Virus record (IMG/VR): IMGVR_UViG_3300032315_000747 | Location: 17,900-81,899 of that record | Length of the DNA stretch: 64,000 bases | Reading direction: 5' to 3' (one strand) | From: a virus | Part shown: positions 1 to 64,000 of the stretch, piece by piece | Layout of the letters: each line of letters opens with the position of its first letter | Numbering within the stretch: position 1 is the first letter of the stretch | Notes under the pieces: model-generated | Seen by the model: only the letters and a program-made list of their open reading frames with translations | What the model was told of the DNA's origin: nothing | The model's database searches: none | Position numbers and translations under genes: made by a program

Positions 1-75
1 AAGCCAGTGAAGAATCAATGGGAAATTGATTTAGCACGATTTAAAGAACAGGCGACAACCAGTCGTCGTGGATAA
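1..75 (+). CDS. C-terminal end of an upstream protein (partial)
   Basis: An open frame runs in from the left edge and stops with TAA at 73-75, giving 24 residues that end in TTSRRG. It overlaps the GTG start of the next gene by 8 nt, as in a tight operon. The fragment is too short to identify. Its neighbours suggest a sugar-nucleotide enzyme, but nothing in the residues shows this. Confidence 0.5.
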   Translation, partial: KPVKNQWEIDLARFKEQATTSRRG

Positions 76-832
76 AGTAGTTGTCATCGTAACGGGAGGC
101 TTCGATCCACTGCATAGCGGGCATTTGAGTTATATCAATGCAGCGCGTGCATTGGGTGACATTCTCGTTGTGGGAATCAATAGTGATGAGTGGCTGATAC
201 GTAAGAAGGATCGGCCATTCATGTCACACCAAGAAAGATCGGCTATCATGGCAGCTTTACTGGGTGTAGATTATGTGTGGACATTCGATGATGCTGATGG
301 TAGCGGCAAAGATGCTATTCGAATAGCAAGAAATATGTTTCCAGATTCGAAACTAATCTTTGCTAACGGAGGCGACCGTACCATCGAAAATATTCCTGAA
401 ATGGATATAGATGATGACAACATCGAATTTGCATTTGGTGTTGGCGGCAGTAACAAAGCCAATAGTTCAAGTCAGTTACTACACGAATGGAAAGTACCCA
501 AAACAAATCGTAGCTGGGGATATTATCGAGTATTACACGACCAGCATCCCGGAGTGAAACTCAAAGAACTTGTAATCGATCCGGGCAAATGTTTGAGTAT
601 GCAGCGGCACAAAAATAGATCAGAACTGTGGTTTGTTGCAGAAGGGATAGCTCTGCTAAAAAGCCAAACTGATGTTCCAACAGTACATGAACGGTTTGAT
701 ATTATCAATGTTCCCAAAGATAGCTGGCACCAACTGGCAAACGCATCATCGGACAGTCCATTAAAGATCATCGAGATTCAATATGGCACAGAATGCAACG
801 AAGAAGACATAGAGAGAAAACATAATGCGTAA
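68..832 (+). CDS. Cytidylyltransferase-like protein fused to a cupin domain
   Basis: A 254-residue protein with a GTG start, since no ATG lies between the upstream stop and this codon. Residues 1-145 are a nucleotidyltransferase of the RfaE/TagD type: GGFDPLHSGH carries the HxGH-like nucleotide motif, followed by GINSD and NGGDR. Residues 150-254 look like the cupin domain of type II mannose-6-phosphate isomerases (PGKCLSMQRHKNRSELWFV). Such enzymes activate or isomerise sugar phosphates, so this one may make a nucleotide sugar for the two glycosyltransferases nearby. The substrate cannot be read from the sequence. It overlaps the next gene by 8 nt. Confidence 0.75.
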   Translation: MDKVVVIVTGGFDPLHSGHLSYINAARALGDILVVGINSDEWLIRKKDRPFMSHQERSAIMAALLGVDYVWTFDDADGSGKDAIRIARNMFPDSKLIFANGGDRTIENIPEMDIDDDNIEFAFGVGGSNKANSSSQLLHEWKVPKTNRSWGYYRVLHDQHPGVKLKELVIDPGKCLSMQRHKNRSELWFVAEGIALLKSQTDVPTVHERFDIINVPKDSWHQLANASSDSPLKIIEIQYGTECNEEDIERKHNA

Positions 833-2012
833 CCTATTCTACATGGGGCTTGAGGCCTATACCGCTCGTTACACACTACAACTTACAGACTGGAACAGTC
901 GGGTATTTCATGACCGTAAACTCAAGGTCGTTTATGTTCCCGGAACAACTCTAGGCAACAGTCAAAAGATTGTTGTCGGACAAGTACTAGATGCACATGG
1001 TCGCAGCTATTTTGCCATGAGTCAGATGATGAATCTGGTAGCGATGATGCAAAAAGGTGAAATTACTAACGAAGACGTAATCTACTTCGAAGATATGTTT
1101 CAGCCGGGCTTTGAGAGTCTTGGGTATATCTTGAATCAGGTCCCCGATAAGCTACGTCCGCGTATCTTTGTTCGTTGTCTTGCACAGACTATCGACCCAG
1201 ATGACTTTGTTCATGTCTGGGGCATGAACAAGTGGATGGGAAATTACGAACATATGGTTAATGACATCGTTTCTTTCTCTAAGGGTGCAATTCTCGCAAC
1301 CAGTGAAGAAATGGTCATGAACATGAAGATTGCAGGTTGGACTGCTCCTATCTATAATATCTCAGGACTTGCTTTTGGCAAGTATGAAGTTATTGGGCGA
1401 GTAGAAAAGATTAAGGCTTTTACTGATCGTCGTATGCGAGTTGTGTTCTCGGCCAGATGGGATCAGGAGAAGCAGCCAGACTTCTATATGGATTTGATTG
1501 AAGCATGGAGTGAAAGATATCCCAGTAAAGATGTTGAGTTCGTTGTTTGTAGTGGTAGTTCACTGAAGTCAAACAATGAAAGTTACATGGTCCGTACTCG
1601 TAAGATGCAAGATAGCGGCAAGCTGACTATCTACGAAAACCTCGAAAAGGATCAGTATTACGAGATTCTTAACGATAGTCGTGTAGTCTTCAATTGTGCA
1701 TTGCAAGATTGGGTCTCAAACACGGTAAGCGAAGCAGATGCATTAGGTTGTAACGTACTTTATCCAGCGTATCGCTCGTTCCCTGAAACATTCGCAAATG
1801 ATCATGAACGTCTCTATACGCCATGGTCGTTAGAAGATGCAGTCAATAAGTTGGATCCTCTTCTCAGGAAACCGCATCCAAATATGGGTAAAATCAGTGA
1901 CTGGACTAATAGTACTGTTGATCGCATCGTTGATATCATTGAAGGTAAAGGTGAAGGGTGGTTACGCATGTCAACTGACTATCGTAAGTATTCTAAGGAA
2001 GCAAAGTACTAA
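825..2012 (+). CDS. GT-B glycosyltransferase-like protein
   Basis: A 395-residue protein. The C-terminal half has the outline of a GT4-type donor-binding domain: [20 protein letters not shown] starts a Rossmann half, and an acidic stretch near [19 protein letters not shown] sits where GT4 enzymes hold the nucleotide sugar. The N-terminal half is less typical. It probably transfers a sugar to phage DNA, a virion protein or a glycan, but the acceptor is unknown. It overlaps the genes on both sides (8 nt and 1 nt), so it is cotranscribed with the cytidylyltransferase and guaC. Confidence 0.65.
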
Positions 2013-3076
2013 TGCATATTGAAAACGAAATTCTGCTAGACTTTGGTGATGTGTTGATTCGGCCAAAAAGGTCAACACTAGCTAGCCGTAAAGAAGTACA
2101 TCTGCATCGAACCTATACATTTAAGCATAGCGGTCATGTTTGGAATGGTATCCCTATTATAGCTGCTAACATGGATGGTGTAGGCACCGTCGAAATGGCT
2201 TTGGCATTGCAAACTCAAGACATATTTACTTGCTTAACCAAAGATAATATTGAAATTCCCCATGGGTTAAATTCTGATAGATATGCTATCAGTACAGGCA
2301 CAAGTGATAAAGATTTTGAACGCTTGCAAATGCTATTAAACAAGCATCCTTATATTCATTTTATCTGCATTGATGTTGCTAACGGATATAGCGAACACTT
2401 TGGTGACTTTGTTGCTAAGGTTAGAAAAGAATACCCCGCTCATACAATCATTGCGGGCAATGTTGTTACCGCAGATATGACACAGGAGTTAATTTTACGT
2501 GGAGCAGATATTGTTAAGGTGGGCATCGGGCCTGGGAGCGTTTGCACAACTCGTATTCAAACTGGCGTTGGTTATCCTCAGCTTAGTGCTATTGTGGAGT
2601 GCAGTGATGCTGCTCACGGTCTTGGTGGCCATATCATCGCCGACGGAGGCTGCACCTGTCCAGGAGATGTTGCCAAGGCGTTCGGCGCCGGTGCAGATTT
2701 CGTGATGCTAGGTGGAATGCTTGCTGGCCACGACGAGGGCGGCGGAAAAATATTCAAACGCTGGGTAAAAACTGAATATTCTAGTGAACTAGGTAAACCC
2801 ATTCGCGATTGCGAATACCGAGTACAGTTCTATGGTATGAGTTCCGATTCGGCTATGCATAAGCATCACGGCAGTGTTGCTGACTATCGTAGTAGTGAAG
2901 GACGCACGGTAGAGATTCCTTATAAGGGTCCGGTAGAAGATACTGTTAAGGATATTCTGGGCGGGCTCCGTAGTACTTGCACTTACGTCGGAGCAAGTGA
3001 ACTTAAGCACCTTAGCAAATGCACAACCTTTGTTCGGGTAAATAAACAATTTAATGATATATACGTCAAGCGATAA
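2012..3076 (+). CDS. guaC: GMP reductase (IMP dehydrogenase/GMP reductase family)
   Basis: A 354-residue TIM-barrel enzyme about as long as E. coli GuaC. The active-site loop [11 protein letters not shown] carries the catalytic cysteine, followed by [10 protein letters not shown], the phosphate-binding [16 protein letters not shown] and [16 protein letters not shown]. No CBS domain is present, which favours GMP reductase over IMP dehydrogenase. The family reduces GMP to IMP with NADPH. Here it may retune the guanine pool that feeds FolE and deazaguanine synthesis (inference). The start overlaps the upstream stop as TAATG. Confidence 0.85.
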
Positions 3077-3079
3077 ATA
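3072..3079 (+). promoter_or_regulatory. Late-type promoter box GATAAATA
   Basis: GATAAATA overlaps the guaC stop codon and lies about 80 nt before folE. It matches the late box seen at many genes here. Transcription from it would include the folded leader at 3085-3119. Confidence 0.45.
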
Positions 3080-3084
3080 ATAAT

Positions 3085-3119
3085 GTAGCACAAAGGCTAC
3101 AAAGTGAGAGTGACCTCTC
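3085..3119 (+). other. Folded leader upstream of folE
   Basis: Two short hairpins lie in the 80-nt leader of folE: GTAGC/GCTAC (3085-3089 with 3096-3100) and GAGAG/CTCTC (3106-3110 with 3115-3119, loop TGAC). A GTAT...ATAC pair follows near 3126-3140. No known riboswitch was recognised. Confidence 0.35.
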
Positions 3120-3158
3120 CGTTGGGTATTAACGTTAGATACTTTGAAAGGAAAACAT

Positions 3159-3839
3159 ATGTCTTTTAATAAAAATAAATGTGACCCCGAATTGGGTCGT
3201 CTCGTTCACGAACATCTTGTAAAGATGGGTGTTGAAACTCCCGCTATCGAAAACAATCTCAGCAGAACAGACAAAATTGAGATCATTGAACGCAAGTTTA
3301 AGGATATCATGGAAACCTTAGGGCTTGACCTAAGTGATGATAGTCTTATTGAAACTCCGAAGCGTGTTGCCAAAATGTATGTAGGTGAAATCTTTTGGGG
3401 CCTCGACTATGAAGCATTTCCCAAGTGTACTACAGTTGACAACAAGATGAAGTACAACGAGATGGTCGTTGAACGCAACGTGAATGTGCAATCTAACTGT
3501 GAGCATCATTTTATTGTAATCTCCGGTCTTGCTACTGTAGCATATGTACCAAACGAAAAGGTTCTTGGATTAAGCAAGATCAATAGGATAGTGGAATATT
3601 TCAGTAAGCGGCCTCAGATTCAAGAACGTCTTACTGAACAGGTATTTCACACTCTTTGCTACATTCTCGAAACCCAAGATGTTGCAGTCATGATTGATGC
3701 CCAGCACTATTGTGTCAAGTCACGCGGTGTAGAAGATACAGGGTCAAGCACGGTAACGTGTAAGCTGGGTGGTGGATTCAAGTCTGACCCTGCTGCTCGT
3801 GCAGAGTTTCTTAGTATCGCTCGCATGGGTAAGTGCTAA
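3159..3839 (+). CDS. folE: GTP cyclohydrolase I
   Basis: A 226-residue protein. ATG 3159 is chosen over an in-frame TTG 15 nt upstream because GAAAGG lies before it. FolE motifs are intact: NCEHHF with zinc-binding Cys and His, YVPNEKVLGLSKINRIVEYFS, QERLTEQV, and the late AQHYCVKSRGVEDTGSSTVT with the second zinc cysteine. The enzyme turns GTP into dihydroneopterin triphosphate, the first step to both folate and 7-deazaguanines. QueD and QueE follow within 2.6 kb, so it is read here as step one of a deazaguanine pathway. Confidence 0.93.
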   Translation: MSFNKNKCDPELGRLVHEHLVKMGVETPAIENNLSRTDKIEIIERKFKDIMETLGLDLSDDSLIETPKRVAKMYVGEIFWGLDYEAFPKCTTVDNKMKYNEMVVERNVNVQSNCEHHFIVISGLATVAYVPNEKVLGLSKINRIVEYFSKRPQIQERLTEQVFHTLCYILETQDVAVMIDAQHYCVKSRGVEDTGSSTVTCKLGGGFKSDPAARAEFLSIARMGKC

Positions 3840-3856
3840 CGGAATTTATCATATCA

Positions 3857-4069
3857 ATGGCCCAGCTAGACCTTCACAGCGTTAAGCACCAGGATGTTGA
3901 TCTGTTAGTGGAGAACTTCGTTCTAATGAACCAGAATGAGTTCCCACTAACTATCATCTGCGGTAACAGCATTAAAATGATTAAGCTGGTTGAGAATACG
4001 ATAAATAGGATTGGATGCGATGCAACTATGATCAGACATGGATTCATAGTTATTCAGCGTATCAAATAA
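3857..4069 (+). CDS. Small Smr-like protein
   Basis: A 70-residue protein from ATG 3857. An in-frame GTG at 3833, overlapping the folE stop, would add eight residues. It begins LDLHSVKHQDVDLLVENF and continues LTIICGNSIKMIKLV, which resembles the LDLHG...GxG core of Smr domains (nucleic-acid nicking or binding). The usual LDLHG glycine is a serine and the central GKG is GNS, so activity is doubtful. No strong ribosome site supports either start. Confidence 0.5.
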   Translation: MAQLDLHSVKHQDVDLLVENFVLMNQNEFPLTIICGNSIKMIKLVENTINRIGCDATMIRHGFIVIQRIK

Positions 4070-4094
4070 ACAGCGGTCTTGGCGTCATTCCCGC

Positions 4095-4123
4095 TTGACA
4101 AACTCTGCCGCCTATGTTATGCT
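4095..4123 (+). promoter_or_regulatory. Sigma70-type promoter before queD
   Basis: TTGACA (4095-4100), 17-nt spacer, TATGCT (4118-4123). The queD start is 19 nt downstream behind AGGAG. Confidence 0.8.
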
Positions 4124-4141
4124 AATATAGGAGATTAAAAT

Positions 4142-4645
4142 ATGGCAAATCAACCAGTAAGTTACAAGTACACGAGTACTAAAGAATATCATGATTCGTT
4201 TCCGTGCGCCTATCGTCAGTGGCGTGCTGATAGTCATTGTAATAACATTCATGGCTACAGTTTTTCCATGAAGTTCTACTTTGGAACCAACGACCTCGAT
4301 GTCCGCAACTGGTGTGCAGACTACGGTGGTATGAAGGAACTCAAGAAGATTCTAGAAGATCAGTTTGATCATACCTTGCTTGTCGCAGAAGATGATCCTG
4401 AACTTGAGATGTTCAAGTTGCTACAAGAAAAGAAGATGGCTAAGTTGACGATCCTTCCCAAGTTGGGTTGCGAGAGTCTTGCTGATATGCTATACAAGTA
4501 TATCAATGGTGTCTACATTCCTGAAATGTGGGGACAAGGTGAAGCCGATCGTCTTTGGTGTTACAGGGTTGAGGTAAGAGAAACGCAAAGTAATATGGCC
4601 TTTCGTGAAGGCCACAGATGTTGGAATGAGGATCTGTTAGGGTAA
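4142..4645 (+). CDS. queD: QueD-like 6-carboxytetrahydropterin synthase (variant)
   Basis: A 167-residue member of the 6-pyruvoyl-tetrahydropterin synthase/QueD family, which turns dihydroneopterin triphosphate into 6-carboxytetrahydropterin. The core SHCNNIHGYSF aligns with the family CxxxHGH motif, with catalytic Cys33 and His37. FDHTLL and the final VEVRET with its glutamate are also present. The canonical second histidine of HGH is Tyr39, and the early AxH zinc site reads CAYRQW, so two of three usual zinc ligands are replaced. It follows its own sigma70-type promoter and AGGAG. Confidence 0.85.
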   Translation: MANQPVSYKYTSTKEYHDSFPCAYRQWRADSHCNNIHGYSFSMKFYFGTNDLDVRNWCADYGGMKELKKILEDQFDHTLLVAEDDPELEMFKLLQEKKMAKLTILPKLGCESLADMLYKYINGVYIPEMWGQGEADRLWCYRVEVRETQSNMAFREGHRCWNEDLLG

Positions 4646-4651
4646 GACGTA

Positions 4652-5200
4652 ATGGGCAAAGAGATACATTTCAACAACGTCAATGAACTTGTTCATAACA
4701 TCATAAGACAGATTACGGTAGACCAGTTTCGACCTGATTATGTTGTAGGCATTACCAGAGGAGGATTAGTTCCTGCTCTAATGATTAGCCATTATTTGAA
4801 TATTCCAATGCATACACTAAAAGTAAGTTTGCGTAGCGATCCCCCTGATACCGAACAAAATGCCTGGATGTCCGAAGATGCATTTGGGTATGTTTCGTCG
4901 GATGATCGCCCTATCATAAAGAGTCGTTGGGATACAAAAAAGCGTAAAAATATCCTGATCGTGGATGACATCAACGATAGCGGCGCGACCTTTGATTGGG
5001 TTAAACAAGATTGGATTAATAGCTGCTTCCCGGATCAAAAAGAAGCTTGGGATTCAGTCTGGAATCATAATGTGAAGTTTGCTGTTTTGGTAGATAACGA
5101 AGCAAGTGACTTTGGAGGTATCGACTACTTCGGGGAATCTATAAACAAGATTGAAGATCCGGTCTCTATTCGATTTCCTTGGGAGCGGTGGTGGAAGTAA
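4652..5200 (+). CDS. Type I phosphoribosyltransferase
   Basis: A 182-residue protein with the PRPP-binding signature ILIVDDINDSGAT near residues 100-112 and the early VVGITRGGLVPALM loop typical of purine phosphoribosyltransferases. These join a base to PRPP-derived ribose 5-phosphate. The base could be hypoxanthine, xanthine or guanine, or a deazapurine given the neighbours (inference). It is 6 nt after queD and shares TAATG with the next gene. Confidence 0.8.
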   Translation: MGKEIHFNNVNELVHNIIRQITVDQFRPDYVVGITRGGLVPALMISHYLNIPMHTLKVSLRSDPPDTEQNAWMSEDAFGYVSSDDRPIIKSRWDTKKRKNILIVDDINDSGATFDWVKQDWINSCFPDQKEAWDSVWNHNVKFAVLVDNEASDFGGIDYFGESINKIEDPVSIRFPWERWWK

Positions 5201-5610
5201 TGAATGTCGTTCCATTGCGAGACGATCTAATGGTTCAGCAACAGATCACATCTGAGTGGCAACATATGGTAGGGGTGATCATGTTGAACCAGACTCATAG
5301 ATTGTTGGTAAAAAGGGTCCTTCCTGAATTCTTATCTAGATGGGACACATGTGAGAAGTTCTTGGCAAGTACGAGCGAAGAAGTATACGAAGTTATACGT
5401 CCACTTGGACTAGTCGCCGTTCGGGAAAACCGAATTAGAAGGATGTCCAATCAATACTTGACATGGGACAAGAGTGATGCTACAGTTCTTTATGGTATAG
5501 GAAAGTATGGCAGTGATAGTTATGAGATTTTCTTTAAGAACAACTATGCTGTACAACCTACTGATAAAGAATTAGTGCGATACTTAAGAGAAGAATGCAT
5601 AGATGCATAA
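5200..5610 (+). CDS. MBD4-like mismatch-specific DNA glycosylase (HhH-GPD)
   Basis: A 136-residue protein that resembles the glycosylase domain of eukaryotic MBD4. It has MVGVIMLNQT (first helix), RPLGLVAVRENRI, the helix-hairpin-helix LYGIGKYGSDSYEIF (residues 97-111) and QPTDKELVRYL, where Asp122 sits at the catalytic aspartate position. MBD4 removes T or U mispaired with G. It is smaller than bacterial MutY or Nth and has no iron-sulfur cluster cysteines. ATG 5200 overlaps the upstream stop (TAATG) behind a purine-rich stretch; a longer TTG start at 5179 is less likely. Confidence 0.75.
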   Translation: MNVVPLRDDLMVQQQITSEWQHMVGVIMLNQTHRLLVKRVLPEFLSRWDTCEKFLASTSEEVYEVIRPLGLVAVRENRIRRMSNQYLTWDKSDATVLYGIGKYGSDSYEIFFKNNYAVQPTDKELVRYLREECIDA

Positions 5611-5776
5611 TAAAATTGTGAATTATATAGATGCTAAGAATGGTAGGCATTTGTATTCTATTCCTTTCTACGATCCAGATAACTTATATGAAGGTTGGTT
5701 TTACAAATCGGGCGACAAATATAAGACATATGAAGAATATCTAAAAGAACGAGACAATGACGCAAATCAAGGTTAG
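5603..5776 (+). CDS. Small hypothetical protein (57 aa)
   Basis: A 57-residue frame that begins inside the end of the glycosylase gene (8-nt overlap) and ends 20 nt inside queE, filling an otherwise empty 146-nt gap. It is rich in Tyr, Lys and Asp (YDPDNLYEGWFYKSGDKYKT). No family was recognised. The tight overlaps at both ends argue that it is translated. Confidence 0.6.
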   Translation: MHNKIVNYIDAKNGRHLYSIPFYDPDNLYEGWFYKSGDKYKTYEEYLKERDNDANQG

Positions 5777-6611
5777 TGAACTATTTTATTCTATTCAGGG
5801 TGAAGGCAGGTATCAAGGCGTACCTAGCATTTTCCTAAGAACGTTTGGCTGCAACTTCACGTGTGGAGGATTTGGCATGCCTAAGGGAGAAACATCTGTT
5901 GAACGGAAAAAGGTCGACCCGAAAGTTTACAAAGATTACGATTCTCTCCCGCTCGTCACCACTGGTTGCGATTCTTACGCCTCATGGGACCCTCGCTTCA
6001 AGCATCTCTCTCCTAGCAAGGACATTGATACCATTGTTGATGACATCATAGAATTACTACCGTTTAAAGAATGGCGAGAAGAACATCTTGTCATCACCGG
6101 AGGAGAACCACTACTTGGATGGCAGCGAGCTTTCCCAAAACTCTTGAGTCATCCTAAGATGAAGGGTCTCAAAGAGATTACTTTTGAGACTAATGGTACA
6201 CAGGAACTTTCACCTGAGTTCGCACACTATCTTGAAGACTGGAGCTGGCCAGAAGTATATCCGGGATTTGAACGAGAAATTACTTTTAGCGTCAGTCCTA
6301 AGTTAAGTTGTTCCGGTGAGTCTCATAAAAGTGCGATCAAACCTAAGGTTGTGCGTGAATATGAGGAATTTGGCTATGCATACCTCAAGTTTGTGATTGC
6401 TACAGAAGAAGATGCGCAGGAAGCTCTTGAAGTAACTAAGCTCTATCGTGATGAAGGTTTTGAAGGGCCTGTATATTTCATGCCCGTCGGTGGAGTAGAG
6501 AGTGTATATCAATTGAACAACCGTACAGTTGCCGAGTTAGCGATGAAGTATGGGATCAGATATAGTGACAGGCTTCACATTCCTCTTTGGGGTAATCGAT
6601 GGGGAACGTAA
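5757..6611 (+). CDS. queE: QueE-like 7-carboxy-7-deazaguanine synthase (radical SAM, variant cluster motif)
   Basis: A 284-residue radical-SAM protein. FYSIQGEGRYQGVPSIFLR is the QueE N-terminal signature, and VITGGEPLL and ITFETNGT are further SAM-binding motifs. QueE makes 7-carboxy-7-deazaguanine from carboxytetrahydropterin. The cluster cysteines are spread out: GCNFTC gives Cys32 and Cys36, but the third appears to be Cys71 in TTGCDSYASW, so the spacing is CX3CX34C rather than the usual compact CX3CX2C. No QueC gene lies in the window, so the visible pathway stops at this product. Confidence 0.85.
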   Translation: MTQIKVSELFYSIQGEGRYQGVPSIFLRTFGCNFTCGGFGMPKGETSVERKKVDPKVYKDYDSLPLVTTGCDSYASWDPRFKHLSPSKDIDTIVDDIIELLPFKEWREEHLVITGGEPLLGWQRAFPKLLSHPKMKGLKEITFETNGTQELSPEFAHYLEDWSWPEVYPGFEREITFSVSPKLSCSGESHKSAIKPKVVREYEEFGYAYLKFVIATEEDAQEALEVTKLYRDEGFEGPVYFMPVGGVESVYQLNNRTVAELAMKYGIRYSDRLHIPLWGNRWGT

Positions 6612-6620
6612 AGGTAAAAT

Positions 6621-7964
6621 ATGAATACCTATAACAAACGTATTGGATTTCTAGTCAGTTCTCAGACCTTGATTCCGCACGGTGGAATAGGACAGTTCGC
6701 TAAGAGTTTCTGCGAATTGATGGATAGTCATGGAATTAAAGTAGATATCATCACCGACAAAGCTCCGCAAGGACTCAGTACCGAGTTCTTAGAATCATTC
6801 GATGCTACCGTTATTTATCCAGACATCCCACTCAAGTATACTGATCATAGTGCTATCTTTATGTATGAAGATAGTTTCTGCTATGAAAGAATGGCTAACT
6901 TCCGTAATGCTATCGTTAAAGCATTCACTACCAACATCTATGACGTACTAGTATGTAATACCTATGAAGCGATTCAAGTCGCAAGTACTATGGGACTTGA
7001 CGAATGTGTACAGGTCATCGCATATACTCATCTTGAGAGTCAAATTTTCAAAGATACAAAGAATCCATTCTTTCATAGCACTAATGAGATGATGCGATTA
7101 CAGTTGCAGATGAATAATATCACTATCGGTACGCAAAGCAAGTTCAATGAACTTCAGTTCGATGGTATGGCTACGCATCTTCCTATTCCAGTGACTGAGA
7201 AAGAATTACTAAATCAGTACGTCAACCCCAGGGAAGGTGTGTTGTTCATCGGACGTTGGGAAGAGGGAAAGAATCCTGAGTTGTTTATCGATCTGATCGA
7301 GCAGACTAAATTGCCAGCTAAGGTAATGACAAGTGCAACTGGTGCTAAGAAGTTCGAAGAACGATTGAAAAAGATCAATGCTACTTATGAGATCAAGGTG
7401 GGCATCATCGGCAAAGAGAAGGTAGACTTCATCACCGGTGCAAGAGTAGCATTTAATCCTAGCACAGTTGAAAGCTATGGCATGGCGTTCTATGAGCAAA
7501 CTATGCAATTGCCTACTTTCTGTTTGGAGAATCAACGCTGGACCCGAAACTTTTCTTCTCAGTTTTTCTTCGAAACCGACAAGAAAAACATGGCAGATGA
7601 TGTACAGCAGACATATGAGATGTTCGATACCGCCGAATCATGGTACGGTAAGGGAGCATTGGTAAATGCGAATCAGATCGAAAGCCAAGTGTTTCACAAG
7701 TGGAATCAGTGTTTCAATTCATTCAAACCAAAAACGTCTAATAGCAATACAGCTAAGATTTGTAAAGAAACTTCTATTAAGTATGCAGATTTTATCGATG
7801 GGTTGAATCGCGGTCTTCTGTGCATCGATGATATCAAGTCGGTGTTGATGAACAAGAATAAGTTTAGAGTGATTTATACAGATACTAATACATATCTGAC
7901 TAAGGAACCTAACTTTGAACCATCTGAAGAAATGGTTGGATTAGGATTATTCGAGGGACTATGA
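6621..7964 (+). CDS. GT-B glycosyltransferase-like protein
   Basis: A 447-residue protein. The N-terminal HGGIGQFAKSFCELM is the glycine-rich acceptor-domain loop of GT4 enzymes. GVLFIGRWEEGKNPELFIDL opens the donor domain, and FNPSTVESYGMAFYEQTMQ carries the E-x7-E-like nucleotide-sugar site (E, S, Y, G, E). It is clearer than the glycosyltransferase at 825-2012. It overlaps the epimerase start as ATGA, so the two are coexpressed. The acceptor is unknown. Confidence 0.75.
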   Translation: MNTYNKRIGFLVSSQTLIPHGGIGQFAKSFCELMDSHGIKVDIITDKAPQGLSTEFLESFDATVIYPDIPLKYTDHSAIFMYEDSFCYERMANFRNAIVKAFTTNIYDVLVCNTYEAIQVASTMGLDECVQVIAYTHLESQIFKDTKNPFFHSTNEMMRLQLQMNNITIGTQSKFNELQFDGMATHLPIPVTEKELLNQYVNPREGVLFIGRWEEGKNPELFIDLIEQTKLPAKVMTSATGAKKFEERLKKINATYEIKVGIIGKEKVDFITGARVAFNPSTVESYGMAFYEQTMQLPTFCLENQRWTRNFSSQFFFETDKKNMADDVQQTYEMFDTAESWYGKGALVNANQIESQVFHKWNQCFNSFKPKTSNSNTAKICKETSIKYADFIDGLNRGLLCIDDIKSVLMNKNKFRVIYTDTNTYLTKEPNFEPSEEMVGLGLFEGL

Positions 7965-8812
7965 AAAAGATATTAGTAACAGGATGTTCCGGCTATATTG
8001 GATCACATCTTTGTAAATTGCTTGAGAAAGAGTACGAAGTATATGGACTTGATATCAGGCAGCCATTGCATCCAGTCAAGGAATTCTTTCAGCTTGACAT
8101 TAATCGTCCGTTCAACATTGAACAAGAATTCGATTCAGTAGTGCATCTTGCAGCACTTGTAAATGTAGGCGAGAGCGAAAGTATGCCTATTCAGTATTAT
8201 ATTACTAATCTGAATGGGACGATGAATGTAATCAATAAAGTGAAGACACGGAACTTTATTTTTGCGTCGACCGGTGCAGCAGATCATTGCGAGAGTGCAT
8301 ATGGAATCTCGAAACGAGCAGCAGAAGATGTAGTTCGGGAATATTGTACCCAGCATAAGACTATGCCATATACAATTTTTAGATTCTATAATGTGATCGG
8401 TTCATCAGGTTATCCTCCTACTAACCCAGACGGATTGATGTACAATCTGATGAAGGCTGCTGACACCAAAGAGTTTACTGTTTTCGGTGATGATTATGAT
8501 ACCCCAGACGGTACCTGCATTCGAGATTATGTTCACGTAGATGAAGTATGTGAAGCAATCAAGATGGCTATCGAGCAACCTGCCAATAAAGTAGAATGTT
8601 TAGGGCATGGTGTAGGATATTCGGTACTGGAAATCTTTGAGAAATTTGAAATGGTAAACGCAGAAACCATTTATTCTGATGATGACGAAGAAGGCATCAA
8701 GATAAAGATTGGACCCCGCAGAAAAGGGGACATCTCTTGTAGCGTACTAGAAGAAGTGTCCCCTTATATGAAAAATTTGTATTCGTTTACCGAGTTGTTG
8801 AAACTTTACTAA
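7961..8812 (+). CDS. NAD-dependent nucleotide-sugar epimerase/dehydratase (GalE-like SDR)
   Basis: A 283-residue extended short-chain dehydrogenase. It has the NAD loop TGCSGYIGSHL, the VVHLAALVNVGES strand, a YGISK active site giving Tyr-x3-Lys, and FRFYNVIG. GalE-type members interconvert UDP-sugars. It is shorter than E. coli GalE (338 residues). It ends the + strand cluster, meets the GP88-like gene tail to tail with a 4-nt overlap, and may supply the glycosyltransferases. Confidence 0.85.
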   Translation: MKKILVTGCSGYIGSHLCKLLEKEYEVYGLDIRQPLHPVKEFFQLDINRPFNIEQEFDSVVHLAALVNVGESESMPIQYYITNLNGTMNVINKVKTRNFIFASTGAADHCESAYGISKRAAEDVVREYCTQHKTMPYTIFRFYNVIGSSGYPPTNPDGLMYNLMKAADTKEFTVFGDDYDTPDGTCIRDYVHVDEVCEAIKMAIEQPANKVECLGHGVGYSVLEIFEKFEMVNAETIYSDDDEEGIKIKIGPRRKGDISCSVLEEVSPYMKNLYSFTELLKLY

Positions 8813-10041
8813 TGCATCAATAGAAACGTATTAAGAACGTCATTACGGTTAGCAGAGTCATCTCCGTCTCCCGGTTTAACAATGACATTATACTTACCCT
8901 TTTCATTACTGACTGGTCTCTTCATCATCTCGTCATATGTCAATATCGAATCGGGCTTTACGCTATATTTAGCAGCTAGTCGAGCCTTCAGAGCATTGAT
9001 CGAAGATTGATCTTTATATACGAGCTTACCTTCCACCCGATCAAGAACGTCCTTGAATAATACTTCAGGAACAACTCGGCTATTCTTAGTTGTTGCGAAA
9101 TCGATCTGTTGTTCTTCTTTGGGCTTCGCGCCCATCGAGTAATTCATCTTGAAATTGTTGGGTGCTTTACCTTGAGCGACATTTGCTAATTTAGTATACG
9201 CATAGAAAGATACGTCAGGATACTTTTTAGCTAAGTCATACGCATACTTAAGATATTCAGGAGAGAAGAAATCACCAGCATCATGCCAACGAATGATGAG
9301 TTTAGTTTTTGTGCCTTTTTTGTTATCGATCTTTGTTAACTTTTTACTTTGTGCTTCGATCTCGTTTCCTAGCATATCCATGAATCCTTGGGGATCGTTA
9401 TACAAGAAGTTCAGTAGCTTAGATTGTTCGAGTGATGGGCTAGTCCACATGATATAACCACCCTTCATCGCATAGCAATATGTCTGACATGCACCGGCGC
9501 CCGGACAAGTATCAATGATTACGAACTCGCCGGTATCTTCATCGACTGCCAGTCCTTTCAGAGCAGGAAGACCAATATTGTAGAACGCGCTGGCGGTACC
9601 ATCACTGTGTTGCATCTTTTCGTTCTGCTTGAGAACCTTCGCCGGACGCTTGGTGATCATAGCTCTTAGCTTTTCTAGATCATATTCTTTGTTTTCTTCA
9701 TCGACGATAGGAACATTCTTATTATGAATGTATGGCATCGTGAACTTATCTTGCTTAGTCTTTTCACTCTTGCGAATCTTACCGCCTGCTTTATTGACTT
9801 TGCCTGTATCGGTACCTAAGGTTCTACTTAAATATTTAGTTAGTTCATCTTTTGGAAAAGGTCTTGCTGGCGCAGCTAATTTCGCTTCATCCACTTCTAC
9901 TTCTTGTGGTTCGACCCCTGCACCGAGAAGGAAATTCTCAAGAGACATCGCCGGCAACCCAAACCCACCCGAAACAGGTGTTTTTTGCTTGACGGGCCGA
10001 GAATTTTCACTTATGATATCTAAGATGTTACGAATATCCAT
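8809..10041 (-). CDS. GP88-like phage protein of unknown function
   Basis: A 410-residue protein. A central CPGAGACQTYCYA cluster (Cys-x5-Cys-x3-Cys), then RWHDAGDFFSPEYLKY and FYAYTKLAN, match the pattern of the GP88 family first noted in mycobacteriophages. The cysteines suggest a metal site, and the fold may be a barrel. Function is unknown. Because deazaguanine genes lie next door, a base-exchange role like DpdA is one idea, but no residue-level proof is seen. The start has AAAAGGAAAAC and a GATAAATA box upstream. Confidence 0.55.
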   Translation of the reverse strand: MDIRNILDIISENSRPVKQKTPVSGGFGLPAMSLENFLLGAGVEPQEVEVDEAKLAAPARPFPKDELTKYLSRTLGTDTGKVNKAGGKIRKSEKTKQDKFTMPYIHNKNVPIVDEENKEYDLEKLRAMITKRPAKVLKQNEKMQHSDGTASAFYNIGLPALKGLAVDEDTGEFVIIDTCPGAGACQTYCYAMKGGYIMWTSPSLEQSKLLNFLYNDPQGFMDMLGNEIEAQSKKLTKIDNKKGTKTKLIIRWHDAGDFFSPEYLKYAYDLAKKYPDVSFYAYTKLANVAQGKAPNNFKMNYSMGAKPKEEQQIDFATTKNSRVVPEVLFKDVLDRVEGKLVYKDQSSINALKARLAAKYSVKPDSILTYDEMMKRPVSNEKGKYNVIVKPGDGDDSANRNDVLNTFLLMH

Positions 10042-10064
10042 TAGTTTTCCTTTTATTATGAGAG

Positions 10065-10072
10065 TATTTATC
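10065..10072 (-). promoter_or_regulatory. Late-type box GATAAATA for the GP88-like gene
   Basis: On the minus strand this reads GATAAATACTCTC, the same 13 bases as upstream of the sod gene. The start codon at 10041 follows behind AAAAGGAAAAC. Confidence 0.6.
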
Positions 10073-10073
10073 T

Positions 10074-11099
10074 ATGAATGATGGCATCAAACGAATTGGT
10101 TTCGCATGTAAGTTTGTAGAAATCAACACTAAGGGTGAGATCGTTAGTGTCGACGGATTCAACACAGGCGGCACTACACTCGCCTGGGCAAAACGTCAGA
10201 ACAACTCACATGCTGTCGAAGAAAAGATCATGGATGTCGCAAAGCGCAACATCCTAAACACTCACGCACTCGTCAAAAAAATTGCGACTCTTCCTATCGA
10301 ACTACGCATGTTGCGCATCACCAGCGATATGTTGAGTTTCTACACACATCCCGATTATCATTATTTCTGGTCGCGACAAGATGTGCAAGACAGTCTAGCA
10401 CGTTGGATGGCTCCGATCGGTGAGACTGCTCGTAAGCACAATGTTCGTCTCTCATTTCACCCTGATCAATTTGTAGTCCTTGCTAGTGATCGTGAAGAAG
10501 TGGTAGAAAACAGTATCAGAGAATTCGAATATCACGCTGACATGGCACGTTGGATGGGCTATGGTAAAACCTTTCAGGATATGAAGATCAATGTTCATAT
10601 CAGTGGTCGTCAAGGGCCCGACGGTATCAAGAAGGTAATGTCTCGACTAAGCCCCGAGGCTCGTAATTGCATCACTATCGAGAATGACGAGATGACTTGG
10701 GGTATCGATAGCAGTCTAGAACTTGCTGATACCTGCGCTCTCGTACTGGATATCCATCATCATTGGATCCGGACCGGTGAATATATCGAAGCCACTGATG
10801 ATCGTATCAATCGTATCATTGACAGTTGGCGAGGTGTACGTCCTGTCATTCATTACAGTGTAAGTCGTGAAGATGTACTTCCCGGACATTGTAAGATGAC
10901 TTGTCCCGAATTAACTACACTACTAGAGCAAGGTCATAAGAAGCAAAAGCTACGTGCCCATAGCGAGTACTATTGGAACAAGGCTGTCAATGATTGGGCT
11001 ATGACTCACAACGAATGGTCCGACATCATGTGCGAGAGTAAAGCGAAAAACCTAGCTAGTTTCAAATTATATGATACATATATTAAGAAAGGTAATTAA
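10074..11099 (+). CDS. UV-damage endonuclease (UvdE/UvsE family)
   Basis: A 341-residue TIM-barrel nuclease. It begins IKRIGFACKF as in UvdE, then shows RMLRITSDML, RLSFHPDQFVVLAS, NVHISGRQGPDG, ITIENDEMTW and VLDIHHHW, which carry the His, Glu and Asp ligands of the metal cluster, and RPVIHYSVSRE. The family nicks DNA 5' to UV photoproducts and some other lesions. It diverges from the GP88-like gene and leads a run of genes with 1-nt overlaps. Confidence 0.9.
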   Translation: MNDGIKRIGFACKFVEINTKGEIVSVDGFNTGGTTLAWAKRQNNSHAVEEKIMDVAKRNILNTHALVKKIATLPIELRMLRITSDMLSFYTHPDYHYFWSRQDVQDSLARWMAPIGETARKHNVRLSFHPDQFVVLASDREEVVENSIREFEYHADMARWMGYGKTFQDMKINVHISGRQGPDGIKKVMSRLSPEARNCITIENDEMTWGIDSSLELADTCALVLDIHHHWIRTGEYIEATDDRINRIIDSWRGVRPVIHYSVSREDVLPGHCKMTCPELTTLLEQGHKKQKLRAHSEYYWNKAVNDWAMTHNEWSDIMCESKAKNLASFKLYDTYIKKGN

Positions 11100-11521
11100 T
11101 GTTTAAAGCAATCAAAGACTGGATCAGTCCTCCTCCCCCACCTATCCCGGTTCCTGAACCCGAAGTAAAGAAAGAGCCCAAGGCTAAGAAGCCTGAATTA
11201 ACTCCTAAGGAAAAGGCAACACTTGCAGGTGAACCCTATATCTCTATTTTGAGTGTGGAGCTCGATCCTAACGATATCAACAATGGATCATTCGACTTAG
11301 ATTGGAATGATAAGTTCGTGCTTAACCTAGTCAAGCAGGGATATAAGTTCTCACCTAAGGATACTGATTCAATGATCGTTGATCGCTGGTTCCAGACTGT
11401 ATGCAGGAATATCGCTTTAGAAGTGTATGAGCAAGAGATTGCTGATCCCGAGAAGCGAGAATCTGAAGTGCGAGTCATTCAACAGCGTGATATTGGTGGC
11501 GGATTTACTGAGGTAAGTTAA
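11099..11521 (+). CDS. Conserved-looking phage protein with proline-rich N terminus
   Basis: A 140-residue protein. Residues 8-40 are a Pro/Lys/Glu-rich linker (SPPPPPIPVPEPEVKKEPKA), followed by a compact acidic domain. No enzyme motif was recognised. Its start overlaps the stop of the upstream gene (TAATG), and it overlaps the next gene by 1 nt. It may be structural or an accessory of the upstream endonuclease. Confidence 0.6.
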   Translation: MFKAIKDWISPPPPPIPVPEPEVKKEPKAKKPELTPKEKATLAGEPYISILSVELDPNDINNGSFDLDWNDKFVLNLVKQGYKFSPKDTDSMIVDRWFQTVCRNIALEVYEQEIADPEKRESEVRVIQQRDIGGGFTEVS

Positions 11522-12099
11522 TGAAAAAAATGTTTGACCGACCAATTGAACTTGATGCTCCGGACTTCATAATTCCATTACGAAATATTCAAAGTCCCAC
11601 GGACATATATAATTTTTGCAGAACCAACAATATTTCTCATTATGGATATGGGTTTAGGTTTGCTCGTAACAGTTATTTAACGAAACAGCTTAAATTTGGA
11701 TTTAGTGCCCCAGAACCAAATGCAAAGGCTATTCAAAAAGGTGAACGGTTGGTTCGGCAAATTGCTTGGCTTCCAGGCTGGAATATTAATGTGTCAAGTT
11801 CTCATGGATTTGAATTTTGGCACGGTTGCACCTCTTTGATTAATCAAGAAATTCTCCCCAAAGATACAAATTATACTGATATTGAAATTGCAATTTGGTC
11901 GGTTGACAAACGTACTAACATCTCGGGGTACCCTTTAACTAGAAAAGAACTTGCAGCATATACTGAAAGCGAGTTGTGTGAACAGTACGTCGAACATCAC
12001 GGCTGTCTCCCGCATTTAAACATTGTAGATCCTACCCTAAATAAAACATATCGGGGATTGAGAAAAAGCACCTTTTTAGACTTGTTTGAAATCGGATAA
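11521..12099 (+). CDS. Hypothetical protein (192 aa)
   Basis: A 192-residue protein. The block HYGYGFRFARN...LKFGFSAPEP followed by ERLVRQIAWLPGW recalls GIY-YIG-like nuclease domains in outline (Y-G-F near the start, then R), but the motif is not convincing. An HNH nuclease gene follows, so a mobile or homing origin for the pair is possible. No firm family assignment. Confidence 0.5.
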   Translation: MKKMFDRPIELDAPDFIIPLRNIQSPTDIYNFCRTNNISHYGYGFRFARNSYLTKQLKFGFSAPEPNAKAIQKGERLVRQIAWLPGWNINVSSSHGFEFWHGCTSLINQEILPKDTNYTDIEIAIWSVDKRTNISGYPLTRKELAAYTESELCEQYVEHHGCLPHLNIVDPTLNKTYRGLRKSTFLDLFEIG

Positions 12100-12105
12100 A
12101 AAGAC

Positions 12106-12134
12106 TTGACATCTATCTATTAAGTGCGTGTATT
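12106..12134 (+). promoter_or_regulatory. Sigma70-type promoter before the HNH gene
   Basis: TTGACA (12106-12111), 17-nt spacer, TGTATT (12129-12134). It lies upstream of ATG 12169 and covers the earlier GTG at 12124, which therefore is not the start of the mRNA made here. Confidence 0.65.
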
Positions 12135-12168
12135 AAAAATTGAACACAGAAATGAAAGTTTAATTGAT

Positions 12169-12540
12169 ATGCAAATTCGTCCTACTTGTATTAATCACGG
12201 CTGCAATCGTCTAGTTGCTAATGACGGAAGTCGTTGGAGGCCTACCTGTTATCGATGCCATAAAGCAGGGTATGGGAAAGGTACTTTTGCTTTCGGCGTT
12301 ACCCCATTTCGAACCGGTTATTGCACTAACGCTGATAGTCATTTGGGTTTTCCGTGCGCTATTGATTACAAAAAGGCACCGTGGGTAATAGGCAAAACGC
12401 ATATTGATCATATTGACGGTAACCATTTAAATAATATTCTAGAAAACGTGGTTGAACTTTGTCCTCTCTGTCATCAATACAAAGGTATGCTTACCGGTGA
12501 CTTTAAGAATCAAGGCGTGTATCACTACAACAAAAAATAA
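12169..12540 (+). CDS. HNH endonuclease
   Basis: A 123-residue protein with zinc-knuckle cysteines (CYRCHK) and the HNH core HIDHIDGNHLNNILENVVEL followed by CPLCHQYKG: His-Asp-His, Asn, and a CxxC-H metal site. Free-standing HNH enzymes of this size are usually homing nucleases. ATG 12169 is preferred because the promoter -10 at 12129 lies after the earlier in-frame GTG. It sits between the 192-residue gene and the RNase H gene. Confidence 0.85.
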   Translation: MQIRPTCINHGCNRLVANDGSRWRPTCYRCHKAGYGKGTFAFGVTPFRTGYCTNADSHLGFPCAIDYKKAPWVIGKTHIDHIDGNHLNNILENVVELCPLCHQYKGMLTGDFKNQGVYHYNKK

Positions 12541-12543
12541 TGG

Positions 12544-12585
12544 TTGACATTCAGCCTAATCCTTGCTATAATATGCGTATAAATA
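12544..12585 (+). promoter_or_regulatory. Overlapping early and late promoters before the RNase H gene
   Basis: TTGACA (12544-12549), 17 nt, then a perfect TATAAT (12567-12572). A TATAAATA late box sits at 12578-12585, so both promoter types appear to serve the 5'-3' exonuclease gene. Confidence 0.85.
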
Positions 12586-12598
12586 GAGAAAGCCTCAT

Positions 12599-13630
12599 AT
12601 GAAATATGCACTGATCGACACGGCTAATACCTTCTTTCGCGCTAGGCACGTTGCGTCTCGTAATACCGACACGTGGGAAAAAGTAGGAATGGCGATGCAC
12701 CTTACATTATCTTCTGTCAATCAAATGGTACGTAAGTTTGGCATCGATCATGTCGTGTTCTGTCTCGAGGGTCGTTCTTGGCGTAAGGACTTCTACAAGC
12801 CATACAAGGCGAATCGAGTAAAGACTGACGCAACTGAGGCTGAGATCGAAGAGAACAAGATGTTCTGGGATACGTATGAAGAGTTTACTACGTTCATTCG
12901 TGAGCGCACAAACGCTAGCGTACTACGTCATCCTGCTGCTGAAGCAGATGACCTCATCGCACGTTTCATTGCGTTGCATCCCGAAGACGAGCATTTCATT
13001 ATCTCGTCTGACACTGACTTTGTTCAACTGATCGCACCTAACGTAAAGCAGTACAACGGTGTTGCTGGTCAGTTGATCACACTTGAGGGTTACTTCGATG
13101 ATCGTGGTAAGCCTGTCAAAGATAAGAAGACTAAGGAACCTAAATTGCTTGAGGATCCTGAATATCTTCTATTCAAGAAGATCATTCGCGGTGACGCAAC
13201 TGACAACGTGTTCTCTGCATACCCAGGTGTGCGCGAGAAGGGTTCTAAGAACACTATCGGTATTCAGGAAGCATATGCAGATCGCATTAAGCAAGGCTTC
13301 AACTGGAATAATTTTCAATTGCAACGTTGGACTGATCACGATAACGTTGAGCATCGAGTTAGAGATGATTATGCACGCAATCGTACCTTGATCGATCTAA
13401 CTGCACAACCGCAAGAAATTAAAGATGCCGTCGACCAATCAATATGTACAGGAGTAAAGACTACCCTTACTTCTCAGGTCGGTATTCATCTACTTCGTTT
13501 TTGTGCAAAATACGAACTAACAAAAATAAGTGAACAGGCCGAGACTTATTCTAAGTGGCTCAACAATGCCTATTCCGGATCTCTTATTGAGAAACAATCT
13601 CCAACAAAGGAAACACAACATGACGACTGA
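12599..13630 (+). CDS. RNase H / FEN-like 5'-3' exonuclease (T4 Rnh type)
   Basis: A 343-residue FLAP-family nuclease. The first metal aspartate is in ALIDTANTFFRARH. HVVFCLEGRSWRKDFYKPYK is the arginine/lysine-rich arch. EADDLIARF and ISSDTDFVQLI give further acidic ligands, and IIRGDATDNVFSAYPGVREKG is the helix-three-turn-helix DNA-binding site. The T4 homologue removes RNA primers and flaps at the replication fork. It ends with a 10-nt overlap into the next gene. Confidence 0.88.
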   Translation: MKYALIDTANTFFRARHVASRNTDTWEKVGMAMHLTLSSVNQMVRKFGIDHVVFCLEGRSWRKDFYKPYKANRVKTDATEAEIEENKMFWDTYEEFTTFIRERTNASVLRHPAAEADDLIARFIALHPEDEHFIISSDTDFVQLIAPNVKQYNGVAGQLITLEGYFDDRGKPVKDKKTKEPKLLEDPEYLLFKKIIRGDATDNVFSAYPGVREKGSKNTIGIQEAYADRIKQGFNWNNFQLQRWTDHDNVEHRVRDDYARNRTLIDLTAQPQEIKDAVDQSICTGVKTTLTSQVGIHLLRFCAKYELTKISEQAETYSKWLNNAYSGSLIEKQSPTKETQHDD

Positions 13631-14078
13631 TCTGGTCGCAAAAACAATCGTTAAGGACCAATTTTGGATTGTTACAGATGGTACGAAAAAGGTAGGAAAC
13701 ATCGAAGCCAATAACTCTGGTTACGGTGTTCAACTCAACGGACATTCGTTTCAGTTTGATAATGCGGTCGAGTTAAAGAAAAAGACTAAGATCCGATTCG
13801 CCCCTATCAAGTCAGATAGTACAAAGATATCTCTGCCTTACCCTGAATATCCTACTCCAGCCAATGTATATAATTCAATATTTGACATCACGCGCGGCTT
13901 GCATCTGTTTACTACATCGATGAAGAGTAAGTGTTTACATGCTGCAGGATGGTTCCTATTAGAGCAGAACGGGGTCAAGACAGTCATGTTCTGCCCGAAG
14001 TATATTTTCATTCAACGTTACCCATATGAGGGTCCGTTTAAAACGGAAACTGAAGCTATTAATAAGATAAATATCTGA
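13620..14078 (+). CDS. Hypothetical protein (152 aa)
   Basis: A 152-residue protein from ATG 13620, behind AAAGGAAAC and overlapping the exonuclease gene by 11 nt. The N-terminal half looks like beta-strands (FWIVTDGTKKVGNIEAN). FCPKYIFIQRYPYEGPF near the end resembles a conserved phage C-terminal patch. No function recognised. The overlap suggests coexpression with the RNase H-like gene. Confidence 0.65.
   Translation: MTTDLVAKTIVKDQFWIVTDGTKKVGNIEANNSGYGVQLNGHSFQFDNAVELKKKTKIRFAPIKSDSTKISLPYPEYPTPANVYNSIFDITRGLHLFTTSMKSKCLHAAGWFLLEQNGVKTVMFCPKYIFIQRYPYEGPFKTETEAINKINI
14066..14073 (+). promoter_or_regulatory. Late-type box GATAAATA, 7 nt before a start codon
   Basis: GATAAATA ends 7 nt before ATG 14081, with no Shine-Dalgarno sequence between. 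This is one of the near-leaderless arrangements. Confidence 0.6.
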
Positions 14079-14080
14079 CG

Positions 14081-14290
14081 ATGTTTCATATCCGACGATT
14101 CATAGAAAAGATGGCAGTGGTCGAATCAAAGAACACTAAAGATGTGGTTATTCCTATCGCCGAAGCACGTGGATTGCGAGATGAGCTTACTAAGCTAGTA
14201 GCAGAACTATATGAGTACAGTAAGAAACATGATGAAGATCGAAAAAATGAAGTGTTTGAGATACAAATAAGAGGGGGTTCATTTAAATGA
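14081..14290 (+). CDS. Small hypothetical protein (69 aa)
   Basis: A 69-residue, mostly helical protein. DVVIPIAEARGLRDELTKLV looks like a well-formed helix pair of a kind often seen in T4-like phages. No function recognised. The start lies directly behind a GATAAATA box. Confidence 0.6.
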   Translation: MFHIRRFIEKMAVVESKNTKDVVIPIAEARGLRDELTKLVAELYEYSKKHDEDRKNEVFEIQIRGGSFK

Positions 14291-14299
14291 ATGATCTAA

Positions 14300-14605
14300 A
14301 TGTCTAGAAATCAACCCAACATTTTGCTCGAACACGTAGATAGACAGACCTATAAATGTGATCAGATCGTAGAGGCTGCTGGAATATGGGCTGTATTTCT
14401 TGATGGTCAACCTATTAACCTCAAGTCATCACATTATCTCACTAACGATTCTGCTCCCAAATATAAAAAGACTAGTTTCTCAAATCCCGGTCATGCTAGG
14501 AATCTATGTCGCAAGTTGAATGCACAGTTTAAGACTGACAAGTTTACTGTTTGTTTTTTGAACCAAGGTAGAACGGTTTACCCAGAATCCATCACTGATG
14601 AGTAG
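14300..14605 (+). CDS. Hypothetical protein (101 aa)
   Basis: A 101-residue protein with mixed beta and helix (QIVEAAGIWAVFLDGQPINL, then a Lys-rich helix). No motif recognised. It lies in a run of small same-strand genes. Confidence 0.6.
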   Translation: MSRNQPNILLEHVDRQTYKCDQIVEAAGIWAVFLDGQPINLKSSHYLTNDSAPKYKKTSFSNPGHARNLCRKLNAQFKTDKFTVCFLNQGRTVYPESITDE

Positions 14606-14616
14606 GTAATACGATT

Positions 14617-15027
14617 GTGACCTATCCTAAGTCGAAGACAGATATAATAAAAACTATCTTAGCGTCGATAGGTGATGATCCCGATAATCCCTGGAAAAAT
14701 ATACCAGTAGACAAACTTGTGTTCTCTTGGTTTATTAGCGGACGTACTGGTTCTGGATTACGACTAACAGTAGAAGGATCTAAAGCCTTCGCTTATGCAC
14801 AGCTAGCACATTATGATTTTCCAGTCGACAACAGTGGGAAAGTTTGGACGGCGGCAGCATGGGAGAGGTATGCGGTCTTCATCAACAAGAAACTACACTG
14901 TCCATATTTTATTTCTTCTAGCATAGAACATCAACATCTACGGGTGCGGGTATATGATCATCGTATCGCGATGATGTTAGGTTTGTTTGGATCACTGACT
15001 GAATACATCGAATCTGTCATAACATAA
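14617..15027 (+). CDS. Hypothetical protein (136 aa)
   Basis: A 136-residue protein with a GTG start. RTGSGLRLTVEGSKAFAYAQ and the later YDHRIAMMLGLFGSLTEYIE look like a small alpha/beta domain. No family recognised. Confidence 0.6.
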   Translation: MTYPKSKTDIIKTILASIGDDPDNPWKNIPVDKLVFSWFISGRTGSGLRLTVEGSKAFAYAQLAHYDFPVDNSGKVWTAAAWERYAVFINKKLHCPYFISSSIEHQHLRVRVYDHRIAMMLGLFGSLTEYIESVIT

Positions 15028-15050
15028 TTAACCCGAACCAGTTTACTTAT

Positions 15051-15058
15051 ACTAAATA
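15051..15058 (+). promoter_or_regulatory. Late-type box ACTAAATA
   Basis: ACTAAATA lies 58 nt before the phasin-like gene. The leader contains a short ACAC repeat (15094-15101) and then AAAGGAATA. Confidence 0.4.
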
Positions 15059-15116
15059 GTATCGTAGACTGACACTGTAGTCGATCTACAAACACACACA
15101 CACAGAAAGGAATACT

Positions 15117-15395
15117 ATGTTTAAAACTTTAATCAACAACACCGTTGAATCGGTGCAGGCAATGCAAAAAATTGCCATTGACTCTTTTGTCAGACACGAA
15201 CCACTTGCTAATACATTCAACAAATTCGTAGATGCACAAACAGTGTATACTAAGAATTCCGTTACAGCTATGTCTGAAGCTAGTTCTTCACTTTTTCAGT
15301 TAATCACTGATAAGGATTTTTATACTGGTTTGGTTAATACTGCCCAAGAAAGCGCAAAAACTGTTTTCCCTAATAGGGAAAAGCAAAATGATTAA
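15117..15395 (+). CDS. Phasin-like helical protein
   Basis: A 92-residue, largely helical protein. NTVESVQAMQKIAIDSFVRH and KNSVTAMSEASSSLFQLI resemble the amphipathic helices of phasin-family proteins, which coat polyester granules in bacteria. In a phage its role is unknown, and the match is by pattern only. It is preceded by AAAGGAATA. Confidence 0.45.
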   Translation: MFKTLINNTVESVQAMQKIAIDSFVRHEPLANTFNKFVDAQTVYTKNSVTAMSEASSSLFQLITDKDFYTGLVNTAQESAKTVFPNREKQND

Positions 15396-15531
15396 ACAGT
15401 TTTTCAAACAGGCACTAGAGTTTTATCTCCGCGGATTGATAATCAATGGAGAGAATCAGGCTTTTATGCATCAAGCGATGTATTCACAGTCAAAGAAAAT
15501 TTTTAACCAAAAGACAGAGAAAGATAATTAA
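15388..15531 (+). CDS. Small hypothetical protein (47 aa)
   Basis: A 47-residue basic helical protein that starts 8 nt inside the end of the phasin-like gene. It begins MIKQFFKQALEFYLRGLI. The overlap suggests coupled translation. No family recognised. Confidence 0.5.
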   Translation: MIKQFFKQALEFYLRGLIINGENQAFMHQAMYSQSKKIFNQKTEKDN

Positions 15532-15533
15532 AA

Positions 15534-15638
15534 ATGACCACTTATGAAGCAACTCGGCTAGCAAGTCGTGCTGGTAGTACTGTTATGGGTGCTATATGCG
15601 TATTTATGTTATTTGTTTTTACAAGTCTCGTATATTAA
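15534..15638 (+). CDS. Small membrane protein (34 aa)
   Basis: A 34-residue protein with one hydrophobic segment (GAICVFMLFVFTSLVY) at its C terminus. It is 2 nt downstream of the preceding small gene and followed by AAGGAG for the next. Confidence 0.5.
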   Translation: MTTYEATRLASRAGSTVMGAICVFMLFVFTSLVY

Positions 15639-15650
15639 GGAGAAAATCAG

Positions 15651-15899
15651 ATGGACCTACCAGAAATAAAGTTTAACAAGACTGGATACGAGATTCGCAC
15701 TAACATTCTTGAAATGGCGAAAAATCTTGTCTCTGAAGAATACCATGCCAAATATATGGGATGGGAAATATCTCAGGAACGCGACCCGGTGACTAACCAA
15801 ATTGTTACTAAGGTCGCAGCTCCGGAATTTCCTGGACTTGACAAAGTCCTCGAGACCGCTGAAAAAATGTATGAATTCGTTAACTACAAGAAATCTTAA
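15651..15899 (+). CDS. Hypothetical protein (82 aa)
   Basis: An 82-residue protein behind AAGGAGAAAATCAG. Helical ends flank a short strand region. GYEIRTNILEMAKNLVSEEY is a pattern common in T4-like phage proteins of unknown role. No function assigned. Confidence 0.6.
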   Translation: MDLPEIKFNKTGYEIRTNILEMAKNLVSEEYHAKYMGWEISQERDPVTNQIVTKVAAPEFPGLDKVLETAEKMYEFVNYKKS

Positions 15900-15911
15900 C
15901 AGAGAATCATA

Positions 15912-16127
15912 ATGCCTTCAGAAGTTCCTAGGTATCAACCAAGAGAGACTCATCAACGTCTGCTCGATCAACAAGGAAATACTCATCTTTCACTGTTGTC
16001 GAACGAAATTGCTTGGATGCCGAACAATAATTCTAGACGCATCCGTGATACCAAAATGTTTATCTCGGGTACAATTGTAGGTATTGTCGCAATTGTCGGC
16101 AGTCTTATGTTAATGATAGCTCGATGA
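15912..16127 (+). CDS. Small protein with C-terminal membrane anchor
   Basis: A 71-residue protein with a polar N terminus and a hydrophobic tail segment (MFISGTIVGIVAIVGSLMLM), suggesting a tail-anchored inner-membrane protein. It overlaps the next start as ATGA. Confidence 0.55.
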   Translation: MPSEVPRYQPRETHQRLLDQQGNTHLSLLSNEIAWMPNNNSRRIRDTKMFISGTIVGIVAIVGSLMLMIAR

Positions 16128-16372
16128 GTGATGTTCTAGGTACTATTGCTTCTCTACTCAGTAGGGCAGAACACGCTGAACTCATGGTGATGACTGCTCA
16201 ATATCGGATCAACGAATTAGAATCTATGTTGAACGCCAATATTGAGCAGTCTAATACTAACGAGCGAGCTAAAATCGTAGATTATTTGAAATACCATGAC
16301 CCAGCAGGTTGCTGGTGGAAAGAAATCGAAGCAGGGGAACATCTGAAATTAGCCTCGAATCAGATACTTTGA
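16124..16372 (+). CDS. Hypothetical helical protein (82 aa)
   Basis: An 82-residue protein that begins with a likely coiled coil (SRAEHAELMVMTAQYRINEL). ATGA overlap links it to the membrane-anchored protein upstream, so the two may form a pair. No family recognised. Confidence 0.55.
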   Translation: MSDVLGTIASLLSRAEHAELMVMTAQYRINELESMLNANIEQSNTNERAKIVDYLKYHDPAGCWWKEIEAGEHLKLASNQIL

Positions 16373-16400
16373 TTTTTTTAGCTATTTCGGACTAAAAAGG

Positions 16401-16429
16401 TTGACATTCTAAATCTCTTTTGCTATATT
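16401..16429 (+). promoter_or_regulatory. Early promoter, TTGACA-N17-TATATT
   Basis: TTGACA (16401-16406) and TATATT (16424-16429) with TTTTGC just before the -10 and AGTTATAAG just after, as in the repeated promoter family. It serves the gene at 16460. Confidence 0.85.
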
Positions 16430-16459
16430 AAGTTATAAGCTGAGAAAAAGGAACTGAAC

Positions 16460-16747
16460 ATGTCAAATGAATTGAAGCAGTATCTTGATCGTGCTAACAC
16501 TCTGGCCAAGCTTTTTGGTGACAAAGAGTATGACCTCAACAACGTGTTTGATCGTCGTCGCCTTGCTGAGAAGCTGGATTGCGATCTTAGCCCTGAAAAC
16601 CTGTCCTGCGACGGTGAAGTGCGTGGGAAAGCACTTAAGCATAAGTACACCTTTTTGACTCGTGTGCTCAAGCAGCTTGTGGCCATTGAGGAGCATGAAC
16701 GTAAGCATTATATGCTTGCTGGCGGCCCCTTCCCTATCTCCTACTAA
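16460..16747 (+). CDS. Small hypothetical early protein (95 aa)
   Basis: A 95-residue, charged and mainly helical protein right behind an early promoter. No motif recognised. Position suggests expression soon after infection. Confidence 0.6.
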   Translation: MSNELKQYLDRANTLAKLFGDKEYDLNNVFDRRRLAEKLDCDLSPENLSCDGEVRGKALKHKYTFLTRVLKQLVAIEEHERKHYMLAGGPFPISY

Positions 16748-16775
16748 TTTATAATCCTGATCAATGGAAAATACC

Positions 16776-17033
16776 ATGTCTAAGACTCAAAAGAATTATT
16801 ATCTGATCATCCCTAATGATTGTGAGTTTATGCCCGAAAATTGGAATTGGGCAGGCGAGTATCACAAGGATGAAAAGCCTGAAGGGGGCGAAATGGTGTA
16901 TGACGTTTATACCACCCGTAAGGAAGCTCTTGCAGTAGCAGAAGAATGGGCTAGCATGTACCGCGGGGAGTCTGCTTTCCGCATTAGTTTGAAAGATGAT
17001 ACTTATAAGGAAAAGTCGGTAGCCGCCGCCTAA
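16776..17033 (+). CDS. Small hypothetical early protein (85 aa)
   Basis: An 85-residue protein. NYYLIIPNDCEFMPENWNW and VYTTRKEALAVAEEWASMYR suggest a small alpha/beta fold. An alternative start at 16764 adds four residues; 16776 is preferred for its GGAAA. It is cotranscribed with the gene upstream. Confidence 0.6.
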   Translation: MSKTQKNYYLIIPNDCEFMPENWNWAGEYHKDEKPEGGEMVYDVYTTRKEALAVAEEWASMYRGESAFRISLKDDTYKEKSVAAA

Positions 17034-17043
17034 TTAAAAAGGC

Positions 17044-17072
17044 TTGACTTTCTCACAAAGAAGCTATACATT
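17044..17072 (+). promoter_or_regulatory. Sigma70-type promoter
   Basis: TTGACT (17044-17049), 17 nt, TACATT (17067-17072). It serves the gene at 17105. Confidence 0.65.
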
Positions 17073-17104
17073 AAGATCATAGATTGAAGCAGCGGAAGCG
17101 TCAC

Positions 17105-17764
17105 ATGGCTCGTTATCAGGCTCCCAAGATTTCTTATTCGACTGGCGAAGTGTTTGCCGCTGCTTGTGCTGCACAGCGCATCAACGGTGAATATCTCAAG
17201 AACGACAAGGTTCTTTATGATACTGATGGGTATGTCGAGAAGGTCGAGAAGATCGCCAACAAAAAGCTGACTTCTCAGTTTCTTCGCGGTGTTTTTGAAA
17301 TCAGCGACGATGATCGTGAACAAGGGCAAGAGGTACGTCAGTACTGCAACTCCCTGACGTTCAAGATCCTGCAGGGAAAGACTCTGAGTGAGTTTGAGCA
17401 AGTTATGCTCAATGTTGCTGACAAAGAGATGGTTGACAGTTTCTATGAGATTGCTGTTATCTCGTCTCTCCCTGCGTCCCATGAGCGTTACAAAGCTCGT
17501 GCAGAAACTGATCGCCGTGTCCGTGACACGAATGGTTTTGTTGGTGACATGGGTGATAAGGTTGATCTCAAAGTTAACGTAATGAAGTGTTTTTATTCTC
17601 GTAACTGGAACGTGCATTTCATTACTGCGATCACTGAAAATAATGAGTCCGTGTTTTTCAGCAGCCGTGTTCAGTTTGATATCGGCAAGTCGCTGAATGT
17701 TAGGGGTACTGTTAAGTCTCATCGCGATGGGTCTTCTCAGCTTTCCCGTGTTAAGGTTCTCTGA
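17105..17764 (+). CDS. Phage protein with OB-like C-terminal motif
   Basis: A 219-residue protein from ATG 17105; an upstream in-frame TTG lies at the expected transcription start. The last 20 residues (RGTVKSHRDGSSQLSRVKVL) match a C-terminal pattern, hGTVKxH...qLxRVKV, that recurs in phage proteins and may be an OB-like nucleic-acid-binding strand pair. The middle is helical. Function is unknown. The folded element at 17766-17877 follows its stop directly. Confidence 0.55.
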   Translation: MARYQAPKISYSTGEVFAAACAAQRINGEYLKNDKVLYDTDGYVEKVEKIANKKLTSQFLRGVFEISDDDREQGQEVRQYCNSLTFKILQGKTLSEFEQVMLNVADKEMVDSFYEIAVISSLPASHERYKARAETDRRVRDTNGFVGDMGDKVDLKVNVMKCFYSRNWNVHFITAITENNESVFFSSRVQFDIGKSLNVRGTVKSHRDGSSQLSRVKVL

Positions 17765-17765
17765 A

Positions 17766-17877
17766 CCTTAAAGTGGGTGTTCGTCAAACACGAATGGTCT
17801 TTCGTAAAGTGGGTCTCCCTTCAATGGGTTGTAAATTCCCTAAGTGGACTGTTTGACGAACACCCAAATTTTAAAGG
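17766..17877 (+). ncRNA. Strongly folded non-coding element
   Basis: A perfect 15-bp inverted repeat (17775-17789 with 17851-17865) closes a 61-nt interior holding a 5-bp hairpin, ACGAA/TTCGT (17790-17794 with 17801-17805), and a weaker GGG/CCC stem (17826-17840). CCTT/AAGG can extend the base outward. AAAGTGG recurs inside at 17770 and 17806. No reading frame covers it, and there is no terminator-like T run. It may be a stable RNA or a processed 3' end. Confidence 0.5.
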
Positions 17878-17947
17878 AAGGTGTTGTAGCCTATTCGCCG
17901 CCAGCTACTTCATGAGCTGGAAAATCAGTAAAGAAGGATAAAGAATA

Positions 17948-18091
17948 ATGGAATTCCTCATAGCGTTTATCGTTGGTAGTATCGCCGGCGCGATCGGCGC
18001 GCGTCTGCAACTCTGGCTCGCTGATCGCTATTCTAAGCAGCGTAAGCGAGATGTCATGAAAGATTACCACACAGGTTATCTCAATGACTAA
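17948..18091 (+). CDS. Small membrane protein (47 aa)
   Basis: A 47-residue protein with an N-terminal hydrophobic segment (FLIAFIVGSIAGAIGARLQL) and a basic tail, so probably single-pass with the tail in the cytoplasm. It overlaps the next gene by 8 nt. Confidence 0.55.
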   Translation: MEFLIAFIVGSIAGAIGARLQLWLADRYSKQRKRDVMKDYHTGYLND

Positions 18092-18260
18092 TTCAGAGAT
18101 CCTAGACGACCTCGATGGTGTGCTGTCTGATGTTAGCCATCTACTCGACCGCGTGCCGGAAGAGACCGAGAGCCTGATGCTCCTCGGCATTCGTCGTACT
18201 CTTGTACGAATTGCTACCGCCATCGAGTCGAGAAAAAGTGCAAGATTGTCGAACACCTAA
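18084..18260 (+). CDS. Small helical protein (58 aa)
   Basis: A 58-residue protein predicted to be a helical hairpin (DDLDGVLSDVSHLLDRV, then LGIRRTLVRIATAI). The start overlaps the membrane protein upstream. No family recognised. Confidence 0.5.
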   Translation: MTNSEILDDLDGVLSDVSHLLDRVPEETESLMLLGIRRTLVRIATAIESRKSARLSNT

Positions 18261-18289
18261 CTGTCATTGACGTTTATATTGAGACGGCC

Positions 18290-18496
18290 ATGAACAGTAA
18301 AGAAAACATAATTAGGAAATTAAAAGAGGAACCGTTGTTAGTGACAAGTTTTTGGTGTAGATTTGGCTTACACAACTGGACCAAATATAATGAACCCGTA
18401 GACTACGAGGGGGCCTGGCGTCGCCGCCGTCGTAGTCAGGATCGGCGATGCGCCTCATGCAATAAGTTTAATCACTGGCTTATACCCGAACTTTGA
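18290..18496 (+). CDS. Small Cys-containing basic protein (68 aa)
   Basis: A 68-residue protein with CRFGLHNW, an Arg-rich stretch (WRRRRRSQDRR) and CASCNKF, which could form a small zinc ribbon. The basic patch suggests nucleic-acid binding. No family recognised. Confidence 0.55.
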   Translation: MNSKENIIRKLKEEPLLVTSFWCRFGLHNWTKYNEPVDYEGAWRRRRRSQDRRCASCNKFNHWLIPEL

Positions 18497-18498
18497 AC

Positions 18499-18527
18499 TT
18501 GACATCAACCTAATTTGATAGTATAGT
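18499..18527 (+). promoter_or_regulatory. Sigma70-type promoter before the ligase gene
   Basis: TTGACA (18499-18504), 17 nt, TATAGT (18522-18527). The DNA ligase start is 24 nt downstream. Confidence 0.8.
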
Positions 18528-18550
18528 AGTCTGTAACTTAAGGAAAATTA

Positions 18551-19900
18551 ATGTCGGCATCTTGGATTAACTCACTCAATAGTAGTGATTCTCGCATTCA
18601 CAAAGAAAATATTATCAGTCAGGCGCTAACAGCAGCATTGCTTGGCAACACAACTGCTAAGTTTTTTCTTAATATGCTGAAGCTTTGTTATGATCCATAT
18701 GTCGTGTTTGGGGTAAGACAGATACCAGAAACTTCTGGAATCACTGGTGCAGAAAACCCCTGGAACGAGTTTGGCGATCTTACTGTAAGGCTCAGCACTC
18801 GTGAAATCACCGGACATGATGCACGTGACGCTATCCAAACAATGGCAGACCGATTTGATAGTGACGAGTGGAATACTTTTCTTGCTCCCGTCTTGCGGCG
18901 AGACATACGCTGTGGCATATCGTCAACTACAATCAACAAAGTTTGCAAAAAGACAGAGTACGAAATTTCAGTTTTTGGGTGTCAACTGGCAACCAATTCT
19001 GAAGGCAGACCCGAGATGACCGGTATCAAACGTCTCGAACCTAAACTTGATGGCGTGCGTGTTCTACTAGTAGTGCAAGTTCTTGACAGCGGGGCACATG
19101 TCACATGCTATAGTCGTAATGGTAAGGTATTTGAGAACTTTAACCACATCGAAAAACAAGTACTTGATAACTTACCTGAAATGATTGCTGCTAGGCATGA
19201 GGTAGGAGGCCTTGGGGCAGACCTAACTCTTGGATTTGTGCTTGATGGTGAAGTTGTGGGTAATAGTTTTCAAGAACTGATGCGCCAGGCTCGTCGCAAA
19301 GAAAATGTTGCGAGCGAGGACAGTGTGTTTCATGTATTTGACATTATTCCTATTCTTGATTTTAGCAGGGGATACTGGAACGCATCCCTGACCAAACGTC
19401 TCGCATTGCTTGACGCAATGAAGTCTGCCATTGACAAGATGTCCAACCTAGAATTACTTCCACATCTACTTGTTGATCTTACTACACTCGAGGGCAGAAA
19501 CCAGCTTGATCGTTATGCAAAAGATATGGTTACTGCTGGATTTGAGGGCATCATGATCAAGGATCTTGCGACCCCGTATGAATGTAAGCGCAACACCGCC
19601 TGGATGAAGTACAAGCCCGTACATGACTACGACCTCGCTGTAATTGGGGTAGAGTCTGGAACCGGAAAGAACAAAGACAGAATGGGAGCTTTGGTGTGCG
19701 AAGGGATCGACGACGGAAAACACATCGTAGTCAATGTGGGTAGCGGGTTTACTGATGCCGAACGACAAGAATATTGGGATAACCGAAACGATCTGATCGG
19801 GCGATCGGTGGTAATTATGGCAGATGTGGTAACTCTTAATCAAAACGGCACTTATAGTCTACGTTTTCCTAGATTTAAATCATTTCGATATGACAAGTGA
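18551..19900 (+). CDS. ATP-dependent DNA ligase
   Basis: A 449-residue ligase of the T4 gp30 type. Motif I is EPKLDGVRV with the adenylated Lys165. CYSRNGKVFENF, LDGEVV, EGIMIKD and WMKYKP are the later nucleotidyltransferase motifs, and the C terminus is an OB domain. It seals nicks during replication and repair. A sigma70-type promoter precedes it, and the small zinc protein at 19910 follows closely. Confidence 0.93.
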   Translation: MSASWINSLNSSDSRIHKENIISQALTAALLGNTTAKFFLNMLKLCYDPYVVFGVRQIPETSGITGAENPWNEFGDLTVRLSTREITGHDARDAIQTMADRFDSDEWNTFLAPVLRRDIRCGISSTTINKVCKKTEYEISVFGCQLATNSEGRPEMTGIKRLEPKLDGVRVLLVVQVLDSGAHVTCYSRNGKVFENFNHIEKQVLDNLPEMIAARHEVGGLGADLTLGFVLDGEVVGNSFQELMRQARRKENVASEDSVFHVFDIIPILDFSRGYWNASLTKRLALLDAMKSAIDKMSNLELLPHLLVDLTTLEGRNQLDRYAKDMVTAGFEGIMIKDLATPYECKRNTAWMKYKPVHDYDLAVIGVESGTGKNKDRMGALVCEGIDDGKHIVVNVGSGFTDAERQEYWDNRNDLIGRSVVIMADVVTLNQNGTYSLRFPRFKSFRYDK

Positions 19901-19909
19901 GGAACTAAA

Positions 19910-20089
19910 ATGTCTGATTTAAATATTATTTTCGAAGAACTACCTCAACGCTGCGAAGGTTGTGGTATTATTGCAGAGACTCGACCGTTTGGCATCAATC
20001 ATGAAGAAATCTGCTTTGATTGTGCTATGAAGGATGAAGCGGTTACTCAGATCCGTATGAAAGAATTTCTGTTTGGCGATGAAGAATGA
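19910..20089 (+). CDS. Small zinc-finger-like protein (59 aa)
   Basis: A 59-residue protein with two CxxC pairs (CEGCG and CFDCA) 20 residues apart, a likely zinc site. It starts behind GAGGAAC and overlaps the next start as ATGA. No family recognised. Confidence 0.6.
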   Translation: MSDLNIIFEELPQRCEGCGIIAETRPFGINHEEICFDCAMKDEAVTQIRMKEFLFGDEE

Positions 20090-20328
20090 ACGAGAACACT
20101 GATGCTATAGAAGGTTGGGAAGAAGATCCAGTCGATTATGTAGAACTGCAAGCGATGGTCGGTAAGAAATATGTTTTTGAAGACGGAGATAGCATCGAGA
20201 TTGTACAGATCAAACGAAGAGACACCGGTCCTTGGGTAACATATCATGTTCAGCAAGGACCTGGTATTCCTAGAAAGTTGGTGATGATGCTCGACGAATT
20301 TCATATTACATATGGTCATCTGTTTTAA
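20086..20328 (+). CDS. Hypothetical protein (80 aa)
   Basis: An 80-residue beta-rich protein (YVFEDGDSIEIVQIKRRDTG). It is linked to the zinc protein upstream by an ATGA overlap. No function recognised. Confidence 0.6.
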   Translation: MNENTDAIEGWEEDPVDYVELQAMVGKKYVFEDGDSIEIVQIKRRDTGPWVTYHVQQGPGIPRKLVMMLDEFHITYGHLF

Positions 20329-20351
20329 ACCCAGCAGAAACAGAAAATTAG

Positions 20352-20359
20352 ACTAAATA
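20352..20359 (+). promoter_or_regulatory. Late-type box ACTAAATA, 4 nt before a start codon
   Basis: ACTAAATA ends 4 nt before ATG 20364, like other near-leaderless starts. Confidence 0.45.
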
Positions 20360-20363
20360 GTTA

Positions 20364-20495
20364 ATGACGATTGCATATGTATACGAATGGACTTACCTAT
20401 CTACATGTAAATGGTATGTAGGGTACCGCACTAAAGCCGGCACACATCCGGATGATAGATATTATTCCGGCAAGGAAAACACAAATGATATTTAA
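20364..20495 (+). pseudogene. Truncated GIY-YIG nuclease (43 aa)
   Basis: A 43-residue frame: AYVYEWTYLSTCKWYVGYRT followed by THPDDRYYSG matches the first third of GIY-YIG homing nucleases (Y-V-Y ... Y-V-G, then a HPDD/Y-SG loop). It then runs into a stop 11 nt inside the next gene, so the catalytic helix and C terminus are gone. It reads as a leftover of a homing gene, or a tiny gene kept for another reason. Confidence 0.5.
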
Positions 20496-22059
20496 TGTCA
20501 TCGTACTGTTAGTTGCCCTGTTTATTTCCGCAATTAGTGCTTTCTATTCCATCACTGGTTTGGCCGTTATCTTTTCGGCAGCAGCAGTGCCAGTGATGGT
20601 TATGGGAAGTGCATTAGAATTAGGTAAAATCACGGCGGTAGTATGGCTTCACAAATACTGGGCAAAAGCTGGATGGGTGTTAAAGGCGTATCTAGTGCTG
20701 GCAGTCGCGTCATTGATGTTGATCACTTCTATGGGGACCTATGGATATTTGGCAAAAGCTCATAGTGACCAGACTCTAGTAAGCGGAGATGCTGCTGCTA
20801 AGATTGATCTAGTTGACGAAAAGATCAAGATTTCGCGCGAAAACATTGCCATGAACCAAAAGGCTCTTGAGCAAATGAACAGTCAGGTTGATCAGTTGTT
20901 GGGTAGAACCGACGATGACAGAGGAGCTAATCGTGCGATTCAGGTTCGTAGGCAACAAGCCACAGAACGCAATCGATTAACACAAGAGATAGAAGCCGAA
21001 CAAGCTGAAATAGCAAAACTTAACGAAGAAGTTGCGCCCATTCGTGCCGAGATTCGTAAAGTTGAGGCTGAAGTAGGTCCCATCAAGTACATCGCCGCAA
21101 TGATATACGGTGATGACCCAGATACTAATTTATTAGAACGCGCGGTACGTTGGGTTATCATTCTTCTCGTACTAGTGTTTGATCCTCTTGCACTTGCTCT
21201 TATGGTAGCTGCACAGAGCAGCTATAAATGGTTAAATGAAGATTTAGCAAAAAAACAAAACGAAGACAAATCTACAGATAGTATAGAAGTTGTGCCATCT
21301 GCTGAACAGCCTAAACCTAAAGTTCGAGAAGATATCGCACCGAAGGAAGAAAAAGCTGAATCAATAGAGCATGACCTCCCGAAAACAACGGAGATAAAAT
21401 TAATACCAGAGCCAGTATTAATGATAAATGATATTTTCCCTTATACAGAGGATGTATACAATGATGCTACTAGACCTATACCAGAGCGCAATGAAGCAAT
21501 ACCTGCTGAATTCAATGAATCAGATAGAGAAGAGCCTGACGAAGCATCTTTGGCCGTCTCAGATAAAGATGTGGAACGATTGGGTGATTCTAAAAACGAA
21601 ACTGAAAAACGACATAAAATAGTAGAACCCAACATCAAGACTGAAGGAGTAACTCTGCGGTCTACCGGCGGAGACTATGTAGAATATGATGGAAAATCTA
21701 TGAGTACAGCCGCACTAAAGACGATGCGTCCTGATTTATTTGTCATTGTCGCGGATGAGGACCAGCCTATCAGCACTAATTTTGGAACGCAGTTTCCTAA
21801 GATTGCACAAAAAGGCGACGTGTTTGTGCGGGTAGACATGTTGCCGAATCGTGTTTATAAATTTGATAGCTATAAATGGATAGAGATTAACAAAGAACAA
21901 TCTGATTCTTATTTGTATGATGATGCTTATATAGGACATCTTATTGCCCAAATCGAACGGGGCGAATACGATGTTGATTTGCTTACCGAAAACGAAAAGG
22001 TACAAATAGAAGAATACATCGAAAAAAATACCCAGACAGTTTCGGTCGTCAAAGAGTAA
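20485..22059 (+). CDS. Membrane protein with long coiled coil
   Basis: A 524-residue protein from ATG 20485 behind AAGGAAAAC. Three N-terminal membrane segments lie in residues 1-95, a charged coiled coil in about residues 105-200 (KISRENIAMNQKALEQMN, EAEQAEIAKLNEEVAPIRAE), and a fourth membrane span at VIILLVLVFDPLALALMV. A long acidic region and a small C-terminal domain follow. It may act at the host inner membrane. No family name can be given. It sits 4 nt before clpX. Confidence 0.6.
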   Translation: MIFNVIVLLVALFISAISAFYSITGLAVIFSAAAVPVMVMGSALELGKITAVVWLHKYWAKAGWVLKAYLVLAVASLMLITSMGTYGYLAKAHSDQTLVSGDAAAKIDLVDEKIKISRENIAMNQKALEQMNSQVDQLLGRTDDDRGANRAIQVRRQQATERNRLTQEIEAEQAEIAKLNEEVAPIRAEIRKVEAEVGPIKYIAAMIYGDDPDTNLLERAVRWVIILLVLVFDPLALALMVAAQSSYKWLNEDLAKKQNEDKSTDSIEVVPSAEQPKPKVREDIAPKEEKAESIEHDLPKTTEIKLIPEPVLMINDIFPYTEDVYNDATRPIPERNEAIPAEFNESDREEPDEASLAVSDKDVERLGDSKNETEKRHKIVEPNIKTEGVTLRSTGGDYVEYDGKSMSTAALKTMRPDLFVIVADEDQPISTNFGTQFPKIAQKGDVFVRVDMLPNRVYKFDSYKWIEINKEQSDSYLYDDAYIGHLIAQIERGEYDVDLLTENEKVQIEEYIEKNTQTVSVVKE

Positions 22060-22063
22060 AATA

Positions 22064-23275
22064 ATGCCAGATAAACTTCAGTATTGTTCTTTCTGCGGAA
22101 CGCACAAAGACAACGTGACTAAATTGATCGTGGGCGATGACGCGGCTATATGCAGCGATTGCATCGCATTGTGTAACCAACTTGTTGTCAACGAGCAAAC
22201 AGAGGAACCAGTAGCCGCTGAACCTGAAAGCTTTGATGCGTATAGTATTAAGAAACACTTAGATCAACATGTTATTGGGCAAGACTCTGCTAAAGAAGTG
22301 TTGGCAGTCGCTATATCCAATCACTATAAAAGAATCACATATCCAACGTCGGATCTAGAGATTCGAAAAGGAAATGTATTACTTGTCGGTCCCACTGGAT
22401 CCGGCAAGACCTTGATCGCCCGAGCAGTTGCGAAGTACCTAAGTGTTCCTTTCGTGGTTGCGGACGCGACGAGTTTAACCGAATCAGGGTATGTTGGCGA
22501 AGACGTAGAAAGTATGATCAGTATGCTATTGTCTATTGCTAATGGTGATGTTGCATTGGCAGAGAGAGGCATCGTCTTTATCGATGAGATTGACAAGGTG
22601 TCACGTAAAAGTGAAAACGCCTCTGTTACGCGCGATGTTAGTGGAGAAGGTGTTCAGCAAGCACTGCTCAAGATGATCGAAGGGACGGTATGCCGTGTGC
22701 CGGTAACCGGGAAACGCAAGAATCCACAAGGAGATATGATTGAGGTCGATACTAAAAACATTCTCTTTATTGCCGGCGGCGCCTTCACGGGCCTCGATCT
22801 TATAATCAAAAATAGAATTCAGGGCGCCTCGATTGGATTCGTGCCAAATATAAAGACTAGGGACAAGAAAAGCAGTGCTATCACTCCAGATGATCTGATC
22901 AAATTTGGAATGATTCCTGAATTTATCGGCAGGTTCACTACGACTGTTGCATTGAACGAACTTACATTGGCCGAATTGATTTTGGTACTGACCTCAGTAA
23001 AAAACAATTTTATCGAGCAATTCGCGCATCTATTTAAGATAGACGATATTAAATTGTCCTTCACTGACGAAGCTGTATCACAGCTTGCGCAGCGTTGCAT
23101 AGAGCTAAACGTCGGTGCACGGGGTCTTCATACTGAGATAGAGCGAGTATTGATGCCGGCGATGTTCCATGTTAGCAAGCTTAAAGAACACGGGGTCACT
23201 GAATTAATAATCACCGATGAACACATCAAGGATCCTAGTTTAACAGTAGCGAAGTATCTTTCACCTAAAAAATAA
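22064..23275 (+). CDS. clpX: ClpX, ATP-dependent unfoldase of the Clp protease
   Basis: A 403-residue full-length ClpX. A zinc-binding domain (CSFCG and CSDCIALC) precedes the AAA+ core: Walker A GPTGSGKT, pore loop SGYVGEDVE, Walker [10 protein letters not shown], sensor region and arginine finger (EFIGRF). The ClpP-docking IGF loop is kept (GASIGFV). The second pore loop reads RKN where E. coli has RKH, so substrate choice may differ. With ClpP at 26963 it could form a complete phage ClpXP. Confidence 0.95.
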
Positions 23276-23325
23276 TGCAGCGGATAACTTGACCCAAAAT
23301 ATTTTACAACTACTGAAATTTCTTG

Positions 23326-23333
23326 TATAAATA
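23326..23333 (+). promoter_or_regulatory. Late promoter TATAAATA before hsp20
   Basis: A perfect TATAAATA, 58 nt before the hsp20 start. Confidence 0.7.
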
Positions 23334-23391
23334 ACATTGTAGGGTGCTTTAACAGGCTCTATTGTCATTATTTGCTTAAAGGAGAAATAAT

Positions 23392-23862
23392 ATGACTAAT
23401 TCACAACTAACTCTTCGTTCCCTCGACATTCCGTCGATTCATAAATTTGCTGTAGGATTCGATAACGTCTTTGACGAACTTTTACGAATCAATGCACAGA
23501 ATGCACAGCAAGCAAACGGATCAAATTATCCCCCATACAACGTAGTAAAACATGATGACGATCACTTCGCCATCGAACTTGCCGTGGCTGGTTTTAATGA
23601 CGGGGATATCTCTATCACAGTAGAGAAGAATCTTCTAACCATCAAGGGTGAGCAAACACAAAGTCTTGATGAGCTAGAGAAGGAAGTCGAATACCTGCAT
23701 CGCGGTATTTCAGCCCGTAATTTCTCTCGCACATTCACTTTAGCGGAGCATGTCGAAGTAACAGGGGCAGCATCGGAGAACGGCATTCTCAAGATTGATC
23801 TTGAGCGTAAGGTTCCTGAAGAACAGAAGCCTCGCAAGATACCTATTACTTTCAACAAGTAA
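23392..23862 (+). CDS. Small heat-shock protein (Hsp20/alpha-crystallin)
   Basis: A 156-residue IbpA-like chaperone. The alpha-crystallin domain spans about residues 45-135 (YNVVKHDDDHFAIELAVAGF, then LLTIKGEQ, HRGISARNFSRTFTLAEHVE, GILKIDLERKVPE), with a short C-terminal tail ending RKIPITF that supplies the I-x-I-like oligomer contact. It holds unfolded proteins. Hsp20 genes are common in T4-like marine phages. It lies between clpX and clpS. Confidence 0.92.
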   Translation: MTNSQLTLRSLDIPSIHKFAVGFDNVFDELLRINAQNAQQANGSNYPPYNVVKHDDDHFAIELAVAGFNDGDISITVEKNLLTIKGEQTQSLDELEKEVEYLHRGISARNFSRTFTLAEHVEVTGAASENGILKIDLERKVPEEQKPRKIPITFNK

Positions 23863-23930
23863 TATTTCAGACACCTGCGGACGACATCTTTATTTAGTCC
23901 AAAGTTGTTGCTTTCTGTAGAAAATAGTAG

Positions 23931-23938
23931 TATAAATA
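23931..23938 (+). promoter_or_regulatory. Late promoter TATAAATA before clpS
   Basis: A perfect TATAAATA. The leader then carries TGCTTG/CAAGCA (23945-23961), a small hairpin, and AAAGGAAG before ATG 23981. Confidence 0.7.
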
Positions 23939-23980
23939 ATAATATGCTTGATGTGCAAGCACATTTAAAGGAAGATAATA

Positions 23981-24289
23981 ATGTCAACGAATGCAGATAC
24001 CCGTAGCAAGATCAAGCCTAATATTGCCTTGAAGGAGCCACCGCTTTTCAGGATCATCTACATCAATGATGAGGTGACTTCGATGGAATTTGTGGTCGGA
24101 TCACTGATAGACTATTTCAATTACAACCCAGATACTGCTAGTCAGATCACGTCTGAAATACATGAAAACGGCAGTGCAATCGTTGCTGTTCTACCTTATG
24201 AGATCGCAGAACAGCGCGGAATTGAAGTTACGCTTGATGCCCGTGCACAAGGATATCCGCTTCAGGTTAAGGTTGAAGCCGACAGCTAG
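23981..24289 (+). CDS. clpS: ClpS, adaptor of the Clp protease (N-degron recognin)
   Basis: A 102-residue ClpS. FRIIYINDEVTSMEFVV carries the N-degron pocket (Asn-Asp-Glu, Met), and EIHENG supplies the pocket histidine. The N-terminal extension is short. In E. coli ClpS feeds N-end-rule substrates to ClpAP, not ClpXP. No ClpA is seen here, so it may redirect host ClpAP, or have changed partner. A perfect TATAAATA lies 42 nt upstream and a strong hairpin follows its stop. Confidence 0.93.
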   Translation: MSTNADTRSKIKPNIALKEPPLFRIIYINDEVTSMEFVVGSLIDYFNYNPDTASQITSEIHENGSAIVAVLPYEIAEQRGIEVTLDARAQGYPLQVKVEADS

Positions 24290-24292
24290 TAC

Positions 24293-24327
24293 TTTGCGGC
24301 TCTGAATCTAAGACTCAGAGCCGCAAA
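24293..24327. terminator. Terminator-like hairpin between convergent genes
   Basis: A 13-bp perfect stem TTTGCGGCTCTGA/TCAGAGCCGCAAA with a 9-nt loop, just after clpS. T-rich flanks are weak. It sits between clpS (+) and the phosphoesterase-like gene (-), fitting a bidirectional stop. Confidence 0.7.
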
Positions 24328-24362
24328 TTCTTATAGCAGTAGAATTTCTCTTTCATACTGAC

Positions 24363-25061
24363 TCAAACAGTCAATGTGATTCTTTTAGCCCAATAGGGAT
24401 TCTTACTTAAATAAGGATTATTAACAAAATTGATATCATTGATATAGGTATCGACTGTTTTGCGGTAAGTACCAAATACCCAATGCGTGACTTTATGTTC
24501 AGTATCGCTACGTAGTACCTCTTTAAAAGGGATTTGTGCATTCTTTTGGTGAGGAGCCTCACCAAAATAAAGTTCTTCCTGCGGTACAGTATTCGATATC
24601 ACTATTATTTTTTTAACATCTAAGTGTTTTTGTAATTTTTCAATCGACTTGTGAAGATAGAACATATCTTCGTCTCTGGCTACCGTTCTTGCTGTTTCGC
24701 TAATCGTCGGTGTGATTCCTGAATCAGCCCATCCATTCGAGCCTAGTACGGCAATGCCATCAATGATAGCTACTTGTTGATGCAACAAACAGACATTAGG
24801 AATACTACTTGCAATAACAATAAGTTCTTTTGTTTTAGTAGAAATATCGACGGCATCAGCATATTCGAGTTGTCCAGGAACATAGAACACGCCTTGGTAA
24901 AATCTACTAAGATGAGATAGTGTTTGTATGATCGTTCGTGTATCAGAGCTAATATTGCCGGCTATGATACAATACAAACTAGTCGCCTTGTTTTCCCAAT
25001 TAAAATGGTCATCGGGCGCAAGATGCAGGTCGCCTATTATGTCAAAGCCAATATCTTGCAT
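24363..25061 (-). CDS. Degenerate metallophosphoesterase-like protein
   Basis: A 232-residue protein with the calcineurin-like fold order but altered ligands. IIGDLHL keeps the first GDxH. Later motifs are changed: AGNISS in place of GD, PGQLEY in place of GNHE, ISNTVP in place of the histidine strand, and FGTYRKTVD in place of GHTH. With most metal ligands lost it is probably not an active phosphatase and may bind a ligand or protein instead. It contrasts with the intact enzyme at 49620. Confidence 0.6.
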   Translation of the reverse strand: MQDIGFDIIGDLHLAPDDHFNWENKATSLYCIIAGNISSDTRTIIQTLSHLSRFYQGVFYVPGQLEYADAVDISTKTKELIVIASSIPNVCLLHQQVAIIDGIAVLGSNGWADSGITPTISETARTVARDEDMFYLHKSIEKLQKHLDVKKIIVISNTVPQEELYFGEAPHQKNAQIPFKEVLRSDTEHKVTHWVFGTYRKTVDTYINDINFVNNPYLSKNPYWAKRITLTV

Positions 25062-25071
25062 GAAATGTATT

Positions 25072-25266
25072 TTAGTCAGCTATGTTCAACTTTGGCTTGC
25101 GACCGGTTGTTTTTTTACCTGTTGCTTTCTTAGTTTCTGTTTTTTCTCGTGAAGGTTCTACTTCTTCTGCTAGCGTAGTTTCGTTTGTTTCGATTACAGG
25201 TTCAACTTTTGTGGGAGCAACAGCAGCCGTAAATTTAGTTAGTAGCTTTTTCAAAAATAACATCAT
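25072..25266 (-). CDS. Small basic protein with Lys-rich tail (64 aa)
   Basis: A 64-residue protein: a short hydrophobic N terminus (MLFLKKLLTKF), an acidic middle, and a Lys-rich C terminus (KKATGKKTTGRKPKLN) that may bind nucleic acid. Two adjacent ATG codons (25266, 25263) follow AGGAG. Confidence 0.5.
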   Translation of the reverse strand: MMLFLKKLLTKFTAAVAPTKVEPVIETNETTLAEEVEPSREKTETKKATGKKTTGRKPKLNIAD

Positions 25267-25294
25267 GAATCTCCTATTGCTGATGTTCTGTTAG

Positions 25295-25302
25295 TATTTA
25301 TG
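25295..25302 (-). promoter_or_regulatory. Late-type box CATAAATA for the small basic gene
   Basis: On the minus strand CATAAATACTAACAG, 28 nt before the start codon and its AGGAG. Confidence 0.5.
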
Positions 25303-25317
25303 ATTGTGCGATATTTG

Positions 25318-25325
25318 AATAAATA
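25318..25325 (+). promoter_or_regulatory. Late-type box AATAAATA, 4 nt before a start codon
   Basis: AATAAATACTTTATG: the box ends 4 nt before ATG 25330, with no Shine-Dalgarno sequence. It supports 25330 over the earlier in-frame ATG at 25300. Confidence 0.55.
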
Positions 25326-25329
25326 CTTT

Positions 25330-26877
25330 ATGCGTGATCTTCTTGACAAAATTGAAACTCTAGCCGAAAGTACTGGCCTTGCTGGCCGAAAAGCCGGCGC
25401 TGTATTTCGCAATTCAGCCGGCGAAGAAATAATATTTGACAAAATCGAGTTCTTCCCAGAAAAAAGCGGAAGATATACTCCTGAACAATTAGATCATGTG
25501 TTGTTAGATATCAATAGTCAGACTGACCATAACATTCAATGGATGAATACTCGCACTATTAGAATGGGAGGATTTGCTCTCGCTACGTTCACTGGTCCAG
25601 ACGGTCCTGTGTATTTCGGTAGATATCTAGAACAGATCAAGCCAAATTTCACAGACAACTATGTTCCGAATTTAGTAGGAGACTATAAATTAGCTAGCAA
25701 ATCGGCTGAGAAGGCTCAAGCTGGCTTGAGCCCTCAGGATCTATTGACCAATAAGAGTGATTTGACTGCTAACGACATCCTTAAGCAATTGGCCGAGAAA
25801 TTGGGTACCGATAATCCATTATACGACGTTACATACCGATTAGTAGCAGGTGAACCCCTTCCGATGACGTTTAATGCACCTGATAATCTTAGCTTCTCTG
25901 CATTTAGAGATTATTTCTGTGAGATATTGCAACCGATCGCATTGCAGATGGGGCAATACGAAGGTAATGCAGGAGAAGCTGCTGAAATTTTTCTGAATGG
26001 AAATTTTAAAAACACCCTTATCTCGTTTGATACTACTAAGACTGCTGGACTAAGCGATAGCATCATGACCAACGATGAAGGCAAGTCGATCAAGGTCAGT
26101 ACTAAAGGTGGCAAAGGAGCCACTGCAAGTACGACTAATCTAATCAACAGCGTTGACGAATTATCTCAGACTGAAGGGGGCAATAAATTACGTGAAAAAT
26201 ATGCTGATACGATTGAGATCATACGCGAGATAAAGCGTCGAGGTCAGGCGCTCTCGCCTATCTATCTGGGTCTGAAGTTTGACATTATCGATGAAACAGA
26301 TGCTAGGATGATATTATCACTCAAGAATGATAGTCCTTTACCAATGAGTGAATTAGATAATCTCGGGTTATCTGACAATCTGCTAAAGCTAGCACAGACC
26401 AGAAAATCATTGGATAGAGCCAAAGTTAATTTTTACTATCTCTTGCTTGCTGCCGTAGCACATAAAGCAGCAGAGGAAGTCAACGAGAAAACTGATTTCA
26501 GCAAAGCTGCGGCAGACATACTCAATCAAGGGGCGTTGATTCAGGTTTATACTAAAGCTAAAGAGAGCAAAGGTCAATGGACTCTTGACGAATTCAACAC
26601 AGTCTACCCAGGTGATAGTATCAAGGGTGTTTATCTTTCGGCAAGCAAGACATATTACAGTACAGGCATCAAGGGAAACTTTACGTTTAAGATCGACAGC
26701 GGCAAAGGCGTGGCCAAAGATGAACCTATTATAGATGCCGAGATAGGGAGAGAAAAGCGGATTCCCACTTCATCTGAGTTTACTAAAAAGGCAGCCGACA
26801 TCGCTCTTGGTAGAAACAAGCCAAAAGAGAAGCGCATGTCTTCTATGGGAAATGTTGGACGTTCATTACGAAAGTAA
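25330..26877 (+). CDS. Large phage protein of unknown function (515 aa)
   Basis: A 515-residue soluble protein. A stretch ISFDTTKTAGLSDSIM...GKSIKVSTKGGKG recalls the D...(E/S)xK layout of PD-(D/E)XK nucleases, but the acidic pair is not clear. The C terminus is basic (KPKEKRMSS...GRSLRK). It might be a nuclease-fold or DNA-packaging protein; this is weak. The start is set by the AATAAATA box 4 nt upstream. Confidence 0.5.
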   Translation: MRDLLDKIETLAESTGLAGRKAGAVFRNSAGEEIIFDKIEFFPEKSGRYTPEQLDHVLLDINSQTDHNIQWMNTRTIRMGGFALATFTGPDGPVYFGRYLEQIKPNFTDNYVPNLVGDYKLASKSAEKAQAGLSPQDLLTNKSDLTANDILKQLAEKLGTDNPLYDVTYRLVAGEPLPMTFNAPDNLSFSAFRDYFCEILQPIALQMGQYEGNAGEAAEIFLNGNFKNTLISFDTTKTAGLSDSIMTNDEGKSIKVSTKGGKGATASTTNLINSVDELSQTEGGNKLREKYADTIEIIREIKRRGQALSPIYLGLKFDIIDETDARMILSLKNDSPLPMSELDNLGLSDNLLKLAQTRKSLDRAKVNFYYLLLAAVAHKAAEEVNEKTDFSKAAADILNQGALIQVYTKAKESKGQWTLDEFNTVYPGDSIKGVYLSASKTYYSTGIKGNFTFKIDSGKGVAKDEPIIDAEIGREKRIPTSSEFTKKAADIALGRNKPKEKRMSSMGNVGRSLRK

Positions 26878-26903
26878 TAACACTTTTGTTTGTCCCAGAG
26901 TCA

Positions 26904-26932
26904 TTGACATTGTGGTTGCGATATAGTAATAT
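26904..26932 (+). promoter_or_regulatory. Sigma70-type promoter before clpP
   Basis: TTGACA (26904-26909), 17 nt, TAATAT (26927-26932). clpP starts 31 nt later behind GAAGG. Confidence 0.75.
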
Positions 26933-26962
26933 ACACTTACATTAACAATGAAGGTAAAAAAA

Positions 26963-27547
26963 ATGTCTAACTTAGTACCAATGGTAATCGAACAGTCCAG
27001 TCGTGGCGAAAGAGTAATGGATATCTACAGTCGATTACTAAAGGACCGGGTGATTCTTCTAGAAGGGGAAGTCAATGATTATATGGCTAATCTCATCGTT
27101 GCACAATTGCTCTATCTTGAGTCGGAAAATCCCGCCGCCGACATCTCACTTTACATCAACAGCCCGGGTGGTTCAGTGACTGCTGGATTAGCGATTCTTG
27201 ATGCTATGCAATTTGTTAAGTCCGACATCTCCACTATCGCAATCGGAAGTGTCTGTTCAATGGGATCACTTCTAGCAAGTTCCGGCACCAAAGGAAAAAG
27301 ATTCATTCTTCCTAGGGCACGCCATATGGTGCATTCTGTGTCCGGTGGTTCTCGTGGCACGGTATGGGACGCCGAAATTCAAATGGAAGAAATGGTCCGA
27401 TTGAATAATCTTCTCACTGAGATTTATGCAACTAATACTGGCAAGACCGTCGAAGAACTTAAGATAGCTATGGCACGTGACAACTATATGGACGCTCAAG
27501 CATCTGTCGAGTTTGGACTAGCGGACAAAGTTCTTATTTCTCGATAA
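26963..27547 (+). CDS. clpP: ClpP, proteolytic subunit of the Clp protease
   Basis: A 194-residue ClpP close to the E. coli enzyme. From ATG 26963 the catalytic triad is Ser99 (SVCSMGS), His124 (HMVHSV) and Asp174 (MARDNY). [14 protein letters not shown] is the mature N-terminal sequence, so the phage protein begins almost at the processed end and lacks a propeptide. It forms the double-ring chamber for ClpX or ClpA. A sigma70-type promoter lies upstream. It is 3.7 kb from clpX. Confidence 0.95.
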
Positions 27548-27617
27548 AAGTGATATACCCATTAGTGTTATTTCGAGAAAAAGAATTAGCTAAAGTCAGC
27601 ATTTCCTGAATTCTAAT

Positions 27618-27664
27618 GGTTACTGATTTAGGAGTAACCTGAACCAAAATAATAATTATTTTGG
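27618..27664. terminator. Two hairpins after clpP
   Basis: GGTTAC/GTAACC (27618-27639), then a near-perfect palindrome CCAAAATAAT-A-ATTATTTTGG (27644-27664) followed by a run of A at 27666-27674. Read on the minus strand the last part looks like a terminator. No gene lies in 27548-27732. Confidence 0.5.
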
Positions 27665-27675
27665 CAAAAAAAAAG

Positions 27676-27704
27676 TTGACTTCGGCTATCCATTTTGCTA
27701 TATT
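27676..27704 (+). promoter_or_regulatory. Early promoter, TTGACT-N17-TATATT
   Basis: TTGACTTCGGCTATCCATTT, TTGC and TATATT, then AAATTATAG. It is almost identical to the next promoter at 27987. Confidence 0.88.
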
Positions 27705-27732
27705 AAATTATAGACAGCAAGGAGACATTGAC

Positions 27733-27972
27733 ATGGAAGATATCAGCACTCTTATCGTTGACTTTCAGAATTATGCTAATTCGCTTCGTTCCGGATATCT
27801 TAAGCTTTGGAAGGCTACTGGTATCATTGAGACTCTGTGTGATGGTCGCATTCCTATCATTAATGATGAGGTTCGCCTTCTTTCCTATCTCAAGAACTGC
27901 CTTGAAATGGAAGGCTTCTATAGCACTGATATTGAGCTTATTATGGGTTGGCTTTACGAAAAAATTGCCTAA
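27733..27972 (+). CDS. Small early protein (79 aa)
   Basis: A 79-residue, mainly helical protein behind CAAGGAGAC. Longer frames reach back through the promoter and are not used. No motif recognised. It lies in the block of early genes with repeated promoters, so an anti-host role is possible. Confidence 0.6.
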   Translation: MEDISTLIVDFQNYANSLRSGYLKLWKATGIIETLCDGRIPIINDEVRLLSYLKNCLEMEGFYSTDIELIMGWLYEKIA

Positions 27973-27986
27973 TGGTAGTTATTTGG

Positions 27987-28015
27987 TTGACTTCGGCTAT
28001 TCATTTTGATATATT
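27987..28015 (+). promoter_or_regulatory. Early promoter, TTGACT-N17-TATATT
   Basis: TTGACT (27987-27992) and TATATT (28010-28015), nearly the same 40 bases as at 27676. Confidence 0.88.
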
Positions 28016-28061
28016 AAATTATAGGCAATGATCTCTTTCTCTTAGAGAAATAGGAAACACG

Positions 28062-28496
28062 ATGAACTACGAACTGACCGATGAAACCATCCAATACGAT
28101 AGCAAAACGCTTTATCGCATTCGTGCGCTGGTAGATATGCCAATCCACAATGTGAAGGCTGGCGAACTTGGTGGTTTTGTCGAGAAGATCGAGAACCTTC
28201 AAGGGAATGCTTGGGTCTCTGACGATGCTAGGGTCTCTGACGATGCTAGGGTCTCTGACAATGCTAGGGTCTTTGGCTGGGCTTGGGTCTCTGACGATGC
28301 TAGGGTCTTTGGCAATGCTTGGGTCACTGGCGGTGCTTGGGTCACTGGCGGTGCTTGGGTCTTTGGCAATGCTCAGGTCTTTGACAATGCTAATGTCTCT
28401 GGCAATGCTCAGGTCTTTGACAATGCTATGGTCTTTGGCAATGCTAGGGTCTATGGCAGTGCTATGGTCTTTGGCAGTGATATGGTCACAAAATAA
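28062..28496 (+). CDS. Hexapeptide-repeat protein (left-handed beta-helix)
   Basis: A 144-residue protein. After a 50-residue N-terminal cap (LYRIRALVDMPIHNVKAGEL) come some sixteen six-residue turns of the type GNAWVS-DDARVS-DNARVF, a left-handed parallel beta-helix like YdcK-type proteins. No acyltransferase catalytic histidine is evident. The turns are encoded by nearly identical 18-nt units, so copy number could change by slippage or recombination. It follows an early promoter. Confidence 0.75.
   Translation: MNYELTDETIQYDSKTLYRIRALVDMPIHNVKAGELGGFVEKIENLQGNAWVSDDARVSDDARVSDNARVFGWAWVSDDARVFGNAWVTGGAWVTGGAWVFGNAQVFDNANVSGNAQVFDNAMVFGNARVYGSAMVFGSDMVTK
28212..28490 (+). repeat. Tandem 18-nt coding repeats
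   Basis: Units such as GGTCTCTGACGATGCTAG and GGTCTTTGGCAATGCT repeat in frame about fifteen times in the hexapeptide gene. Confidence 0.85.
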
Positions 28497-28500
28497 GTAG

Positions 28501-28529
28501 TTGCTTTATTCTCATAAAGAGCCTATATT
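28501..28529 (+). promoter_or_regulatory. Early promoter, TTGCTT-N17-TATATT
   Basis: TTGCTT (28501-28506), 17 nt, TATATT (28524-28529) and GAATTATAG after it. Confidence 0.75.
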
Positions 28530-28561
28530 GAATTATAGTATCAATTAAAGGAACTAACGAT

Positions 28562-28885
28562 ATGTCTCTGGATGTTTATCTGACTGCTGTTCGCCCCACA
28601 GAAGTGTACAGCCGTAATATCACGCATAATCTGAACAAGATGGCTATGGAAGCTGATATCTACATGGCTCTGTGGCGTCCCGAAGAAATCGGAGTCACTA
28701 CTGCTAAACAACTGATTCCTCTGCTGGAAACAGGACTGGAAGTCATGCAATCCGACCCCGAAAGGTTCAAGATGTTCAACCCCGAGAATGGTTGGGGTGA
28801 CTACGAGAACCTAGTAAACTTTGTGGAAACTTACCTGCAAGCTTGCAAGGAAAACCCTGATGCTGAAGTTAGGGCGTGTCGTTGA
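28562..28885 (+). CDS. Small early protein (107 aa)
   Basis: A 107-residue protein: MSLDVYLTAVRPTEVY, a helical middle (AMEADIYMALWRPEEIGVTT) and LIPLLETGLEVMQ. The pattern recurs in unrelated phages without a known function. It starts behind AAAGGAAC and overlaps the next start by 1 nt. Confidence 0.65.
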   Translation: MSLDVYLTAVRPTEVYSRNITHNLNKMAMEADIYMALWRPEEIGVTTAKQLIPLLETGLEVMQSDPERFKMFNPENGWGDYENLVNFVETYLQACKENPDAEVRACR

Positions 28886-28992
28886 TGTCCCGCATAATTA
28901 AATTTATCATTCGTAACGGTCTGAACGGTGGTTTGGTCGTTTCTATTCTAGCTTTGTTGATGGCGATCTGGTTCTCGGCAAGCACCCAATAA
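28885..28992 (+). CDS. Small membrane protein (35 aa)
   Basis: A 35-residue protein with one hydrophobic span (GGLVVSILALLMAIWFSA). Its ATG shares a base with the stop of the 107-residue gene (TGATG). Confidence 0.5.
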   Translation: MSRIIKFIIRNGLNGGLVVSILALLMAIWFSASTQ

Positions 28993-29027
28993 GTTTACCT
29001 TCTTGTTACCGACAGGACCAATCCCGC

Positions 29028-29135
29028 ATGACCTTACTAGAAACCATTCTTACCGTGATGACTATTGCTATTCTTTTTGGCTTCTTTCATTGGGCTGATA
29101 GCCGCGGTCAAGATGAATCTCAGGACAAAGAATAA
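29028..29135 (+). CDS. Small membrane protein (35 aa)
   Basis: A 35-residue protein with one hydrophobic span (ILTVMTIAILFGFFHWA) and a polar tail (DSRGQDESQDKE). The start follows ACAGGACC. Confidence 0.5.
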   Translation: MTLLETILTVMTIAILFGFFHWADSRGQDESQDKE

Positions 29136-29219
29136 TACTGTTGCCTTAAATAGGCGCGGCGTTGATATTTAACCTCTAAAAGTAATTCGCTCTTAGTTGA
29201 AAAATAGGTGACATCAGTT

Positions 29220-29780
29220 ATGTTGAATATAGACCATCAAGCTGAGATGTGGGCGGTTCTTTGTGCTCCACCCGAGCAGTTCAATGAATTGATCGAGCTT
29301 TTCGATAATATGGAATTCAAGAAAAAGTTCAAAAGAACTTCGTTTGCTTGGAATACCATCGATCCAGATGAAGTGGTGCGCAAGTTTCGTATCGCATGTG
29401 TCGAATATGCTATGGTTATGGCGAGAAAAGTACAGCCAACACCTACACCTGATTACTGGCAAACGGTAGAAGATTCCTGTCGACAGGTTATCGATGCCTT
29501 GAATGGTAATGGTGATTTGGTTGCTGCTCGTGCTGCTGCTGATGCTGCTGATGCTGCTGCTGCTTATGCTGCTGATGCTGCTGCTGCTTATGCTGCTGCT
29601 GCTTATGCTGCTGATGCTGCTGCTTATGCTGCTGCTGATGCTGCTGCTGCTGCTCGTGCTGCTTATGCTGCTGCTGCTTATGCTGCTGATGCTGCTGCTG
29701 CTGCTCGTGCTGCTGCCGAAGCTGACCTATCTGAAATCTTTATCAACATTATTTTGTCCGAATATGAAAATAAAGATTGA
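29220..29780 (+). CDS. Alanine-rich low-complexity repeat protein
   Basis: A 186-residue protein from ATG 29220, behind TAGGTGA; a GTG 12 nt upstream is possible. Residues 1-100 are an ordinary helical domain (PEQFNELIELFDNMEFKKKF). About residues 101-168 are almost only Ala with spaced Tyr, Asp and Arg (ADAADAAAAYAADAAAAYAA), which would form long helices. A normal 15-residue tail follows. The repeat is a GCT-based trinucleotide tract. Function is unknown. Confidence 0.6.
   Translation: MLNIDHQAEMWAVLCAPPEQFNELIELFDNMEFKKKFKRTSFAWNTIDPDEVVRKFRIACVEYAMVMARKVQPTPTPDYWQTVEDSCRQVIDALNGNGDLVAARAAADAADAAAAYAADAAAAYAAAAYAADAAAYAAADAAAAARAAYAAAAYAADAAAAARAAAEADLSEIFINIILSEYENKD
29520..29720 (+). 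repeat. GCT-rich trinucleotide repeat tract
   Basis: About 200 bases of GCT with GAT, TAT and CGT triplets in frame, encoding Ala with Asp, Tyr and Arg. It is prone to slippage. Confidence 0.9.
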
Positions 29781-29805
29781 CATCAATTACCCGTTTTGCT
29801 ATATT
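29777..29805 (+). promoter_or_regulatory. Early promoter, TTGACA-N17-TATATT
   Basis: TTGACA (29777-29782) and TATATT (29800-29805), then GAGTTATGG, so an ATG sits at the expected start of transcription. Confidence 0.88.
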
Positions 29806-29810
29806 GAGTT

Positions 29811-29909
29811 ATGGAAAAGCTTGAGCAACATCTGATCGCGCGAGGAATGGACCCGTCTTTGTACGGTCCGGCACTCGACGATGAAAACAGAGTAGCCACG
29901 TTCTACTAA
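29811..29909 (+). CDS. Very small early protein (32 aa)
   Basis: A 32-residue frame whose ATG lies 6 nt after the -10 of an early promoter, so its mRNA would be leaderless. A later in-frame ATG behind GAGGA would give 20 residues. Length and position make it uncertain. Confidence 0.35.
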   Translation: MEKLEQHLIARGMDPSLYGPALDDENRVATFY

Positions 29910-29911
29910 AC

Positions 29912-30016
29912 ATGTCGAGCATCAATTGGGAATTTTTGATTGTATGGACCGTAATTATTCCTGGTTGTGGCACCATTTGGTACTGGGTAATTAAGACTAT
30001 TTTGTCTGCGTGGTAA
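29912..30016 (+). CDS. Small membrane protein (34 aa)
   Basis: A 34-residue protein with a Trp-rich hydrophobic span (FLIVWTVIIPGCGTIWYWVI). It is 2 nt after the preceding stop. Confidence 0.45.
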   Translation: MSSINWEFLIVWTVIIPGCGTIWYWVIKTILSAW

Positions 30017-30027
30017 AGGAACGGAAC

Positions 30028-30243
30028 ATGTCAAAGAAATATAATAATCGTCACGGTGGTCCCTATGACCGTGGTTCTGCTGATAGCTACTACGGTCGGG
30101 GGCATAACCCTCATTACTATGTTGGGGCTACCCGCGCATCTGACAGGATCGATAGGGAAAATATGACCCCCGAAGAAATCGAAGCTTATACCGCGGGCTA
30201 CGAGGCTAATGAAGAAGCTGGCAATTTTAAAGATTGGAATTAA
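30028..30243 (+). CDS. Small polar protein (71 aa)
   Basis: A 71-residue Gly/Tyr/Arg/Asn-rich protein. The first half is likely disordered (HGGPYDRGSADSYYGRGHNP); the second is a helical MTPEEIEAYTAGYEAN motif. It starts behind AAAGGAAC. No function recognised. Confidence 0.6.
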   Translation: MSKKYNNRHGGPYDRGSADSYYGRGHNPHYYVGATRASDRIDRENMTPEEIEAYTAGYEANEEAGNFKDWN

Positions 30244-30268
30244 AATTGTACCCGAGGTCATTTTTCGG

Positions 30269-30297
30269 TTGACTTCGGGTACCCATTTTGTTATATT
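30269..30297 (+). promoter_or_regulatory. Early promoter, TTGACT-N17-TATATT
   Basis: TTGACT (30269-30274) and TATATT (30292-30297), same family as 27676 and 27987. Confidence 0.88.
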
Positions 30298-30329
30298 GAA
30301 TCATAGAGATTGAGCAAAGGAACTATCAA

Positions 30330-30680
30330 GTGGCTTATATGAATCAAGAGCGTAAGGCAATCATCGCTGCTAACTTGAAGCCTGTCCTCAAGAAGTACGG
30401 CGTGAAGGGAACTCTGTCAGTAGACCATCACACAAGCATCGTGCTGAGCCTCAAGTCGGGTAAGATTGATTTCGGTTCTGCCCGCGACCAAGTTAACCCC
30501 TATTGGTTCCATGAGCATTACGAAGGTGTCGCTAAGGAGTTTCTCACCGAAGCGTTTGCTGCACTCAAGAGCGCGGACTGGTATGATCGTAGCGATGCTA
30601 CGTATGATCACTACGACGTTGCTTACTACGTTGATGTCAACGTTGGTAAGTGGAACAAACCGTATGTGCTGGAGGCGTAA
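30330..30680 (+). CDS. Conserved-looking early protein (116 aa)
   Basis: A 116-residue protein with a GTG start behind AAAGGAAC; ATG 30339 is also possible. ANLKPVLKKYGVKGTLSVDH is followed by YYVDVNVGKWNKPY near the end. The pattern is familiar from phage and plasmid proteins without known role. Confidence 0.6.
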   Translation: MAYMNQERKAIIAANLKPVLKKYGVKGTLSVDHHTSIVLSLKSGKIDFGSARDQVNPYWFHEHYEGVAKEFLTEAFAALKSADWYDRSDATYDHYDVAYYVDVNVGKWNKPYVLEA

Positions 30681-30681
30681 A

Positions 30682-30795
30682 ATGCTTGACAAGCTTAAGA
30701 TTTGGGTCTATAGTAAAGATATGACGTTTTGGCTCACGGTTGATTTGATTTGCTGGGCTATAGCGGTCAGCGTAATTGCTTTTTTTGTATATTAA
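30682..30795 (+). CDS. Small membrane protein (37 aa)
   Basis: A 37-residue protein with one hydrophobic span (LICWAIAVSVIAFFVY) at its C terminus, 1 nt after the upstream stop. Confidence 0.5.
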   Translation: MLDKLKIWVYSKDMTFWLTVDLICWAIAVSVIAFFVY

Positions 30796-30807
30796 AGGAG
30801 ATATAAC

Positions 30808-30969
30808 ATGAGTAATCAAATGCGTACTTGGAAAGTTTGGATTCGTACTACGTCTGGTTCTCAGATTCTGGTTACATTTATGGCTGAGAACCATATGATT
30901 CGCGCACTCGATACTGCTCGGGCTTTGTACGGACCTGCACTGCTTTCAGAAACTGTAATCCCAGCTTAA
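30808..30969 (+). CDS. Small hypothetical protein (53 aa)
   Basis: A 53-residue protein behind AAGGAGATATAAC. TWKVWIRTTSGSQILVTFMA followed by a helix suggests a small alpha/beta fold. No family recognised. Confidence 0.55.
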   Translation: MSNQMRTWKVWIRTTSGSQILVTFMAENHMIRALDTARALYGPALLSETVIPA

Positions 30970-30993
30970 CACATTTATTTAAGGAGATATAGT

Positions 30994-31359
30994 ATGACAG
31001 AACAACTATTTACTGTAGTCGGCATCACTGTTCATGGTAATGACGCTAAGATTCGCTTCACTGATGACATGTGCCGCCGCGTAAAACAGTTTTCTAAGGG
31101 CAAGGCTTCCCGTATCGATTTCATTGATCTTCCCAATAAGATGACCAAAATCGAGGCTCTTAAATATATGCTTACATGCAAAGAGTTTTCGTCAGCCGAG
31201 GATCAGGCTACGATTAAAGATACACTTGAGGACAAGGAACGCGAAGCTCGTAAGAGCATGAAAACAGTCAGTGTGAAGAGCGCAGTTTCACTTGATGCAA
31301 TTAAGAACCGACCTCGAAAAGATGTTTCGGTTAGTGATATTTTAGAGGCAGTACAGTGA
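30994..31359 (+). CDS. Hypothetical protein (121 aa)
   Basis: A 121-residue protein behind AAGGAGATATAG. A small beta domain (FTVVGITVHGNDAKIRFTDD) precedes a charged helix and tail. It is the last gene with normal phage composition before the GC-rich island. No function recognised. Confidence 0.6.
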   Translation: MTEQLFTVVGITVHGNDAKIRFTDDMCRRVKQFSKGKASRIDFIDLPNKMTKIEALKYMLTCKEFSSAEDQATIKDTLEDKEREARKSMKTVSVKSAVSLDAIKNRPRKDVSVSDILEAVQ

Positions 31360-31373
31360 CCCCGGGGAACACC

Positions 31374-31754
31374 ATGACAGAGACAGAGAAGCTGGAAGAC
31401 GTTCAACAGATCATCGGAGCCGTGTTCGATGCGGGCATGTGCTTCGGCGATCAGCAAGATAGGTCGCTATCTCGATCTCAGTATCTCGACGTGCGAAAGG
31501 CTGCCGTCGCGGCCGCCCTCACCGCATGGAACACCCTCCCGGCCCCGGCTCTGGATAGAGAGGGGGTGAAGGCGGCCCTACAATCCTCGCGCGGCTGGCC
31601 TGCTGATCTGCACCCCGGTCCTGCCGCCGACGCCATCCTCGCTATGGTCGGGGGCGGGGTTCCGGCTGAGCCGACCCAACCGGCCTATCGCTACCAAGAT
31701 GACAGCGCCGTCAATCCGTCGATGCTCAGCGTTTCCTCTACGGTGGAGGGGTAG
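31374..31754 (+). CDS. Hypothetical protein in the GC-rich island (126 aa)
   Basis: A 126-residue protein from ATG 31374; a GTG at 31356 overlaps the upstream stop. A helical N half (VQQIIGAVFDAGMCFGDQQD) precedes a Pro/Ala-rich tail. It resembles small prophage proteins of GC-rich bacteria in style. No function recognised. Confidence 0.55.
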   Translation: MTETEKLEDVQQIIGAVFDAGMCFGDQQDRSLSRSQYLDVRKAAVAAALTAWNTLPAPALDREGVKAALQSSRGWPADLHPGPAADAILAMVGGGVPAEPTQPAYRYQDDSAVNPSMLSVSSTVEG

Positions 31755-32171
31755 ATGGAAGATCAGAAGGCATCCCGGGACCACGCCCCGACGATCACCT
31801 CCGGCAAGGGAACCCTGACCCTTGCCGCACTCACCGCTGCGCTTCTCGTGAGCGGGTGCGGCCCAACCGATAGAGAAGTTGCCCAAGGCGCCTACGATTA
31901 CGGCGTCTACGTCGGGCGCGTGCTTGGTCTGTGCCAACACCTCCGCGAAATCTACGAGGCCAATCCCGACAGCGACTGGGCGCACGACAAAGAAACGGTC
32001 GCAACCATCGCGACATGCCGCAAAGCCGAAGCCCAGCACGGCCCCGGAACGCGCGAGACGATCCACGTTCCAGCGGCGTCAAGACTTCCCCTCGCCCGTG
32101 ATGGCGCGTCTTCGCGTCCACCAATGACCAACGATGCAGTTCCTGGGACGAACAAGGAAACCGACCAATGA
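31755..32171 (+). CDS. Putative lipoprotein in the GC-rich island (138 aa)
   Basis: A 138-residue protein starting directly after the upstream stop. A basic N terminus, hydrophobic LTLAALTAALLVSGCG with a lipobox cysteine, then a helical domain (YVGRVLGLCQHLREIYEAN) and a Pro-rich tail. The signal is 30 residues in, so membrane export is likely but not sure. The next gene overlaps as ATGA. Confidence 0.55.
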   Translation: MEDQKASRDHAPTITSGKGTLTLAALTAALLVSGCGPTDREVAQGAYDYGVYVGRVLGLCQHLREIYEANPDSDWAHDKETVATIATCRKAEAQHGPGTRETIHVPAASRLPLARDGASSRPPMTNDAVPGTNKETDQ

Positions 32172-32449
32172 CCAAGACACTGGTTGAGCAGTTGCGCGAG
32201 GCGAAGCACCTGCACCTCGAAACGAAGATGCTTCTGGAAACCGCCGCCTCTCGCATAGAGGAACTAGAGAAGGCTATGGAGGGACTTGTGGACGATCTAG
32301 AACGCCGTCACCGTCAGGTTGCCGAAGTCTGTGACGAGATGCAGCAACAGGCGAACGATGGGTATTCGTATCACCGCTTGGTCGGCAAGCAGGCAGCTTA
32401 CCACCACGCCGCCGAACTTGCCTATCAAGCCCTCTCATACAAGGGGTAG
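32168..32449 (+). CDS. Coiled-coil protein in the GC-rich island (93 aa)
   Basis: A 93-residue protein with a long coiled coil (LLETAASRIEELEKAMEGLV). ATGA overlap with the putative lipoprotein gene. No family recognised. Confidence 0.55.
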   Translation: MTKTLVEQLREAKHLHLETKMLLETAASRIEELEKAMEGLVDDLERRHRQVAEVCDEMQQQANDGYSYHRLVGKQAAYHHAAELAYQALSYKG

Positions 32450-32650
32450 ATGAGTGTGAAAAAGCTGTCGCCCAAGATGCGAGAGGCGTTAGCCGTCGTC
32501 ACGAACGACTGGCAGAGCGCCTACGTTTTACGGCTTTCGCTGGTCACTCTTGAGGACCTGCGCTCTCGCGGGCTTGTTGAGAAATCGTTGTACTCTCCTC
32601 GCACTGCGACAAAGTGGCGCCGCATCGAAGCCACCAAGATGATGACTTAG
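32450..32650 (+). CDS. Small winged-helix-like protein in the GC-rich island (66 aa)
   Basis: A 66-residue protein: LSPKMREALAVVTNDW, a helix pair, then LEDLRSRGLVEKSLYSPRTA reads like a small winged-helix DNA-binding domain. The start abuts the preceding stop behind AAGGGG. A regulator role is only a guess. Confidence 0.5.
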   Translation: MSVKKLSPKMREALAVVTNDWQSAYVLRLSLVTLEDLRSRGLVEKSLYSPRTATKWRRIEATKMMT

Positions 32651-32677
32651 TTGAGAACTTCACTCAAAAAAGATCGC

Positions 32678-32708
32678 TAATAGAAAAGCTTCTGAAGCTT
32701 TTCTATTA
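32678..32708. terminator. Strong bidirectional terminator
   Basis: A perfect 15-bp inverted repeat, TAATAGAAAAGCTTC/GAAGCTTTTCTATTA, around a single T. It lies between the GC-rich island (+) and the fiber gene (-) and overlaps the fiber stop codon. Confidence 0.85.
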
Positions 32709-33404
32709 ATATCCGAATCTTGCTTTATATGTAGCGTACAGAGATTGTACAGTAGTCAAATCTAACACACCGTTGTACACTTTGACAAATCCTATATTAG
32801 CAGTTTGCACTTCGGTCCCGGATGAACGGCTCCAGATTCTTAATTGATTGAATCCGCCACCACCGCCATTGGTTGAAGAAAACGCCGCAGAGGTCGGTTG
32901 AGTACTTGTTGCAGTGTACAGTTGTCCTAGAGAGGTCGTTGTATTCCAAGTACCCCAACCAAAATGCCACACAAGATCAGCACCTGATCCGGGCAAATTA
33001 ACTGCGTAGTTTGGATAGAATGTGTCAGGGTTGCCATTGTAAAGACCCATGAGCCAATCTTTGCTAGCTTCACTCTGTGTGTTCAGCAATCGTCCAGTAG
33101 CAACGGCAGTTCTTTGGTAAGCCATAAATACACTATAACTTTGTCCAGTTACATAGTTAGGACCACCGTACATCGTGTCTGTGCCAGTAGCATTAGATTT
33201 AGTAAATATTCCACCGTTAGTTGCTGACCAACCAATGCTGCTTCCGGCATTAGCTACTGTGATAGGGAATGCACCTGCGCCGGCCACCGTAGAACCATTT
33301 ACAGGCACATCCGCATAGTTTGCTGCATCTAGATCATAGACTAATACCGGAGTAGTAGAAAGAGATTTCCAACTGCCGATTGAGGCTTGCATAATTCCAC
33401 TCAT
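32706..33404 (-). CDS. Tail fiber-associated protein, LamG-like
   Basis: A 232-residue protein. PVLVYDLDAANYADVPVNGS resembles the start of LamG/concanavalin-like domains found in phage fibers, and it ends LDLTTVQSLYATYKARFGY, a frequent fiber C terminus. Gly/Thr/Ser/Asn-rich. It is probably a distal fiber or receptor-binding piece. It overlaps the next upstream gene (33404) by 1 nt. Confidence 0.6.
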   Translation of the reverse strand: MSGIMQASIGSWKSLSTTPVLVYDLDAANYADVPVNGSTVAGAGAFPITVANAGSSIGWSATNGGIFTKSNATGTDTMYGGPNYVTGQSYSVFMAYQRTAVATGRLLNTQSEASKDWLMGLYNGNPDTFYPNYAVNLPGSGADLVWHFGWGTWNTTTSLGQLYTATSTQPTSAAFSSTNGGGGGFNQLRIWSRSSGTEVQTANIGFVKVYNGVLDLTTVQSLYATYKARFGY

Positions 33405-35737
33405 TACGAAACTCCTGTACCGTTAATCATCCAGGTATCAGTTGCAACCTTCAACAGCGTTGCCATACCATAGTTACTTACAACACGATTTGCTGCGGTT
33501 GAGTTACCTGCCATATACAATGTTACACCTGCTGCTGCATTGACCAAGACATTACCTGCAGACTGAACAACGACACTGATTGCAGAACCGGTAGAAAAGC
33601 CTACGCTTGCGTCAGAAGGAATAGTTAGTGTAAAGTTACCCGCTGACGTTGAGTAGTAGTGCTTTCCTGCATCAGTTAGTGCTAGTGTAGCATTAGCTGC
33701 TGCAACTTGTGGAATATTCAAGTAACCGATAGCAAAGCCGGCTGTATTACCTGTAATATTACCGGTAACATTCAATGTACCAGTGATGTTAGCACCAGTA
33801 CCAGTGACTGTCATAGTTGTATTACCAACTGCTGCTATAGTTACATTGCCATTTGCCGTTGCAATATTGACATTACTATTACCATTTGCTAACGCACCGA
33901 CAAAGGTCGTTGCAGTAATTGAGTTGTTTGATAAGTTAGCAGTGAGACCTGTACTTGTTACTTCTGACACATTGCCTGTTGCTGCGTTTGCGAATACGAG
34001 GAAGTTATTTCCGGTTCCAGCAGCTACAGTCATAAAATCAGCAACATTAGCATAATCAACATTCAAGTTTGCAACACGAGTAGTGCTTGTTACTGTTAAA
34101 GGCGCGGTACCAGTTGCGACATTTGAAGTTAGGGTACTTGCAATTACCGCAGTTGTTGCATTTAAGTTACCGACATTTGCATTGCCTGTTACAGCCAACG
34201 AAGTTAGTGTACCAACAGATGTGATATTAGGTTGAGCCGCAGTTGTTACTGTACCAGCAGTTGTAGCAGAACCGGCAGTAGCAACACTTAGATTTGCTAC
34301 CTGTGTAGTTGAAGTAACTACTAACGGAGCAGTACCAGTTGCAATATTTGAGATTAGTTGAGGTGCGGCGATATTAGCAGTGGCAAGTACTTGAGCAGTA
34401 CCTAAGTTACCGACATTCGCATTACCAGTAATATTAGCAGTACCAGTGATGTTAGCACCAGTACCAGTAACTGTCATAGTTGTATTGCCAACTGCTGCTA
34501 TAGTAACATTACCATTTGCTGTTGCAATATTGACATTACTATTACCATTTGCTAACGCACCGATAAATGTAGTTGCAGTAATTGAGTTGTTTGCTAAGTT
34601 AGAAGTAATACCTAAACTCGTCCACTCGACAATATTTCCTGTAGTTGCATTAGCAAATACGACATAACCAGTACCTGTTCCAGGTGCAGTAACATTAATA
34701 TTATCAGCAACATTAGCATAATCAACATTTAAGTTAGAAACACGGGTTGTAGAAGTTATTGCGAGAGGAGCAGTACCGGTTGCTACCGAAGATATAAGTT
34801 GACCTGTAGTAGTCAAGTTTCCTGCACTTGCATTTCCTGTAACAGCGAGTGAGGTCAATGTACCAACTGAAGTGATGTTTGGTTGAGCGTTAGTTGTTAC
34901 TGTACCAGCAGTAGTTGCGCTTGGAACAGTACCGGTAACATTAGCACCTGCTACAGCAAATGCAGTATTAGCAACATTAGCATTAGGTACGAAACCCGAT
35001 ACGTTAGCACCTGCAATTCCGGTCAACGCTTGTCCATTACCAATAATATTACCGACAGCAACATTGCCAGTTGTAGTAATCGTGTTACTACCAAACGCCG
35101 CCATCAATGAGACAACATTGCTATTGCCATATGAACTGTTGGCGTCATTTGTCCAACTTAATACACCATTTCCATTTGTAGTAAGAACCTGACCATTACT
35201 TCCGCCACTAATTCTTACGTTGCCTACAGCACCTAAGTTAGCAGTAGTAGAAACATTAAGTGTTGTCAGTGACGCTAACCCAGTAGAACTAATTCCATTA
35301 GCGTACACCGTACCAGTAACGTTAACGTTACCTGCGCCTACATTACCTGTATACGCTGGAAGATAATTTGCAACACTACTGTTACTGTAGACGTTTGTCA
35401 AGAATCCCCCGTCACCTGAATAGAAGTTTGCTACAACGATATTTCCACCATTAATGTTTCCTGCTGTAATATTTCCGATAACCGCAAGAGAAGTAAGCGT
35501 CCCCACGCTCGTGATATTAGGTTGCGCAGCATTAGCTACTGATAGTGCCAAATTAGATTGAGCAGCACGAACAAAGTACGAACCACCTGCTCCGCTCAGA
35601 ATCAAATTTCCCAAATCTTGTGCAGTTGCTTTCTGTGTCAACGGCGTTCCGGTCATGTTGACAACCGGAACAAGCGTAGTATACGCAATATTTGCGCCTA
35701 TAGCAGTAAGTGCTGTAATTTTAATGTTGTCGACCAT
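33404..35737 (-). CDS. Repetitive tail fiber protein
   Basis: A 777-residue protein made of short beta-repeats (SLAVTGNANVGNL, ITATTFVGALANGNSN), as in trimeric fiber shafts. A block of about 221 residues is repeated in tandem (coding bases 34446-34598 match 33783-33935). SNGQVLTTNGNGVLSWTNDA is a common phage fiber motif. It probably forms the shaft of a host-binding fiber. Confidence 0.75.
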   Translation of the reverse strand: MVDNIKITALTAIGANIAYTTLVPVVNMTGTPLTQKATAQDLGNLILSGAGGSYFVRAAQSNLALSVANAAQPNITSVGTLTSLAVIGNITAGNINGGNIVVANFYSGDGGFLTNVYSNSSVANYLPAYTGNVGAGNVNVTGTVYANGISSTGLASLTTLNVSTTANLGAVGNVRISGGSNGQVLTTNGNGVLSWTNDANSSYGNSNVVSLMAAFGSNTITTTGNVAVGNIIGNGQALTGIAGANVSGFVPNANVANTAFAVAGANVTGTVPSATTAGTVTTNAQPNITSVGTLTSLAVTGNASAGNLTTTGQLISSVATGTAPLAITSTTRVSNLNVDYANVADNINVTAPGTGTGYVVFANATTGNIVEWTSLGITSNLANNSITATTFIGALANGNSNVNIATANGNVTIAAVGNTTMTVTGTGANITGTANITGNANVGNLGTAQVLATANIAAPQLISNIATGTAPLVVTSTTQVANLSVATAGSATTAGTVTTAAQPNITSVGTLTSLAVTGNANVGNLNATTAVIASTLTSNVATGTAPLTVTSTTRVANLNVDYANVADFMTVAAGTGNNFLVFANAATGNVSEVTSTGLTANLSNNSITATTFVGALANGNSNVNIATANGNVTIAAVGNTTMTVTGTGANITGTLNVTGNITGNTAGFAIGYLNIPQVAAANATLALTDAGKHYYSTSAGNFTLTIPSDASVGFSTGSAISVVVQSAGNVLVNAAAGVTLYMAGNSTAANRVVSNYGMATLLKVATDTWMINGTGVS
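33783..34598 (-). repeat. Direct internal duplication in the fiber gene
   Basis: Bases 33783-33935 and 34446-34598 are nearly identical, and flanks also match at the same 663-nt offset, which keeps the reading frame. Confidence 0.8.
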
Positions 35738-35758
35738 GTTGTTTTCCTATTATTGTTG

Positions 35759-37174
35759 TTATGCGAACACTACACCGTTGTTGCCGATGCAATACCATTT
35801 GCTGTTGATGTATTGTAAAGTACATCCGTCCCCTATATCATCAAACGTCATCGTACCCGTGCCTGAACTCTTCCATCCTGCATTGGTAACCGTAATAACC
35901 ATATTGCCGCCGTCGGCCACTAGCATAAATGTTTTGATCAGGCCAGCCGTTCCAGCAGCAAGAGTAGCAGTTGATGGGGCCAATGTAGTAAAATAACTCG
36001 AAGTTACTGCCAAATTAGCCGCACCTCCTGTTAATAGATTTTCACTTCCTGCAGCCGAGATAGCCGTAGTTGATGCAACCGTAGTGAATACACCAGAAGC
36101 AGCACCAATGTTGCCAACGTTGGCATTGCCAGTTGCATTTAAAGTGCCAGCAATATTGGCGCCTGTTCCAGTTACAACAAAGATGTTAGCATTGCCTACC
36201 GCACTGATGTTAACGTTGCCATTTGCAGCGGGAATGCGGACACTTGAGTTGCCATTGGCAAAAATACCAAGTAAGTTACCAGCAGTTACATTGCCTGTAA
36301 CAGCCAATGACGTTAAGTTGCCCACTGATGTTATGTTGGGTTGTGCAGCAGTTGTTAACGTTCCAGCAAGATTACTTGCAGTGACTGTTCCTGCAAAAGT
36401 AGCACTAGATGGAAGATTGATAGCGATTGTTCCTGCTGAAACAACCGGGCTATTAGTAACGACTAATTGGCTGCTCGAAACCCCAACGCTAGTAACTGTA
36501 CCGCCGACAGAAGTAGTAGAAATGGTTACATTGCCATTACCACTCGAAAGAGCGATACCAGCGCCCGCATTGATTCTGAGTACCCCTGTGTTCGTAACAG
36601 TTATGTTTCCGTTGGACGTGATTGGGCCGCCGTTGATTTGAATACCAGAGCCGGGCGTAAGTCCTATGCTAGTTACGGTGCCCGACACCGATCCGCCTGT
36701 AGCAGACGTGACTCTTCCATAAGCATCAACGGTCATTGTTGGATTTGCATATGTGCCCGGCAAGACTCCGCTCGCAGCTAAATCAATATTAATAACGCCG
36801 GACGAGACTACAGGAGATCCGGAAACAGTCAGTCTTGCAGAAGGAACCAATGCTACGCTCGTAACAGTCCCTCCGCCATTGCCGTTGCCCGCAGTTGATG
36901 AAATAGTTACATTACCGTTTGCATTGCTGACTACAATGTTAGTGCCGGCAATGATATTAGTTACACCGGTGTTAGTGAATGCGACTGTGCCGGCACCAAC
37001 GTTAGATACGATATCTATCCCAGGACCCGGGGTAAAGGTGTTGTATGGACTCGCACACGCAAACAGTGTGTCAAAGTTGTATTGAGTTTTGTTGAAAGCA
37101 GTATATAGGGAGTCGCTTCCTGTAGATTCGTTGGGCAAGCCAACATTGATTGTCTGTTTACCTGATATACTCAT
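35759..37174 (-). CDS. Repetitive tail fiber protein, paralogue
   Basis: A 471-residue protein. The N terminus (GLPNESTGSDSLYTAFNKTQ) looks like a virion-attachment domain, followed by repeats related to the 777-residue fiber (NGNVTISSTAG, SLAVTGNVTAGN). A GATAAATA box lies 17 nt upstream. The two fiber genes are in line and probably assemble into one fiber. Confidence 0.7.
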   Translation of the reverse strand: MSISGKQTINVGLPNESTGSDSLYTAFNKTQYNFDTLFACASPYNTFTPGPGIDIVSNVGAGTVAFTNTGVTNIIAGTNIVVSNANGNVTISSTAGNGNGGGTVTSVALVPSARLTVSGSPVVSSGVINIDLAASGVLPGTYANPTMTVDAYGRVTSATGGSVSGTVTSIGLTPGSGIQINGGPITSNGNITVTNTGVLRINAGAGIALSSGNGNVTISTTSVGGTVTSVGVSSSQLVVTNSPVVSAGTIAINLPSSATFAGTVTASNLAGTLTTAAQPNITSVGNLTSLAVTGNVTAGNLLGIFANGNSSVRIPAANGNVNISAVGNANIFVVTGTGANIAGTLNATGNANVGNIGAASGVFTTVASTTAISAAGSENLLTGGAANLAVTSSYFTTLAPSTATLAAGTAGLIKTFMLVADGGNMVITVTNAGWKSSGTGTMTFDDIGDGCTLQYINSKWYCIGNNGVVFA

Positions 37175-37191
37175 TGCATGTCCTCATGTTG

Positions 37192-37199
37192 TATTTATC
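37192..37199 (-). promoter_or_regulatory. Late-type box GATAAATA for the fiber genes
   Basis: The minus strand reads GATAAATACAAC then ATGAGGAC before the start codon at 37174. It overlaps the end of the Fe-S carrier gene by 2 nt. Confidence 0.65.
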
Positions 37200-37521
37200 A
37201 ACAAGGACTAAAAGAAGTACCGCATCCACAACAGCTTTTGGCTTGAGGGTTAGTAATAGCAAATCTTGCTCCCTCTAAGTCATCTTTGAAATCCACGATT
37301 GATCCATCAAGCATCTCAAACGATGCTGAATCGACAATCAGTTTGATAGGTCCGGCCGTGACCTCGATGTCACTATCATCTTGTTCAGTTCCGATGACGA
37401 ACCCGTATGAGAATCCCGAACATCCTCCGCCTTGGACAAACATTCTAAAACTAACATTAGGCCCTTCATTGGACAGAACATCTACGATCTTTGCTTGGGC
37501 GGGGTCAGTGACTGTTATCAT
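37198..37521 (-). CDS. A-type iron-sulfur carrier (IscA/ErpA-like)
   Basis: A 107-residue protein close in length to ErpA. It has the three cluster cysteines in GGGCSGFSYGF and SCCGCGTSF near the C terminus. A-type carriers pass Fe-S clusters to target enzymes. It lies among late genes next to fibers. A GATAAATA box ends 5 nt before its ATG, with no Shine-Dalgarno sequence. Confidence 0.88.
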   Translation of the reverse strand: MITVTDPAQAKIVDVLSNEGPNVSFRMFVQGGGCSGFSYGFVIGTEQDDSDIEVTAGPIKLIVDSASFEMLDGSIVDFKDDLEGARFAITNPQAKSCCGCGTSFSPC

Positions 37522-37525
37522 AATT

Positions 37526-37996
37526 TTATTTATCGACCTCTGGTTCCCATACCATATTTCCTGAATTATCCTTAGAGGTGAATCCTTGCTTTTTGTAAAA
37601 CTTAATGAGTTTTGATTGTGGCACTACTCCTTTGTCGAACGCATACCCAACGAACTTGATCCCAGATGGTCGTGCTAAGTCTTGCAGTATCTTCATGGCT
37701 TTATCACCGTAACCACTTCTCAATGGGGTCGCTTGAAACCATTTTATTTGTACTGCGTTCTGTTGTTTCGGAACAAGCTCAAACTGCACATATGCTGCGA
37801 TATCTTTAGTTTCTTCTTTGCCTAATGGAATGATGTTACCTTCGTGATTCCAAAAGATATAGGAGTTATTACCTTCGTTATAGAATCTGGACTTTACGTC
37901 CGCGACCCACTCTTTGGTTTTCTCAGACGCACCAAAACCTCTGAGTTTTAGTATCTTTGGTTCTTCGTCTTCTATTAGTAGTTCTTCGATTTTCAT
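37526..37996 (-). CDS. GNAT-like acetyltransferase
   Basis: A 156-residue protein. IAAYVQFELVPKQQNAVQIK is a GNAT-like strand, and SKLIKFYKKQGF is the typical C-terminal helix that closes the acetyl-CoA site. The R/Q-x-x-G-x-G/A loop is weak (LRSGYGDKAM). The target is unknown. It overlaps the next gene by 4 nt. Confidence 0.55.
   Translation of the reverse strand: MKIEELLIEDEEPKILKLRGFGASEKTKEWVADVKSRFYNEGNNSYIFWNHEGNIIPLGKEETKDIAAYVQFELVPKQQNAVQIKWFQATPLRSGYGDKAMKILQDLARPSGIKFVGYAFDKGVVPQSKLIKFYKKQGFTSKDNSGNMVWEPEVDK
37527..37534 (-). promoter_or_regulatory. Late-type box GATAAATA, 5 nt before the Fe-S carrier start
   Basis: GATAAATA, five bases, then ATG at 37521. The box lies inside the end of the GNAT gene. 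Confidence 0.75.
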
Positions 37997-39057
37997 CGGT
38001 TGCCCCTCTGATAAAGGTGTCGCACTGCTTCAGTAAATCCAAGATCGATAATAACTGGTCTACCCTGATATTCTCCCCAGTTGGCTGGTTGACGTAAATC
38101 TGCGAATACTACTTCAGAGTTGTGTAGTAGATTAACAGTATCGTCTACGTATTCGGCAAATAGTTCTACCTCTTGCTCAGATTTACCTTTGGCGAGTAAT
38201 CGTTGTTTAGTCTTTTCCAGATTGCTCGGTTCAATTTTCACCTCAGTTGGCCCATTTTGACCCCAGATAGCCCGGGATTTTGGTTTAGGGTTAATTATGC
38301 TGTCAACGCAATCAAGGAATTCCCAGAAGTCAGTACAGTGTAATAGTTCTGCTAATCGTTTAGCATTTACCTTCTTAGCAAGTTCCGTTTGAATCCAAAT
38401 CGGAGACGGATTCTTTTGATCATAGTCAATGAGCGGGATAACGATGTCTAGCCTACCAAGGTAACCATCGTCTAGCACATCAACTTCAGCAATATTCTGC
38501 GCTACACCTTTGCGATTCTTTGCCACCTTTAAGACTGTAGGACGCCCCTCAAGCTCTATCATGAACGCGACTCTTGATGACCCAGTGCCAAGCTTCTTAG
38601 CTCGCTCTAGCGCGTACTGTAAGCGATTCTTGAAGGTCTGATCAGCGCCCAATGCACCTTCTTCCCAATCAGCAGGAAGAGCCATCTCGTCTAATTTAGG
38701 TTCACGGTACATCTTTCCAGCACCTAGTGCGTAATCAATGTTTCTACCTTTGCTTTCTTTGAAACCAAATTGTTTATAGAATCTAACGAGTCTACCTCTA
38801 GAAGTAGTACCCTGTATCTTGTCTTGTAAGCCGGGAGTCAATATGATGCGTTTACCATGCTCATCGGCATAATCAGTCAGCATCCTCATAGCTTTACTGC
38901 CCAGACCCTGACCTTGCTTATCTTTGCCAACAATCAATGAATCTAGCACAAGGCCATCATCTCTCTCGAATACAACAAAAGACTTCAATCCTAATTGAGA
39001 TTGAATCCGATCACCGAACGAAGTAACTGATTCGGGTAAGAACTCTCTAGCTCTCAT
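37993..39057 (-). CDS. GNAT domain fused to a kinase-like domain
   Basis: A 354-residue protein. Residues 1-115 are GNAT-like (VLDSLIVGKDKQGQGLGSKA, then RLVRFYKQFGF). Residues 130-350 resemble a small kinase-like fold: LGTGSSRVAFMIEL as a glycine-rich loop, VLKVAKNRKGVAQNIAEV with Lys and Glu, and VIIDLGFTEAV in place of the DFG strand. A matching catalytic HRD is not obvious, so phosphotransfer is uncertain. It overlaps neighbours as ATGA. Confidence 0.5.
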   Translation of the reverse strand: MRAREFLPESVTSFGDRIQSQLGLKSFVVFERDDGLVLDSLIVGKDKQGQGLGSKAMRMLTDYADEHGKRIILTPGLQDKIQGTTSRGRLVRFYKQFGFKESKGRNIDYALGAGKMYREPKLDEMALPADWEEGALGADQTFKNRLQYALERAKKLGTGSSRVAFMIELEGRPTVLKVAKNRKGVAQNIAEVDVLDDGYLGRLDIVIPLIDYDQKNPSPIWIQTELAKKVNAKRLAELLHCTDFWEFLDCVDSIINPKPKSRAIWGQNGPTEVKIEPSNLEKTKQRLLAKGKSEQEVELFAEYVDDTVNLLHNSEVVFADLRQPANWGEYQGRPVIIDLGFTEAVRHLYQRGNR

Positions 39058-39236
39058 TTCTTGCGCCCTCTAAATCCAACTGGCATTTGCATATCGTTCA
39101 CGGGAAACATTTGCTTGAACCAATCGTCAGTGCCTGGCTTAGCGGTAATTCCACTGCGATTGATAGGCTCTGCATGAGTAGGTTTGCCCCTACCGTCAAC
39201 TATACCTGCAAGTCTTCTTAGATCATCCGTATCCAT
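39054..39236 (-). CDS. Small hypothetical protein (60 aa)
   Basis: A 60-residue polar protein. MDTDDLRRLAGIVDGRGKP resembles the conserved LRRLAGI N-terminal peptide seen in many T4-like phage structural proteins. It sits between the GNAT-kinase gene and sod with 0-4 nt spacing. Confidence 0.55.
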   Translation of the reverse strand: MDTDDLRRLAGIVDGRGKPTHAEPINRSGITAKPGTDDWFKQMFPVNDMQMPVGFRGRKK

Positions 39237-39797
39237 TTAAGTTGACCAATATTTTCCTAAGCGAGTAGAAATCACATTCCAATTAATGATCTTCCAAAGG
39301 TTGCGCAGATAAGCCTTTTTATCGGAACCGTAATCCAATATGAATGCATGTTCCCACCAGTCTACTAATAATAGAATGTCGCTTTTAACTTCATGATTTT
39401 TGATTGTTTTTATGTTGCCATCGTGAGCGAGATATACCCAGCCTGATCCTTGAATCTTCATCGCTATTTCTTCAAACTTATCTTTGAAGCTATCATAGCT
39501 TCCGTAGTTTTTTTCAATAAATCCCTTAATAGGACCGTTGGGTTTATTGTTAAGAGCGACTTGTCTAAATTGTGTAAACCAAAGATTATGTAGGAAAACC
39601 CCTGCGTAGTTAAACTCAGGGTTCCCTTGCTTTTCGTTATACCGTTTAGCGTAACCTTTTGCCAGTTTGGTATAGTGTAGGTCGAGGGTATCACCGCTCA
39701 TCACAGACGACACCTCACGCTCAGTGAAGTTTAGTGGGATGATTTCTAAATCCGTAGATTTAGCCTTGCCCTCAAGTAACTTGATAAACTCTAACAT
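39237..39797 (-). CDS. Iron/manganese superoxide dismutase
   Basis: A 186-residue Fe/Mn-type SOD. All four metal ligands are present: His41 (DLHYTK), His70 (FLHNLWF), Asp146 and His150 (DWWEHAF). SFKDKFEEIAMKIQGSGWVYL and YLRNLWKIINW match the family too. It converts superoxide to peroxide and oxygen. A GATAAATA box ends exactly 5 nt before its ATG, so it appears to be a late gene with leaderless mRNA. Confidence 0.9.
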   Translation of the reverse strand: MLEFIKLLEGKAKSTDLEIIPLNFTEREVSSVMSGDTLDLHYTKLAKGYAKRYNEKQGNPEFNYAGVFLHNLWFTQFRQVALNNKPNGPIKGFIEKNYGSYDSFKDKFEEIAMKIQGSGWVYLAHDGNIKTIKNHEVKSDILLLVDWWEHAFILDYGSDKKAYLRNLWKIINWNVISTRLGKYWST

Positions 39798-39802
39798 GAG
39801 AG

Positions 39803-39810
39803 TATTTATC
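39803..39810 (-). promoter_or_regulatory. Late-type box GATAAATA, 5 nt before sod
   Basis: The minus strand reads GATAAATACTCTCATG, with the ATG of sod directly after. The first 13 bases are the same as upstream of the GP88-like gene. Confidence 0.8.
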
Positions 39811-39811
39811 G

Positions 39812-40030
39812 TTACTTGCGCCTGACAATCCGCCCTTTAGAAAGATCATACGGACTCATTTCTATGTCGACCTGATCTCCCATGAGAATGCGTATCTCGT
39901 GTTGTCTCATCTTGCCTGAAGCATAGCTCAGTATAGTCAGGTCTGTGTCGGATAATTTTACTTTGAAGGTAGCATTCGGCAATACATCAATAACCTGACC
40001 TTCTGCCTTAATTATATCGTTCTTACTCAT
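39812..40030 (-). CDS. infA: Translation initiation factor IF-1
   Basis: A 72-residue protein, the length of E. coli IF-1, from ATG 40030. The OB fold is clear: [37 protein letters not shown] and [15 protein letters not shown], the last nearly as in bacteria. IF-1 binds the ribosomal A site and helps start translation. A longer frame back to TTG 40075 exists but is not needed. It is encoded between the IF-1-unrelated structural gene and sod. Confidence 0.93.
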
Positions 40031-40053
40031 AGTGTTAGATTTACTTTTGTCCT

Positions 40054-40512
40054 TTACTTTTTCAATGTTGACCAAATTCGTTCTTTTTCGAGAATATTCT
40101 TTTCTAATTCTCTATAGCGATCGGCTAGTTCTTTTAGTTCTTCCCACCTGTCTTCTAGTTCAACATTTGGATGTAGGATTGCCAAACGCTGCTCGATAGT
40201 ATCTAGGAGTTTTCCGATATTCTTTCCGCCAACGGTAAGTTCGCCGGTTACCACTACATTGCCGTTCGGCCCACTGCTGATGACAGGAGTTCCAAGACTA
40301 GTTGAAATAGTATAAGGTGCTGGTGCAGCACTAATAGTGTTATTAACAAATAATCCTGATTGATTAAGAGTACCTACATAATTTCCTCCTGTTAAGATCG
40401 AACTTCTAATCGCGCAGTCGACCGCAGAAATCTGTGGTAAGGAAGGATCAACATCGGTTATTTCGATTGTGTCTCTGATACCAGGAGCAACACAGATGTC
40501 GTCTTCGTTCAT
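40054..40512 (-). CDS. Virion structural protein-like (152 aa)
   Basis: A 152-residue protein. The N half is beta-rich ([33 protein letters not shown]); the C half is a coiled coil starting [17 protein letters not shown]. This layout recurs in T4-like marine phages as a neck or tail protein of unknown name. It overlaps the AbrB-like gene by 4 nt. Confidence 0.6.
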
Positions 40513-40694
40513 TTGTTCGTTTTCCTTAAAAAAAGTTGGTTGTTCTCGTCAACCCCGATATCTACATTATCACCTTCTTTCCATCCCAATTGTTCTAGGA
40601 CAGTAATAGGAATAGGTATGATCATATCACCCGATTCATCTTCTTGGGTAATAACTTCATACCGTGTATTGTCTCGTCCGGGTGTATTTGACAT
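40509..40694 (-). CDS. AbrB/MazE-like swapped-hairpin protein
   Basis: A 61-residue protein. DMIIPIPITVLEQLGWKEGD followed by VDIGVDENNQLFLRKT is the AbrB/SpoVT fold, a dimeric DNA-binding barrel. It may regulate transcription. Its 68-nt leader contains a GGACC...GGTCC hairpin (on the complementary + strand 40703-40732), and a late-type box lies upstream. Confidence 0.7.
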   Translation of the reverse strand: MSNTPGRDNTRYEVITQEDESGDMIIPIPITVLEQLGWKEGDNVDIGVDENNQLFLRKTNK

Positions 40695-40761
40695 TATGTG
40701 GCGCGGACCGAATGGCGCATTAGTTCGTTGGTCCCGTAGATTTCTACAGTAGTCATATCAA

Positions 40762-40769
40762 TATTTATT
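40762..40769 (-). promoter_or_regulatory. Late-type box AATAAATA
   Basis: Minus-strand AATAAATA, 67 nt before the AbrB-like start, with a foldable leader between. Confidence 0.4.
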
Positions 40770-40792
40770 GAAGGTTAGAGTGCAGTACATTT

Positions 40793-41845
40793 TTACCACA
40801 TTCTGCAGGACCAGTAGCGAGCCTTCCACTTAGGTCCTGGATTCTCGCAGTTGTGTCTAGCCCTAAACGATTTGCGTCGAGCAGGATTAGACTTCTTGAT
40901 TCGCATTGTTTTATCGCCGAAGTTTACTTTTACGACCTTGCCATCTGGTTTCTTCACGTATACTTTGCTTTTGGCGACATCGCCTTGCATGGGCTTGTTT
41001 AACGTAACCTTGCGGCCCTGATATTCTGCTTCGCCTAATGCAAGACTCTTGATTTTGGAAAGTTCGTCTTTTTCTGCACGGAACTCACTTACGTCAAACG
41101 GTTGGCTATTCCGAATAAGATCATCCATATGATCGATAATCTGTTCAAAGTCATCGTCTGGATGATATCCTCTATCGATCACTACGTCGTCATACATATC
41201 CTGAAGTCTGATGCGTGACTCTTCCCCAAAGTGACCCGAGAGACCATCATAAATTATTTGGAAGGGGTTATCGCCCTTTACGACCTTAGCAAAGATGTCA
41301 GAATCTTCTACTGATTCTCCTACGTTTCTTTTGATCGGGACCGTATCGGCGTCATCGTAATAGCCCTTTTCTAGGTCATCAATAACTTGACGAGTCCAAA
41401 TGCTGATATCGCTTGAACCGATTTCTTCTAGATCGTCAAGACCACTTGCTTGATCTTCAATCGCCGCCATGATTCTGACTGGACCGTACTTAGCAACAAT
41501 ATCATGATGCTGATTAAGGATTCTATGACGGATTGAGTCTGCTACACCTTGGCTAGAACCTTCGCCTAATGTTTTAGATCCGGCAGAAGATGCATCAGAG
41601 TCTGCACCCATAACCATCATTTCTTCAGATTCAGTGAGCATACCGTTAAAGTCTAGAAACTCTAGTGCTGCTTCGTCAAGCTGAATGATAATGCCGTCCT
41701 CAGTTAGACCAACCACGCCGCTTTCAATAACAAAGTGTTCGTTAAGTTCCAAATCAAAACTGTCATGCAAACCCACAGTGTCATTTTCTTGGTGCTGGCT
41801 CTCAAGCTCTCTGAATAGCTTGTACAGGTCTCTGGGATCATTCAT
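40793..41845 (-). CDS. Phage protein with conserved basic C terminus (350 aa)
   Basis: A 350-residue acidic protein ending in a basic domain: AEYQGRKVTLNKPMQGDVAK, then KKSNPARRKSFRARHNCENP and KARYWSCRMW. The same C-terminal layout is found in capsid-assembly or scaffold-region proteins of several large phages, where it is of unknown role. A GATAAATA box and GGAGA precede it. Confidence 0.6.
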   Translation of the reverse strand: MNDPRDLYKLFRELESQHQENDTVGLHDSFDLELNEHFVIESGVVGLTEDGIIIQLDEAALEFLDFNGMLTESEEMMVMGADSDASSAGSKTLGEGSSQGVADSIRHRILNQHHDIVAKYGPVRIMAAIEDQASGLDDLEEIGSSDISIWTRQVIDDLEKGYYDDADTVPIKRNVGESVEDSDIFAKVVKGDNPFQIIYDGLSGHFGEESRIRLQDMYDDVVIDRGYHPDDDFEQIIDHMDDLIRNSQPFDVSEFRAEKDELSKIKSLALGEAEYQGRKVTLNKPMQGDVAKSKVYVKKPDGKVVKVNFGDKTMRIKKSNPARRKSFRARHNCENPGPKWKARYWSCRMW

Positions 41846-41864
41846 GTTACTATCTCCGTATAGT

Positions 41865-41872
41865 TATTTATC
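41865..41872 (-). promoter_or_regulatory. Late-type box GATAAATA
   Basis: Minus-strand GATAAATAACTATACGGAG then ATG 41845: this one has a normal leader and ribosome site. Confidence 0.6.
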
Positions 41873-42130
41873 TTAAACCAGGCATTTCTTGATAGGTGTG
41901 TAGTCTCGGTACATCACCGGTGTTCTATCCGGAATGATTTGAGATGTACTGCGGATGTCATCACCATATTTGAGTAGTAAGTATGAAATGACACCTTCAT
42001 CTTCTTTGAAATCCAAAATCAAATGATTGGTAAACTTGATGACTGCTAAAATCTTTCGCTTAAGATTCACATCCTTCAATATGTCATCAAAATTATTAGA
42101 TTCTCTATGTATAAAAATATGTATCATCAC
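41873..42130 (-). CDS. Hypothetical protein (85 aa)
   Basis: An 85-residue protein with tandem ATG codons overlapping the upstream stop (TGATGATG). No motif recognised. A helical, Lys-rich middle (DVNLKRKILAVIKFTNHLIL). Confidence 0.5.
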   Translation of the reverse strand: MMIHIFIHRESNNFDDILKDVNLKRKILAVIKFTNHLILDFKEDEGVISYLLLKYGDDIRSTSQIIPDRTPVMYRDYTPIKKCLV

Positions 42131-42327
42131 TTATTCCAAAACAAAAATGCTACGAGGTCACGATCGGACTCAAAGAAAAACTCATACCCGCCCCATTGAT
42201 TATTCACATCTTCCATATAACGCCAATCAGAGGTGCAATTGCGATCACACCACTCAACTATTTTCTGTAGTTCCCCGTATGGAACTTCTATATTGGCTCT
42301 ATGTGCAGTTGGAATGTTGATGGACAT
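42127..42327 (-). CDS. Small hypothetical protein (66 aa)
   Basis: A 66-residue protein from ATG 42327 behind a strong AAGGAGG that lies inside the dCMP deaminase gene (29-nt overlap). YGELQKIVEWCDRNC and ESDRDLVAFLFW suggest a small alpha/beta fold. No family recognised. Confidence 0.6.
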   Translation of the reverse strand: MSINIPTAHRANIEVPYGELQKIVEWCDRNCTSDWRYMEDVNNQWGGYEFFFESDRDLVAFLFWNK

Positions 42328-42823
42328 CAAGCCCTCCTTGAGTAAGAAACTTGACTCCGCGGTCGTCCCTGTACGTTTCTTTATAATATACAGTAGAGAT
42401 ACCGGCTTGGTAAATCGCTTTAGCACAATCCATGCATGGAGCATGGGTACAAAACAATGTTGCTCCTGTCGAGGATTCCGTGGATTGCGCAACCTTCATT
42501 AATGCATTCATTTCAGCGTGTAGTGTTTCGGGTTTTGTGACCCATCGGTATCTACCCTCTTCGTCTTCTAACGGATACATTTCATCAAACGGAGTGAACG
42601 TCATTGGATCAATTCCAGTCCAATAAGGTTTCTTATATTCCTTATATTCACATGTGTTTGGCCATCCCGCAGGCATACCATTCCATCCATAAGACAATAT
42701 AGTATTTTCTTTAACAATCACGCTACCAACTTGAAGTCTTTTAGCGTGTGACATTTGGCTTATTCTTTCAGCAATATCCATATAAAGGGATATGTATTTG
42801 GGTTCCATTTTTAAATCTTTCAT
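42299..42823 (-). CDS. dCMP deaminase
   Basis: A 174-residue zinc deaminase. LHAEMNAL carries the zinc histidine and proton-shuttle glutamate, and THAPCMDCAKAIYQAG the two zinc cysteines. MSHAKRLQVGSVIVKENTIL and YGWNGMPAGWPNTCE are typical of the phage dCMP deaminase family, which turns dCMP into dUMP for dTTP synthesis. A TATAAATC box ends 3 nt before its ATG. Confidence 0.92.
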   Translation of the reverse strand: MKDLKMEPKYISLYMDIAERISQMSHAKRLQVGSVIVKENTILSYGWNGMPAGWPNTCEYKEYKKPYWTGIDPMTFTPFDEMYPLEDEEGRYRWVTKPETLHAEMNALMKVAQSTESSTGATLFCTHAPCMDCAKAIYQAGISTVYYKETYRDDRGVKFLTQGGLDVHQHSNCT

Positions 42824-42826
42824 CGT

Positions 42827-42834
42827 GATTTATA
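42827..42834 (-). promoter_or_regulatory. Late-type box TATAAATC, 3 nt before the dCMP deaminase start
   Basis: Minus strand TTATAAATCACG then ATG 42823. The box is a one-base variant and the spacing is tight. Confidence 0.45.
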
Positions 42835-42840
42835 AGTAAC

Positions 42841-43377
42841 CTAATCCCAGAGTGAGCGGAAATATTTACCGAACAGGTCTAACCCTTCTTGGATTCGCTC
42901 CTCATGCAGTTGATGTCCGACGGAATCATACCAGTGTTCATCGGGATTATGGTCAACCATCTGGTAGGTGCCTTCCATCTTTCCTGTTACAGGATTTGGA
43001 TACTGCTTGTCTGTCTTCTTCCAGCTAATATCCATCTTACCGTGATGATACTTGCTGTCATAGTCACCCAATGCAATCTGCTGAAAAGACCAAATCATCT
43101 TGTCAAGCGTGTCGTCCCATTCATCGCATCCTTTTTCGAACACTTCATCCTTATCTTCTTTCATGAAGTCAAACGTAGCTTGATTATTATAATCTTCTGC
43201 GCTATCATTCACAAAATCTCCGGGTACGCCCATCTTAGACTGTTTGAGTTGAATGAGTGCAGGCAAAATGATCAACGACAACGTGTTATCTAAAGACCAA
43301 GTATCGAACTTTTCGATCTTGACGTTGATCTTTCTGTTGCCGGTACCTGATGGAAATCTTCCTATATTAACTTTCAT
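42841..43377 (-). CDS. Phage protein of unknown function (178 aa)
   Basis: A 178-residue protein from ATG 43377, one base after the upstream TGA (TGAGATG). KINVKIEKFDTWSLDNTLSL and DDTLDKMIWSFQQIALGDYD recur in T4-like phage proteins without a known role. Longer frames read into the upstream gene. Confidence 0.6.
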   Translation of the reverse strand: MKVNIGRFPSGTGNRKINVKIEKFDTWSLDNTLSLIILPALIQLKQSKMGVPGDFVNDSAEDYNNQATFDFMKEDKDEVFEKGCDEWDDTLDKMIWSFQQIALGDYDSKYHHGKMDISWKKTDKQYPNPVTGKMEGTYQMVDHNPDEHWYDSVGHQLHEERIQEGLDLFGKYFRSLWD

Positions 43378-43378
43378 C

Positions 43379-43639
43379 TCACGTTTCTCTACGCTCGTAC
43401 ACATATGAGAAGTCGCAGCCATATGCTGGACATACCATAATCTTTTCTGGCATGTTGTTATCGTCTTTAGTGCCGCTTTCCCCGCAGATAAAATACGAGT
43501 CGGGGAACGTGTCAGGGTACGTAGCACGAACAATTCTCATTGCTGCTTCATACCCCTTCTGAAATCGTTCAACGTCTTCACGGAGCTTCCTAAGCTCTCC
43601 TACGTGTGCTTCATGTTCAAGATTCATTTTCTTCAACAT
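43379..43639 (-). CDS. Small hypothetical protein (86 aa)
   Basis: An 86-residue protein: a coiled coil (VGELRKLREDVERFQKGYEA), then a Cys-containing tail (MVCPAYGCDFSYVYER) that may bind metal. It starts at ATG 43639, or 43624 in frame. A weak TTGAGC/TATAGT pair lies upstream. Confidence 0.5.
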   Translation of the reverse strand: MLKKMNLEHEAHVGELRKLREDVERFQKGYEAAMRIVRATYPDTFPDSYFICGESGTKDDNNMPEKIMVCPAYGCDFSYVYERRET

Positions 43640-43671
43640 ATCTTTCTACTATAGCAAATTATATCGGATGC

Positions 43672-44034
43672 TCAACGCCTCATCCTTGCGATTTCTTCCG
43701 CATTCTGCTTATTAAACACAGGCACCAAACAACTTTTATGCATTACGGAAATTCCCAAAAGATTGTCACCTGTATACTTGTTCTCTTCCTTCTTGAACCC
43801 GTTACCAACTAGGTTAGAAGTGGGAACAGCACAACGAGACTCGTATGTAAATTTACTTTCTTCTACGTCACGCTTCTTTGACTTCTTGGCTTTGAGTTGA
43901 TCAGGATGCAATCCTTGCCTAGACAACCAAGCTTCATGCTCTGCCTTAGCCCTAAGTTGGGGAGCAGTCAGTTTCTTCTTGATCTTCCCGTGGTTAACTG
44001 TGCTAACAAAAATAGGAGCCAGATGCATGGTCAT
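43672..44034 (-). CDS. Hypothetical protein (120 aa)
   Basis: A 120-residue, Lys-rich protein. HGKIKKKLTAPQLRAKAEHE and the charged LHPDQLKAKKSKKRDVEE suggest RNA or DNA contact. No family recognised. It overlaps the next gene by 4 nt. Confidence 0.55.
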   Translation of the reverse strand: MTMHLAPIFVSTVNHGKIKKKLTAPQLRAKAEHEAWLSRQGLHPDQLKAKKSKKRDVEESKFTYESRCAVPTSNLVGNGFKKEENKYTGDNLLGISVMHKSCLVPVFNKQNAEEIARMRR

Positions 44035-44369
44035 CGATTCGTCTCACCTGTCTTGATCTGTTCCGCTATATCGTTGTCAACATAGATCCAATCACGGATC
44101 CTACCACTAGTCAGACTGACTTGCTCGTCGATCCAACGCAATGCATTATTGTAGTCGTGTGAATAAAATGGTGCTTTGCCTTGCCAGATCAACTTACCGT
44201 AGATAGTTTCTTTAGTATAATCCACATATATTTCATGCTTTTGAGGATCATAGATTCCGGTCCAGGCGCCGTTAATCACTTCGAACGTAATCCGGCCGTC
44301 CGGTAACACGCTATTTTGTTCGCACCAAAGTGATGCACTACCGTCTTTACTTGCGATTGCAAACTGCAT
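44031..44369 (-). CDS. Hypothetical protein (112 aa)
   Basis: A 112-residue beta-rich protein (GRITFEVINGAWTGIYDPQK). No motif recognised. It sits 1 nt after the P-loop kinase gene. Confidence 0.55.
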   Translation of the reverse strand: MQFAIASKDGSASLWCEQNSVLPDGRITFEVINGAWTGIYDPQKHEIYVDYTKETIYGKLIWQGKAPFYSHDYNNALRWIDEQVSLTSGRIRDWIYVDNDIAEQIKTGETNR

Positions 44370-44370
44370 T

Positions 44371-44829
44371 TTATACCACCATTATTTTGTTGAAACCTTC
44401 TTTCTTAGAAGGCATAGAAAAGTTATTGATCATTTGCTTCATGACATGATCGGGAATGTTCTTGCCAGGGCGGTTCGCAAGCCTCTTAGCAAGTTCTTCT
44501 GGTTCCGGAGTCTCGAACACGACTGCGATAGCTTCGTATCCCTTGAGCATATTCAACTTGCGGGCGCGAGCAGCACGAGAAGTCGAAGTCTGGTCCCACA
44601 CGATATCCTTACCTGCATTACGGGCCTCGATAACCTCTTTGGTCATCAAGTTGATGGCAGTTGGCATGTAGCCTTCAAACACCTCCGAATAGGTCTTACC
44701 GACAGACTGAGCATATTCGTCTACGAATTTATCCGTAGAGATGAATGCCGTGTTCGTCCATTCTTGTTTAGCTACCCAGGTGCTTTTACCGGATCCCGGA
44801 ACACCAACAAGGACATACAACTTCGGCAT
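44371..44829 (-). CDS. P-loop kinase (polynucleotide kinase-like)
   Basis: A 152-residue protein from ATG 44829. VGVPGSGKSTWV is the Walker A loop. FISTDKFVDEYA and VWDQTSTSRAARARKLNML match the phage T4 Pnk kinase-domain layout (AAA_33 family), with a later LANRPGKNIP. It probably phosphorylates a 5' end or a small alcohol substrate. No phosphatase domain is attached. It overlaps the SWIM gene as TGATG. Confidence 0.75.
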   Translation of the reverse strand: MPKLYVLVGVPGSGKSTWVAKQEWTNTAFISTDKFVDEYAQSVGKTYSEVFEGYMPTAINLMTKEVIEARNAGKDIVWDQTSTSRAARARKLNMLKGYEAIAVVFETPEPEELAKRLANRPGKNIPDHVMKQMINNFSMPSKKEGFNKIMVV

Positions 44830-45221
44830 CACTTGACTCCTTCGATGTGCTTGCACGTTTTCCTAAAACCGAAGCCCTTGCAAGTGCAAGAGGACCTGAG
44901 ACCATCTTTGATGACAGTGTACATATCACCCTTAGAGCCTTGGACCACAACAGTCTTAGGAGCAGACACGACAGGGGGAACATAGTCAGACACGACACCG
45001 TCGATCTCGACGATATTTTCCATACGGATCACACGAAAAGGAAAATATTTATCCTGAGTCGTCAGTCCGATCTCATTCGTACCAAACCACTTCTGGCGCA
45101 TGATAATACCGGAATAGAGGTTGAACTCATGGATGACACCTGATGCGTAACGGTCTCTCGTGCCCCACAACGGACTACGAACTTTGAGAGTGACAACGTT
45201 ACCTTCAATCAGCTTGTTCAC
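44829..45221 (-). CDS. SWIM zinc-finger protein
   Basis: A 130-residue protein. A small beta domain (GNVVTLKVRSPLWGTRD) is followed by a C-terminal SWIM motif, SSCTCKGFGFRKTCKH, with C-x-C and C-x-H zinc ligands. SWIM fingers bind DNA or proteins. An early promoter lies at 45250. Confidence 0.75.
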   Translation of the reverse strand: MNKLIEGNVVTLKVRSPLWGTRDRYASGVIHEFNLYSGIIMRQKWFGTNEIGLTTQDKYFPFRVIRMENIVEIDGVVSDYVPPVVSAPKTVVVQGSKGDMYTVIKDGLRSSCTCKGFGFRKTCKHIEGVK

Positions 45222-45249
45222 GAAAAATCCCTAATTCAGACTATAATTA

Positions 45250-45278
45250 AATATAGCACTGAAAACGTACAATGTCAA
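45250..45278 (-). promoter_or_regulatory. Early promoter, TTGACA-N17-TATATT
   Basis: On the minus strand TTGACA (45278-45273), 17 nt, TATATT (45255-45250). It drives the SWIM, kinase and following genes. Confidence 0.85.
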
Positions 45279-45279
45279 G

Positions 45280-45537
45280 TTAATTTTTAGAAGTGTCCGC
45301 TGATTTGAACAAGATAGTACATAAAACTAGCAGGCCCCAGGCCTGAATCCAGCTGATAGGCTTAACAACTGCGAGAGCAGGAACCAAACAGAGATTCCAA
45401 AGCCACATGATCGGAAGGCTGACGAGCAATCCAAAAAGTACAGGAGTGAAGATTTCTTTTGCGATTGCTCTAATTATAGCACGGACGTTTTCTATTTTTT
45501 TTTCTTTGGACGTTTTTTCATACATCAGATATTGCAT
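45280..45537 (-). CDS. Small membrane protein (85 aa)
   Basis: An 85-residue protein with a charged N terminus and two hydrophobic segments (PVLFGLLVSLPIMWLWNLCL; IQAWGLLVLCTILF). Probably an inner-membrane hairpin. No family recognised. Confidence 0.55.
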   Translation of the reverse strand: MQYLMYEKTSKEKKIENVRAIIRAIAKEIFTPVLFGLLVSLPIMWLWNLCLVPALAVVKPISWIQAWGLLVLCTILFKSADTSKN

Positions 45538-45546
45538 AACTAGCTC

Positions 45547-45723
45547 TTACTTAGTTCGAGACAAAAGCATCTGGCAAGCAGTGTTCTCATCTGGCCAAAA
45601 ATGCTGACACTCATTATTCTTTTCCCACTTGATAAATTCAGCAAGAACATCCCCGATAGTCTTATTGCGTTCTTTCGCCATCTTCTGGACGATGCGCAGG
45701 GCGTGATCATTGTCGGTCACCAT
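45547..45723 (-). CDS. Small hypothetical protein (58 aa)
   Basis: A 58-residue protein: RIVQKMAKERNKTIGDVLAE then WEKNNECQHFW and ENTACQM. Its ATG directly follows the upstream stop (TAAATG). No family recognised. Confidence 0.5.
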   Translation of the reverse strand: MVTDNDHALRIVQKMAKERNKTIGDVLAEFIKWEKNNECQHFWPDENTACQMLLSRTK

Positions 45724-46011
45724 TTAACTGTCTTTACCGTAGTTCAAGATATATTCCTTAGCCTTTTCCTTGCTGACATATTCGCCGTCCCAATCAAGAT
45801 AGATTTGATCAGCATTAACAGCGTCAATGATTTGAAGAATAAGCTGCTTCTGCCTATCAGTATCACGCCTTGCCATTGCAGACATTGACACGGGTTCATC
45901 AAAATACTGCTTCGCTAATTCATGAGCAGGACTACCCTCGTTAAAGTCCCAGCCCTTAAGGCTGCCCCACTTCAAGCTAAGATGTTCCTTGTTATCAACA
46001 GAGGTATTCAT
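45724..46011 (-). CDS. Hypothetical protein (95 aa)
   Basis: A 95-residue protein. A helical middle with DRQKQLILQIIDAVNADQIY and a tail resembling VSKEKAKEYILNYGK. It is 2 nt after the upstream gene in the same early operon. No function recognised. Confidence 0.55.
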   Translation of the reverse strand: MNTSVDNKEHLSLKWGSLKGWDFNEGSPAHELAKQYFDEPVSMSAMARRDTDRQKQLILQIIDAVNADQIYLDWDGEYVSKEKAKEYILNYGKDS

Positions 46012-46013
46012 AA

Positions 46014-46289
46014 TTACATGCTCCAGTAGGATTCAGAGTCGGGGCGGCAGCTCCAAGGCGTATCGGCAGCAATCTCTACATCCTTGCCGCTCATCATGTT
46101 CTTGACAGTGATGAACTTGGGGGCGTATTCGATGCGGAACATGTCATCAAAATAGCCGCAGCCGCGGAGAGCATTGACTTCACGATCCATCGAAGCATCA
46201 TCAGGACGATCAAACTCGTAGGAACTGACAAAGCGTTCACCGGTCTTGCAGCGACGATCCATACGGTAAATCTTGAGAGTGTAGATCAT
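46014..46289 (-). CDS. Small early protein (91 aa)
   Basis: A 91-residue protein from ATG 46289 behind ACGGAGATACG. MIYTLKIYRMDRRCKTGERF begins a beta-rich domain. No family recognised. It is first behind the early promoter at 46327. Confidence 0.6.
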   Translation of the reverse strand: MIYTLKIYRMDRRCKTGERFVSSYEFDRPDDASMDREVNALRGCGYFDDMFRIEYAPKFITVKNMMSGKDVEIAADTPWSCRPDSESYWSM

Positions 46290-46326
46290 GTTCGTATCTC
46301 CGTTCGTTTGTTTCTGTCTATAATTC

Positions 46327-46355
46327 AATATAGCAAAACGGGTAACTGATGTCAA
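46327..46355 (-). promoter_or_regulatory. Early promoter, TTGACA-N17-TATATT
   Basis: The minus strand has TTGACATCAGTTACCCGTTT, TGC and TATATT, then GAATTATAG; nearly the same as 57746 and the + strand copy at 29777. Confidence 0.9.
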
Positions 46356-46367
46356 CCAAAATCATGC

Positions 46368-46451
46368 CTATTTATCATTTTTGTTTGTGATGATAATGTA
46401 CCAAACAACCCCTACTACAGCAAGTGCGAAAATCACGAATGCAGTGGTCAT
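46368..46451 (-). CDS. Very small membrane peptide (27 aa)
   Basis: A 27-residue frame, mostly one hydrophobic span (AFVIFALAVVGVVWYIIITN). Its ATG overlaps the stop of the upstream gene (ATGA), which supports translation. Confidence 0.4.
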   Translation of the reverse strand: MTTAFVIFALAVVGVVWYIIITNKNDK

Positions 46452-46645
46452 TGTTCTATTCCAAAGTGTTTCAAAATCGCTGTCCTAAGCTCGCCGTCGC
46501 GAAAACTGTCGGCGATTTCATACAGCATCGTATAGCAACCCATTGCGGCGATTTCATCATGTTCGGGTTGATATTCGACACCGGCTAGTTCAGCAAACTC
46601 TGGACCCCAGTATTTCTTATAGTCCTCGATATATTTTACTTTCAC
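46448..46645 (-). CDS. Small hypothetical protein (65 aa)
   Basis: A 65-residue acidic protein with a GTG start behind GGAGTTAACC. Its leader of about 90 nt has a GTGC/GCAC hairpin. No family recognised. Confidence 0.55.
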   Translation of the reverse strand: MKVKYIEDYKKYWGPEFAELAGVEYQPEHDEIAAMGCYTMLYEIADSFRDGELRTAILKHFGIEQ

Positions 46646-46755
46646 AGGTTAACTCCAAAGTTTTCGTTGATCGAATCGTGGATAGTCGGTGAGCCGATAT
46701 TCGAGGTGCTGCGAAGGCACTCGATGGAAAATCCCTCGTTCCAAGCTATAGTTAA

Positions 46756-46784
46756 ACTATATGCTCGAAACGAGGGAATGTCAA
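46756..46784 (-). promoter_or_regulatory. Early promoter, TTGACA-N17-TATAGT
   Basis: Minus strand TTGACA, 17 nt, TATAGT. It lies just after the lysin gene and serves 46645 and below. Confidence 0.8.
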
Positions 46785-46790
46785 CCTTTA

Positions 46791-47399
46791 TTATCTATTT
46801 GGTCGGTAGAAAATATGATTACCGATCTGTACTAGTTTGGTCATGCCGCGCCAGTTGGGAGAGACATAAGCTGCATGAAAATATAGCGCATTTTCCATAC
46901 CGTAAACACGTTTTCCGTCGAGCAATGTTTCACGTGCAATCTTCTTGCTCGATTCCCATGCCACACCTGATGGAGTAGTCCATCGTTTCCCCCGAGTACT
47001 GGCCCATGAAAATTGAGACGGAGCGAATACAACTTCGCATACACCGAGACGGTTCTTCTTCATTCGGTTGATGGTAACCTGTGCTACAGCGAACTTACCC
47101 AAATTAGGTTCGCCGCCGGACTCATGATAGATATTTTTTGCTAAACAGAAAAGATCAGATTCGCTAACTGTAAGCTTTTCAGTAGTGTCGATTATCGACA
47201 AGAACTTGGGTTTAGTCGGTGCGACTGAAGTTTCAGCCGAAATGGTCTTCGGGTGTATCGTAGTAACAGACATAGCTGTCGCCGCATATGCTGTGTTTTG
47301 TATATTCATTGCTTGAAGCACAACGACTGCAAGCAGTATTACTAACATTATTTGCCAAGATGATTTATCTTGGATAGAACTTTTCTGAGAAAAGAACAT
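46791..47399 (-). CDS. Cell wall hydrolase, SleB-like, with signal anchor
   Basis: A 202-residue protein. An N-terminal hydrophobic segment (WQIMLVILLAVVVLQAM) may export or anchor it. The C-terminal domain has LAKNIYHESGGEP with the catalytic glutamate, then AVAQVTINRM, SQFSWA and IGNHIFYR, the Hydrolase_2/SleB layout. It likely cleaves peptidoglycan as the lysin or a signal-arrest-release type lysin. No holin was identified next to it. Confidence 0.82.
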   Translation of the reverse strand: MFFSQKSSIQDKSSWQIMLVILLAVVVLQAMNIQNTAYAATAMSVTTIHPKTISAETSVAPTKPKFLSIIDTTEKLTVSESDLFCLAKNIYHESGGEPNLGKFAVAQVTINRMKKNRLGVCEVVFAPSQFSWASTRGKRWTTPSGVAWESSKKIARETLLDGKRVYGMENALYFHAAYVSPNWRGMTKLVQIGNHIFYRPNR

Positions 47400-47692
47400 T
47401 TTATTTCCTTAATTGGGCCGCTCTAAGAGACGATGGGTTATTTGTAACGTCCTTCTTACGGGACACCCTATCTATCTTAAAGTAGCACTTCCGTAAGTAT
47501 CTTTGATAAAGGATAAACCGTATAATATTATTATACGGTTTACAAATTCCGCTTCAAAGATAATTAACGACAATTAACTGAAATATCAGTTAAAATAGAA
47601 ACCTTGACTACTAATCAAGACTTCTTGTCAACCTCTCTCTTTTGTTGACAGTAGTATTTAGTGTAATTGTTTTGGCATAATATACTTTTATT
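47400..47692. other. Intergenic region with palindromes
   Basis: No gene seen. It contains a 13-bp perfect inverted repeat around one base (47515-47541), an 8-bp hairpin TTAACTGA/TCAGTTAA (47574-47593), CTTGA/TCAAG (47604-47620) and TGTCAAC/GTTGACA (47628-47652). Some may be terminators or protein-binding sites. No promoter of good quality was found. Confidence 0.5.
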
Positions 47693-48013
47693 TTAAATAA
47701 GCGAAGAATAGACGTTCTTGACTGATCTGACAGTAAAACTTCGCCAGGCCTGCGTATCTAGATCGAACACCGGGATTGACGTAGTAGAAATCTTACGGGA
47801 AGTCCTTTCTTCGTTGATTTCTTTCTTAGGAAGAACATCAGGGTTGAGGGTGCATCGCATCACCCTCTCACTGCCGTCTTTCTTAGTGAACGTGATTAGT
47901 ACTTCAGTAGTACGTAATAGTTCATTGATCCAAATAGCAAACGTATTCCATTCTTCGTCAGTCCACACTTCGGTTGGCTGGCTAATAATCAGTTCCGAGG
48001 GTTCAATTTTCAT
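47693..48013 (-). CDS. SH3-like phage protein (106 aa)
   Basis: A 106-residue protein. LITFTKKDGSERVMRCTLNP followed by IPVFDLDTQAWRSFTVRSV matches small SH3-barrel phage proteins (DUF2693-like in pattern), which are common and of unknown function. It overlaps the next gene as ATGA. Confidence 0.6.
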   Translation of the reverse strand: MKIEPSELIISQPTEVWTDEEWNTFAIWINELLRTTEVLITFTKKDGSERVMRCTLNPDVLPKKEINEERTSRKISTTSIPVFDLDTQAWRSFTVRSVKNVYSSLI

Positions 48014-48216
48014 TTCATGATTCCAAAAAGTAATAGTGTGAAAATAAAGCAGTTAACTGTTAACAATGCCTTGTCCTTCGTTACAGCAGCGACATATCCC
48101 CAGATACCTGCCCCGAATAATGACAGGATGATGTCTGCCATATGCTGATCATACACCCGACATATCGTTGCGAGGATAACACATCCGGTGCCGATCCACT
48201 TGATTGACTCAAGCAT
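48010..48216 (-). CDS. Small membrane protein (68 aa)
   Basis: A 68-residue protein with two or three hydrophobic segments (WIGTGCVILATICRV; IILSLFGAGIWGYVAAV; LTVNCFIFTLLLFGI). It might be a holin by size, but no specific motif supports that. Confidence 0.5.
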   Translation of the reverse strand: MLESIKWIGTGCVILATICRVYDQHMADIILSLFGAGIWGYVAAVTKDKALLTVNCFIFTLLLFGIMK

Positions 48217-48715
48217 TTGTGTTTTCTATCGCCTGTCTCAAAATTTGTTCCAAATACTGATTCAGCGTAATATCTAATTCATGTGCTTGCATCGCAAGAT
48301 GCAATAATAGGTCATGAGGCAGTTCAACATCGATTTGGATTCGCTTATCAAAATCGAACTTGCCATCAAACATGAACCTAGCTTTAGTCAAAAAATCATC
48401 TTCGACCTCAAGATCAGTCCACTTAACATCATCATATGCAACCACAGGATCGATGTTGCGTTCGGCAGCTTCGGTGTAGTAAGCATCTTTCCATTGTGGA
48501 TTTAACCAACGATAAGGAACTGAGGCAGAACTATCTTTAGCCTCGACCCTAGCTTCGTAAATCGTTTGATCAACAGTAGAGTAAATGATAGTTACTTCAG
48601 CACTATCACTCTCCAGAGACATAAACCTAGCTGCGGGGTAGCAGTTCCATTGATGTGCTGATCCGTCTGTGATACCATAATCAAACGTTTTCAAAATCGT
48701 TTCGAAATTCATCAT
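48209..48715 (-). CDS. Protein with ribbon-helix-helix-like C terminus
   Basis: A 168-residue protein from ATG 48715 (ATGATG). The N part is beta-rich (AEVTIIYSTVDQTIYEARVE). The C terminus, IQIDVELPHDLLLHLAMQAH and ITLNQYLEQILRQAI, resembles ribbon-helix-helix or HicB-type DNA-binding tails. It may be a regulator. Confidence 0.55.
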   Translation of the reverse strand: MMNFETILKTFDYGITDGSAHQWNCYPAARFMSLESDSAEVTIIYSTVDQTIYEARVEAKDSSASVPYRWLNPQWKDAYYTEAAERNIDPVVAYDDVKWTDLEVEDDFLTKARFMFDGKFDFDKRIQIDVELPHDLLLHLAMQAHELDITLNQYLEQILRQAIENTNA

Positions 48716-48729
48716 AGTTTCTTTTCTGT

Positions 48730-49077
48730 TTAAAGTAGTTCGTGCTTGAGGTAAACTTCTTCGGAATAATAGCCGTTCGAACTGCCAAACCAACGAACGT
48801 CAACATATCCTTTAAAGGTCGCGAACTTATAGAACGTCCATGTGTACGAATCAAACCCTTCCATATCCGGAGTTTCACCAGACGCTTCACGCGCGACCAA
48901 CAGCGGCAGATTCTCTAAGTCTGAAAGGTCACCGCAAATGTCTTCGATACTTACAGTTTCGCAGCAATCTTGGTCGTGGTAAAACGTATATCTTTCTACG
49001 TCATTTTCAAAAACCATAGTGTCGTCATCTGCCCGGACTTTCACGAAAGTCTTTCCGACCATAGATTCGATATCCAT
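48730..49077 (-). CDS. DUF7448-like protein (115 aa)
   Basis: A 115-residue protein. TMVFENDVERYTFYHDQDCC, VSIEDICGDLSDLENLPLLV and FATFKGYVDVRWFGSSNGYY match a phage and bacterial domain of unknown function that keeps the DCCE patch. An early promoter lies at 49104. Confidence 0.65.
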   Translation of the reverse strand: MDIESMVGKTFVKVRADDDTMVFENDVERYTFYHDQDCCETVSIEDICGDLSDLENLPLLVAREASGETPDMEGFDSYTWTFYKFATFKGYVDVRWFGSSNGYYSEEVYLKHELL

Positions 49078-49103
49078 TTTTGTTACCTTTCATCCTATAT
49101 CTT

Positions 49104-49132
49104 AATATAACAAAACAAATCGGGCATGTCAA
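49104..49132 (-). promoter_or_regulatory. Early promoter, TTGACA-N17-TATATT
   Basis: Minus strand TTGACA (49132-49127), 17 nt, TATATT (49109-49104). Confidence 0.85.
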
Positions 49133-49151
49133 CCGAATTCGTGAAAAACTG

Positions 49152-49577
49152 CTATTTTAATATTTTTTCTAAAAGAACCTTGAATCGATCAGTGACATCT
49201 TTTTCCCAAGGCAAATTCTGGTATTGTGCATATGTTAGTTTAGCTTGGTCTATCTTATATGTCTTGCCTTCCCAGACAAAAACACCAGACCTGCTGATTG
49301 CTAATTGTCCCCGATGCATCTGGCTGATATGTATCAACTCATGTACTATGGGATAGATAATCTCGTGGATAGACAAATCTAAGTTCACGCAGAACCGATT
49401 ATTAATCGCTGGATTAAGTATCGCTGATCCATATACTGATGGTCCCATTCTTTGGAACTCAACAACGATCTGATCGGGCAAATCTATGTGTAGTGCTGCT
49501 AACTCACAGATGCGTATCGTGACATGTTCTTTGGCAGTGTGCTGTTCCCCCTTGGGGTATATGAATGAGACTTGCAT
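49152..49577 (-). CDS. Small HExxH metallopeptidase-like protein
   Basis: A 141-residue protein from ATG 49577. YPIVHELIHISQMH is a zinc HExxH motif. IVVEFQRMG and NRFCVNLDLSIHEII flank it, as in small SprT-like or minimal gluzincin proteins. The substrate is unknown. The start lies 4 nt after a CTAAATA box, without Shine-Dalgarno. Confidence 0.65.
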   Translation of the reverse strand: MQVSFIYPKGEQHTAKEHVTIRICELAALHIDLPDQIVVEFQRMGPSVYGSAILNPAINNRFCVNLDLSIHEIIYPIVHELIHISQMHRGQLAISRSGVFVWEGKTYKIDQAKLTYAQYQNLPWEKDVTDRFKVLLEKILK

Positions 49578-49581
49578 ACGG

Positions 49582-49588
49582 TATTTAG
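49582..49588 (-). promoter_or_regulatory. Late-type box CTAAATA, 4 nt before a start codon
   Basis: Minus strand GGCTAAATACCGTATG, placed right after the T run of a terminator and right before ATG 49577. Confidence 0.55.
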
Positions 49589-49590
49589 CC

Positions 49591-49617
49591 AAAAAGGAAG
49601 GGGCCGAAACCCCTTCC
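49591..49617 (-). terminator. Intrinsic terminator
   Basis: On the minus strand GGAAGGGG-TTTCGG-CCCCTTCC followed by TTTTT: a classic rho-independent terminator 2 nt after the phosphoesterase stop. Confidence 0.92.
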
Positions 49618-49619
49618 AG

Positions 49620-50222
49620 TTACATAGCTGTAGGACCGTTACCTTGGCGAAACCCGATCTGACCACCTTGATCTTTGATCCGTTGAATCACTTCTTCGAA
49701 CAAGATAGGGGTGTAATTGATCTGCTCTACGCTCACGCAATAGTACCTAGGATCTATTTCGTCCCCATAAATGATAGTTTTTGTTTCGTCGTCAAACCCG
49801 ATCGGCTTCTTCACTTGGTTACCATGCAAATGACCATGTATGTTTTTGTGGAATCTTGCTAGACTGGATTCGTGGACAGGGATATGTGACATAATGCAAC
49901 CGTTCATCACATGATAAGCTCGGATGTCACGAAAGTACCTAGTGTAATCAGACAGCCTGAAGATGTCGTGATTTCCCTTGATCAATACCTTATCACCATT
50001 CAGTCGATCCAAGATCGACAGATGCTTGCGATTGATAACGACATCACCCAGAAAATATGTCTTATCCTTTGGACCCACAGCCTCATTATAGCGCCGAACC
50101 ATCTCCTCATCCATTTCATTCACATCATCCCATGGACGCAAAGGAGTTCCATCGTAATTTGTAAACTTACAAATATTTGCGTGTCCAAAATGCGGATCAC
50201 TATATAAAAAAACGCTAGGCAT
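49620..50222 (-). CDS. Metallophosphoesterase
   Basis: A 200-residue calcineurin-like enzyme with all motifs: SDPHFGH, FLGDVV, IKGNHD, MSHIPVH and NIHGHLHG. Such phage enzymes cleave phosphomonoesters or diesters, perhaps 2',3'-cyclic or ppGpp-like nucleotides; the substrate is unknown. It has an intrinsic terminator directly after the stop and a promoter upstream at 50249. Confidence 0.88.
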   Translation of the reverse strand: MPSVFLYSDPHFGHANICKFTNYDGTPLRPWDDVNEMDEEMVRRYNEAVGPKDKTYFLGDVVINRKHLSILDRLNGDKVLIKGNHDIFRLSDYTRYFRDIRAYHVMNGCIMSHIPVHESSLARFHKNIHGHLHGNQVKKPIGFDDETKTIIYGDEIDPRYYCVSVEQINYTPILFEEVIQRIKDQGGQIGFRQGNGPTAM

Positions 50223-50248
50223 GTCTTATCTCCATTTATTATACTTAC

Positions 50249-50275
50249 AATATAACAGATTGGGTAAGATGTCAA
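50249..50275 (-). promoter_or_regulatory. Early-type promoter
   Basis: Minus strand TTGACA, 15 nt, TATATT (or 17 nt to TATTGT). It serves the phosphoesterase gene. Confidence 0.6.
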
Positions 50276-50278
50276 GCC

Positions 50279-50521
50279 TTATTTTTCAGGAAGATTTTTC
50301 TTACGCCAATGTGTTAACACTGAAACTACGAAAGTTGTCACCACGAGAGTGACAACGAATAACGCAGATCCATAATACGAGACGAATTCTGCTGCACCTG
50401 CTATGATCATAGCAACTATAACAGTTAGGATCGTCAATCCTAAGATTGTTTTGATGATAGGAAAAATACTATCACTCCATTGTTGGCATACTTCTTTAAC
50501 AGAATCAAATAGCTTACTCAT
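50279..50521 (-). CDS. Small membrane protein (80 aa)
   Basis: An 80-residue protein with two membrane segments (IIKTILGLTILTVIVAMIIA; SALFVVTLVVTTFVVSVLTH) and a basic tail. It overlaps the upstream gene by 8 nt. A holin role is possible by size but not shown. Confidence 0.55.
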   Translation of the reverse strand: MSKLFDSVKEVCQQWSDSIFPIIKTILGLTILTVIVAMIIAGAAEFVSYYGSALFVVTLVVTTFVVSVLTHWRKKNLPEK

Positions 50522-50957
50522 TTGTTTTCTCTTTTTTTAACAATTCGATTAATCGATATTGATCTGCTAATTTATCATAGTGGTCATATGACAGCAAGGC
50601 GAGATCGGGGTGTTTGTTTTCTAGTGTATAGTCTCTGTTGTCTAGTTTGAGCCTAAACCATCGTTCTTCGTATAGATGAGGATCAACTATGTCTTTAAAA
50701 GAAGTATAAGGTATATTTTTAGTAGTGTCTGTAGTCTCGATGAACTTTATATATTCGCTGGTCTTGATTAGTCTTCCATCACCTTCACACTTTTCGCAAC
50801 TAGGCCTAAATGTGATGTATGTTCGTTTATGATAGTTATCTAACTTTTGGGTCGTGAAAAAGCCGAGACCATCGCAGTTGTCACAGAGAATGACCTCGTT
50901 CTTGCGAACAAGGATACCGGTAACAAGTTGAGGAAGGTCTGTGACTTCGATACTCAT
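50514..50957 (-). CDS. DnaJ-type zinc-finger-like protein (147 aa)
   Basis: A 147-residue protein. CDNCDGLGFF and CEKCEGDGRL are two CxxCxGxG-like repeats as in the DnaJ zinc domain, which binds unfolded protein or zinc. The C half is a charged helical region. A TATAAATA box lies at 50977-50984. Confidence 0.65.
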   Translation of the reverse strand: MSIEVTDLPQLVTGILVRKNEVILCDNCDGLGFFTTQKLDNYHKRTYITFRPSCEKCEGDGRLIKTSEYIKFIETTDTTKNIPYTSFKDIVDPHLYEERWFRLKLDNRDYTLENKHPDLALLSYDHYDKLADQYRLIELLKKEKTNE

Positions 50958-50976
50958 AAATTACTTTATACTATAT

Positions 50977-50984
50977 ATTTATAG
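50977..50984 (-). promoter_or_regulatory. Late promoter TATAAATA
   Basis: Minus-strand TATAAATA, 19 nt before ATG 50957. Confidence 0.55.
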
Positions 50985-51033
50985 TAAGGTCAACCGCATA
51001 ATCAAGTTTATTTAGAATATCTGATGTTTTGGA

Positions 51034-51924
51034 TTAATTAGCCAAGATGTATGGTTGAGAATTCAAAACATATCTAAGGGTAGAATCCCCAAACATTTTT
51101 TCATATGGGTATCTAAATAACCAATCAAAAGGGCGGTGGCTTGGTTTGTCATGGTACTTCAATCGGTTAGTTTTATCCATCAAAACATATTGATGACTGT
51201 CGTAATGTTCTTTAAACTTCTCAAATCCAGTATACTTCTGCTCCTGTGCTATCACAGGAAACCCGATATCTTGGTATTCAATAACTCGTCGATAATACCC
51301 TAATTCTTCTAATACCATAGTACCAATATGTTTATTAGAATACCTAACATAATTAAGACTGTATGCCAATTCCGGAGTATGCAAGAAAAAATAAGGAATA
51401 GTATTTTTCCCTTCATCCGTCATACTAAATCTATGTATGCCTAATATGGCAGAAGACAGTTCTGCAACATTGCGTGATAGAAAGTTTCCAGAAAAAATAG
51501 AAGTACCGGATAATAGTGTTGCCATTTTTATATGCATAGCTACCTGTGGACTACTACATTGATATTTTCTTGCTATATTGTCATACTCGTTTTCTAAAAA
51601 TCCAAAGTAGTCAAAATCAATGATTTGATACTTTATGTTTTCTTGTTCACAGAATTGAGGTAATGTTTTTATGTCGTGCCAGTTAAAATTTTGGTTATAT
51701 CGAAACGAGATAGCATTGAATGGATGATTCGACTTCTTCCATGCATACAGCATAGCTTGACTATCTATGCCGCCACTCACTAATACATTATAAGGAGCAG
51801 GATAATTTCTTACAATATCGTTTACTGCTTCGATTGCTGCTGACAATGGTGATTTCACGGTTTCTTTAAATTTAGTAACCGTGAAATCTAATAGTTTGCT
51901 ATCGATCTTAACCCAATCATGCAT
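51034..51924 (-). CDS. PP-loop ATPase (adenine nucleotide alpha-hydrolase-like)
   Basis: A 296-residue protein from ATG 51924, 7 nt after the protease stop. VLVSGGIDSQAMLYAW is the PP-loop SGGxDS. QIIDFDYFGF and a later FSGNF loop fit the asparagine synthase or QueC/TilS superfamily. It lacks the QueC zinc cysteines and TilS motifs, so its amidation or thiolation target is unknown. Being directly downstream of the subtilase it may act with it. Confidence 0.65.
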   Translation of the reverse strand: MHDWVKIDSKLLDFTVTKFKETVKSPLSAAIEAVNDIVRNYPAPYNVLVSGGIDSQAMLYAWKKSNHPFNAISFRYNQNFNWHDIKTLPQFCEQENIKYQIIDFDYFGFLENEYDNIARKYQCSSPQVAMHIKMATLLSGTSIFSGNFLSRNVAELSSAILGIHRFSMTDEGKNTIPYFFLHTPELAYSLNYVRYSNKHIGTMVLEELGYYRRVIEYQDIGFPVIAQEQKYTGFEKFKEHYDSHQYVLMDKTNRLKYHDKPSHRPFDWLFRYPYEKMFGDSTLRYVLNSQPYILAN

Positions 51925-51931
51925 AGTTACA

Positions 51932-53566
51932 TCATTGGCATCCACATTGTCCAGCTTTTGGAGGATTACATGCACACTCCTGCGAGAAGTCGCAAAATCG
52001 CCCTGCACAATTTTCGGGGCCCCCGAAGGTACAAGGTATGGCCACGTTATCACAATTGTTAAGGTTCAACTGATAAGGAATGATAGGATTTACAGCATAA
52101 GATACATTGTGTATAGGTAAAATTTTCAGAATTACGATTTTGAGGATCCCATCACTGGTATTCCCGTTTACGTCAGTTACACTCAACGAAACCGTATGCT
52201 CTTCCTTCTCCCCTTCTACCGATTCAATGTATCCGCTCAAAATTCCATAATTATTGATGATTAATCCGTTTGGCAGAGGATCATGCAAGGTAACAGAAGA
52301 AACGGTCATGGGATTGAATAAGGTTACTCTGACTGGTGCTCCCGCAAATATTGCAGCGAACAGCAATGGTTCCGATCCTTGTGCATCGTAAGGGCTAACC
52401 ATGTCTGTGATCAAAAGGCTAACCAAATTAGGAGAATTTTGATATTTAGGATCATCTAATAACAATAACCCTCTTTTAGCAAGAAACGATACATTGTTTC
52501 TTGTTGCATTATTCCAGATCGCATTAACCGTATCATCAAACTGAAAAGGAGGCAATGCTACGTTATATGCGATGATCGCAGAATGAATAGCTGCTGACAT
52601 CGAAGTTCCGGAAGAAAAGCCACAACTTCCATCTAATTTAGCAGCGTAAATATCTTCTCCGGGTGCCCATCCCGAAAGCTTGCCGCCGTTAGTACTACCT
52701 GACGTTACGCTAATGGCTGATGTTCCGGTATAATCTGAGAAGTCACACGGTAATAGAGAAGAATTGTATGCCCCGACTACGATTGATTCGGGCATTGCTG
52801 CAGGAGTTACATCACCGATGTCAGACCCATCGTTTCCAGAAGCAACCACGATCTGTATTCCTGCTCGGAACAAGGTCTGCATCTTTGCTTCGATGTATTC
52901 GTTTCTTGCAATTGCCCAGCTACAATTCATTATACCATACGAGGTGTTTGTCGCGAAGTCGTTGTATACCGCGTCCATTGCACCCAAGAAATCACTGAGT
53001 CTAGTAGGAACTTCAGTATCAAACAACTTAACTACTTTGAGTTTTGCATTAGTGATTCCGCAAGTTTTACCTACGATCACACTTGCAAGAGCAGTACCGT
53101 GACCTTTTCTATCAACGAAGTCGTCAGTGAGTGAGTACAAGCATTCGATATCTGCACCTTGGAATTCTGGATGATCCAGCTTGATCCCACTGTCTAGTAG
53201 ATATACGACTGCCCCGGCGCCGCTTAATGGAAGCTGGAAGCTAGGAGCATCTAAGTCTACTACAGACCCACTATAAACTTTCCACCAATCTTTTTGATCG
53301 CTAGTTTGAACTGTCTTGCTGCCTTCAGCAGGAAGGACGGGCATTTGGATAGGAATAGTAGTCAACAGTTTGATGTGATTGGTGTGATCATCATCTTTAA
53401 TATGTTCTACGATGTCACTAGCAGGCGGGACTTCTGAACATTCTACTAGTACTACTTTTTCGAACGCATTGAAGCTCTTGATTATAGATGCTCCGCACGA
53501 ATTTAAGTATGAGTTGATGTCTGCGGCTGTAGCACTATTAACAAAGTCAATAATATATTGTTGCAT
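51932..53566 (-). CDS. Subtilisin-like serine protease with Cys-rich tail
   Basis: A 544-residue subtilase (S8). The triad is Asp125 (LLDSGI), His156 (GHGTALA) and Ser322 (SSGTSMSA), with oxyanion Asn245 (ASGNDG). Residues 1-100 look like an inhibitor-type propeptide. An Ig/cadherin-like domain spans roughly 400-480, and the last 40 residues have nine cysteines (NCAGRFCDFSQECACNPP). It may process virion proteins or attack the host surface. No signal peptide is seen. Confidence 0.85.
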   Translation of the reverse strand: MQQYIIDFVNSATAADINSYLNSCGASIIKSFNAFEKVVLVECSEVPPASDIVEHIKDDDHTNHIKLLTTIPIQMPVLPAEGSKTVQTSDQKDWWKVYSGSVVDLDAPSFQLPLSGAGAVVYLLDSGIKLDHPEFQGADIECLYSLTDDFVDRKGHGTALASVIVGKTCGITNAKLKVVKLFDTEVPTRLSDFLGAMDAVYNDFATNTSYGIMNCSWAIARNEYIEAKMQTLFRAGIQIVVASGNDGSDIGDVTPAAMPESIVVGAYNSSLLPCDFSDYTGTSAISVTSGSTNGGKLSGWAPGEDIYAAKLDGSCGFSSGTSMSAAIHSAIIAYNVALPPFQFDDTVNAIWNNATRNNVSFLAKRGLLLLDDPKYQNSPNLVSLLITDMVSPYDAQGSEPLLFAAIFAGAPVRVTLFNPMTVSSVTLHDPLPNGLIINNYGILSGYIESVEGEKEEHTVSLSVTDVNGNTSDGILKIVILKILPIHNVSYAVNPIIPYQLNLNNCDNVAIPCTFGGPENCAGRFCDFSQECACNPPKAGQCGCQ

Positions 53567-53581
53567 TGTAGTTAATCCCTA

Positions 53582-53812
53582 TTATCCCTGCTGATTTCTT
53601 TTTACTTTATTCCACTTGCCAACAGGACATTCTGCAAAGGGAAGATATGTTTTCGCCGCCATAATACACTTGCATTGAGTACACTGAGTAGTCAATGAAA
53701 CGAAATGTTCGCATGACTTACAAATGTCGTACCTAACATCTCTTTCCTCTTCGGATAGAGGAGCGGCAGCATCTTTTAAATCCTGGAGTCTCTGTTTAAG
53801 TATTTCTATCAT
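53582..53812 (-). CDS. Small zinc-ribbon protein (76 aa)
   Basis: A 76-residue protein from ATG 53812. A coiled coil (IEILKQRLQDLKDAA) precedes CKSCEHFVSLTTQCTQCKC with two CxxC pairs. This layout (helix, then zinc ribbon) is common beside phage baseplate and tail genes. A GATAAATA box ends exactly 5 nt before the ATG. Confidence 0.7.
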   Translation of the reverse strand: MIEILKQRLQDLKDAAAPLSEEERDVRYDICKSCEHFVSLTTQCTQCKCIMAAKTYLPFAECPVGKWNKVKRNQQG

Positions 53813-53817
53813 AGATT

Positions 53818-53850
53818 TATTTATCTTTGTCTCACTGAATGCTATAAATA
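53818..53850. promoter_or_regulatory. Divergent late boxes
   Basis: GATAAATA on the minus strand (53818-53825) and TATAAATA on the plus strand (53843-53850) lie 17 nt apart, serving the zinc-ribbon gene leftward and the GNAT gene rightward. Confidence 0.75.
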
Positions 53851-53858
53851 ATTTATGC

Positions 53859-54320
53859 ATGTACTCCACGAATGATATCAAATCAATATCTTTTGCAGAA
53901 ATACTTCCTATATGGAAAAACGATCTATGGCCAAATAGAGTTAGTGAGATCACGGCTACTAGCGCCATGTGTTTTTTAGGAGGATATTCTTACGAAAATA
54001 TGGAGAGTAGTCCAACTTTTCTTGGTTACTTCGTGAACAATGAACTAGTTGGCGTGAACAGCGGACACTATACTAAACATAACGATGGGTATCGTTCTAG
54101 GGGATTATACGTATTTCCCGAATTTAGGCGGCAGGGTATAGGAATCGCATTATTGAAGGCAACTATCGCATGGGCTAAAAACGAAAATGCAACAATGTGC
54201 TGGAGTTATCCAAAATATTCTAGTTGGAAAACATATCAGGCTGCTGGATTTATGTTAGCTAGTGACTGGGAAAAATCAGAAATGAGCGACAAGAATGCAT
54301 ATTGTAGGTTTGAATTTTAG
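53859..54320 (+). CDS. GNAT-family acetyltransferase
   Basis: A 153-residue protein from ATG 53859, 8 nt after TATAAATA. LGYFVNNELVGVNSGHY is the central GNAT sheet, RGLYVFPEFRRQGIGIALLK carries the acetyl-CoA RxxGxG loop, and TYQAAGF is the closing helix. The substrate is unknown. It is the only + strand gene in this part of the window and its end overlaps the next minus-strand gene by 4 nt. Confidence 0.82.
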   Translation: MYSTNDIKSISFAEILPIWKNDLWPNRVSEITATSAMCFLGGYSYENMESSPTFLGYFVNNELVGVNSGHYTKHNDGYRSRGLYVFPEFRRQGIGIALLKATIAWAKNENATMCWSYPKYSSWKTYQAAGFMLASDWEKSEMSDKNAYCRFEF

Positions 54321-54808
54321 TACCATTGCCCTTCATTGCGTATTCTCTTAATGAATGTACAGTATACACTAGTTATACCATAACAACGCAATTTAACAGT
54401 GCTAAGCATGCCTCTATCTACAATCTCAGGCAAATAAACAACACTGTTGTTGTCAATAGGCACGTTTCCAGGAACGATAGTTTGGCCTCCAGTAGAGACT
54501 GTCGGGCTTGCTTCTGTAGCAACATTGCTGAATATGAACACGTTAGGGTATAGCTTTCTAGGCTGTGCTAGTAGATAGTCATATGCATCTTGATTTTGAC
54601 AGTTAAGCCAAAATCGATTGCCTTGTAGATAACGATCAGTGACTTCTACCCAATCATTCTCTCTACCAAGATAGAGTTTATCATTAAATCTCCATACATC
54701 AACCATGCAGGAAAACCCGTTATTGAAGGCTTTGCCTATCTGTCCCGGGGTGTTAGCAGACTCAAAGTTCTGCCCGTCATATATACCTTGGTAGCTGATT
54801 ATTAACAC
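54317..54808 (-). CDS. GDPD/PI-PLC-like protein, probably inactive
   Basis: A 163-residue protein with a GTG start 5 nt after a TATAAATA box. A longer frame would read into the tRNA-Gly gene. DGQNFESANTPGQIGKAFNN, MVDVWRFNDKLYLGREND and RFWLNCQNQDAYDYL follow the barrel layout of glycerophosphodiesterase-like proteins (ENTP, E/D-V-D/W, LGHD). The first catalytic His-Arg reads YQG and LGHD reads LGREND, so catalysis is doubtful. Confidence 0.55.
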   Translation of the reverse strand: MLIISYQGIYDGQNFESANTPGQIGKAFNNGFSCMVDVWRFNDKLYLGRENDWVEVTDRYLQGNRFWLNCQNQDAYDYLLAQPRKLYPNVFIFSNVATEASPTVSTGGQTIVPGNVPIDNNSVVYLPEIVDRGMLSTVKLRCYGITSVYCTFIKRIRNEGQWY

Positions 54809-54813
54809 AAATG

Positions 54814-54821
54814 TATTTATA
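54814..54821 (-). promoter_or_regulatory. Late promoter TATAAATA, 5 nt before a GTG start
   Basis: Minus strand TATAAATACATTTGTG: five bases separate box and start codon. The box sits 9 nt from the CCA end of the tRNA-Gly gene. Confidence 0.75.
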
Positions 54822-54829
54822 CTAATGTT

Positions 54830-54904
54830 TGGAGCGGGTGAGCGGATTCGAACCGCTGACAGCTTCGTTGGCAACGAAGGGCTCTACCACTGAGCTACAC
54901 CCGC
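54830..54904 (-). tRNA. tRNA-Gly (anticodon GCC)
   Basis: Acceptor GCGGGTG/CACCCGC, anticodon loop TTGCCAA, standard T-loop, discriminator U, CCA encoded. It reads GGC and GGU. Confidence 0.92.
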
Positions 54905-55025
54905 ATTAACTTCTAGACACATGGGCCCTGCAAGACTGGATCAGTCATTTATCGGTTCTACCAGCAGTTCACCATGTATACACTATATGCCGTCCCCGGA
55001 ATGTTTCATATAATGTGTCTAATTT

Positions 55026-55107
55026 TGGAGCGGATAGGGAGAGTCGAACTCCGGCCTTTCGGATCAGATTGGAAATCTGATGCGTCCCCCTTACGCAACT
55101 ACCCGCA
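55026..55107 (-). tRNA. tRNA-Gly (anticodon UCC)
   Basis: Acceptor GCGGGTA/TATCCGC (one G-U pair), anticodon loop TTTCCAA, discriminator U, CCA encoded. The variable region is a little long (CCGAAAGG can pair), and the T-stem has one mismatch. Identity is Gly by anticodon and U73. Confidence 0.7.
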
Positions 55108-55120
55108 TTAATTTCAAAAT

Positions 55121-55225
55121 TTACTTAATATACTTGTTCTTGACCTCAATGTCAAGAACTATTTTGCCTATTATTAAAAAAAACACAGAAGGAAAAAAGT
55201 AAGTGATAGACTGTGCAATCTGCAT
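55121..55225 (-). CDS. Possible small membrane peptide (34 aa)
   Basis: A 34-residue frame with a hydrophobic middle (ITYFFPSVFFLIIGKIVLDI). It overlaps the tRNA promoter and has no clear ribosome site, so it may be chance. Confidence 0.25.
   Translation of the reverse strand: MQIAQSITYFFPSVFFLIIGKIVLDIEVKNKYIK
55127..55155 (-). promoter_or_regulatory. Early promoter for the two tRNA-Gly genes
   Basis: Minus strand TTGACA, 17 nt, TATATT (55132-55127). The tRNA-Gly(UCC) 5' end is 20 nt downstream. Confidence 0.82.
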
Positions 55226-55229
55226 CGGT

Positions 55230-55512
55230 GTCTCATACAAGAACAACCCGTCAAACAACTTACAAGCGACAACGTGCAAAACTAACTTATGCTCAAACCA
55301 CAATGTGCAACAAAATAGGTTTGACTCATGCTAGTATGGAGCGTTTCAAGCGCCTGATCAATGTTTCATTACTGAAACGTAAGTGCCTACTCTCGTCTCT
55401 CTTTTCCTTCCGGGTAGTTTACAGGTACTCTAAGAGTCTAACCTGCATAACTACCAAACTCATCGATGATTGTGATCTACCTTAACGTCGGTTAGACCAA
55501 CAATATGCCCCC
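55230..55512. other. Non-coding stretch with hairpins
   Basis: No convincing gene. A long interrupted hairpin lies at 55413-55455 (GGTAGTT/AACTACC, then ACAGGT/ACCTG, then ACTC/GAGT), and GTTTCA/TGAAAC at 55363-55378. It could be a small RNA or a 3' end for the gene at 55513. A + strand frame crosses it but has no support. Confidence 0.4.
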
Positions 55513-56076
55513 TTAGAGAATGTTCTCGTTAGTGAGCGTAGCAACAGTTGCATCTGAAAACTCAATTTCAGTGCGGACGTTCAACTCGAGGAGTTCGTCC
55601 TGCAACTTCTGCTTCTGCTTCTTAGTAGAAGCCACGATACCCTTGAAACTTTCAAGCACACTTTCGTTAAAGATAGAAGTGTCGACCTTCTCGTCTCGGT
55701 AAGAATAAGCATCTTCTTTGCGGGTACGAATCTTTTCTAGCTTGCCGTAAATCACAGCGGAATCGGTAATGACCGAAGCCTTTGCATACGTGCTGTAGAA
55801 CTGAAGGTCCTTTTCAAGGCGAGCAACGTCAGCAAGACGGTTATCGATGCCTGTGCTATCATTTGCCGACGCAACAGCCTTACGAATCTCGTAAAGGGCA
55901 TCAAGCAAAGCAATACGCCGAGCGAGGTTGCGAGAAAACTTCGCAGATGCGGCACTAATCTCATTAGCAGCGTCTTGGAACTCGTTGATGCTAGCAAAAG
56001 CATTGAATTCAAGGCCCTTGATAGTTTCGTTGATCGCTACTTGAATAGCGTTGGCCTTGCGTAGATTGATCTTCAT
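55513..56076 (-). CDS. Coiled-coil phage protein (187 aa)
   Basis: A 187-residue, nearly all-helical protein: KGLEFNAFASINEFQDAANE, RNLARRIALLDALYEIRKAV and KGIVASTKKQKQKLQDELLE. It starts behind AAAGGAAAC. The pattern is known from other large phages without a function. It lies between tRNA genes. Confidence 0.6.
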   Translation of the reverse strand: MKINLRKANAIQVAINETIKGLEFNAFASINEFQDAANEISAASAKFSRNLARRIALLDALYEIRKAVASANDSTGIDNRLADVARLEKDLQFYSTYAKASVITDSAVIYGKLEKIRTRKEDAYSYRDEKVDTSIFNESVLESFKGIVASTKKQKQKLQDELLELNVRTEIEFSDATVATLTNENIL

Positions 56077-56151
56077 TTGTGTTTCCTTTGTTTCTATTTT
56101 CTCACTATAGTATAAACGATCACTGTTGTACAGTGTTTTGGGTATTAAAAA

Positions 56152-56226
56152 TGGCGCCGATGAGGGATTGCGACACCCCGACCTTCCGCGTGACAGGCGG
56201 ACGCTCTTCCTCTGAGCTACACCGGC
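56152..56226 (-). tRNA. tRNA-Asp (anticodon GUC), unusual T-loop
   Basis: Acceptor GCCGGTG/CATCGGC, anticodon loop CTGTCAC, discriminator G, CCA encoded. The T-loop reads GTCGCAA with a T-T mismatch at the stem end, instead of TTCGAAT. Confidence 0.8.
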
Positions 56227-56279
56227 ATTATCTTTTTACACGATACTACAATACGATAGTCAATCGCTTTGGGTAAGTT

Positions 56280-56356
56280 TGGTGACAGTAGTTAGACTCG
56301 AACTAACGACATTTGACGTATGAGGCCAACGCTCTAACCAACTGAGCTATACTGTC
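56280..56356 (-). tRNA. tRNA with CAU anticodon (elongator Met or Ile2), copy 1
   Basis: Acceptor GACAGTA/TACTGTC, anticodon loop CTCATAC, discriminator A, CCA encoded. It has no initiator features. Pair 4-69 is A-U, unlike the C4-G69 preferred by TilS, so elongator tRNA-Met is the better reading. Confidence 0.85.
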
Positions 56357-56362
56357 ATTGAA

Positions 56363-56438
56363 TGGTACTAGGTATTGGATTTGAACCAATCCACCGAGTT
56401 CCACAAACTCGTGTGCTAACCGCTAACACTAACCTAGC
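56363..56438 (-). tRNA. tRNA-His (anticodon GUG), alphaproteobacterial type
   Basis: Acceptor GCTAGGT/ACCTAGT with G1:U72, discriminator A, base -1 is A, CCA encoded. Anticodon loop TTGTGGA. It lacks the usual G-1:C73 pair of tRNA-His. Confidence 0.87.
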
Positions 56439-56489
56439 TTAGATTTAAAAGTCAGATACTCTACCTAACTATACCAATGATATAAAGAT

Positions 56490-56564
56490 TGGTAGTCGAT
56501 GTAGGTACCGCCCCTACCGTCTCCCGCTTATCAGGCGGGTGCTTTACTTCTAAGCTAATCGACC
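56490..56564 (-). tRNA. tRNA-Ile (anticodon GAU), degenerate elbow
   Basis: Acceptor GGTCGAT/ATCGACT, anticodon loop CTGATAA, discriminator A, CCA encoded. The D-loop lacks the GG pair, and the T-loop reads GGCGGTA, so the usual elbow contacts are missing. Confidence 0.75.
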
Positions 56565-56609
56565 TTTATTATACTAGAGTTCGAGCGTGACAATTTACTT
56601 TAGTGTACC

Positions 56610-57002
56610 TTAGCAGAAGGTCTTCAATGACTTGATGTCATCACCGATGAAGTCTTCACGAATCGGGCCGATGCCAAGACAAACCGTGGTCGGTTCATCA
56701 AATACCGTGAAGCCCGCGTCCGTTACAAGACTGGTTCCGCATACATTCTTGTATGCTTCTTGCAATGCCTTCAACTCATCAACCGTATCTACGATCAGAG
56801 TGATCTTATATGCATGGTCGCTTTCACGATATGCTCTAGCCTGATCTAGGAATCTCATAGGATCTCCTACAGGACCAGACTTCATAGCATCCCAATAAGC
56901 GTGCAGGTAAGCATGTCCGCTCATCGAAGCAAGTTTGCCACGTATGCCGTTCATTTTCTTTACCGATTCAAGGGCAAAGATAGCGTACATCTTATACTTC
57001 AT
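56610..57002 (-). CDS. Peptidyl-tRNA hydrolase 2 (Pth2)
   Basis: A 130-residue protein of the archaeal/eukaryotic Pth2 family. NGIRGKLASMSGHAYLHAYW matches the GKGKxAAQxxHA helix. KITLIVDTVDELKALQEAY follows, and VTDAGFTVFDEPTTVCLGIG carries the DAGxT active-site strand (Asp95), ending GDDIKSLKTF. Pth2 frees tRNA from stalled peptidyl-tRNA. It is surrounded by tRNA genes, so it probably recycles tRNA in infection. Confidence 0.82.
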   Translation of the reverse strand: MKYKMYAIFALESVKKMNGIRGKLASMSGHAYLHAYWDAMKSGPVGDPMRFLDQARAYRESDHAYKITLIVDTVDELKALQEAYKNVCGTSLVTDAGFTVFDEPTTVCLGIGPIREDFIGDDIKSLKTFC

Positions 57003-57160
57003 TTATTTTTCTTTCTATTGCCGTAATGCTTTTTCCACGCTTCGTCTGTATAGGCAGGACCGTTTCTACTCAGGAGAAGTTCTCGTTCCTCAGGATCCAT
57101 ACTCACCCATTCTTGACGAGTATATCTCTTACCCGTTTTAGCTAATACTAATCCAGACAT
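56999..57160 (-). CDS. Small hypothetical protein (53 aa)
   Basis: A 53-residue protein from ATG 57160 behind GGAGGAGAAA; longer frames enter the tRNA-Lys gene. TRQEWVSMDPEERELLLSRN is a charged helix. It overlaps the pth2 start as ATGA, so the two are coupled. Confidence 0.6.
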   Translation of the reverse strand: MSGLVLAKTGKRYTRQEWVSMDPEERELLLSRNGPAYTDEAWKKHYGNRKKNK

Positions 57161-57181
57161 TTTCTCCTCCTTTCTAATGTT

Positions 57182-57257
57182 TGGTGGGCGCAGCAGGAAT
57201 TGAACCTGCGACATTCTGATTAAGAGTCAGACACTCTACCTACTGAGTTATGCGCCC
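57182..57257 (-). tRNA. tRNA-Lys (anticodon CUU)
   Basis: Acceptor GGGCGCA/TGCGCCC, anticodon loop CTCTTAA, T-loop TTCAATT, discriminator A, CCA encoded. Confidence 0.92.
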
Positions 57258-57368
57258 AAAATTTCTTTGTCTTTACCAAACGTATATCGGCAGTCACACA
57301 TGCATTCTCTTAGCCGATTCGCCCTATGTCATCAGGTGACTTCAATCGGTACCGAGGTGTTTAGTATT

Positions 57369-57450
57369 TGGAGCACCGGGTAGGAATCGAACCTACTCTA
57401 CTTACGAAGCGGATTTGCAGTCCACCGCATTCCCAATCTGCCACCGGTGC
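57369..57450 (-). tRNA. tRNA-Cys (anticodon GCA)
   Basis: Acceptor GCACCGG/CCGGTGC, anticodon loop CTGCAAA, discriminator U as expected for Cys, CCA encoded. The variable region is longer than usual (TTCGTAAGTA). Confidence 0.85.
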
Positions 57451-57457
57451 ATTATTC

Positions 57458-57709
57458 TTAAGTATACGATGCAAAATCTGCTGCGATTTTGGCATGTCGT
57501 TCATACCAAAGATGGCCGCTACTAACTGCTACGAGATAGTCAGATGCCCAATTTTTAGGATCCTCAATACCATGCCTAGTATCACATTCAATCGCCACTT
57601 TACGAAGACGCTTGATTGCTGCGTTGAGCGTGTTACGATGTGCTTTGGTGTTGCGAAGATCAGTCACTGTCCGCATTGCGGCAGCTAATTCATGTACCGA
57701 ATCGCTCAT
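57458..57709 (-). CDS. Small early protein (83 aa)
   Basis: An 83-residue, helical protein from ATG 57709 behind AAAGGAACG, directly after an early promoter. DLRNTKAHRNTLNAAIKRLR is basic. No family recognised. The promoter probably also drives the downstream tRNA-Cys and tRNA-Lys. Confidence 0.6.
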   Translation of the reverse strand: MSDSVHELAAAMRTVTDLRNTKAHRNTLNAAIKRLRKVAIECDTRHGIEDPKNWASDYLVAVSSGHLWYERHAKIAADFASYT

Positions 57710-57745
57710 GTATCGTTCCTTTGCTCTATTCAATCTCTATGATTC

Positions 57746-57774
57746 AATATAGCAAAACGGGTAACCAATGTCAA
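57746..57774 (-). promoter_or_regulatory. Early promoter, TTGACA-N17-TATATT
   Basis: Minus strand TTGACATTGGTTACCCGTTT, TGC, TATATT, then GAATCATAG; close to the copy at 46327. Confidence 0.9.
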
Positions 57775-57898
57775 CCTTTTTCGAAGGTCTCAGCTAGCTT
57801 GTTGAACTTTTGCATCATCGCATCTCGTTTCGCATACACGACGAATCCTTTGGAACATCATATACTTGATATCCTTATGAAGTCACCACTAACAAGCA

Positions 57899-57920
57899 GC
57901 TAAACAACCGATTGTTTAGC
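57899..57920. terminator. Hairpin at the end of the metalloprotease gene
   Basis: GCTAAACAA-CCGA-TTGTTTAGC, a 9-bp perfect stem that overlaps the stop codon at 57916. No T run, so termination is uncertain. Confidence 0.45.
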
Positions 57921-58908
57921 GTCTCCACCAAAGATAGCGCCTGACGAACTTGTCCATCCAAGCTTGCTGTGGCCCACTTAGTTCATCGTATACATATGCG
58001 GTAAAGAGTTCGGCGAAAAATTCTAAAGTATTGGTGCGGGCGTAATCAGTCGGGAACCAATCGTCTCCGTTCTTTGACCACGAAAGAGAAAAATATTTGA
58101 TCAGCGACGGGAAGAATGAACTCGGGACGCTCTGGTGTAGAATGTGGCCCAATTCATGAATGACCGTCTCGGCCATATCTGCCGCAGGCCTTCGGCTGTC
58201 TACCCATATCCGTCCAAAACCTAACATCGGAGCTATTCCAGTACTATCGGTGGGCAATTCGAAAAATTCTACTTTAGCAGAACGGATCAATGGGATCAGG
58301 CCATGATTGTCGAGTAGATCACACGCTTGACGGAAGGCGCGTTCACAGTCACGAAAATCGTATTCATCAATCGTCCCGTCAATGAGACCACGTACCCCTT
58401 TGTATACAATTTTCTGTGCTTTTTTAGGTCCGTAAAGTCCCAAATTGATTGGGATATTTTTGAGATCAAGCTTGAGCATTGGCTCTTTCTCATATTCGTC
58501 GTCATCATCCCAGCCTTCATAGATCGGGTCGATTGATTCTGTTTTATCTCTGCGTTGCAGTCTGGCCGCCCGCGCCGAAATGATGTAGGTCAGAATATTG
58601 CCGATCTCGTGTTTTCTCGCGATGTTTGATAGCTCTGCTTTTTGCTTCTCAAGTTTAGTGATCTGTTCGTGAGAAGAAGTACCTCTGATCTGATCCTCTA
58701 TTTGGGCCCACGCCGCCGCTAGTTCAGTCGCGATTTGGTGCTTTTTTTGATTTGTTTCAGGAGAACCATAACGCGGATAATCTGTCCGCTTATCACGCGC
58801 AAATTCACCAGATACTGGAAAAGTATCGGGTGCTCTTTGATCTGGGCCTTGGGTATGAATACCCTCACAGATCGAGATTAGTTTTCGCATGTCTGTACGA
58901 CTATCCAT
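57916..58908 (-). CDS. Zinc metalloprotease-like protein
   Basis: A 330-residue protein from ATG 58908 behind TTGAGGA; longer frames read through the tRNA-Ser gene. ETVIHELGHILHQ is a zinc HExxH, and TLEFFAELFTAYVYDELSG supplies a downstream glutamate as in gluzincins. The N-terminal 200 residues are charged and helical. It may be a virion or host-targeting protease. A CATAAATA box lies upstream. Confidence 0.72.
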   Translation of the reverse strand: MDSRTDMRKLISICEGIHTQGPDQRAPDTFPVSGEFARDKRTDYPRYGSPETNQKKHQIATELAAAWAQIEDQIRGTSSHEQITKLEKQKAELSNIARKHEIGNILTYIISARAARLQRRDKTESIDPIYEGWDDDDEYEKEPMLKLDLKNIPINLGLYGPKKAQKIVYKGVRGLIDGTIDEYDFRDCERAFRQACDLLDNHGLIPLIRSAKVEFFELPTDSTGIAPMLGFGRIWVDSRRPAADMAETVIHELGHILHQSVPSSFFPSLIKYFSLSWSKNGDDWFPTDYARTNTLEFFAELFTAYVYDELSGPQQAWMDKFVRRYLWWRR

Positions 58909-58934
58909 AAATAGTATCCTCAAGGTTGATACAC

Positions 58935-58942
58935 TATTTATG
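58935..58942 (-). promoter_or_regulatory. Late-type box CATAAATA
   Basis: Minus-strand CATAAATAGTG between the CCA end of tRNA-Ser(GCU) and the metalloprotease start at 58908. Confidence 0.5.
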
Positions 58943-58947
58943 CCATA

Positions 58948-59038
58948 TGGTGGAGGGTGAGGGATTCGAACCCTCGGTACCTTTGAAAGGTACAATGGTT
59001 TAGCAAACCAGCCCATTCGGCCACTCTGGCAACCCTCC
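58948..59038 (-). tRNA. tRNA-Ser (anticodon GCU)
   Basis: Class II tRNA with long variable arm (TGTACCTTTCAAAGGTACC). Acceptor GGAGGGT/ACCCTCC, anticodon loop TTGCTAA, discriminator A, CCA encoded. Its first base is also the last base of the stop codon of the gene at 59038. Confidence 0.9.
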
Positions 59039-59427
59039 TAGATATTCAGATGCTTTTTTGCATTCACGATGTAAGCATCAATTCTTTCTTTTCCGATCGG
59101 GTTCATTGAATGCACCATATAGTTGGGAAACATTAACCCTATTTCAGCGCAATGATGTACCAACCATTTAGCACAATCGTAACCTGATTTTTCAACACCA
59201 TAGTCTACATGTTCCTTACCTTCACACTCTTGAAGCATTGCTACATAGTGTTCATCAGCTAGGTCATGGTCGAACGTGACAAAGTTTGGAATACCGTTAT
59301 TAATGATGCAATCAACGAATTCGTCATAACTACGAACAACCTCATAGACATGGTCACGGGGAATCTGTACCCAAAGCACATCGTTTGGGCAACGAATATC
59401 GTCTAGAAAAAGATAGTATCCAGGCAT
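59038..59427 (-). CDS. Cyclic-phosphate processing receiver-like protein (cREC)
   Basis: A 129-residue protein. YLFLDDIRCPND is the receiver-like acidic start, NFVTFDHDLADEH a metal-binding DHD, GYDCAKWLVHHC a helix, and NYMVHSMNPIGKERI the HS-x-N-x-x-G strand. This matches the cREC family, predicted to act on cyclic phosphates at RNA ends. Between two tRNA genes it may help repair cut tRNAs (inference). Its TAG stop shares one base with the tRNA-Ser 5' end. Confidence 0.7.
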   Translation of the reverse strand: MPGYYLFLDDIRCPNDVLWVQIPRDHVYEVVRSYDEFVDCIINNGIPNFVTFDHDLADEHYVAMLQECEGKEHVDYGVEKSGYDCAKWLVHHCAEIGLMFPNYMVHSMNPIGKERIDAYIVNAKKHLNI

Positions 59428-59457
59428 TGTCTTTCCTTGATTTCATACGAACAATAT

Positions 59458-59541
59458 TGGTGGGGGAAGTAGGACTCGAACCTACGAAGCTTTCGCAGCG
59501 GATTTACAGTCCGCCCCCTTTGCCGCTCGGGACATTCCCCC
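59458..59541 (-). tRNA. tRNA-Tyr (anticodon GUA)
   Basis: Class II. Acceptor GGGGGAA/TTCCCCC, anticodon loop CTGTAAA, variable arm with GCGAAAGC, discriminator A, CCA encoded. Confidence 0.92.
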
Positions 59542-59552
59542 GTATATTATGT

Positions 59553-59643
59553 TGGAGGAAGCGGTGGGATTCGAACCCACGGAACCCTTTCAGGTTCATC
59601 GCATTTCAAGTGCGGTGCCATAAACCAACTCGACCACGCTTCC
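59553..59643 (-). tRNA. tRNA-Ser (anticodon UGA)
   Basis: Class II. Acceptor GGAAGCG/CGCTTCC, anticodon loop CTTGAAA, long variable arm (GAACCTGAAAGGGTTC), discriminator U, CCA encoded. Confidence 0.9.
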
Positions 59644-59657
59644 GTATTAATATTTAT
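59634..59657. repeat. Left direct repeat flanking an HNH gene
   Basis: 24 nt spanning the 5' end of tRNA-Ser(UGA) and 14 bases beyond, matched 23/24 at 60259-60282. Confidence 0.8.
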
Positions 59658-60154
59658 GTAGCTACTTTAGCCGCAGACTTTTTCTGTCTGTATTCTCGGT
59701 CATACGCTCTACCGTTGCCTCTATTTTTACTTTTGTAAGTAGGTAGCTGTGCATCACAGTTACAACACACTAATCTAAAATTCTCAATTCTATTATCAGT
59801 GCTATCTCCGGAGATATGATCGCATACTAGCGGAATCGGCTGACCTTGCCACTCTTCGGTTCCGCACATACTGCACTTATTCCCAGTTTCTTCTATTAAG
59901 TACGCTCTTGCATGCCTCCTAGCTACTGTTTCACAATAATCGCTTAATTTACCATTTTCAACTATGTCTTTTCTACGAGCAGAAATTTTGGCCTCATCGT
60001 GCTTTCCTTTGTTCCAAGCAACTGTTCCCTTTTTAGCACCTGCATTTGGAGAATGCTTATGCTTTATTCGGTTAGGATTGTTCTTGCAACTCATTTCGTG
60101 AGCCGTTAGCGAACCCTTATTTGATATTTCTCGTTCACAATACTGACACTTCAT
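59654..60154 (-). CDS. HNH homing-type endonuclease with zinc finger
   Basis: A 166-residue protein. The N terminus is a zinc finger (CQYCEREISNKGSLTAHEMS), then a NUMOD-like HSPNAGAKKGTVAWNKGKH, then the HNH core CSMCGTEEWQG, VCDHISGDSTDNRIENFRLV and CCNCDAQL. Free-standing homing nuclease. It sits between tRNA-Ser(UGA) and a tRNA remnant, flanked by a 24-nt direct repeat. A CATAAATA box and AAGGAG precede it. Confidence 0.85.
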   Translation of the reverse strand: MKCQYCEREISNKGSLTAHEMSCKNNPNRIKHKHSPNAGAKKGTVAWNKGKHDEAKISARRKDIVENGKLSDYCETVARRHARAYLIEETGNKCSMCGTEEWQGQPIPLVCDHISGDSTDNRIENFRLVCCNCDAQLPTYKSKNRGNGRAYDREYRQKKSAAKVAT

Positions 60155-60171
60155 AGTAATCTCCTTACTAC

Positions 60172-60179
60172 TATTTATG
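60172..60179 (-). promoter_or_regulatory. Late-type box CATAAATA for the HNH gene
   Basis: Minus-strand CATAAATAGTAGTAAGGAG before the start at 60154. Confidence 0.5.
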
Positions 60180-60227
60180 CTTTATTGCAAATAAACAGCA
60201 AATAAGTGCGTTTAACCATAAGAAAGT

Positions 60228-60268
60228 TGGTGCGCCCGAGAGGATTTGAACCGCTCACCCACGCTTCC
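60228..60268 (-). pseudogene. tRNA remnant
   Basis: A 41-nt piece with a CCA end, acceptor half CGGGCGC, T-loop TTCAAAT, and a 5' end GGAAGCG identical to tRNA-Ser(UGA). The D and anticodon arms are missing, and the two ends do not pair. Confidence 0.75.
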
Positions 60269-60282
60269 ATATTAATATTTAT
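60259..60282. repeat. Right direct repeat flanking an HNH gene
   Basis: Partner of 59634-59657 (23 of 24 identical). The interval between copies is 625 nt. Confidence 0.8.
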
Positions 60283-60960
60283 TTAATCACATTCGGCAAC
60301 TAAAGAAAGTCCTTCAATTAGTGGTCGCATAGACTTTCTGATATTTCTGATCTTCATCATTTCCGGAATGATTTTATTTCTAAGTACGTTTCTTTCATGA
60401 CAGTTCAACATGTTGGTCTCGTCTTCTACCCATTCAAGTTTGTTAGATAGTGCAGTGTAAATTAAATCTGCCTTTTCTACCTCTAAGAGAGGCTTATACT
60501 TGACATAATTCTTTTCTGTTTCTGATAGCTTCTGCATGACCAGATTCTTAGAACCTCGCATGGAAGCCATGAAGTATTGCTCTAAATTGTCATCATAATG
60601 ATGTGCAGTTAGTACTACATTTTTCCCAGAAAAGTTACTTAACGTGTCGTCAACGAATTTCCATCTTTGTTTCCTTGCCTCATGCTCTTGGTTGGAAATA
60701 TTAGCTAAACCGTTGCCATACCCTGAGTAGAATCTAAGATTGTATGTTTGTGCATACGAGATAACTACATTCATGTCGCTGAAGTCAGATGAACGGATCA
60801 TGTGCCTGAAATGAATCGCGATGGTGTCTGAACGGATTTTTCTTACTAGGTCCAGAAGAACCATACTATCAACACCGCCTGATACCATGACAAACACGTT
60901 ATCATATTTGTCTAGTTCAATGGAGATTTCTTTTTTGAGCTTTCTCCAAGATACGGGCAT
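60283..60960 (-). CDS. tilS: TilS, tRNA(Ile)-lysidine synthase (minimal form)
   Basis: A 225-residue protein matching the catalytic half of TilS. SGGVDSMVLLDLV (residues 27-39) is the PP-loop. LTAHHYDDNLEQYFMASMRG is the TilS HHxDDxxE helix, and DETNMLNCHERNVLRNKIIP is its RNxxR segment. TilS attaches lysine to C34 of tRNA-Ile(CAU) so that it reads AUA. The C-terminal domains of E. coli TilS (432 residues) are absent. A CAU-anticodon tRNA gene ends 19 nt upstream on the same strand. Confidence 0.88.
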   Translation of the reverse strand: MPVSWRKLKKEISIELDKYDNVFVMVSGGVDSMVLLDLVRKIRSDTIAIHFRHMIRSSDFSDMNVVISYAQTYNLRFYSGYGNGLANISNQEHEARKQRWKFVDDTLSNFSGKNVVLTAHHYDDNLEQYFMASMRGSKNLVMQKLSETEKNYVKYKPLLEVEKADLIYTALSNKLEWVEDETNMLNCHERNVLRNKIIPEMMKIRNIRKSMRPLIEGLSLVAECD

Positions 60961-60979
60961 GATTGTCTCTCGTTAAAAA

Positions 60980-61055
60980 TGGTGCGCCGTGAGGGATTCG
61001 AACCCCCAACCTGCGGATTATGAGTCCGACGCTCTAACCGTTGAGCTAACAGCGC
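60980..61055 (-). tRNA. tRNA with CAU anticodon, probably tRNA-Ile2
   Basis: Acceptor GCGCTGT/ACGGCGC (C4-G69 present), anticodon loop CTCATAA, standard T-loop, discriminator A, CCA encoded. It lies 19 nt upstream of tilS on the same strand, which favours the lysidine-carrying Ile identity over Met. Confidence 0.8.
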
Positions 61056-61087
61056 GTTATTTGGTGTCAAGTGAAATAACTACATTA

Positions 61088-61306
61088 CTAAAGTAGATTT
61101 TTCAACCAACCGTCTGCAAACTTTTGCACAACATCATCGGCTGTTATATATTCGTCGTAACTATTAATAGCATCTGCTACATCAAGTACGTCATCTTCAT
61201 CAAGACCCAGTGTCCTAAGACCGTCTAGGTAATAATCCAGTGCTGACATGGTTAGCCTTTCTTCATTGGCTTTATTACTGAAGTCTACGTGAATCACATT
61301 ATCCAT
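61088..61306 (-). CDS. Small hypothetical protein (72 aa)
   Basis: A 72-residue acidic helical protein from ATG 61306 behind ACAAGGAGC; longer frames enter the tRNA-Leu gene. LDYYLDGLRTLGLDEDDVLD and ADDVVQKFADGWLKN. Found between tRNA genes. No family recognised. Confidence 0.6.
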   Translation of the reverse strand: MDNVIHVDFSNKANEERLTMSALDYYLDGLRTLGLDEDDVLDVADAINSYDEYITADDVVQKFADGWLKNLL

Positions 61307-61356
61307 GTTTAGCTCCTTGTCAAGTTGAAATGGTAGCCCGAACGGTGTGTTAGTTT

Positions 61357-61649
61357 TGGTATGAGCGGGGGGACTCGAACCCCCACGGAGTACTCCAACG
61401 GATTTTCTTACCACTATAGCTTTCGCTACCTTCGCAGTTTGTGGTCTGGACTATACCTTCACCGTTGCTTTTGCTTTAGGTGCTCGCCGTCTAGTCTCTA
61501 CACGTTCAAAGATATTTCTATCTAAGCTTCGCTCGGGATTGCCATCTTACAGGGTTCCCCGAATTTGACGAGTTCTACTCTACGGGTTTCCCCGAAGGCA
61601 CTCAAATTATGTCTAAGTCCGGTGCGTCTACCAATTCCGCCACGCTCAC
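61357..61649 (-). tRNA. tRNA-Leu (anticodon UAA), split by a group I intron
   Basis: Exons 61615-61649 and 61357-61406. Joined they give acceptor GTGAGCG/CGCTCAT, the Leu D-arm GCGGAATTGGTAGACGC, anticodon loop CTTAAAA, variable arm (TTGGAGTACTCC), T-loop TTCGAGT, discriminator A and CCA. The intron interrupts the anticodon after U34. Confidence 0.9.
61407..61614 (-). ncRNA. Group I intron in tRNA-Leu(UAA)
   Basis: A 208-nt element. The 5' exon ends in T, and ACTT pairs with intron GAGT to give P1 with a U-G at the splice site; the intron ends in G. Core elements are visible: TTCGGGGAA and GGCAATCCCGAGC (P4/Q), AGAGACTAGACGG (R), AAGGTATAGTCC (S), with P7 GACTA/TAGTC and P8 CACC/GGTG, and a GAAA-capped P9 hairpin. 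No open frame lies inside. It resembles the tRNA-Leu introns of cyanobacteria and plastids. Confidence 0.92.
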
Positions 61650-61721
61650 ACATTGAATGTAAAATATGTCTAACAATGTCAAAGAACATAGAAAGCTCAT
61701 CGCTGCTCTCTCTATGTTCTC

Positions 61722-61750
61722 AATATACGACATGATCAGGGTAATGTCAA
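61722..61750 (-). promoter_or_regulatory. Early promoter for the split tRNA-Leu
   Basis: Minus strand TTGACA, 17 nt, TATATT (61727-61722). A hairpin GAACATAGA/TCTATGTTC follows at 61683-61720, between promoter and tRNA. Confidence 0.82.
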
Positions 61751-61789
61751 TAACTAATTTTAGTTTGCGAGATTATTTTTAAAGATAGT

Positions 61790-61864
61790 TGGCATAGGTA
61801 CTAGGATTTGAACCCAGGCGTTTGGTTTTGGAGACCAACATGCTACCGCTAACATCATACCTAC
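61790..61864 (-). tRNA. tRNA-Trp (anticodon CCA)
   Basis: Acceptor GTAGGTA/TACCTAT, anticodon loop CTCCAAA, discriminator G, 3' CCA encoded. Confidence 0.9.
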
Positions 61865-61869
61865 ACAGT

Positions 61870-62301
61870 TTAAGAGAAGTTTACGACGCCTGAATCAATG
61901 ACAGGATGTTCATCATCGGTTCTGTCAACAATCGTATATGCAAACTTTGTGGTGCCTAATTCCTTGAGCATACCTGCTACATCACCAAGCATGAAGTTTT
62001 TGCACGAATATAAATCGAACTTGTAAAAGGCAGGAGTGCCGCCCCAGAAATGAATGCTAGAATGGCTAGTCGTGATGCCCACGATACCGGTAACACCTTC
62101 GTTACCTTCATCATTGCACCATTTACAGGTTGGAGCGATAAACACTTCCATGTCAACTGCTGCGACTAATCGCAAAAACCAATCTTCCAAAAAACTAACA
62201 TAGTCTTCTTTTGGAGCATTTTCTAGGTATCCTGTAACAAGGATGTGTTTGTGAACGTCAGCCAACTCATAAACCTTTCTTTCAATTTTACTGTCAGACA
62301 G
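61870..62301 (-). CDS. S-adenosylmethionine decarboxylase-like protein (SpeD family)
   Basis: A 143-residue protein. IVGITTSHSSIHFWGGTPAF matches the SpeD ESHxSIHxWPE segment, where a serine makes the pyruvoyl group, and YKFDLYSCKNF carries the catalytic cysteine. SpeD starts spermidine synthesis and is known in cyanophages. No ATG starts the frame: either CTG 62301, exactly 5 nt after GATAAATA, or TTG 62265. The first fits the other late genes. Confidence 0.75.
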   Translation of the reverse strand: MSDSKIERKVYELADVHKHILVTGYLENAPKEDYVSFLEDWFLRLVAAVDMEVFIAPTCKWCNDEGNEGVTGIVGITTSHSSIHFWGGTPAFYKFDLYSCKNFMLGDVAGMLKELGTTKFAYTIVDRTDDEHPVIDSGVVNFS

Positions 62302-62306
62302 TAGAG

Positions 62307-62314
62307 TATTTATC
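62307..62314 (-). promoter_or_regulatory. Late-type box GATAAATA, 5 nt before an in-frame CTG
   Basis: Minus strand GATAAATACTCTACTG. The AdoMet decarboxylase-like frame is open at the CTG. Confidence 0.6.
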
Positions 62315-62322
62315 AAAAAAGC

Positions 62323-62355
62323 AAAAACTACAGATATTAAATATCTGTAGTTTTT
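62323..62355. terminator. Strong terminator below the Val-Pro-Ala-Arg tRNA genes
   Basis: A perfect 15-bp stem AAAAACTACAGATAT/ATATCTGTAGTTTTT with loop TAA. On the minus strand it is followed by a T-rich run, so it stops tRNA transcription before the AdoMet decarboxylase-like gene. Confidence 0.92.
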
Positions 62356-62362
62356 TAAGAAT

Positions 62363-62436
62363 GGTACCCGAGGACGGGATTGAACCGCCGACCCTCTCCG
62401 TGTAAAGGAGTTGCGCTACCGCTGCGCCACTCGGGC
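62363..62436 (-). tRNA. tRNA-Val (anticodon UAC)
   Basis: Acceptor GCCCGAG/CTCGGGT (one G-U), anticodon loop TTTACAC, T-loop TTCAATC, discriminator A, CCA encoded. Confidence 0.9.
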
Positions 62437-62443
62437 CTTATTT

Positions 62444-62520
<77 letters not shown>

Positions 62521-62528
62521 ATAATTTT

Positions 62529-62604
62529 TGGTGGAGAATACCAGGATCGAACTGGTCACCTTCTGAATGCAAATCAGACGCTCTACCAAATGAGCTAATT
62601 CCCC
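62529..62604 (-). tRNA. tRNA-Ala (anticodon UGC)
   Basis: Acceptor GGGGAAT/ATTCTCC with G3:U70, the alanine identity pair. Anticodon loop TTTGCAT, discriminator A, CCA encoded. Confidence 0.93.
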
Positions 62605-62655
62605 GTTAAACAACGTAGATATATATTTAGTACCGTTTTACCTCTCAGTAAAAAA

Positions 62656-62732
62656 TGGCGACTCCTGCTGGATTCGAACCAGCGACCTACATATTAGAAG
62701 TATGTGGCTCTATCCAGCTGAGCTAAGGAGTC
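62656..62732 (-). tRNA. tRNA-Arg (anticodon UCU)
   Basis: Acceptor GACTCCT/AGGAGTC, anticodon loop CTTCTAA, discriminator G, CCA encoded. Confidence 0.92.
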
Positions 62733-62739
62733 AATGATG

Positions 62740-62961
62740 TTACACATAGAAAGAATAATTCGTGCCCACTGAACGATCAGAATGTTGCCGAATCTTGGCA
62801 ATAGCCGAATTTAGACGACGACGAGTCTTTAGAATATTTGCGGCTCGCAGAGTGTTTCCAGTATGCCAATATTTATCTTGTTCGACCATCAACTCGTCTG
62901 CCTGCTTTAATAGCGTATACAGAACAATATCAATTTCCTGGTCAGTAAGAACTAATGTCAT
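62740..62961 (-). CDS. Small helical protein (73 aa)
   Basis: A 73-residue protein: LTDQEIDIVLYTLLKQADEL then a basic helix ANILKTRRRLNSAIAKIRQH. No family recognised. It is 7 nt before the tRNA-Arg gene on the same strand and shares its promoter. Confidence 0.6.
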   Translation of the reverse strand: MTLVLTDQEIDIVLYTLLKQADELMVEQDKYWHTGNTLRAANILKTRRRLNSAIAKIRQHSDRSVGTNYSFYV

Positions 62962-62988
62962 TGTAGTATTCCCTTCACTTCATTCTAT

Positions 62989-63017
62989 AACATATCAAAC
63001 TGATGATAGTATGTCAA
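62989..63017 (-). promoter_or_regulatory. Early promoter, TTGACA-N17-TATGTT
   Basis: Minus strand TTGACA, 17 nt, TATGTT. It drives the 73-residue gene and the Arg-Ala-Pro-Val tRNA genes down to the terminator. Confidence 0.8.
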
Positions 63018-63066
63018 GAAGTTTTTCGATAGTTCGGGAGGAGAATTTTTATCCGAAATGAATGCG

Positions 63067-63096
63067 GTGTGACATGCTTGGGTTCCCGACTCACAC
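63067..63096. terminator. Hairpin after the Thr-Asn tRNA genes
   Basis: GTGTGA/TCACAC with an inner GGG/CCC. No T run. It may mark the 3' end of the tRNA-Asn and tRNA-Thr transcript. Confidence 0.4.
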
Positions 63097-63152
63097 ACTT
63101 TGACGCAACCTTAAATACACTCACCCGGCCTACCTGGACTCTATCGAAAAAA

Positions 63153-63228
63153 TGGTGCCCGCACGAGGGTTCGAACCCCGGACCTCCACATTACAAGTGT
63201 GGCGCACTACCAACTGTGCTATACGGGC
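63153..63228 (-). tRNA. tRNA-Thr (anticodon UGU)
   Basis: Acceptor GCCCGTA/TGCGGGC, anticodon loop CTTGTAA, discriminator A, CCA encoded. Confidence 0.92.
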
Positions 63229-63237
63229 ATTAAATTT

Positions 63238-63314
63238 TGGCTCCTTGGGTTGGGCTCGAACCAACGACATTCGGATTAACAGTCCGACGCAACTACCAAC
63301 TGTGCTACCAAGGA
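63238..63314 (-). tRNA. tRNA-Asn (anticodon GUU)
   Basis: Acceptor TCCTTGG/CCAAGGA, anticodon loop CTGTTAA, discriminator G, CCA encoded. Confidence 0.92.
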
Positions 63315-63367
63315 ACAAACTCATCATAAAGATATTTACAAGAGCAAAACACAGTCAAAATATTTTG

Positions 63368-63925
63368 CTAATTGATCAGTAGTCTACTATGCTTAGGAAC
63401 ACCTGATATCAGATATTCCATCTGATCTGCAAGAACATGACGATTTTGCAATAGCAAATGTTCGTAGTGGTTTGGTGCGTATGGGACATACAGTAGTTCC
63501 ATACGTGCTTCCTTCAATGTCTTGCAACCCTTTTGTTGATTGCAACTATAACAAGCTGTAACTACGTTCATCCACGTGTCTTCACCACCGTGAAACTTCG
63601 AAACAATATGATCGCGACTCAACTTCGTGTGACTGAAGTTTCCACCGCAGTATGCACAGATGTTACGATCACGGGCAAACAATGTCTTATTAGATAGGAT
63701 AACTCTGTTATGCTTGCGGAAATCAAAGCCATGGCCCTTGACCGCGATGATGCTAGGAGTTTCAAGGTAGCTACGGGTACCGTCTTTTTGGACGCCACCG
63801 TGGTATCTAGCGACGATATCACCGAGCGTCCAAGCTACCAAATCTTTTGCGTGGTAGCTGATCGCGTCATCGTGGGAAATCCATGTTCTTGGAATACCCG
63901 AAATGTCTAAGGCTAGTACCGCCAT
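63368..63925 (-). CDS. HNH endonuclease (185 aa)
   Basis: A 185-residue protein. RDRNICAYCGGNF gives a zinc pair, LSRDHIVSKFHGGEDTWMNV the HNH core, and ACYSCNQQKGCKTLKEARM the second zinc pair, as in McrA/RE-type HNH proteins. The N-terminal 90 residues look like a separate domain, unlike small homing HNHs. It starts behind TAGGAGTT. Confidence 0.85.
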   Translation of the reverse strand: MAVLALDISGIPRTWISHDDAISYHAKDLVAWTLGDIVARYHGGVQKDGTRSYLETPSIIAVKGHGFDFRKHNRVILSNKTLFARDRNICAYCGGNFSHTKLSRDHIVSKFHGGEDTWMNVVTACYSCNQQKGCKTLKEARMELLYVPYAPNHYEHLLLQNRHVLADQMEYLISGVPKHSRLLIN

Positions 63926-63965
63926 GATTAACTCCTATGTATTATCATATTTAGACTGTCTATAT

Positions 63966-63994
63966 TATATACACTATGATTGGACTTAGTGCAA
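63966..63994 (-). promoter_or_regulatory. Possible promoter before the HNH gene
   Basis: Minus strand TTGCAC, 17 nt, TATATA. The HNH start codon at 63925 lies 40 nt downstream behind TAGGAG. Confidence 0.5.
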
Positions 63995-64000
63995 CCAAAA

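Follow-up and report, generated by a model that had tools for sequence, protein, structure and literature searches.

The window, a 64-kb stretch comprising positions 17900-81899 of an 81,899-bp IMG/VR virus record, contains a phage tRNA-Leu(UAA) gene that is interrupted within its anticodon. The first-pass annotation had described a 208-nt group I intron that splits the anticodon after U34, the site used by the tRNA-Leu(UAA) introns of cyanobacteria and plastids, and that carries no internal homing gene. Reconstruction of the gene bore out this description exactly, including the length and coordinates of the intron:

61357-61649, minus strand: split tRNA-Leu(UAA) gene with encoded CCA, by exon reconstruction
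61615-61649, minus strand: 5' exon, ending in CCGGACUU, with U34 as its final base (C32 U33 U34, CUU), by exon reconstruction
61407-61614, minus strand: group I intron of 208 nt, starting with A and ending with G (omega-G, 61407), by RF00028, tRNA reconstruction and homologues
61357-61406, minus strand: 3' exon, opening with A35 A36 A37 A38 (AAAAUCC) and terminating in CCA, by exon reconstruction

The joined exons form a canonical tRNA-Leu(taa) of 85 nt with a long variable arm, and the insertion point lies between U34 and A35. The search with the Rfam group I covariance model that the first-pass annotation had called for gave a match at 61431-61624 that covered the full model (RF00028, Intron_gpI) and scored 58.8 bits, above the gathering cut-off of 50 (E=2.4e-12 in an Rfam search over the 64-kb window); the intron boundaries were taken from the tRNA reconstruction and the homologues. 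The longest open stretch within the intron is 53 codons, and no homing gene was found inside it. Default ARAGORN overlooked the split gene; with introns allowed, it returned exactly 61357-61649, but misplaced the splice site and called the gene Arg(tct). These data identify the insert as a tRNA-anticodon group I intron that interrupts a phage tRNA-Leu(UAA) behind U34.

The ribozyme fold was examined by drawing helices P1 to P9 onto the intron of the window and counting pairs over 63 homologues, 35 of them from phages (alignment A1). At the 52 drawn pairs, 95.5% of cells held standard pairs, as compared with 25-40% when the partners were slid by 1-3 columns. Two-sided changes were found in 30 of the 52 pairs, against a shuffled mean of 24.2 and with none of 500 shuffles reaching as high a count, and the covariation score was 0.393 versus 0.128. 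The following elements were assigned:

61600-61618, minus strand: P1, exon ACUU (61618-61615) with intron GAGU (61603-61600); U34.G at the splice site, U.G in 63/63
61483-61572, minus strand: P3, 61572-61567 with 61488-61483; covariation in 4/6 pairs, 99.7% paired
61533-61562, minus strand: P4, 61562-61557 with 61538-61533; pair 69/115 covaries between GC and UA
61502-61532, minus strand: P6 (61532-61530 with 61504-61502) and the P6a loop; P6 100% paired
61449-61496, minus strand: P7, the guanosine-binding helix, 61496-61492 with 61453-61449; 100% paired, last pair A-U, U-A or G-C
61460-61482, minus strand: P8, 61482-61479 with 61463-61460; covariation in 3/4 pairs
61410-61445, minus strand: P9.0-like pairing (61445-61441 with 61414-61410) around P9 (61428-61425 with 61420-61417); 99% and 100% paired, 6/9 pairs covary

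Among the 63 homologues, P3, P4, P6, P7, P8, P9.0 and P9 each covary; P5 is also present in the window intron, and the terminal G precedes the 3' exon in all alignment rows. P1, P4, P7, P8 and the final G, all of which had been noticed at first reading, are present. On the basis of this pairing and covariation, the invariant U.G and the terminal G, the window intron is a maintained ribozyme fold, beyond chance. Related introns in alphaproteobacterial tRNA-Arg genes (BbgpI) self-splice in vitro and are spliced in vivo (PMC7717549), and the window intron is likewise predicted to splice.

Homologues at the same site were found by BLAST in three large phages. Unannotated introns are present in Agrobacterium phage Atu_ph07 (490 kb) and in the 735-kb phage record LR756501/LR756503, and an intron with an internal HNH gene is present in the 595-kb phage LR756511. 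The introns of Atu_ph07, LR756501 and LR756511 share with the window intron the same tRNA, the same site and a homologous core; the Atu_ph07 intron differs in its length of 278 nt and its enlarged P8, and that of LR756511 in its length of 700 nt with the HNH gene. RF00028 missed the introns of Atu_ph07, of the 735-kb and 595-kb phages and of a pelagiphage (L002, L003, L004 and L008) even at E 0.01. Since these are clear homologues, Rfam scans undercount the family, and because RF00028 alone was too insensitive, the survey was made by core patterns and alignment.

The core-pattern scan of IMG/VR returned at least 120 stretches, mostly within tRNA genes. After exon reconstruction and deduplication, at least 67 phage and at least 112 bacterial or plasmid tRNA-Leu(UAA) introns with the identical splice site were obtained, so that dozens of metagenomic phages carry the same intron at the same site. 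Among the matches listed in the genome pattern scan, most were from Alphaproteobacteria, with others from Acidobacteriota, Gammaproteobacteria, Planctomycetota and Bacteroidota. The distribution of the intron in Alphaproteobacteria is sporadic: 11 of the 289 genomes sampled matched, one of these being the chosen centre. The window intron is 75-84% identical to same-site introns of phages and bacteria and has the P9.0 motif and the core in common with them. Judged from these sequences, the phage introns and those of several bacterial phyla are homologues. Two pattern scans detected no cyanobacterial-type introns in viral contigs, and no cyanobacterial-type reference intron was found among plasmids.

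The relationship between phage and bacterial introns was assessed with a maximum-likelihood tree of 179 phage and bacterial or plasmid introns among the matches listed, read without a fixed root or direction. The phage label changed 6 times on this tree, as compared with 54 times when labels were shuffled. Because phage introns are AT-richer (42% GC versus 59% in bacterial introns), the analysis was repeated with RY coding. Again 6 label changes were counted, and for 175 of the 179 introns the nearest neighbour other than near-copies carried the same label. Base composition is thus ruled out as the source of the split between phages and bacteria. Given this clean separation, phages are best seen as mostly passing the intron among themselves, in lineages of their own, rather than acquiring fresh host copies.

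This conclusion bears on the possibility that the whole split tRNA-Leu gene was taken from a host, perhaps an alphaproteobacterium, in which case the intron would be a host intron. A same-site intron is indeed found here and there in Alphaproteobacteria (10 of the 288 genomes sampled, the centre not counted), and the window intron branches near the split between phages and bacteria, with a support of 65 on a weak backbone. However, its best phage relative is 84% identical and its best bacterial relative 78% among the matches listed, the two labels separate under either coding, and free-standing HNH partners occur at phage loci only among the matches listed. We consider a passenger of host origin unlikely.

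The association of the intron with HNH endonucleases was examined among its relatives. Eight long introns (679-809 nt) from phages and bacteria have, inserted into the P6 loop in one orientation or the other, a gene of a single HNH family (phrog_10822); these ORFs lie between P6 and P7, the position of the P6a loop in the window intron. Intron-internal HNH genes were found at 6 phage and 4 bacterial loci among the matches listed. A free-standing HNH relative lies within ~140 bp of the split tRNA-Leu at 29 of the 91 phage loci and none of the 113 bacterial ones among the matches listed (Fisher P 4e-12, which is indicative only, as the loci are mutually related and some end near the gene). When the HNH sequence alone was used for scanning, the nearest relatives were found beside intronless tRNA-Leu(UAA) genes (L264, L265, L266, L268, L274, L275 and L298) and in or beside intron-bearing ones (L267, L269 and L271-L273), and more distant relatives adjoined other tRNA-Leu or other tRNA genes. 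The phrog_10822 HNH is a general phage family that also occurs beside other tRNAs, and the cultured phages S-CRM01, Cronus and Michonne have such an HNH gene touching tRNA-Leu.

Two orthologous phage segments, one bearing the intron (L027) and one without it (L264), are 87% identical along 3.5 kb on the downstream side and 89% along 455 bp on the upstream side. They diverge in a ~600-bp tract where the intron and three tRNAs lie, a pattern expected of co-conversion around a homing site. At a further locus (L033), the exons are 95% identical to the intronless tRNA-Leu of S-TIM5. Two HNH architectures were distinguished. In the downstream and intron-internal forms a GGNY module lies at the N-terminus, and in the upstream form (L011, L012, L028, L051, L059, L118 and others) it lies at the C-terminus. 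AlphaFold modelled the module of the first architecture as three helices with pLDDT mostly ~90, and the module is plausibly DNA-binding; a fold search with the HNH model gave weak matches to HNH nucleases, none at E<=0.001, and none of the solved structures was a good match. The mechanism of collaborative homing is established (PMC6083498; PMC10448857). Collectively, the HNH linkage and the intron-plus/minus pair point to homing that would be partly collaborative, with the putative HNH target placed by position.

These data also suggest, on what we judge to be slightly better than even grounds, that homing is concentrated at the tRNA-Leu(UAA) genes of phages, where a single intron lineage has combined repeatedly with a single endonuclease family that carries the GGNY module. 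The states in such a series would be an endonuclease beside an intronless gene, on either side of an intron-bearing gene, and inside the intron in either orientation. If so, the series would show directly how an endonuclease and an intron merge into one mobile element, in this case within a tRNA anticodon and not in a protein gene.

Our favoured reading, which we hold to be quite probable, is that the window intron belongs to a group I lineage that circulates mainly among phages through HNH-driven homing. The pre-tRNA would fold with P1, placing exon ACUU on the internal guide with U.G at the site; exogenous guanosine bound in P7 would cut after U34; the released exon would then attack after the terminal G, joining the exons; and the ligated exons would mature into the only tRNA-Leu called on the contig. 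Spread would proceed by double-strand-break homing, with an HNH endonuclease encoded either in the P6 loop or free-standing beside the tRNA gene (collaborative homing), and the window copy, which lacks an endonuclease, would be inherited or a passive hitch-hiker. We infer the splicing, the HNH target and the homing in this scheme. The contig has ~20 tRNA genes, and no tRNA-Leu was called on it other than the split gene. Across 19 long ORFs, 41% of the leucine codons are UUA or UUG. For the phage to benefit from the split tRNA-Leu, the intron must splice.

The intron might instead serve as an adaptive switch or shield, which slows the maturation of the tRNA or shields its anticodon loop or gene against anticodon nucleases of the host or competing homing endonucleases. 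Its insertion within the anticodon itself would suit such a role, and by its position it breaks the likely HNH target in the partner loci; tRNA-cleaving defences are encountered by phages (PMC13096335). Many relatives nevertheless lack the intron, and neutral persistence accounts for the pattern, so that we regard this role as distinctly improbable. Degeneration of the intron into a non-splicing remnant in a dead tRNA gene, which a few mismatched drawn pairs (P2, P5) in the window copy and the metagenomic nature of the contig might suggest, is very doubtful, given that all core helices and invariant core bases are intact and that joining the exons still gives a canonical, CCA-ending tRNA. Spread across lineages and an independent origin had both been offered at first reading, and the former stands, best seen as passage from phage to phage within phage lineages rather than a simple transfer from cyanobacteria or an alphaproteobacterial host, but an independent origin at the anticodon site, for which the scattered distribution and nothing more speaks, is rejected as next to impossible by homology (75-84% identity at the identical site, with the P9.0 motif and core in common).

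The neighbourhood of the window copy was inspected for an endonuclease partner. No homing endonuclease was found in or adjoining the intron, and the nearby ORFs were the following:

59654-60154, minus strand: HNH endonuclease ORF of 166 aa, 1.2 kb downstream, beside tRNA-Ser
60283-60960, minus strand: PP-loop (PF01171) ORF, a neighbour
61870-62316, minus strand: AdoMet decarboxylase-like (PF02675) ORF, a neighbour

The HNH ORF at 59654-60154 was considered as a collaborative-homing partner and found unsupported, as only the HNH domain is common, the flanking domains differ and the GGNY module is absent. The window copy is best read as an endonuclease-free member of the family. No orthologous intron-minus allele of the window gene was found. 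A syntenic relative of the window phage (L247) has a tRNA with a UAA anticodon and yet a short variable arm at 2622-2698; it was rejected as an empty site, since this short-armed tRNA is not the orthologous gene. The first-pass annotation had taken the phage to look alphaproteobacterial. Host assignment by protein similarity gave no near relative in INPHARED, and an alphaproteobacterial host is a guess.

Other features were seen in the window and in related phages. GOLLD RNA enclosing a tRNA is present in three phages related to the window (L250 7338-7799, L251 7136-7604 and L252 7171-7604) and is absent from the window at the matching place. A tRNA at 56493-56564 of the window is seen by Rfam and missed by default ARAGORN, and a 366-aa ORF at 57916-59016 weakly resembles zinc metalloproteases in Pfam, with a score under the cut-off.

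Group I introns, their insertion into tRNA-Leu(UAA) and collaborative homing are already known. The tRNA-Leu(UAA) introns of cyanobacteria and plastids, which belong to subgroup IC3, were reportedly described by Kuhsel and by Xu in 1990. Like the window intron, they lie after U34, precede an AAAAUCC 3' exon, end in G and need no ORF; by comparison with an Anabaena sequence, which is a lead only, they also share the core motifs GAGACU-N-GACGG and AGUCC. In contrast, the P9.0 strand reads AGUCCAGACCAC/GUGGU in window-type introns and AGUCCAAUUCUC in Anabaena. The alphaproteobacterial tRNA-Arg(CCU) introns (Agrobacterium, Bartonella BbgpI; PMC7717549) are likewise small group I introns in a tRNA anticodon, but interrupt another tRNA on the host chromosome, with no phage involved. 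The F-CphI/psbA system of cyanophage S-PM2 (PMC6083498) resembles the relatives described here in having a free-standing endonuclease beside an intron-bearing phage gene, with intron-minus relatives nearby; here, however, the target is a tRNA, the endonuclease is an HNH of the phrog_10822 type and not of the EndoVII type, and cleavage is putative. A partner of the F-CphI kind is absent beside the window copy. T4 SegB is also a homing endonuclease that moves phage tRNA regions, but is a GIY-YIG enzyme acting with no intron.

A 2014 review placed all phage introns then known in protein genes and explicitly noted the absence of phage tRNA introns (PMC3984707), and no earlier report of phage tRNA introns was found in the open-access library searched. 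The introns are widespread in phage tRNA genes and have probably escaped annotation because default tRNA finders skip them. The Atu_ph07 paper reported 33 tRNAs by tRNAscan-SE and did not mention the intron (PMC6102473); phage tRNA repertoires such as this one may be undercounted. Since phage intron lineages are separate from bacterial ones, the patchy distribution of tRNA introns among bacteria could plausibly reflect carriage by phages. Further, one HNH family occurs inside the intron, adjacent to it and at intron-free genes of a single tRNA, and these states offer a way to test how mobile introns originate.

Related introns were also observed in other settings. On the resistance plasmid NC_021811.1, a tRNA-Leu(UAA) beside aac(3)-II is split by a related intron (L006 3001-3249), which groups with alphaproteobacterial introns in the tree and recurs in ~1,266 further plasmid records, with no listed feature over it among the rows shown. 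In Pelagibacter phage HTVC120P, a capsid gene is split by a sequence homologue of the tRNA-Leu introns (L008 1001-1155), and four viral matches (L010, L018, L032 and L049) resemble this case; together, they suggest that the introns jump between tRNA and protein genes. Group I introns were also found in or beside phage tRNA genes on seven further contigs (L021, L031, L045, L080, L086, L101 and L124), for which ARAGORN suggests Lys, Thr, Met and others; these isotypes are putative, as the tRNA-Leu(UAA) caller did not reconstruct them. On the strength of these introns, phage tRNA introns probably extend beyond tRNA-Leu(UAA). A 280-kb viral contig (L119 3526-5058) carries three neighbouring tRNA genes with group I introns within 1.5 kb; two of the genes are Arg-UCU and Leu-UAA, and the isotype of the third is uncertain. 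Finally, a permuted tmRNA match was detected on a viral contig (L031 3387-3772).
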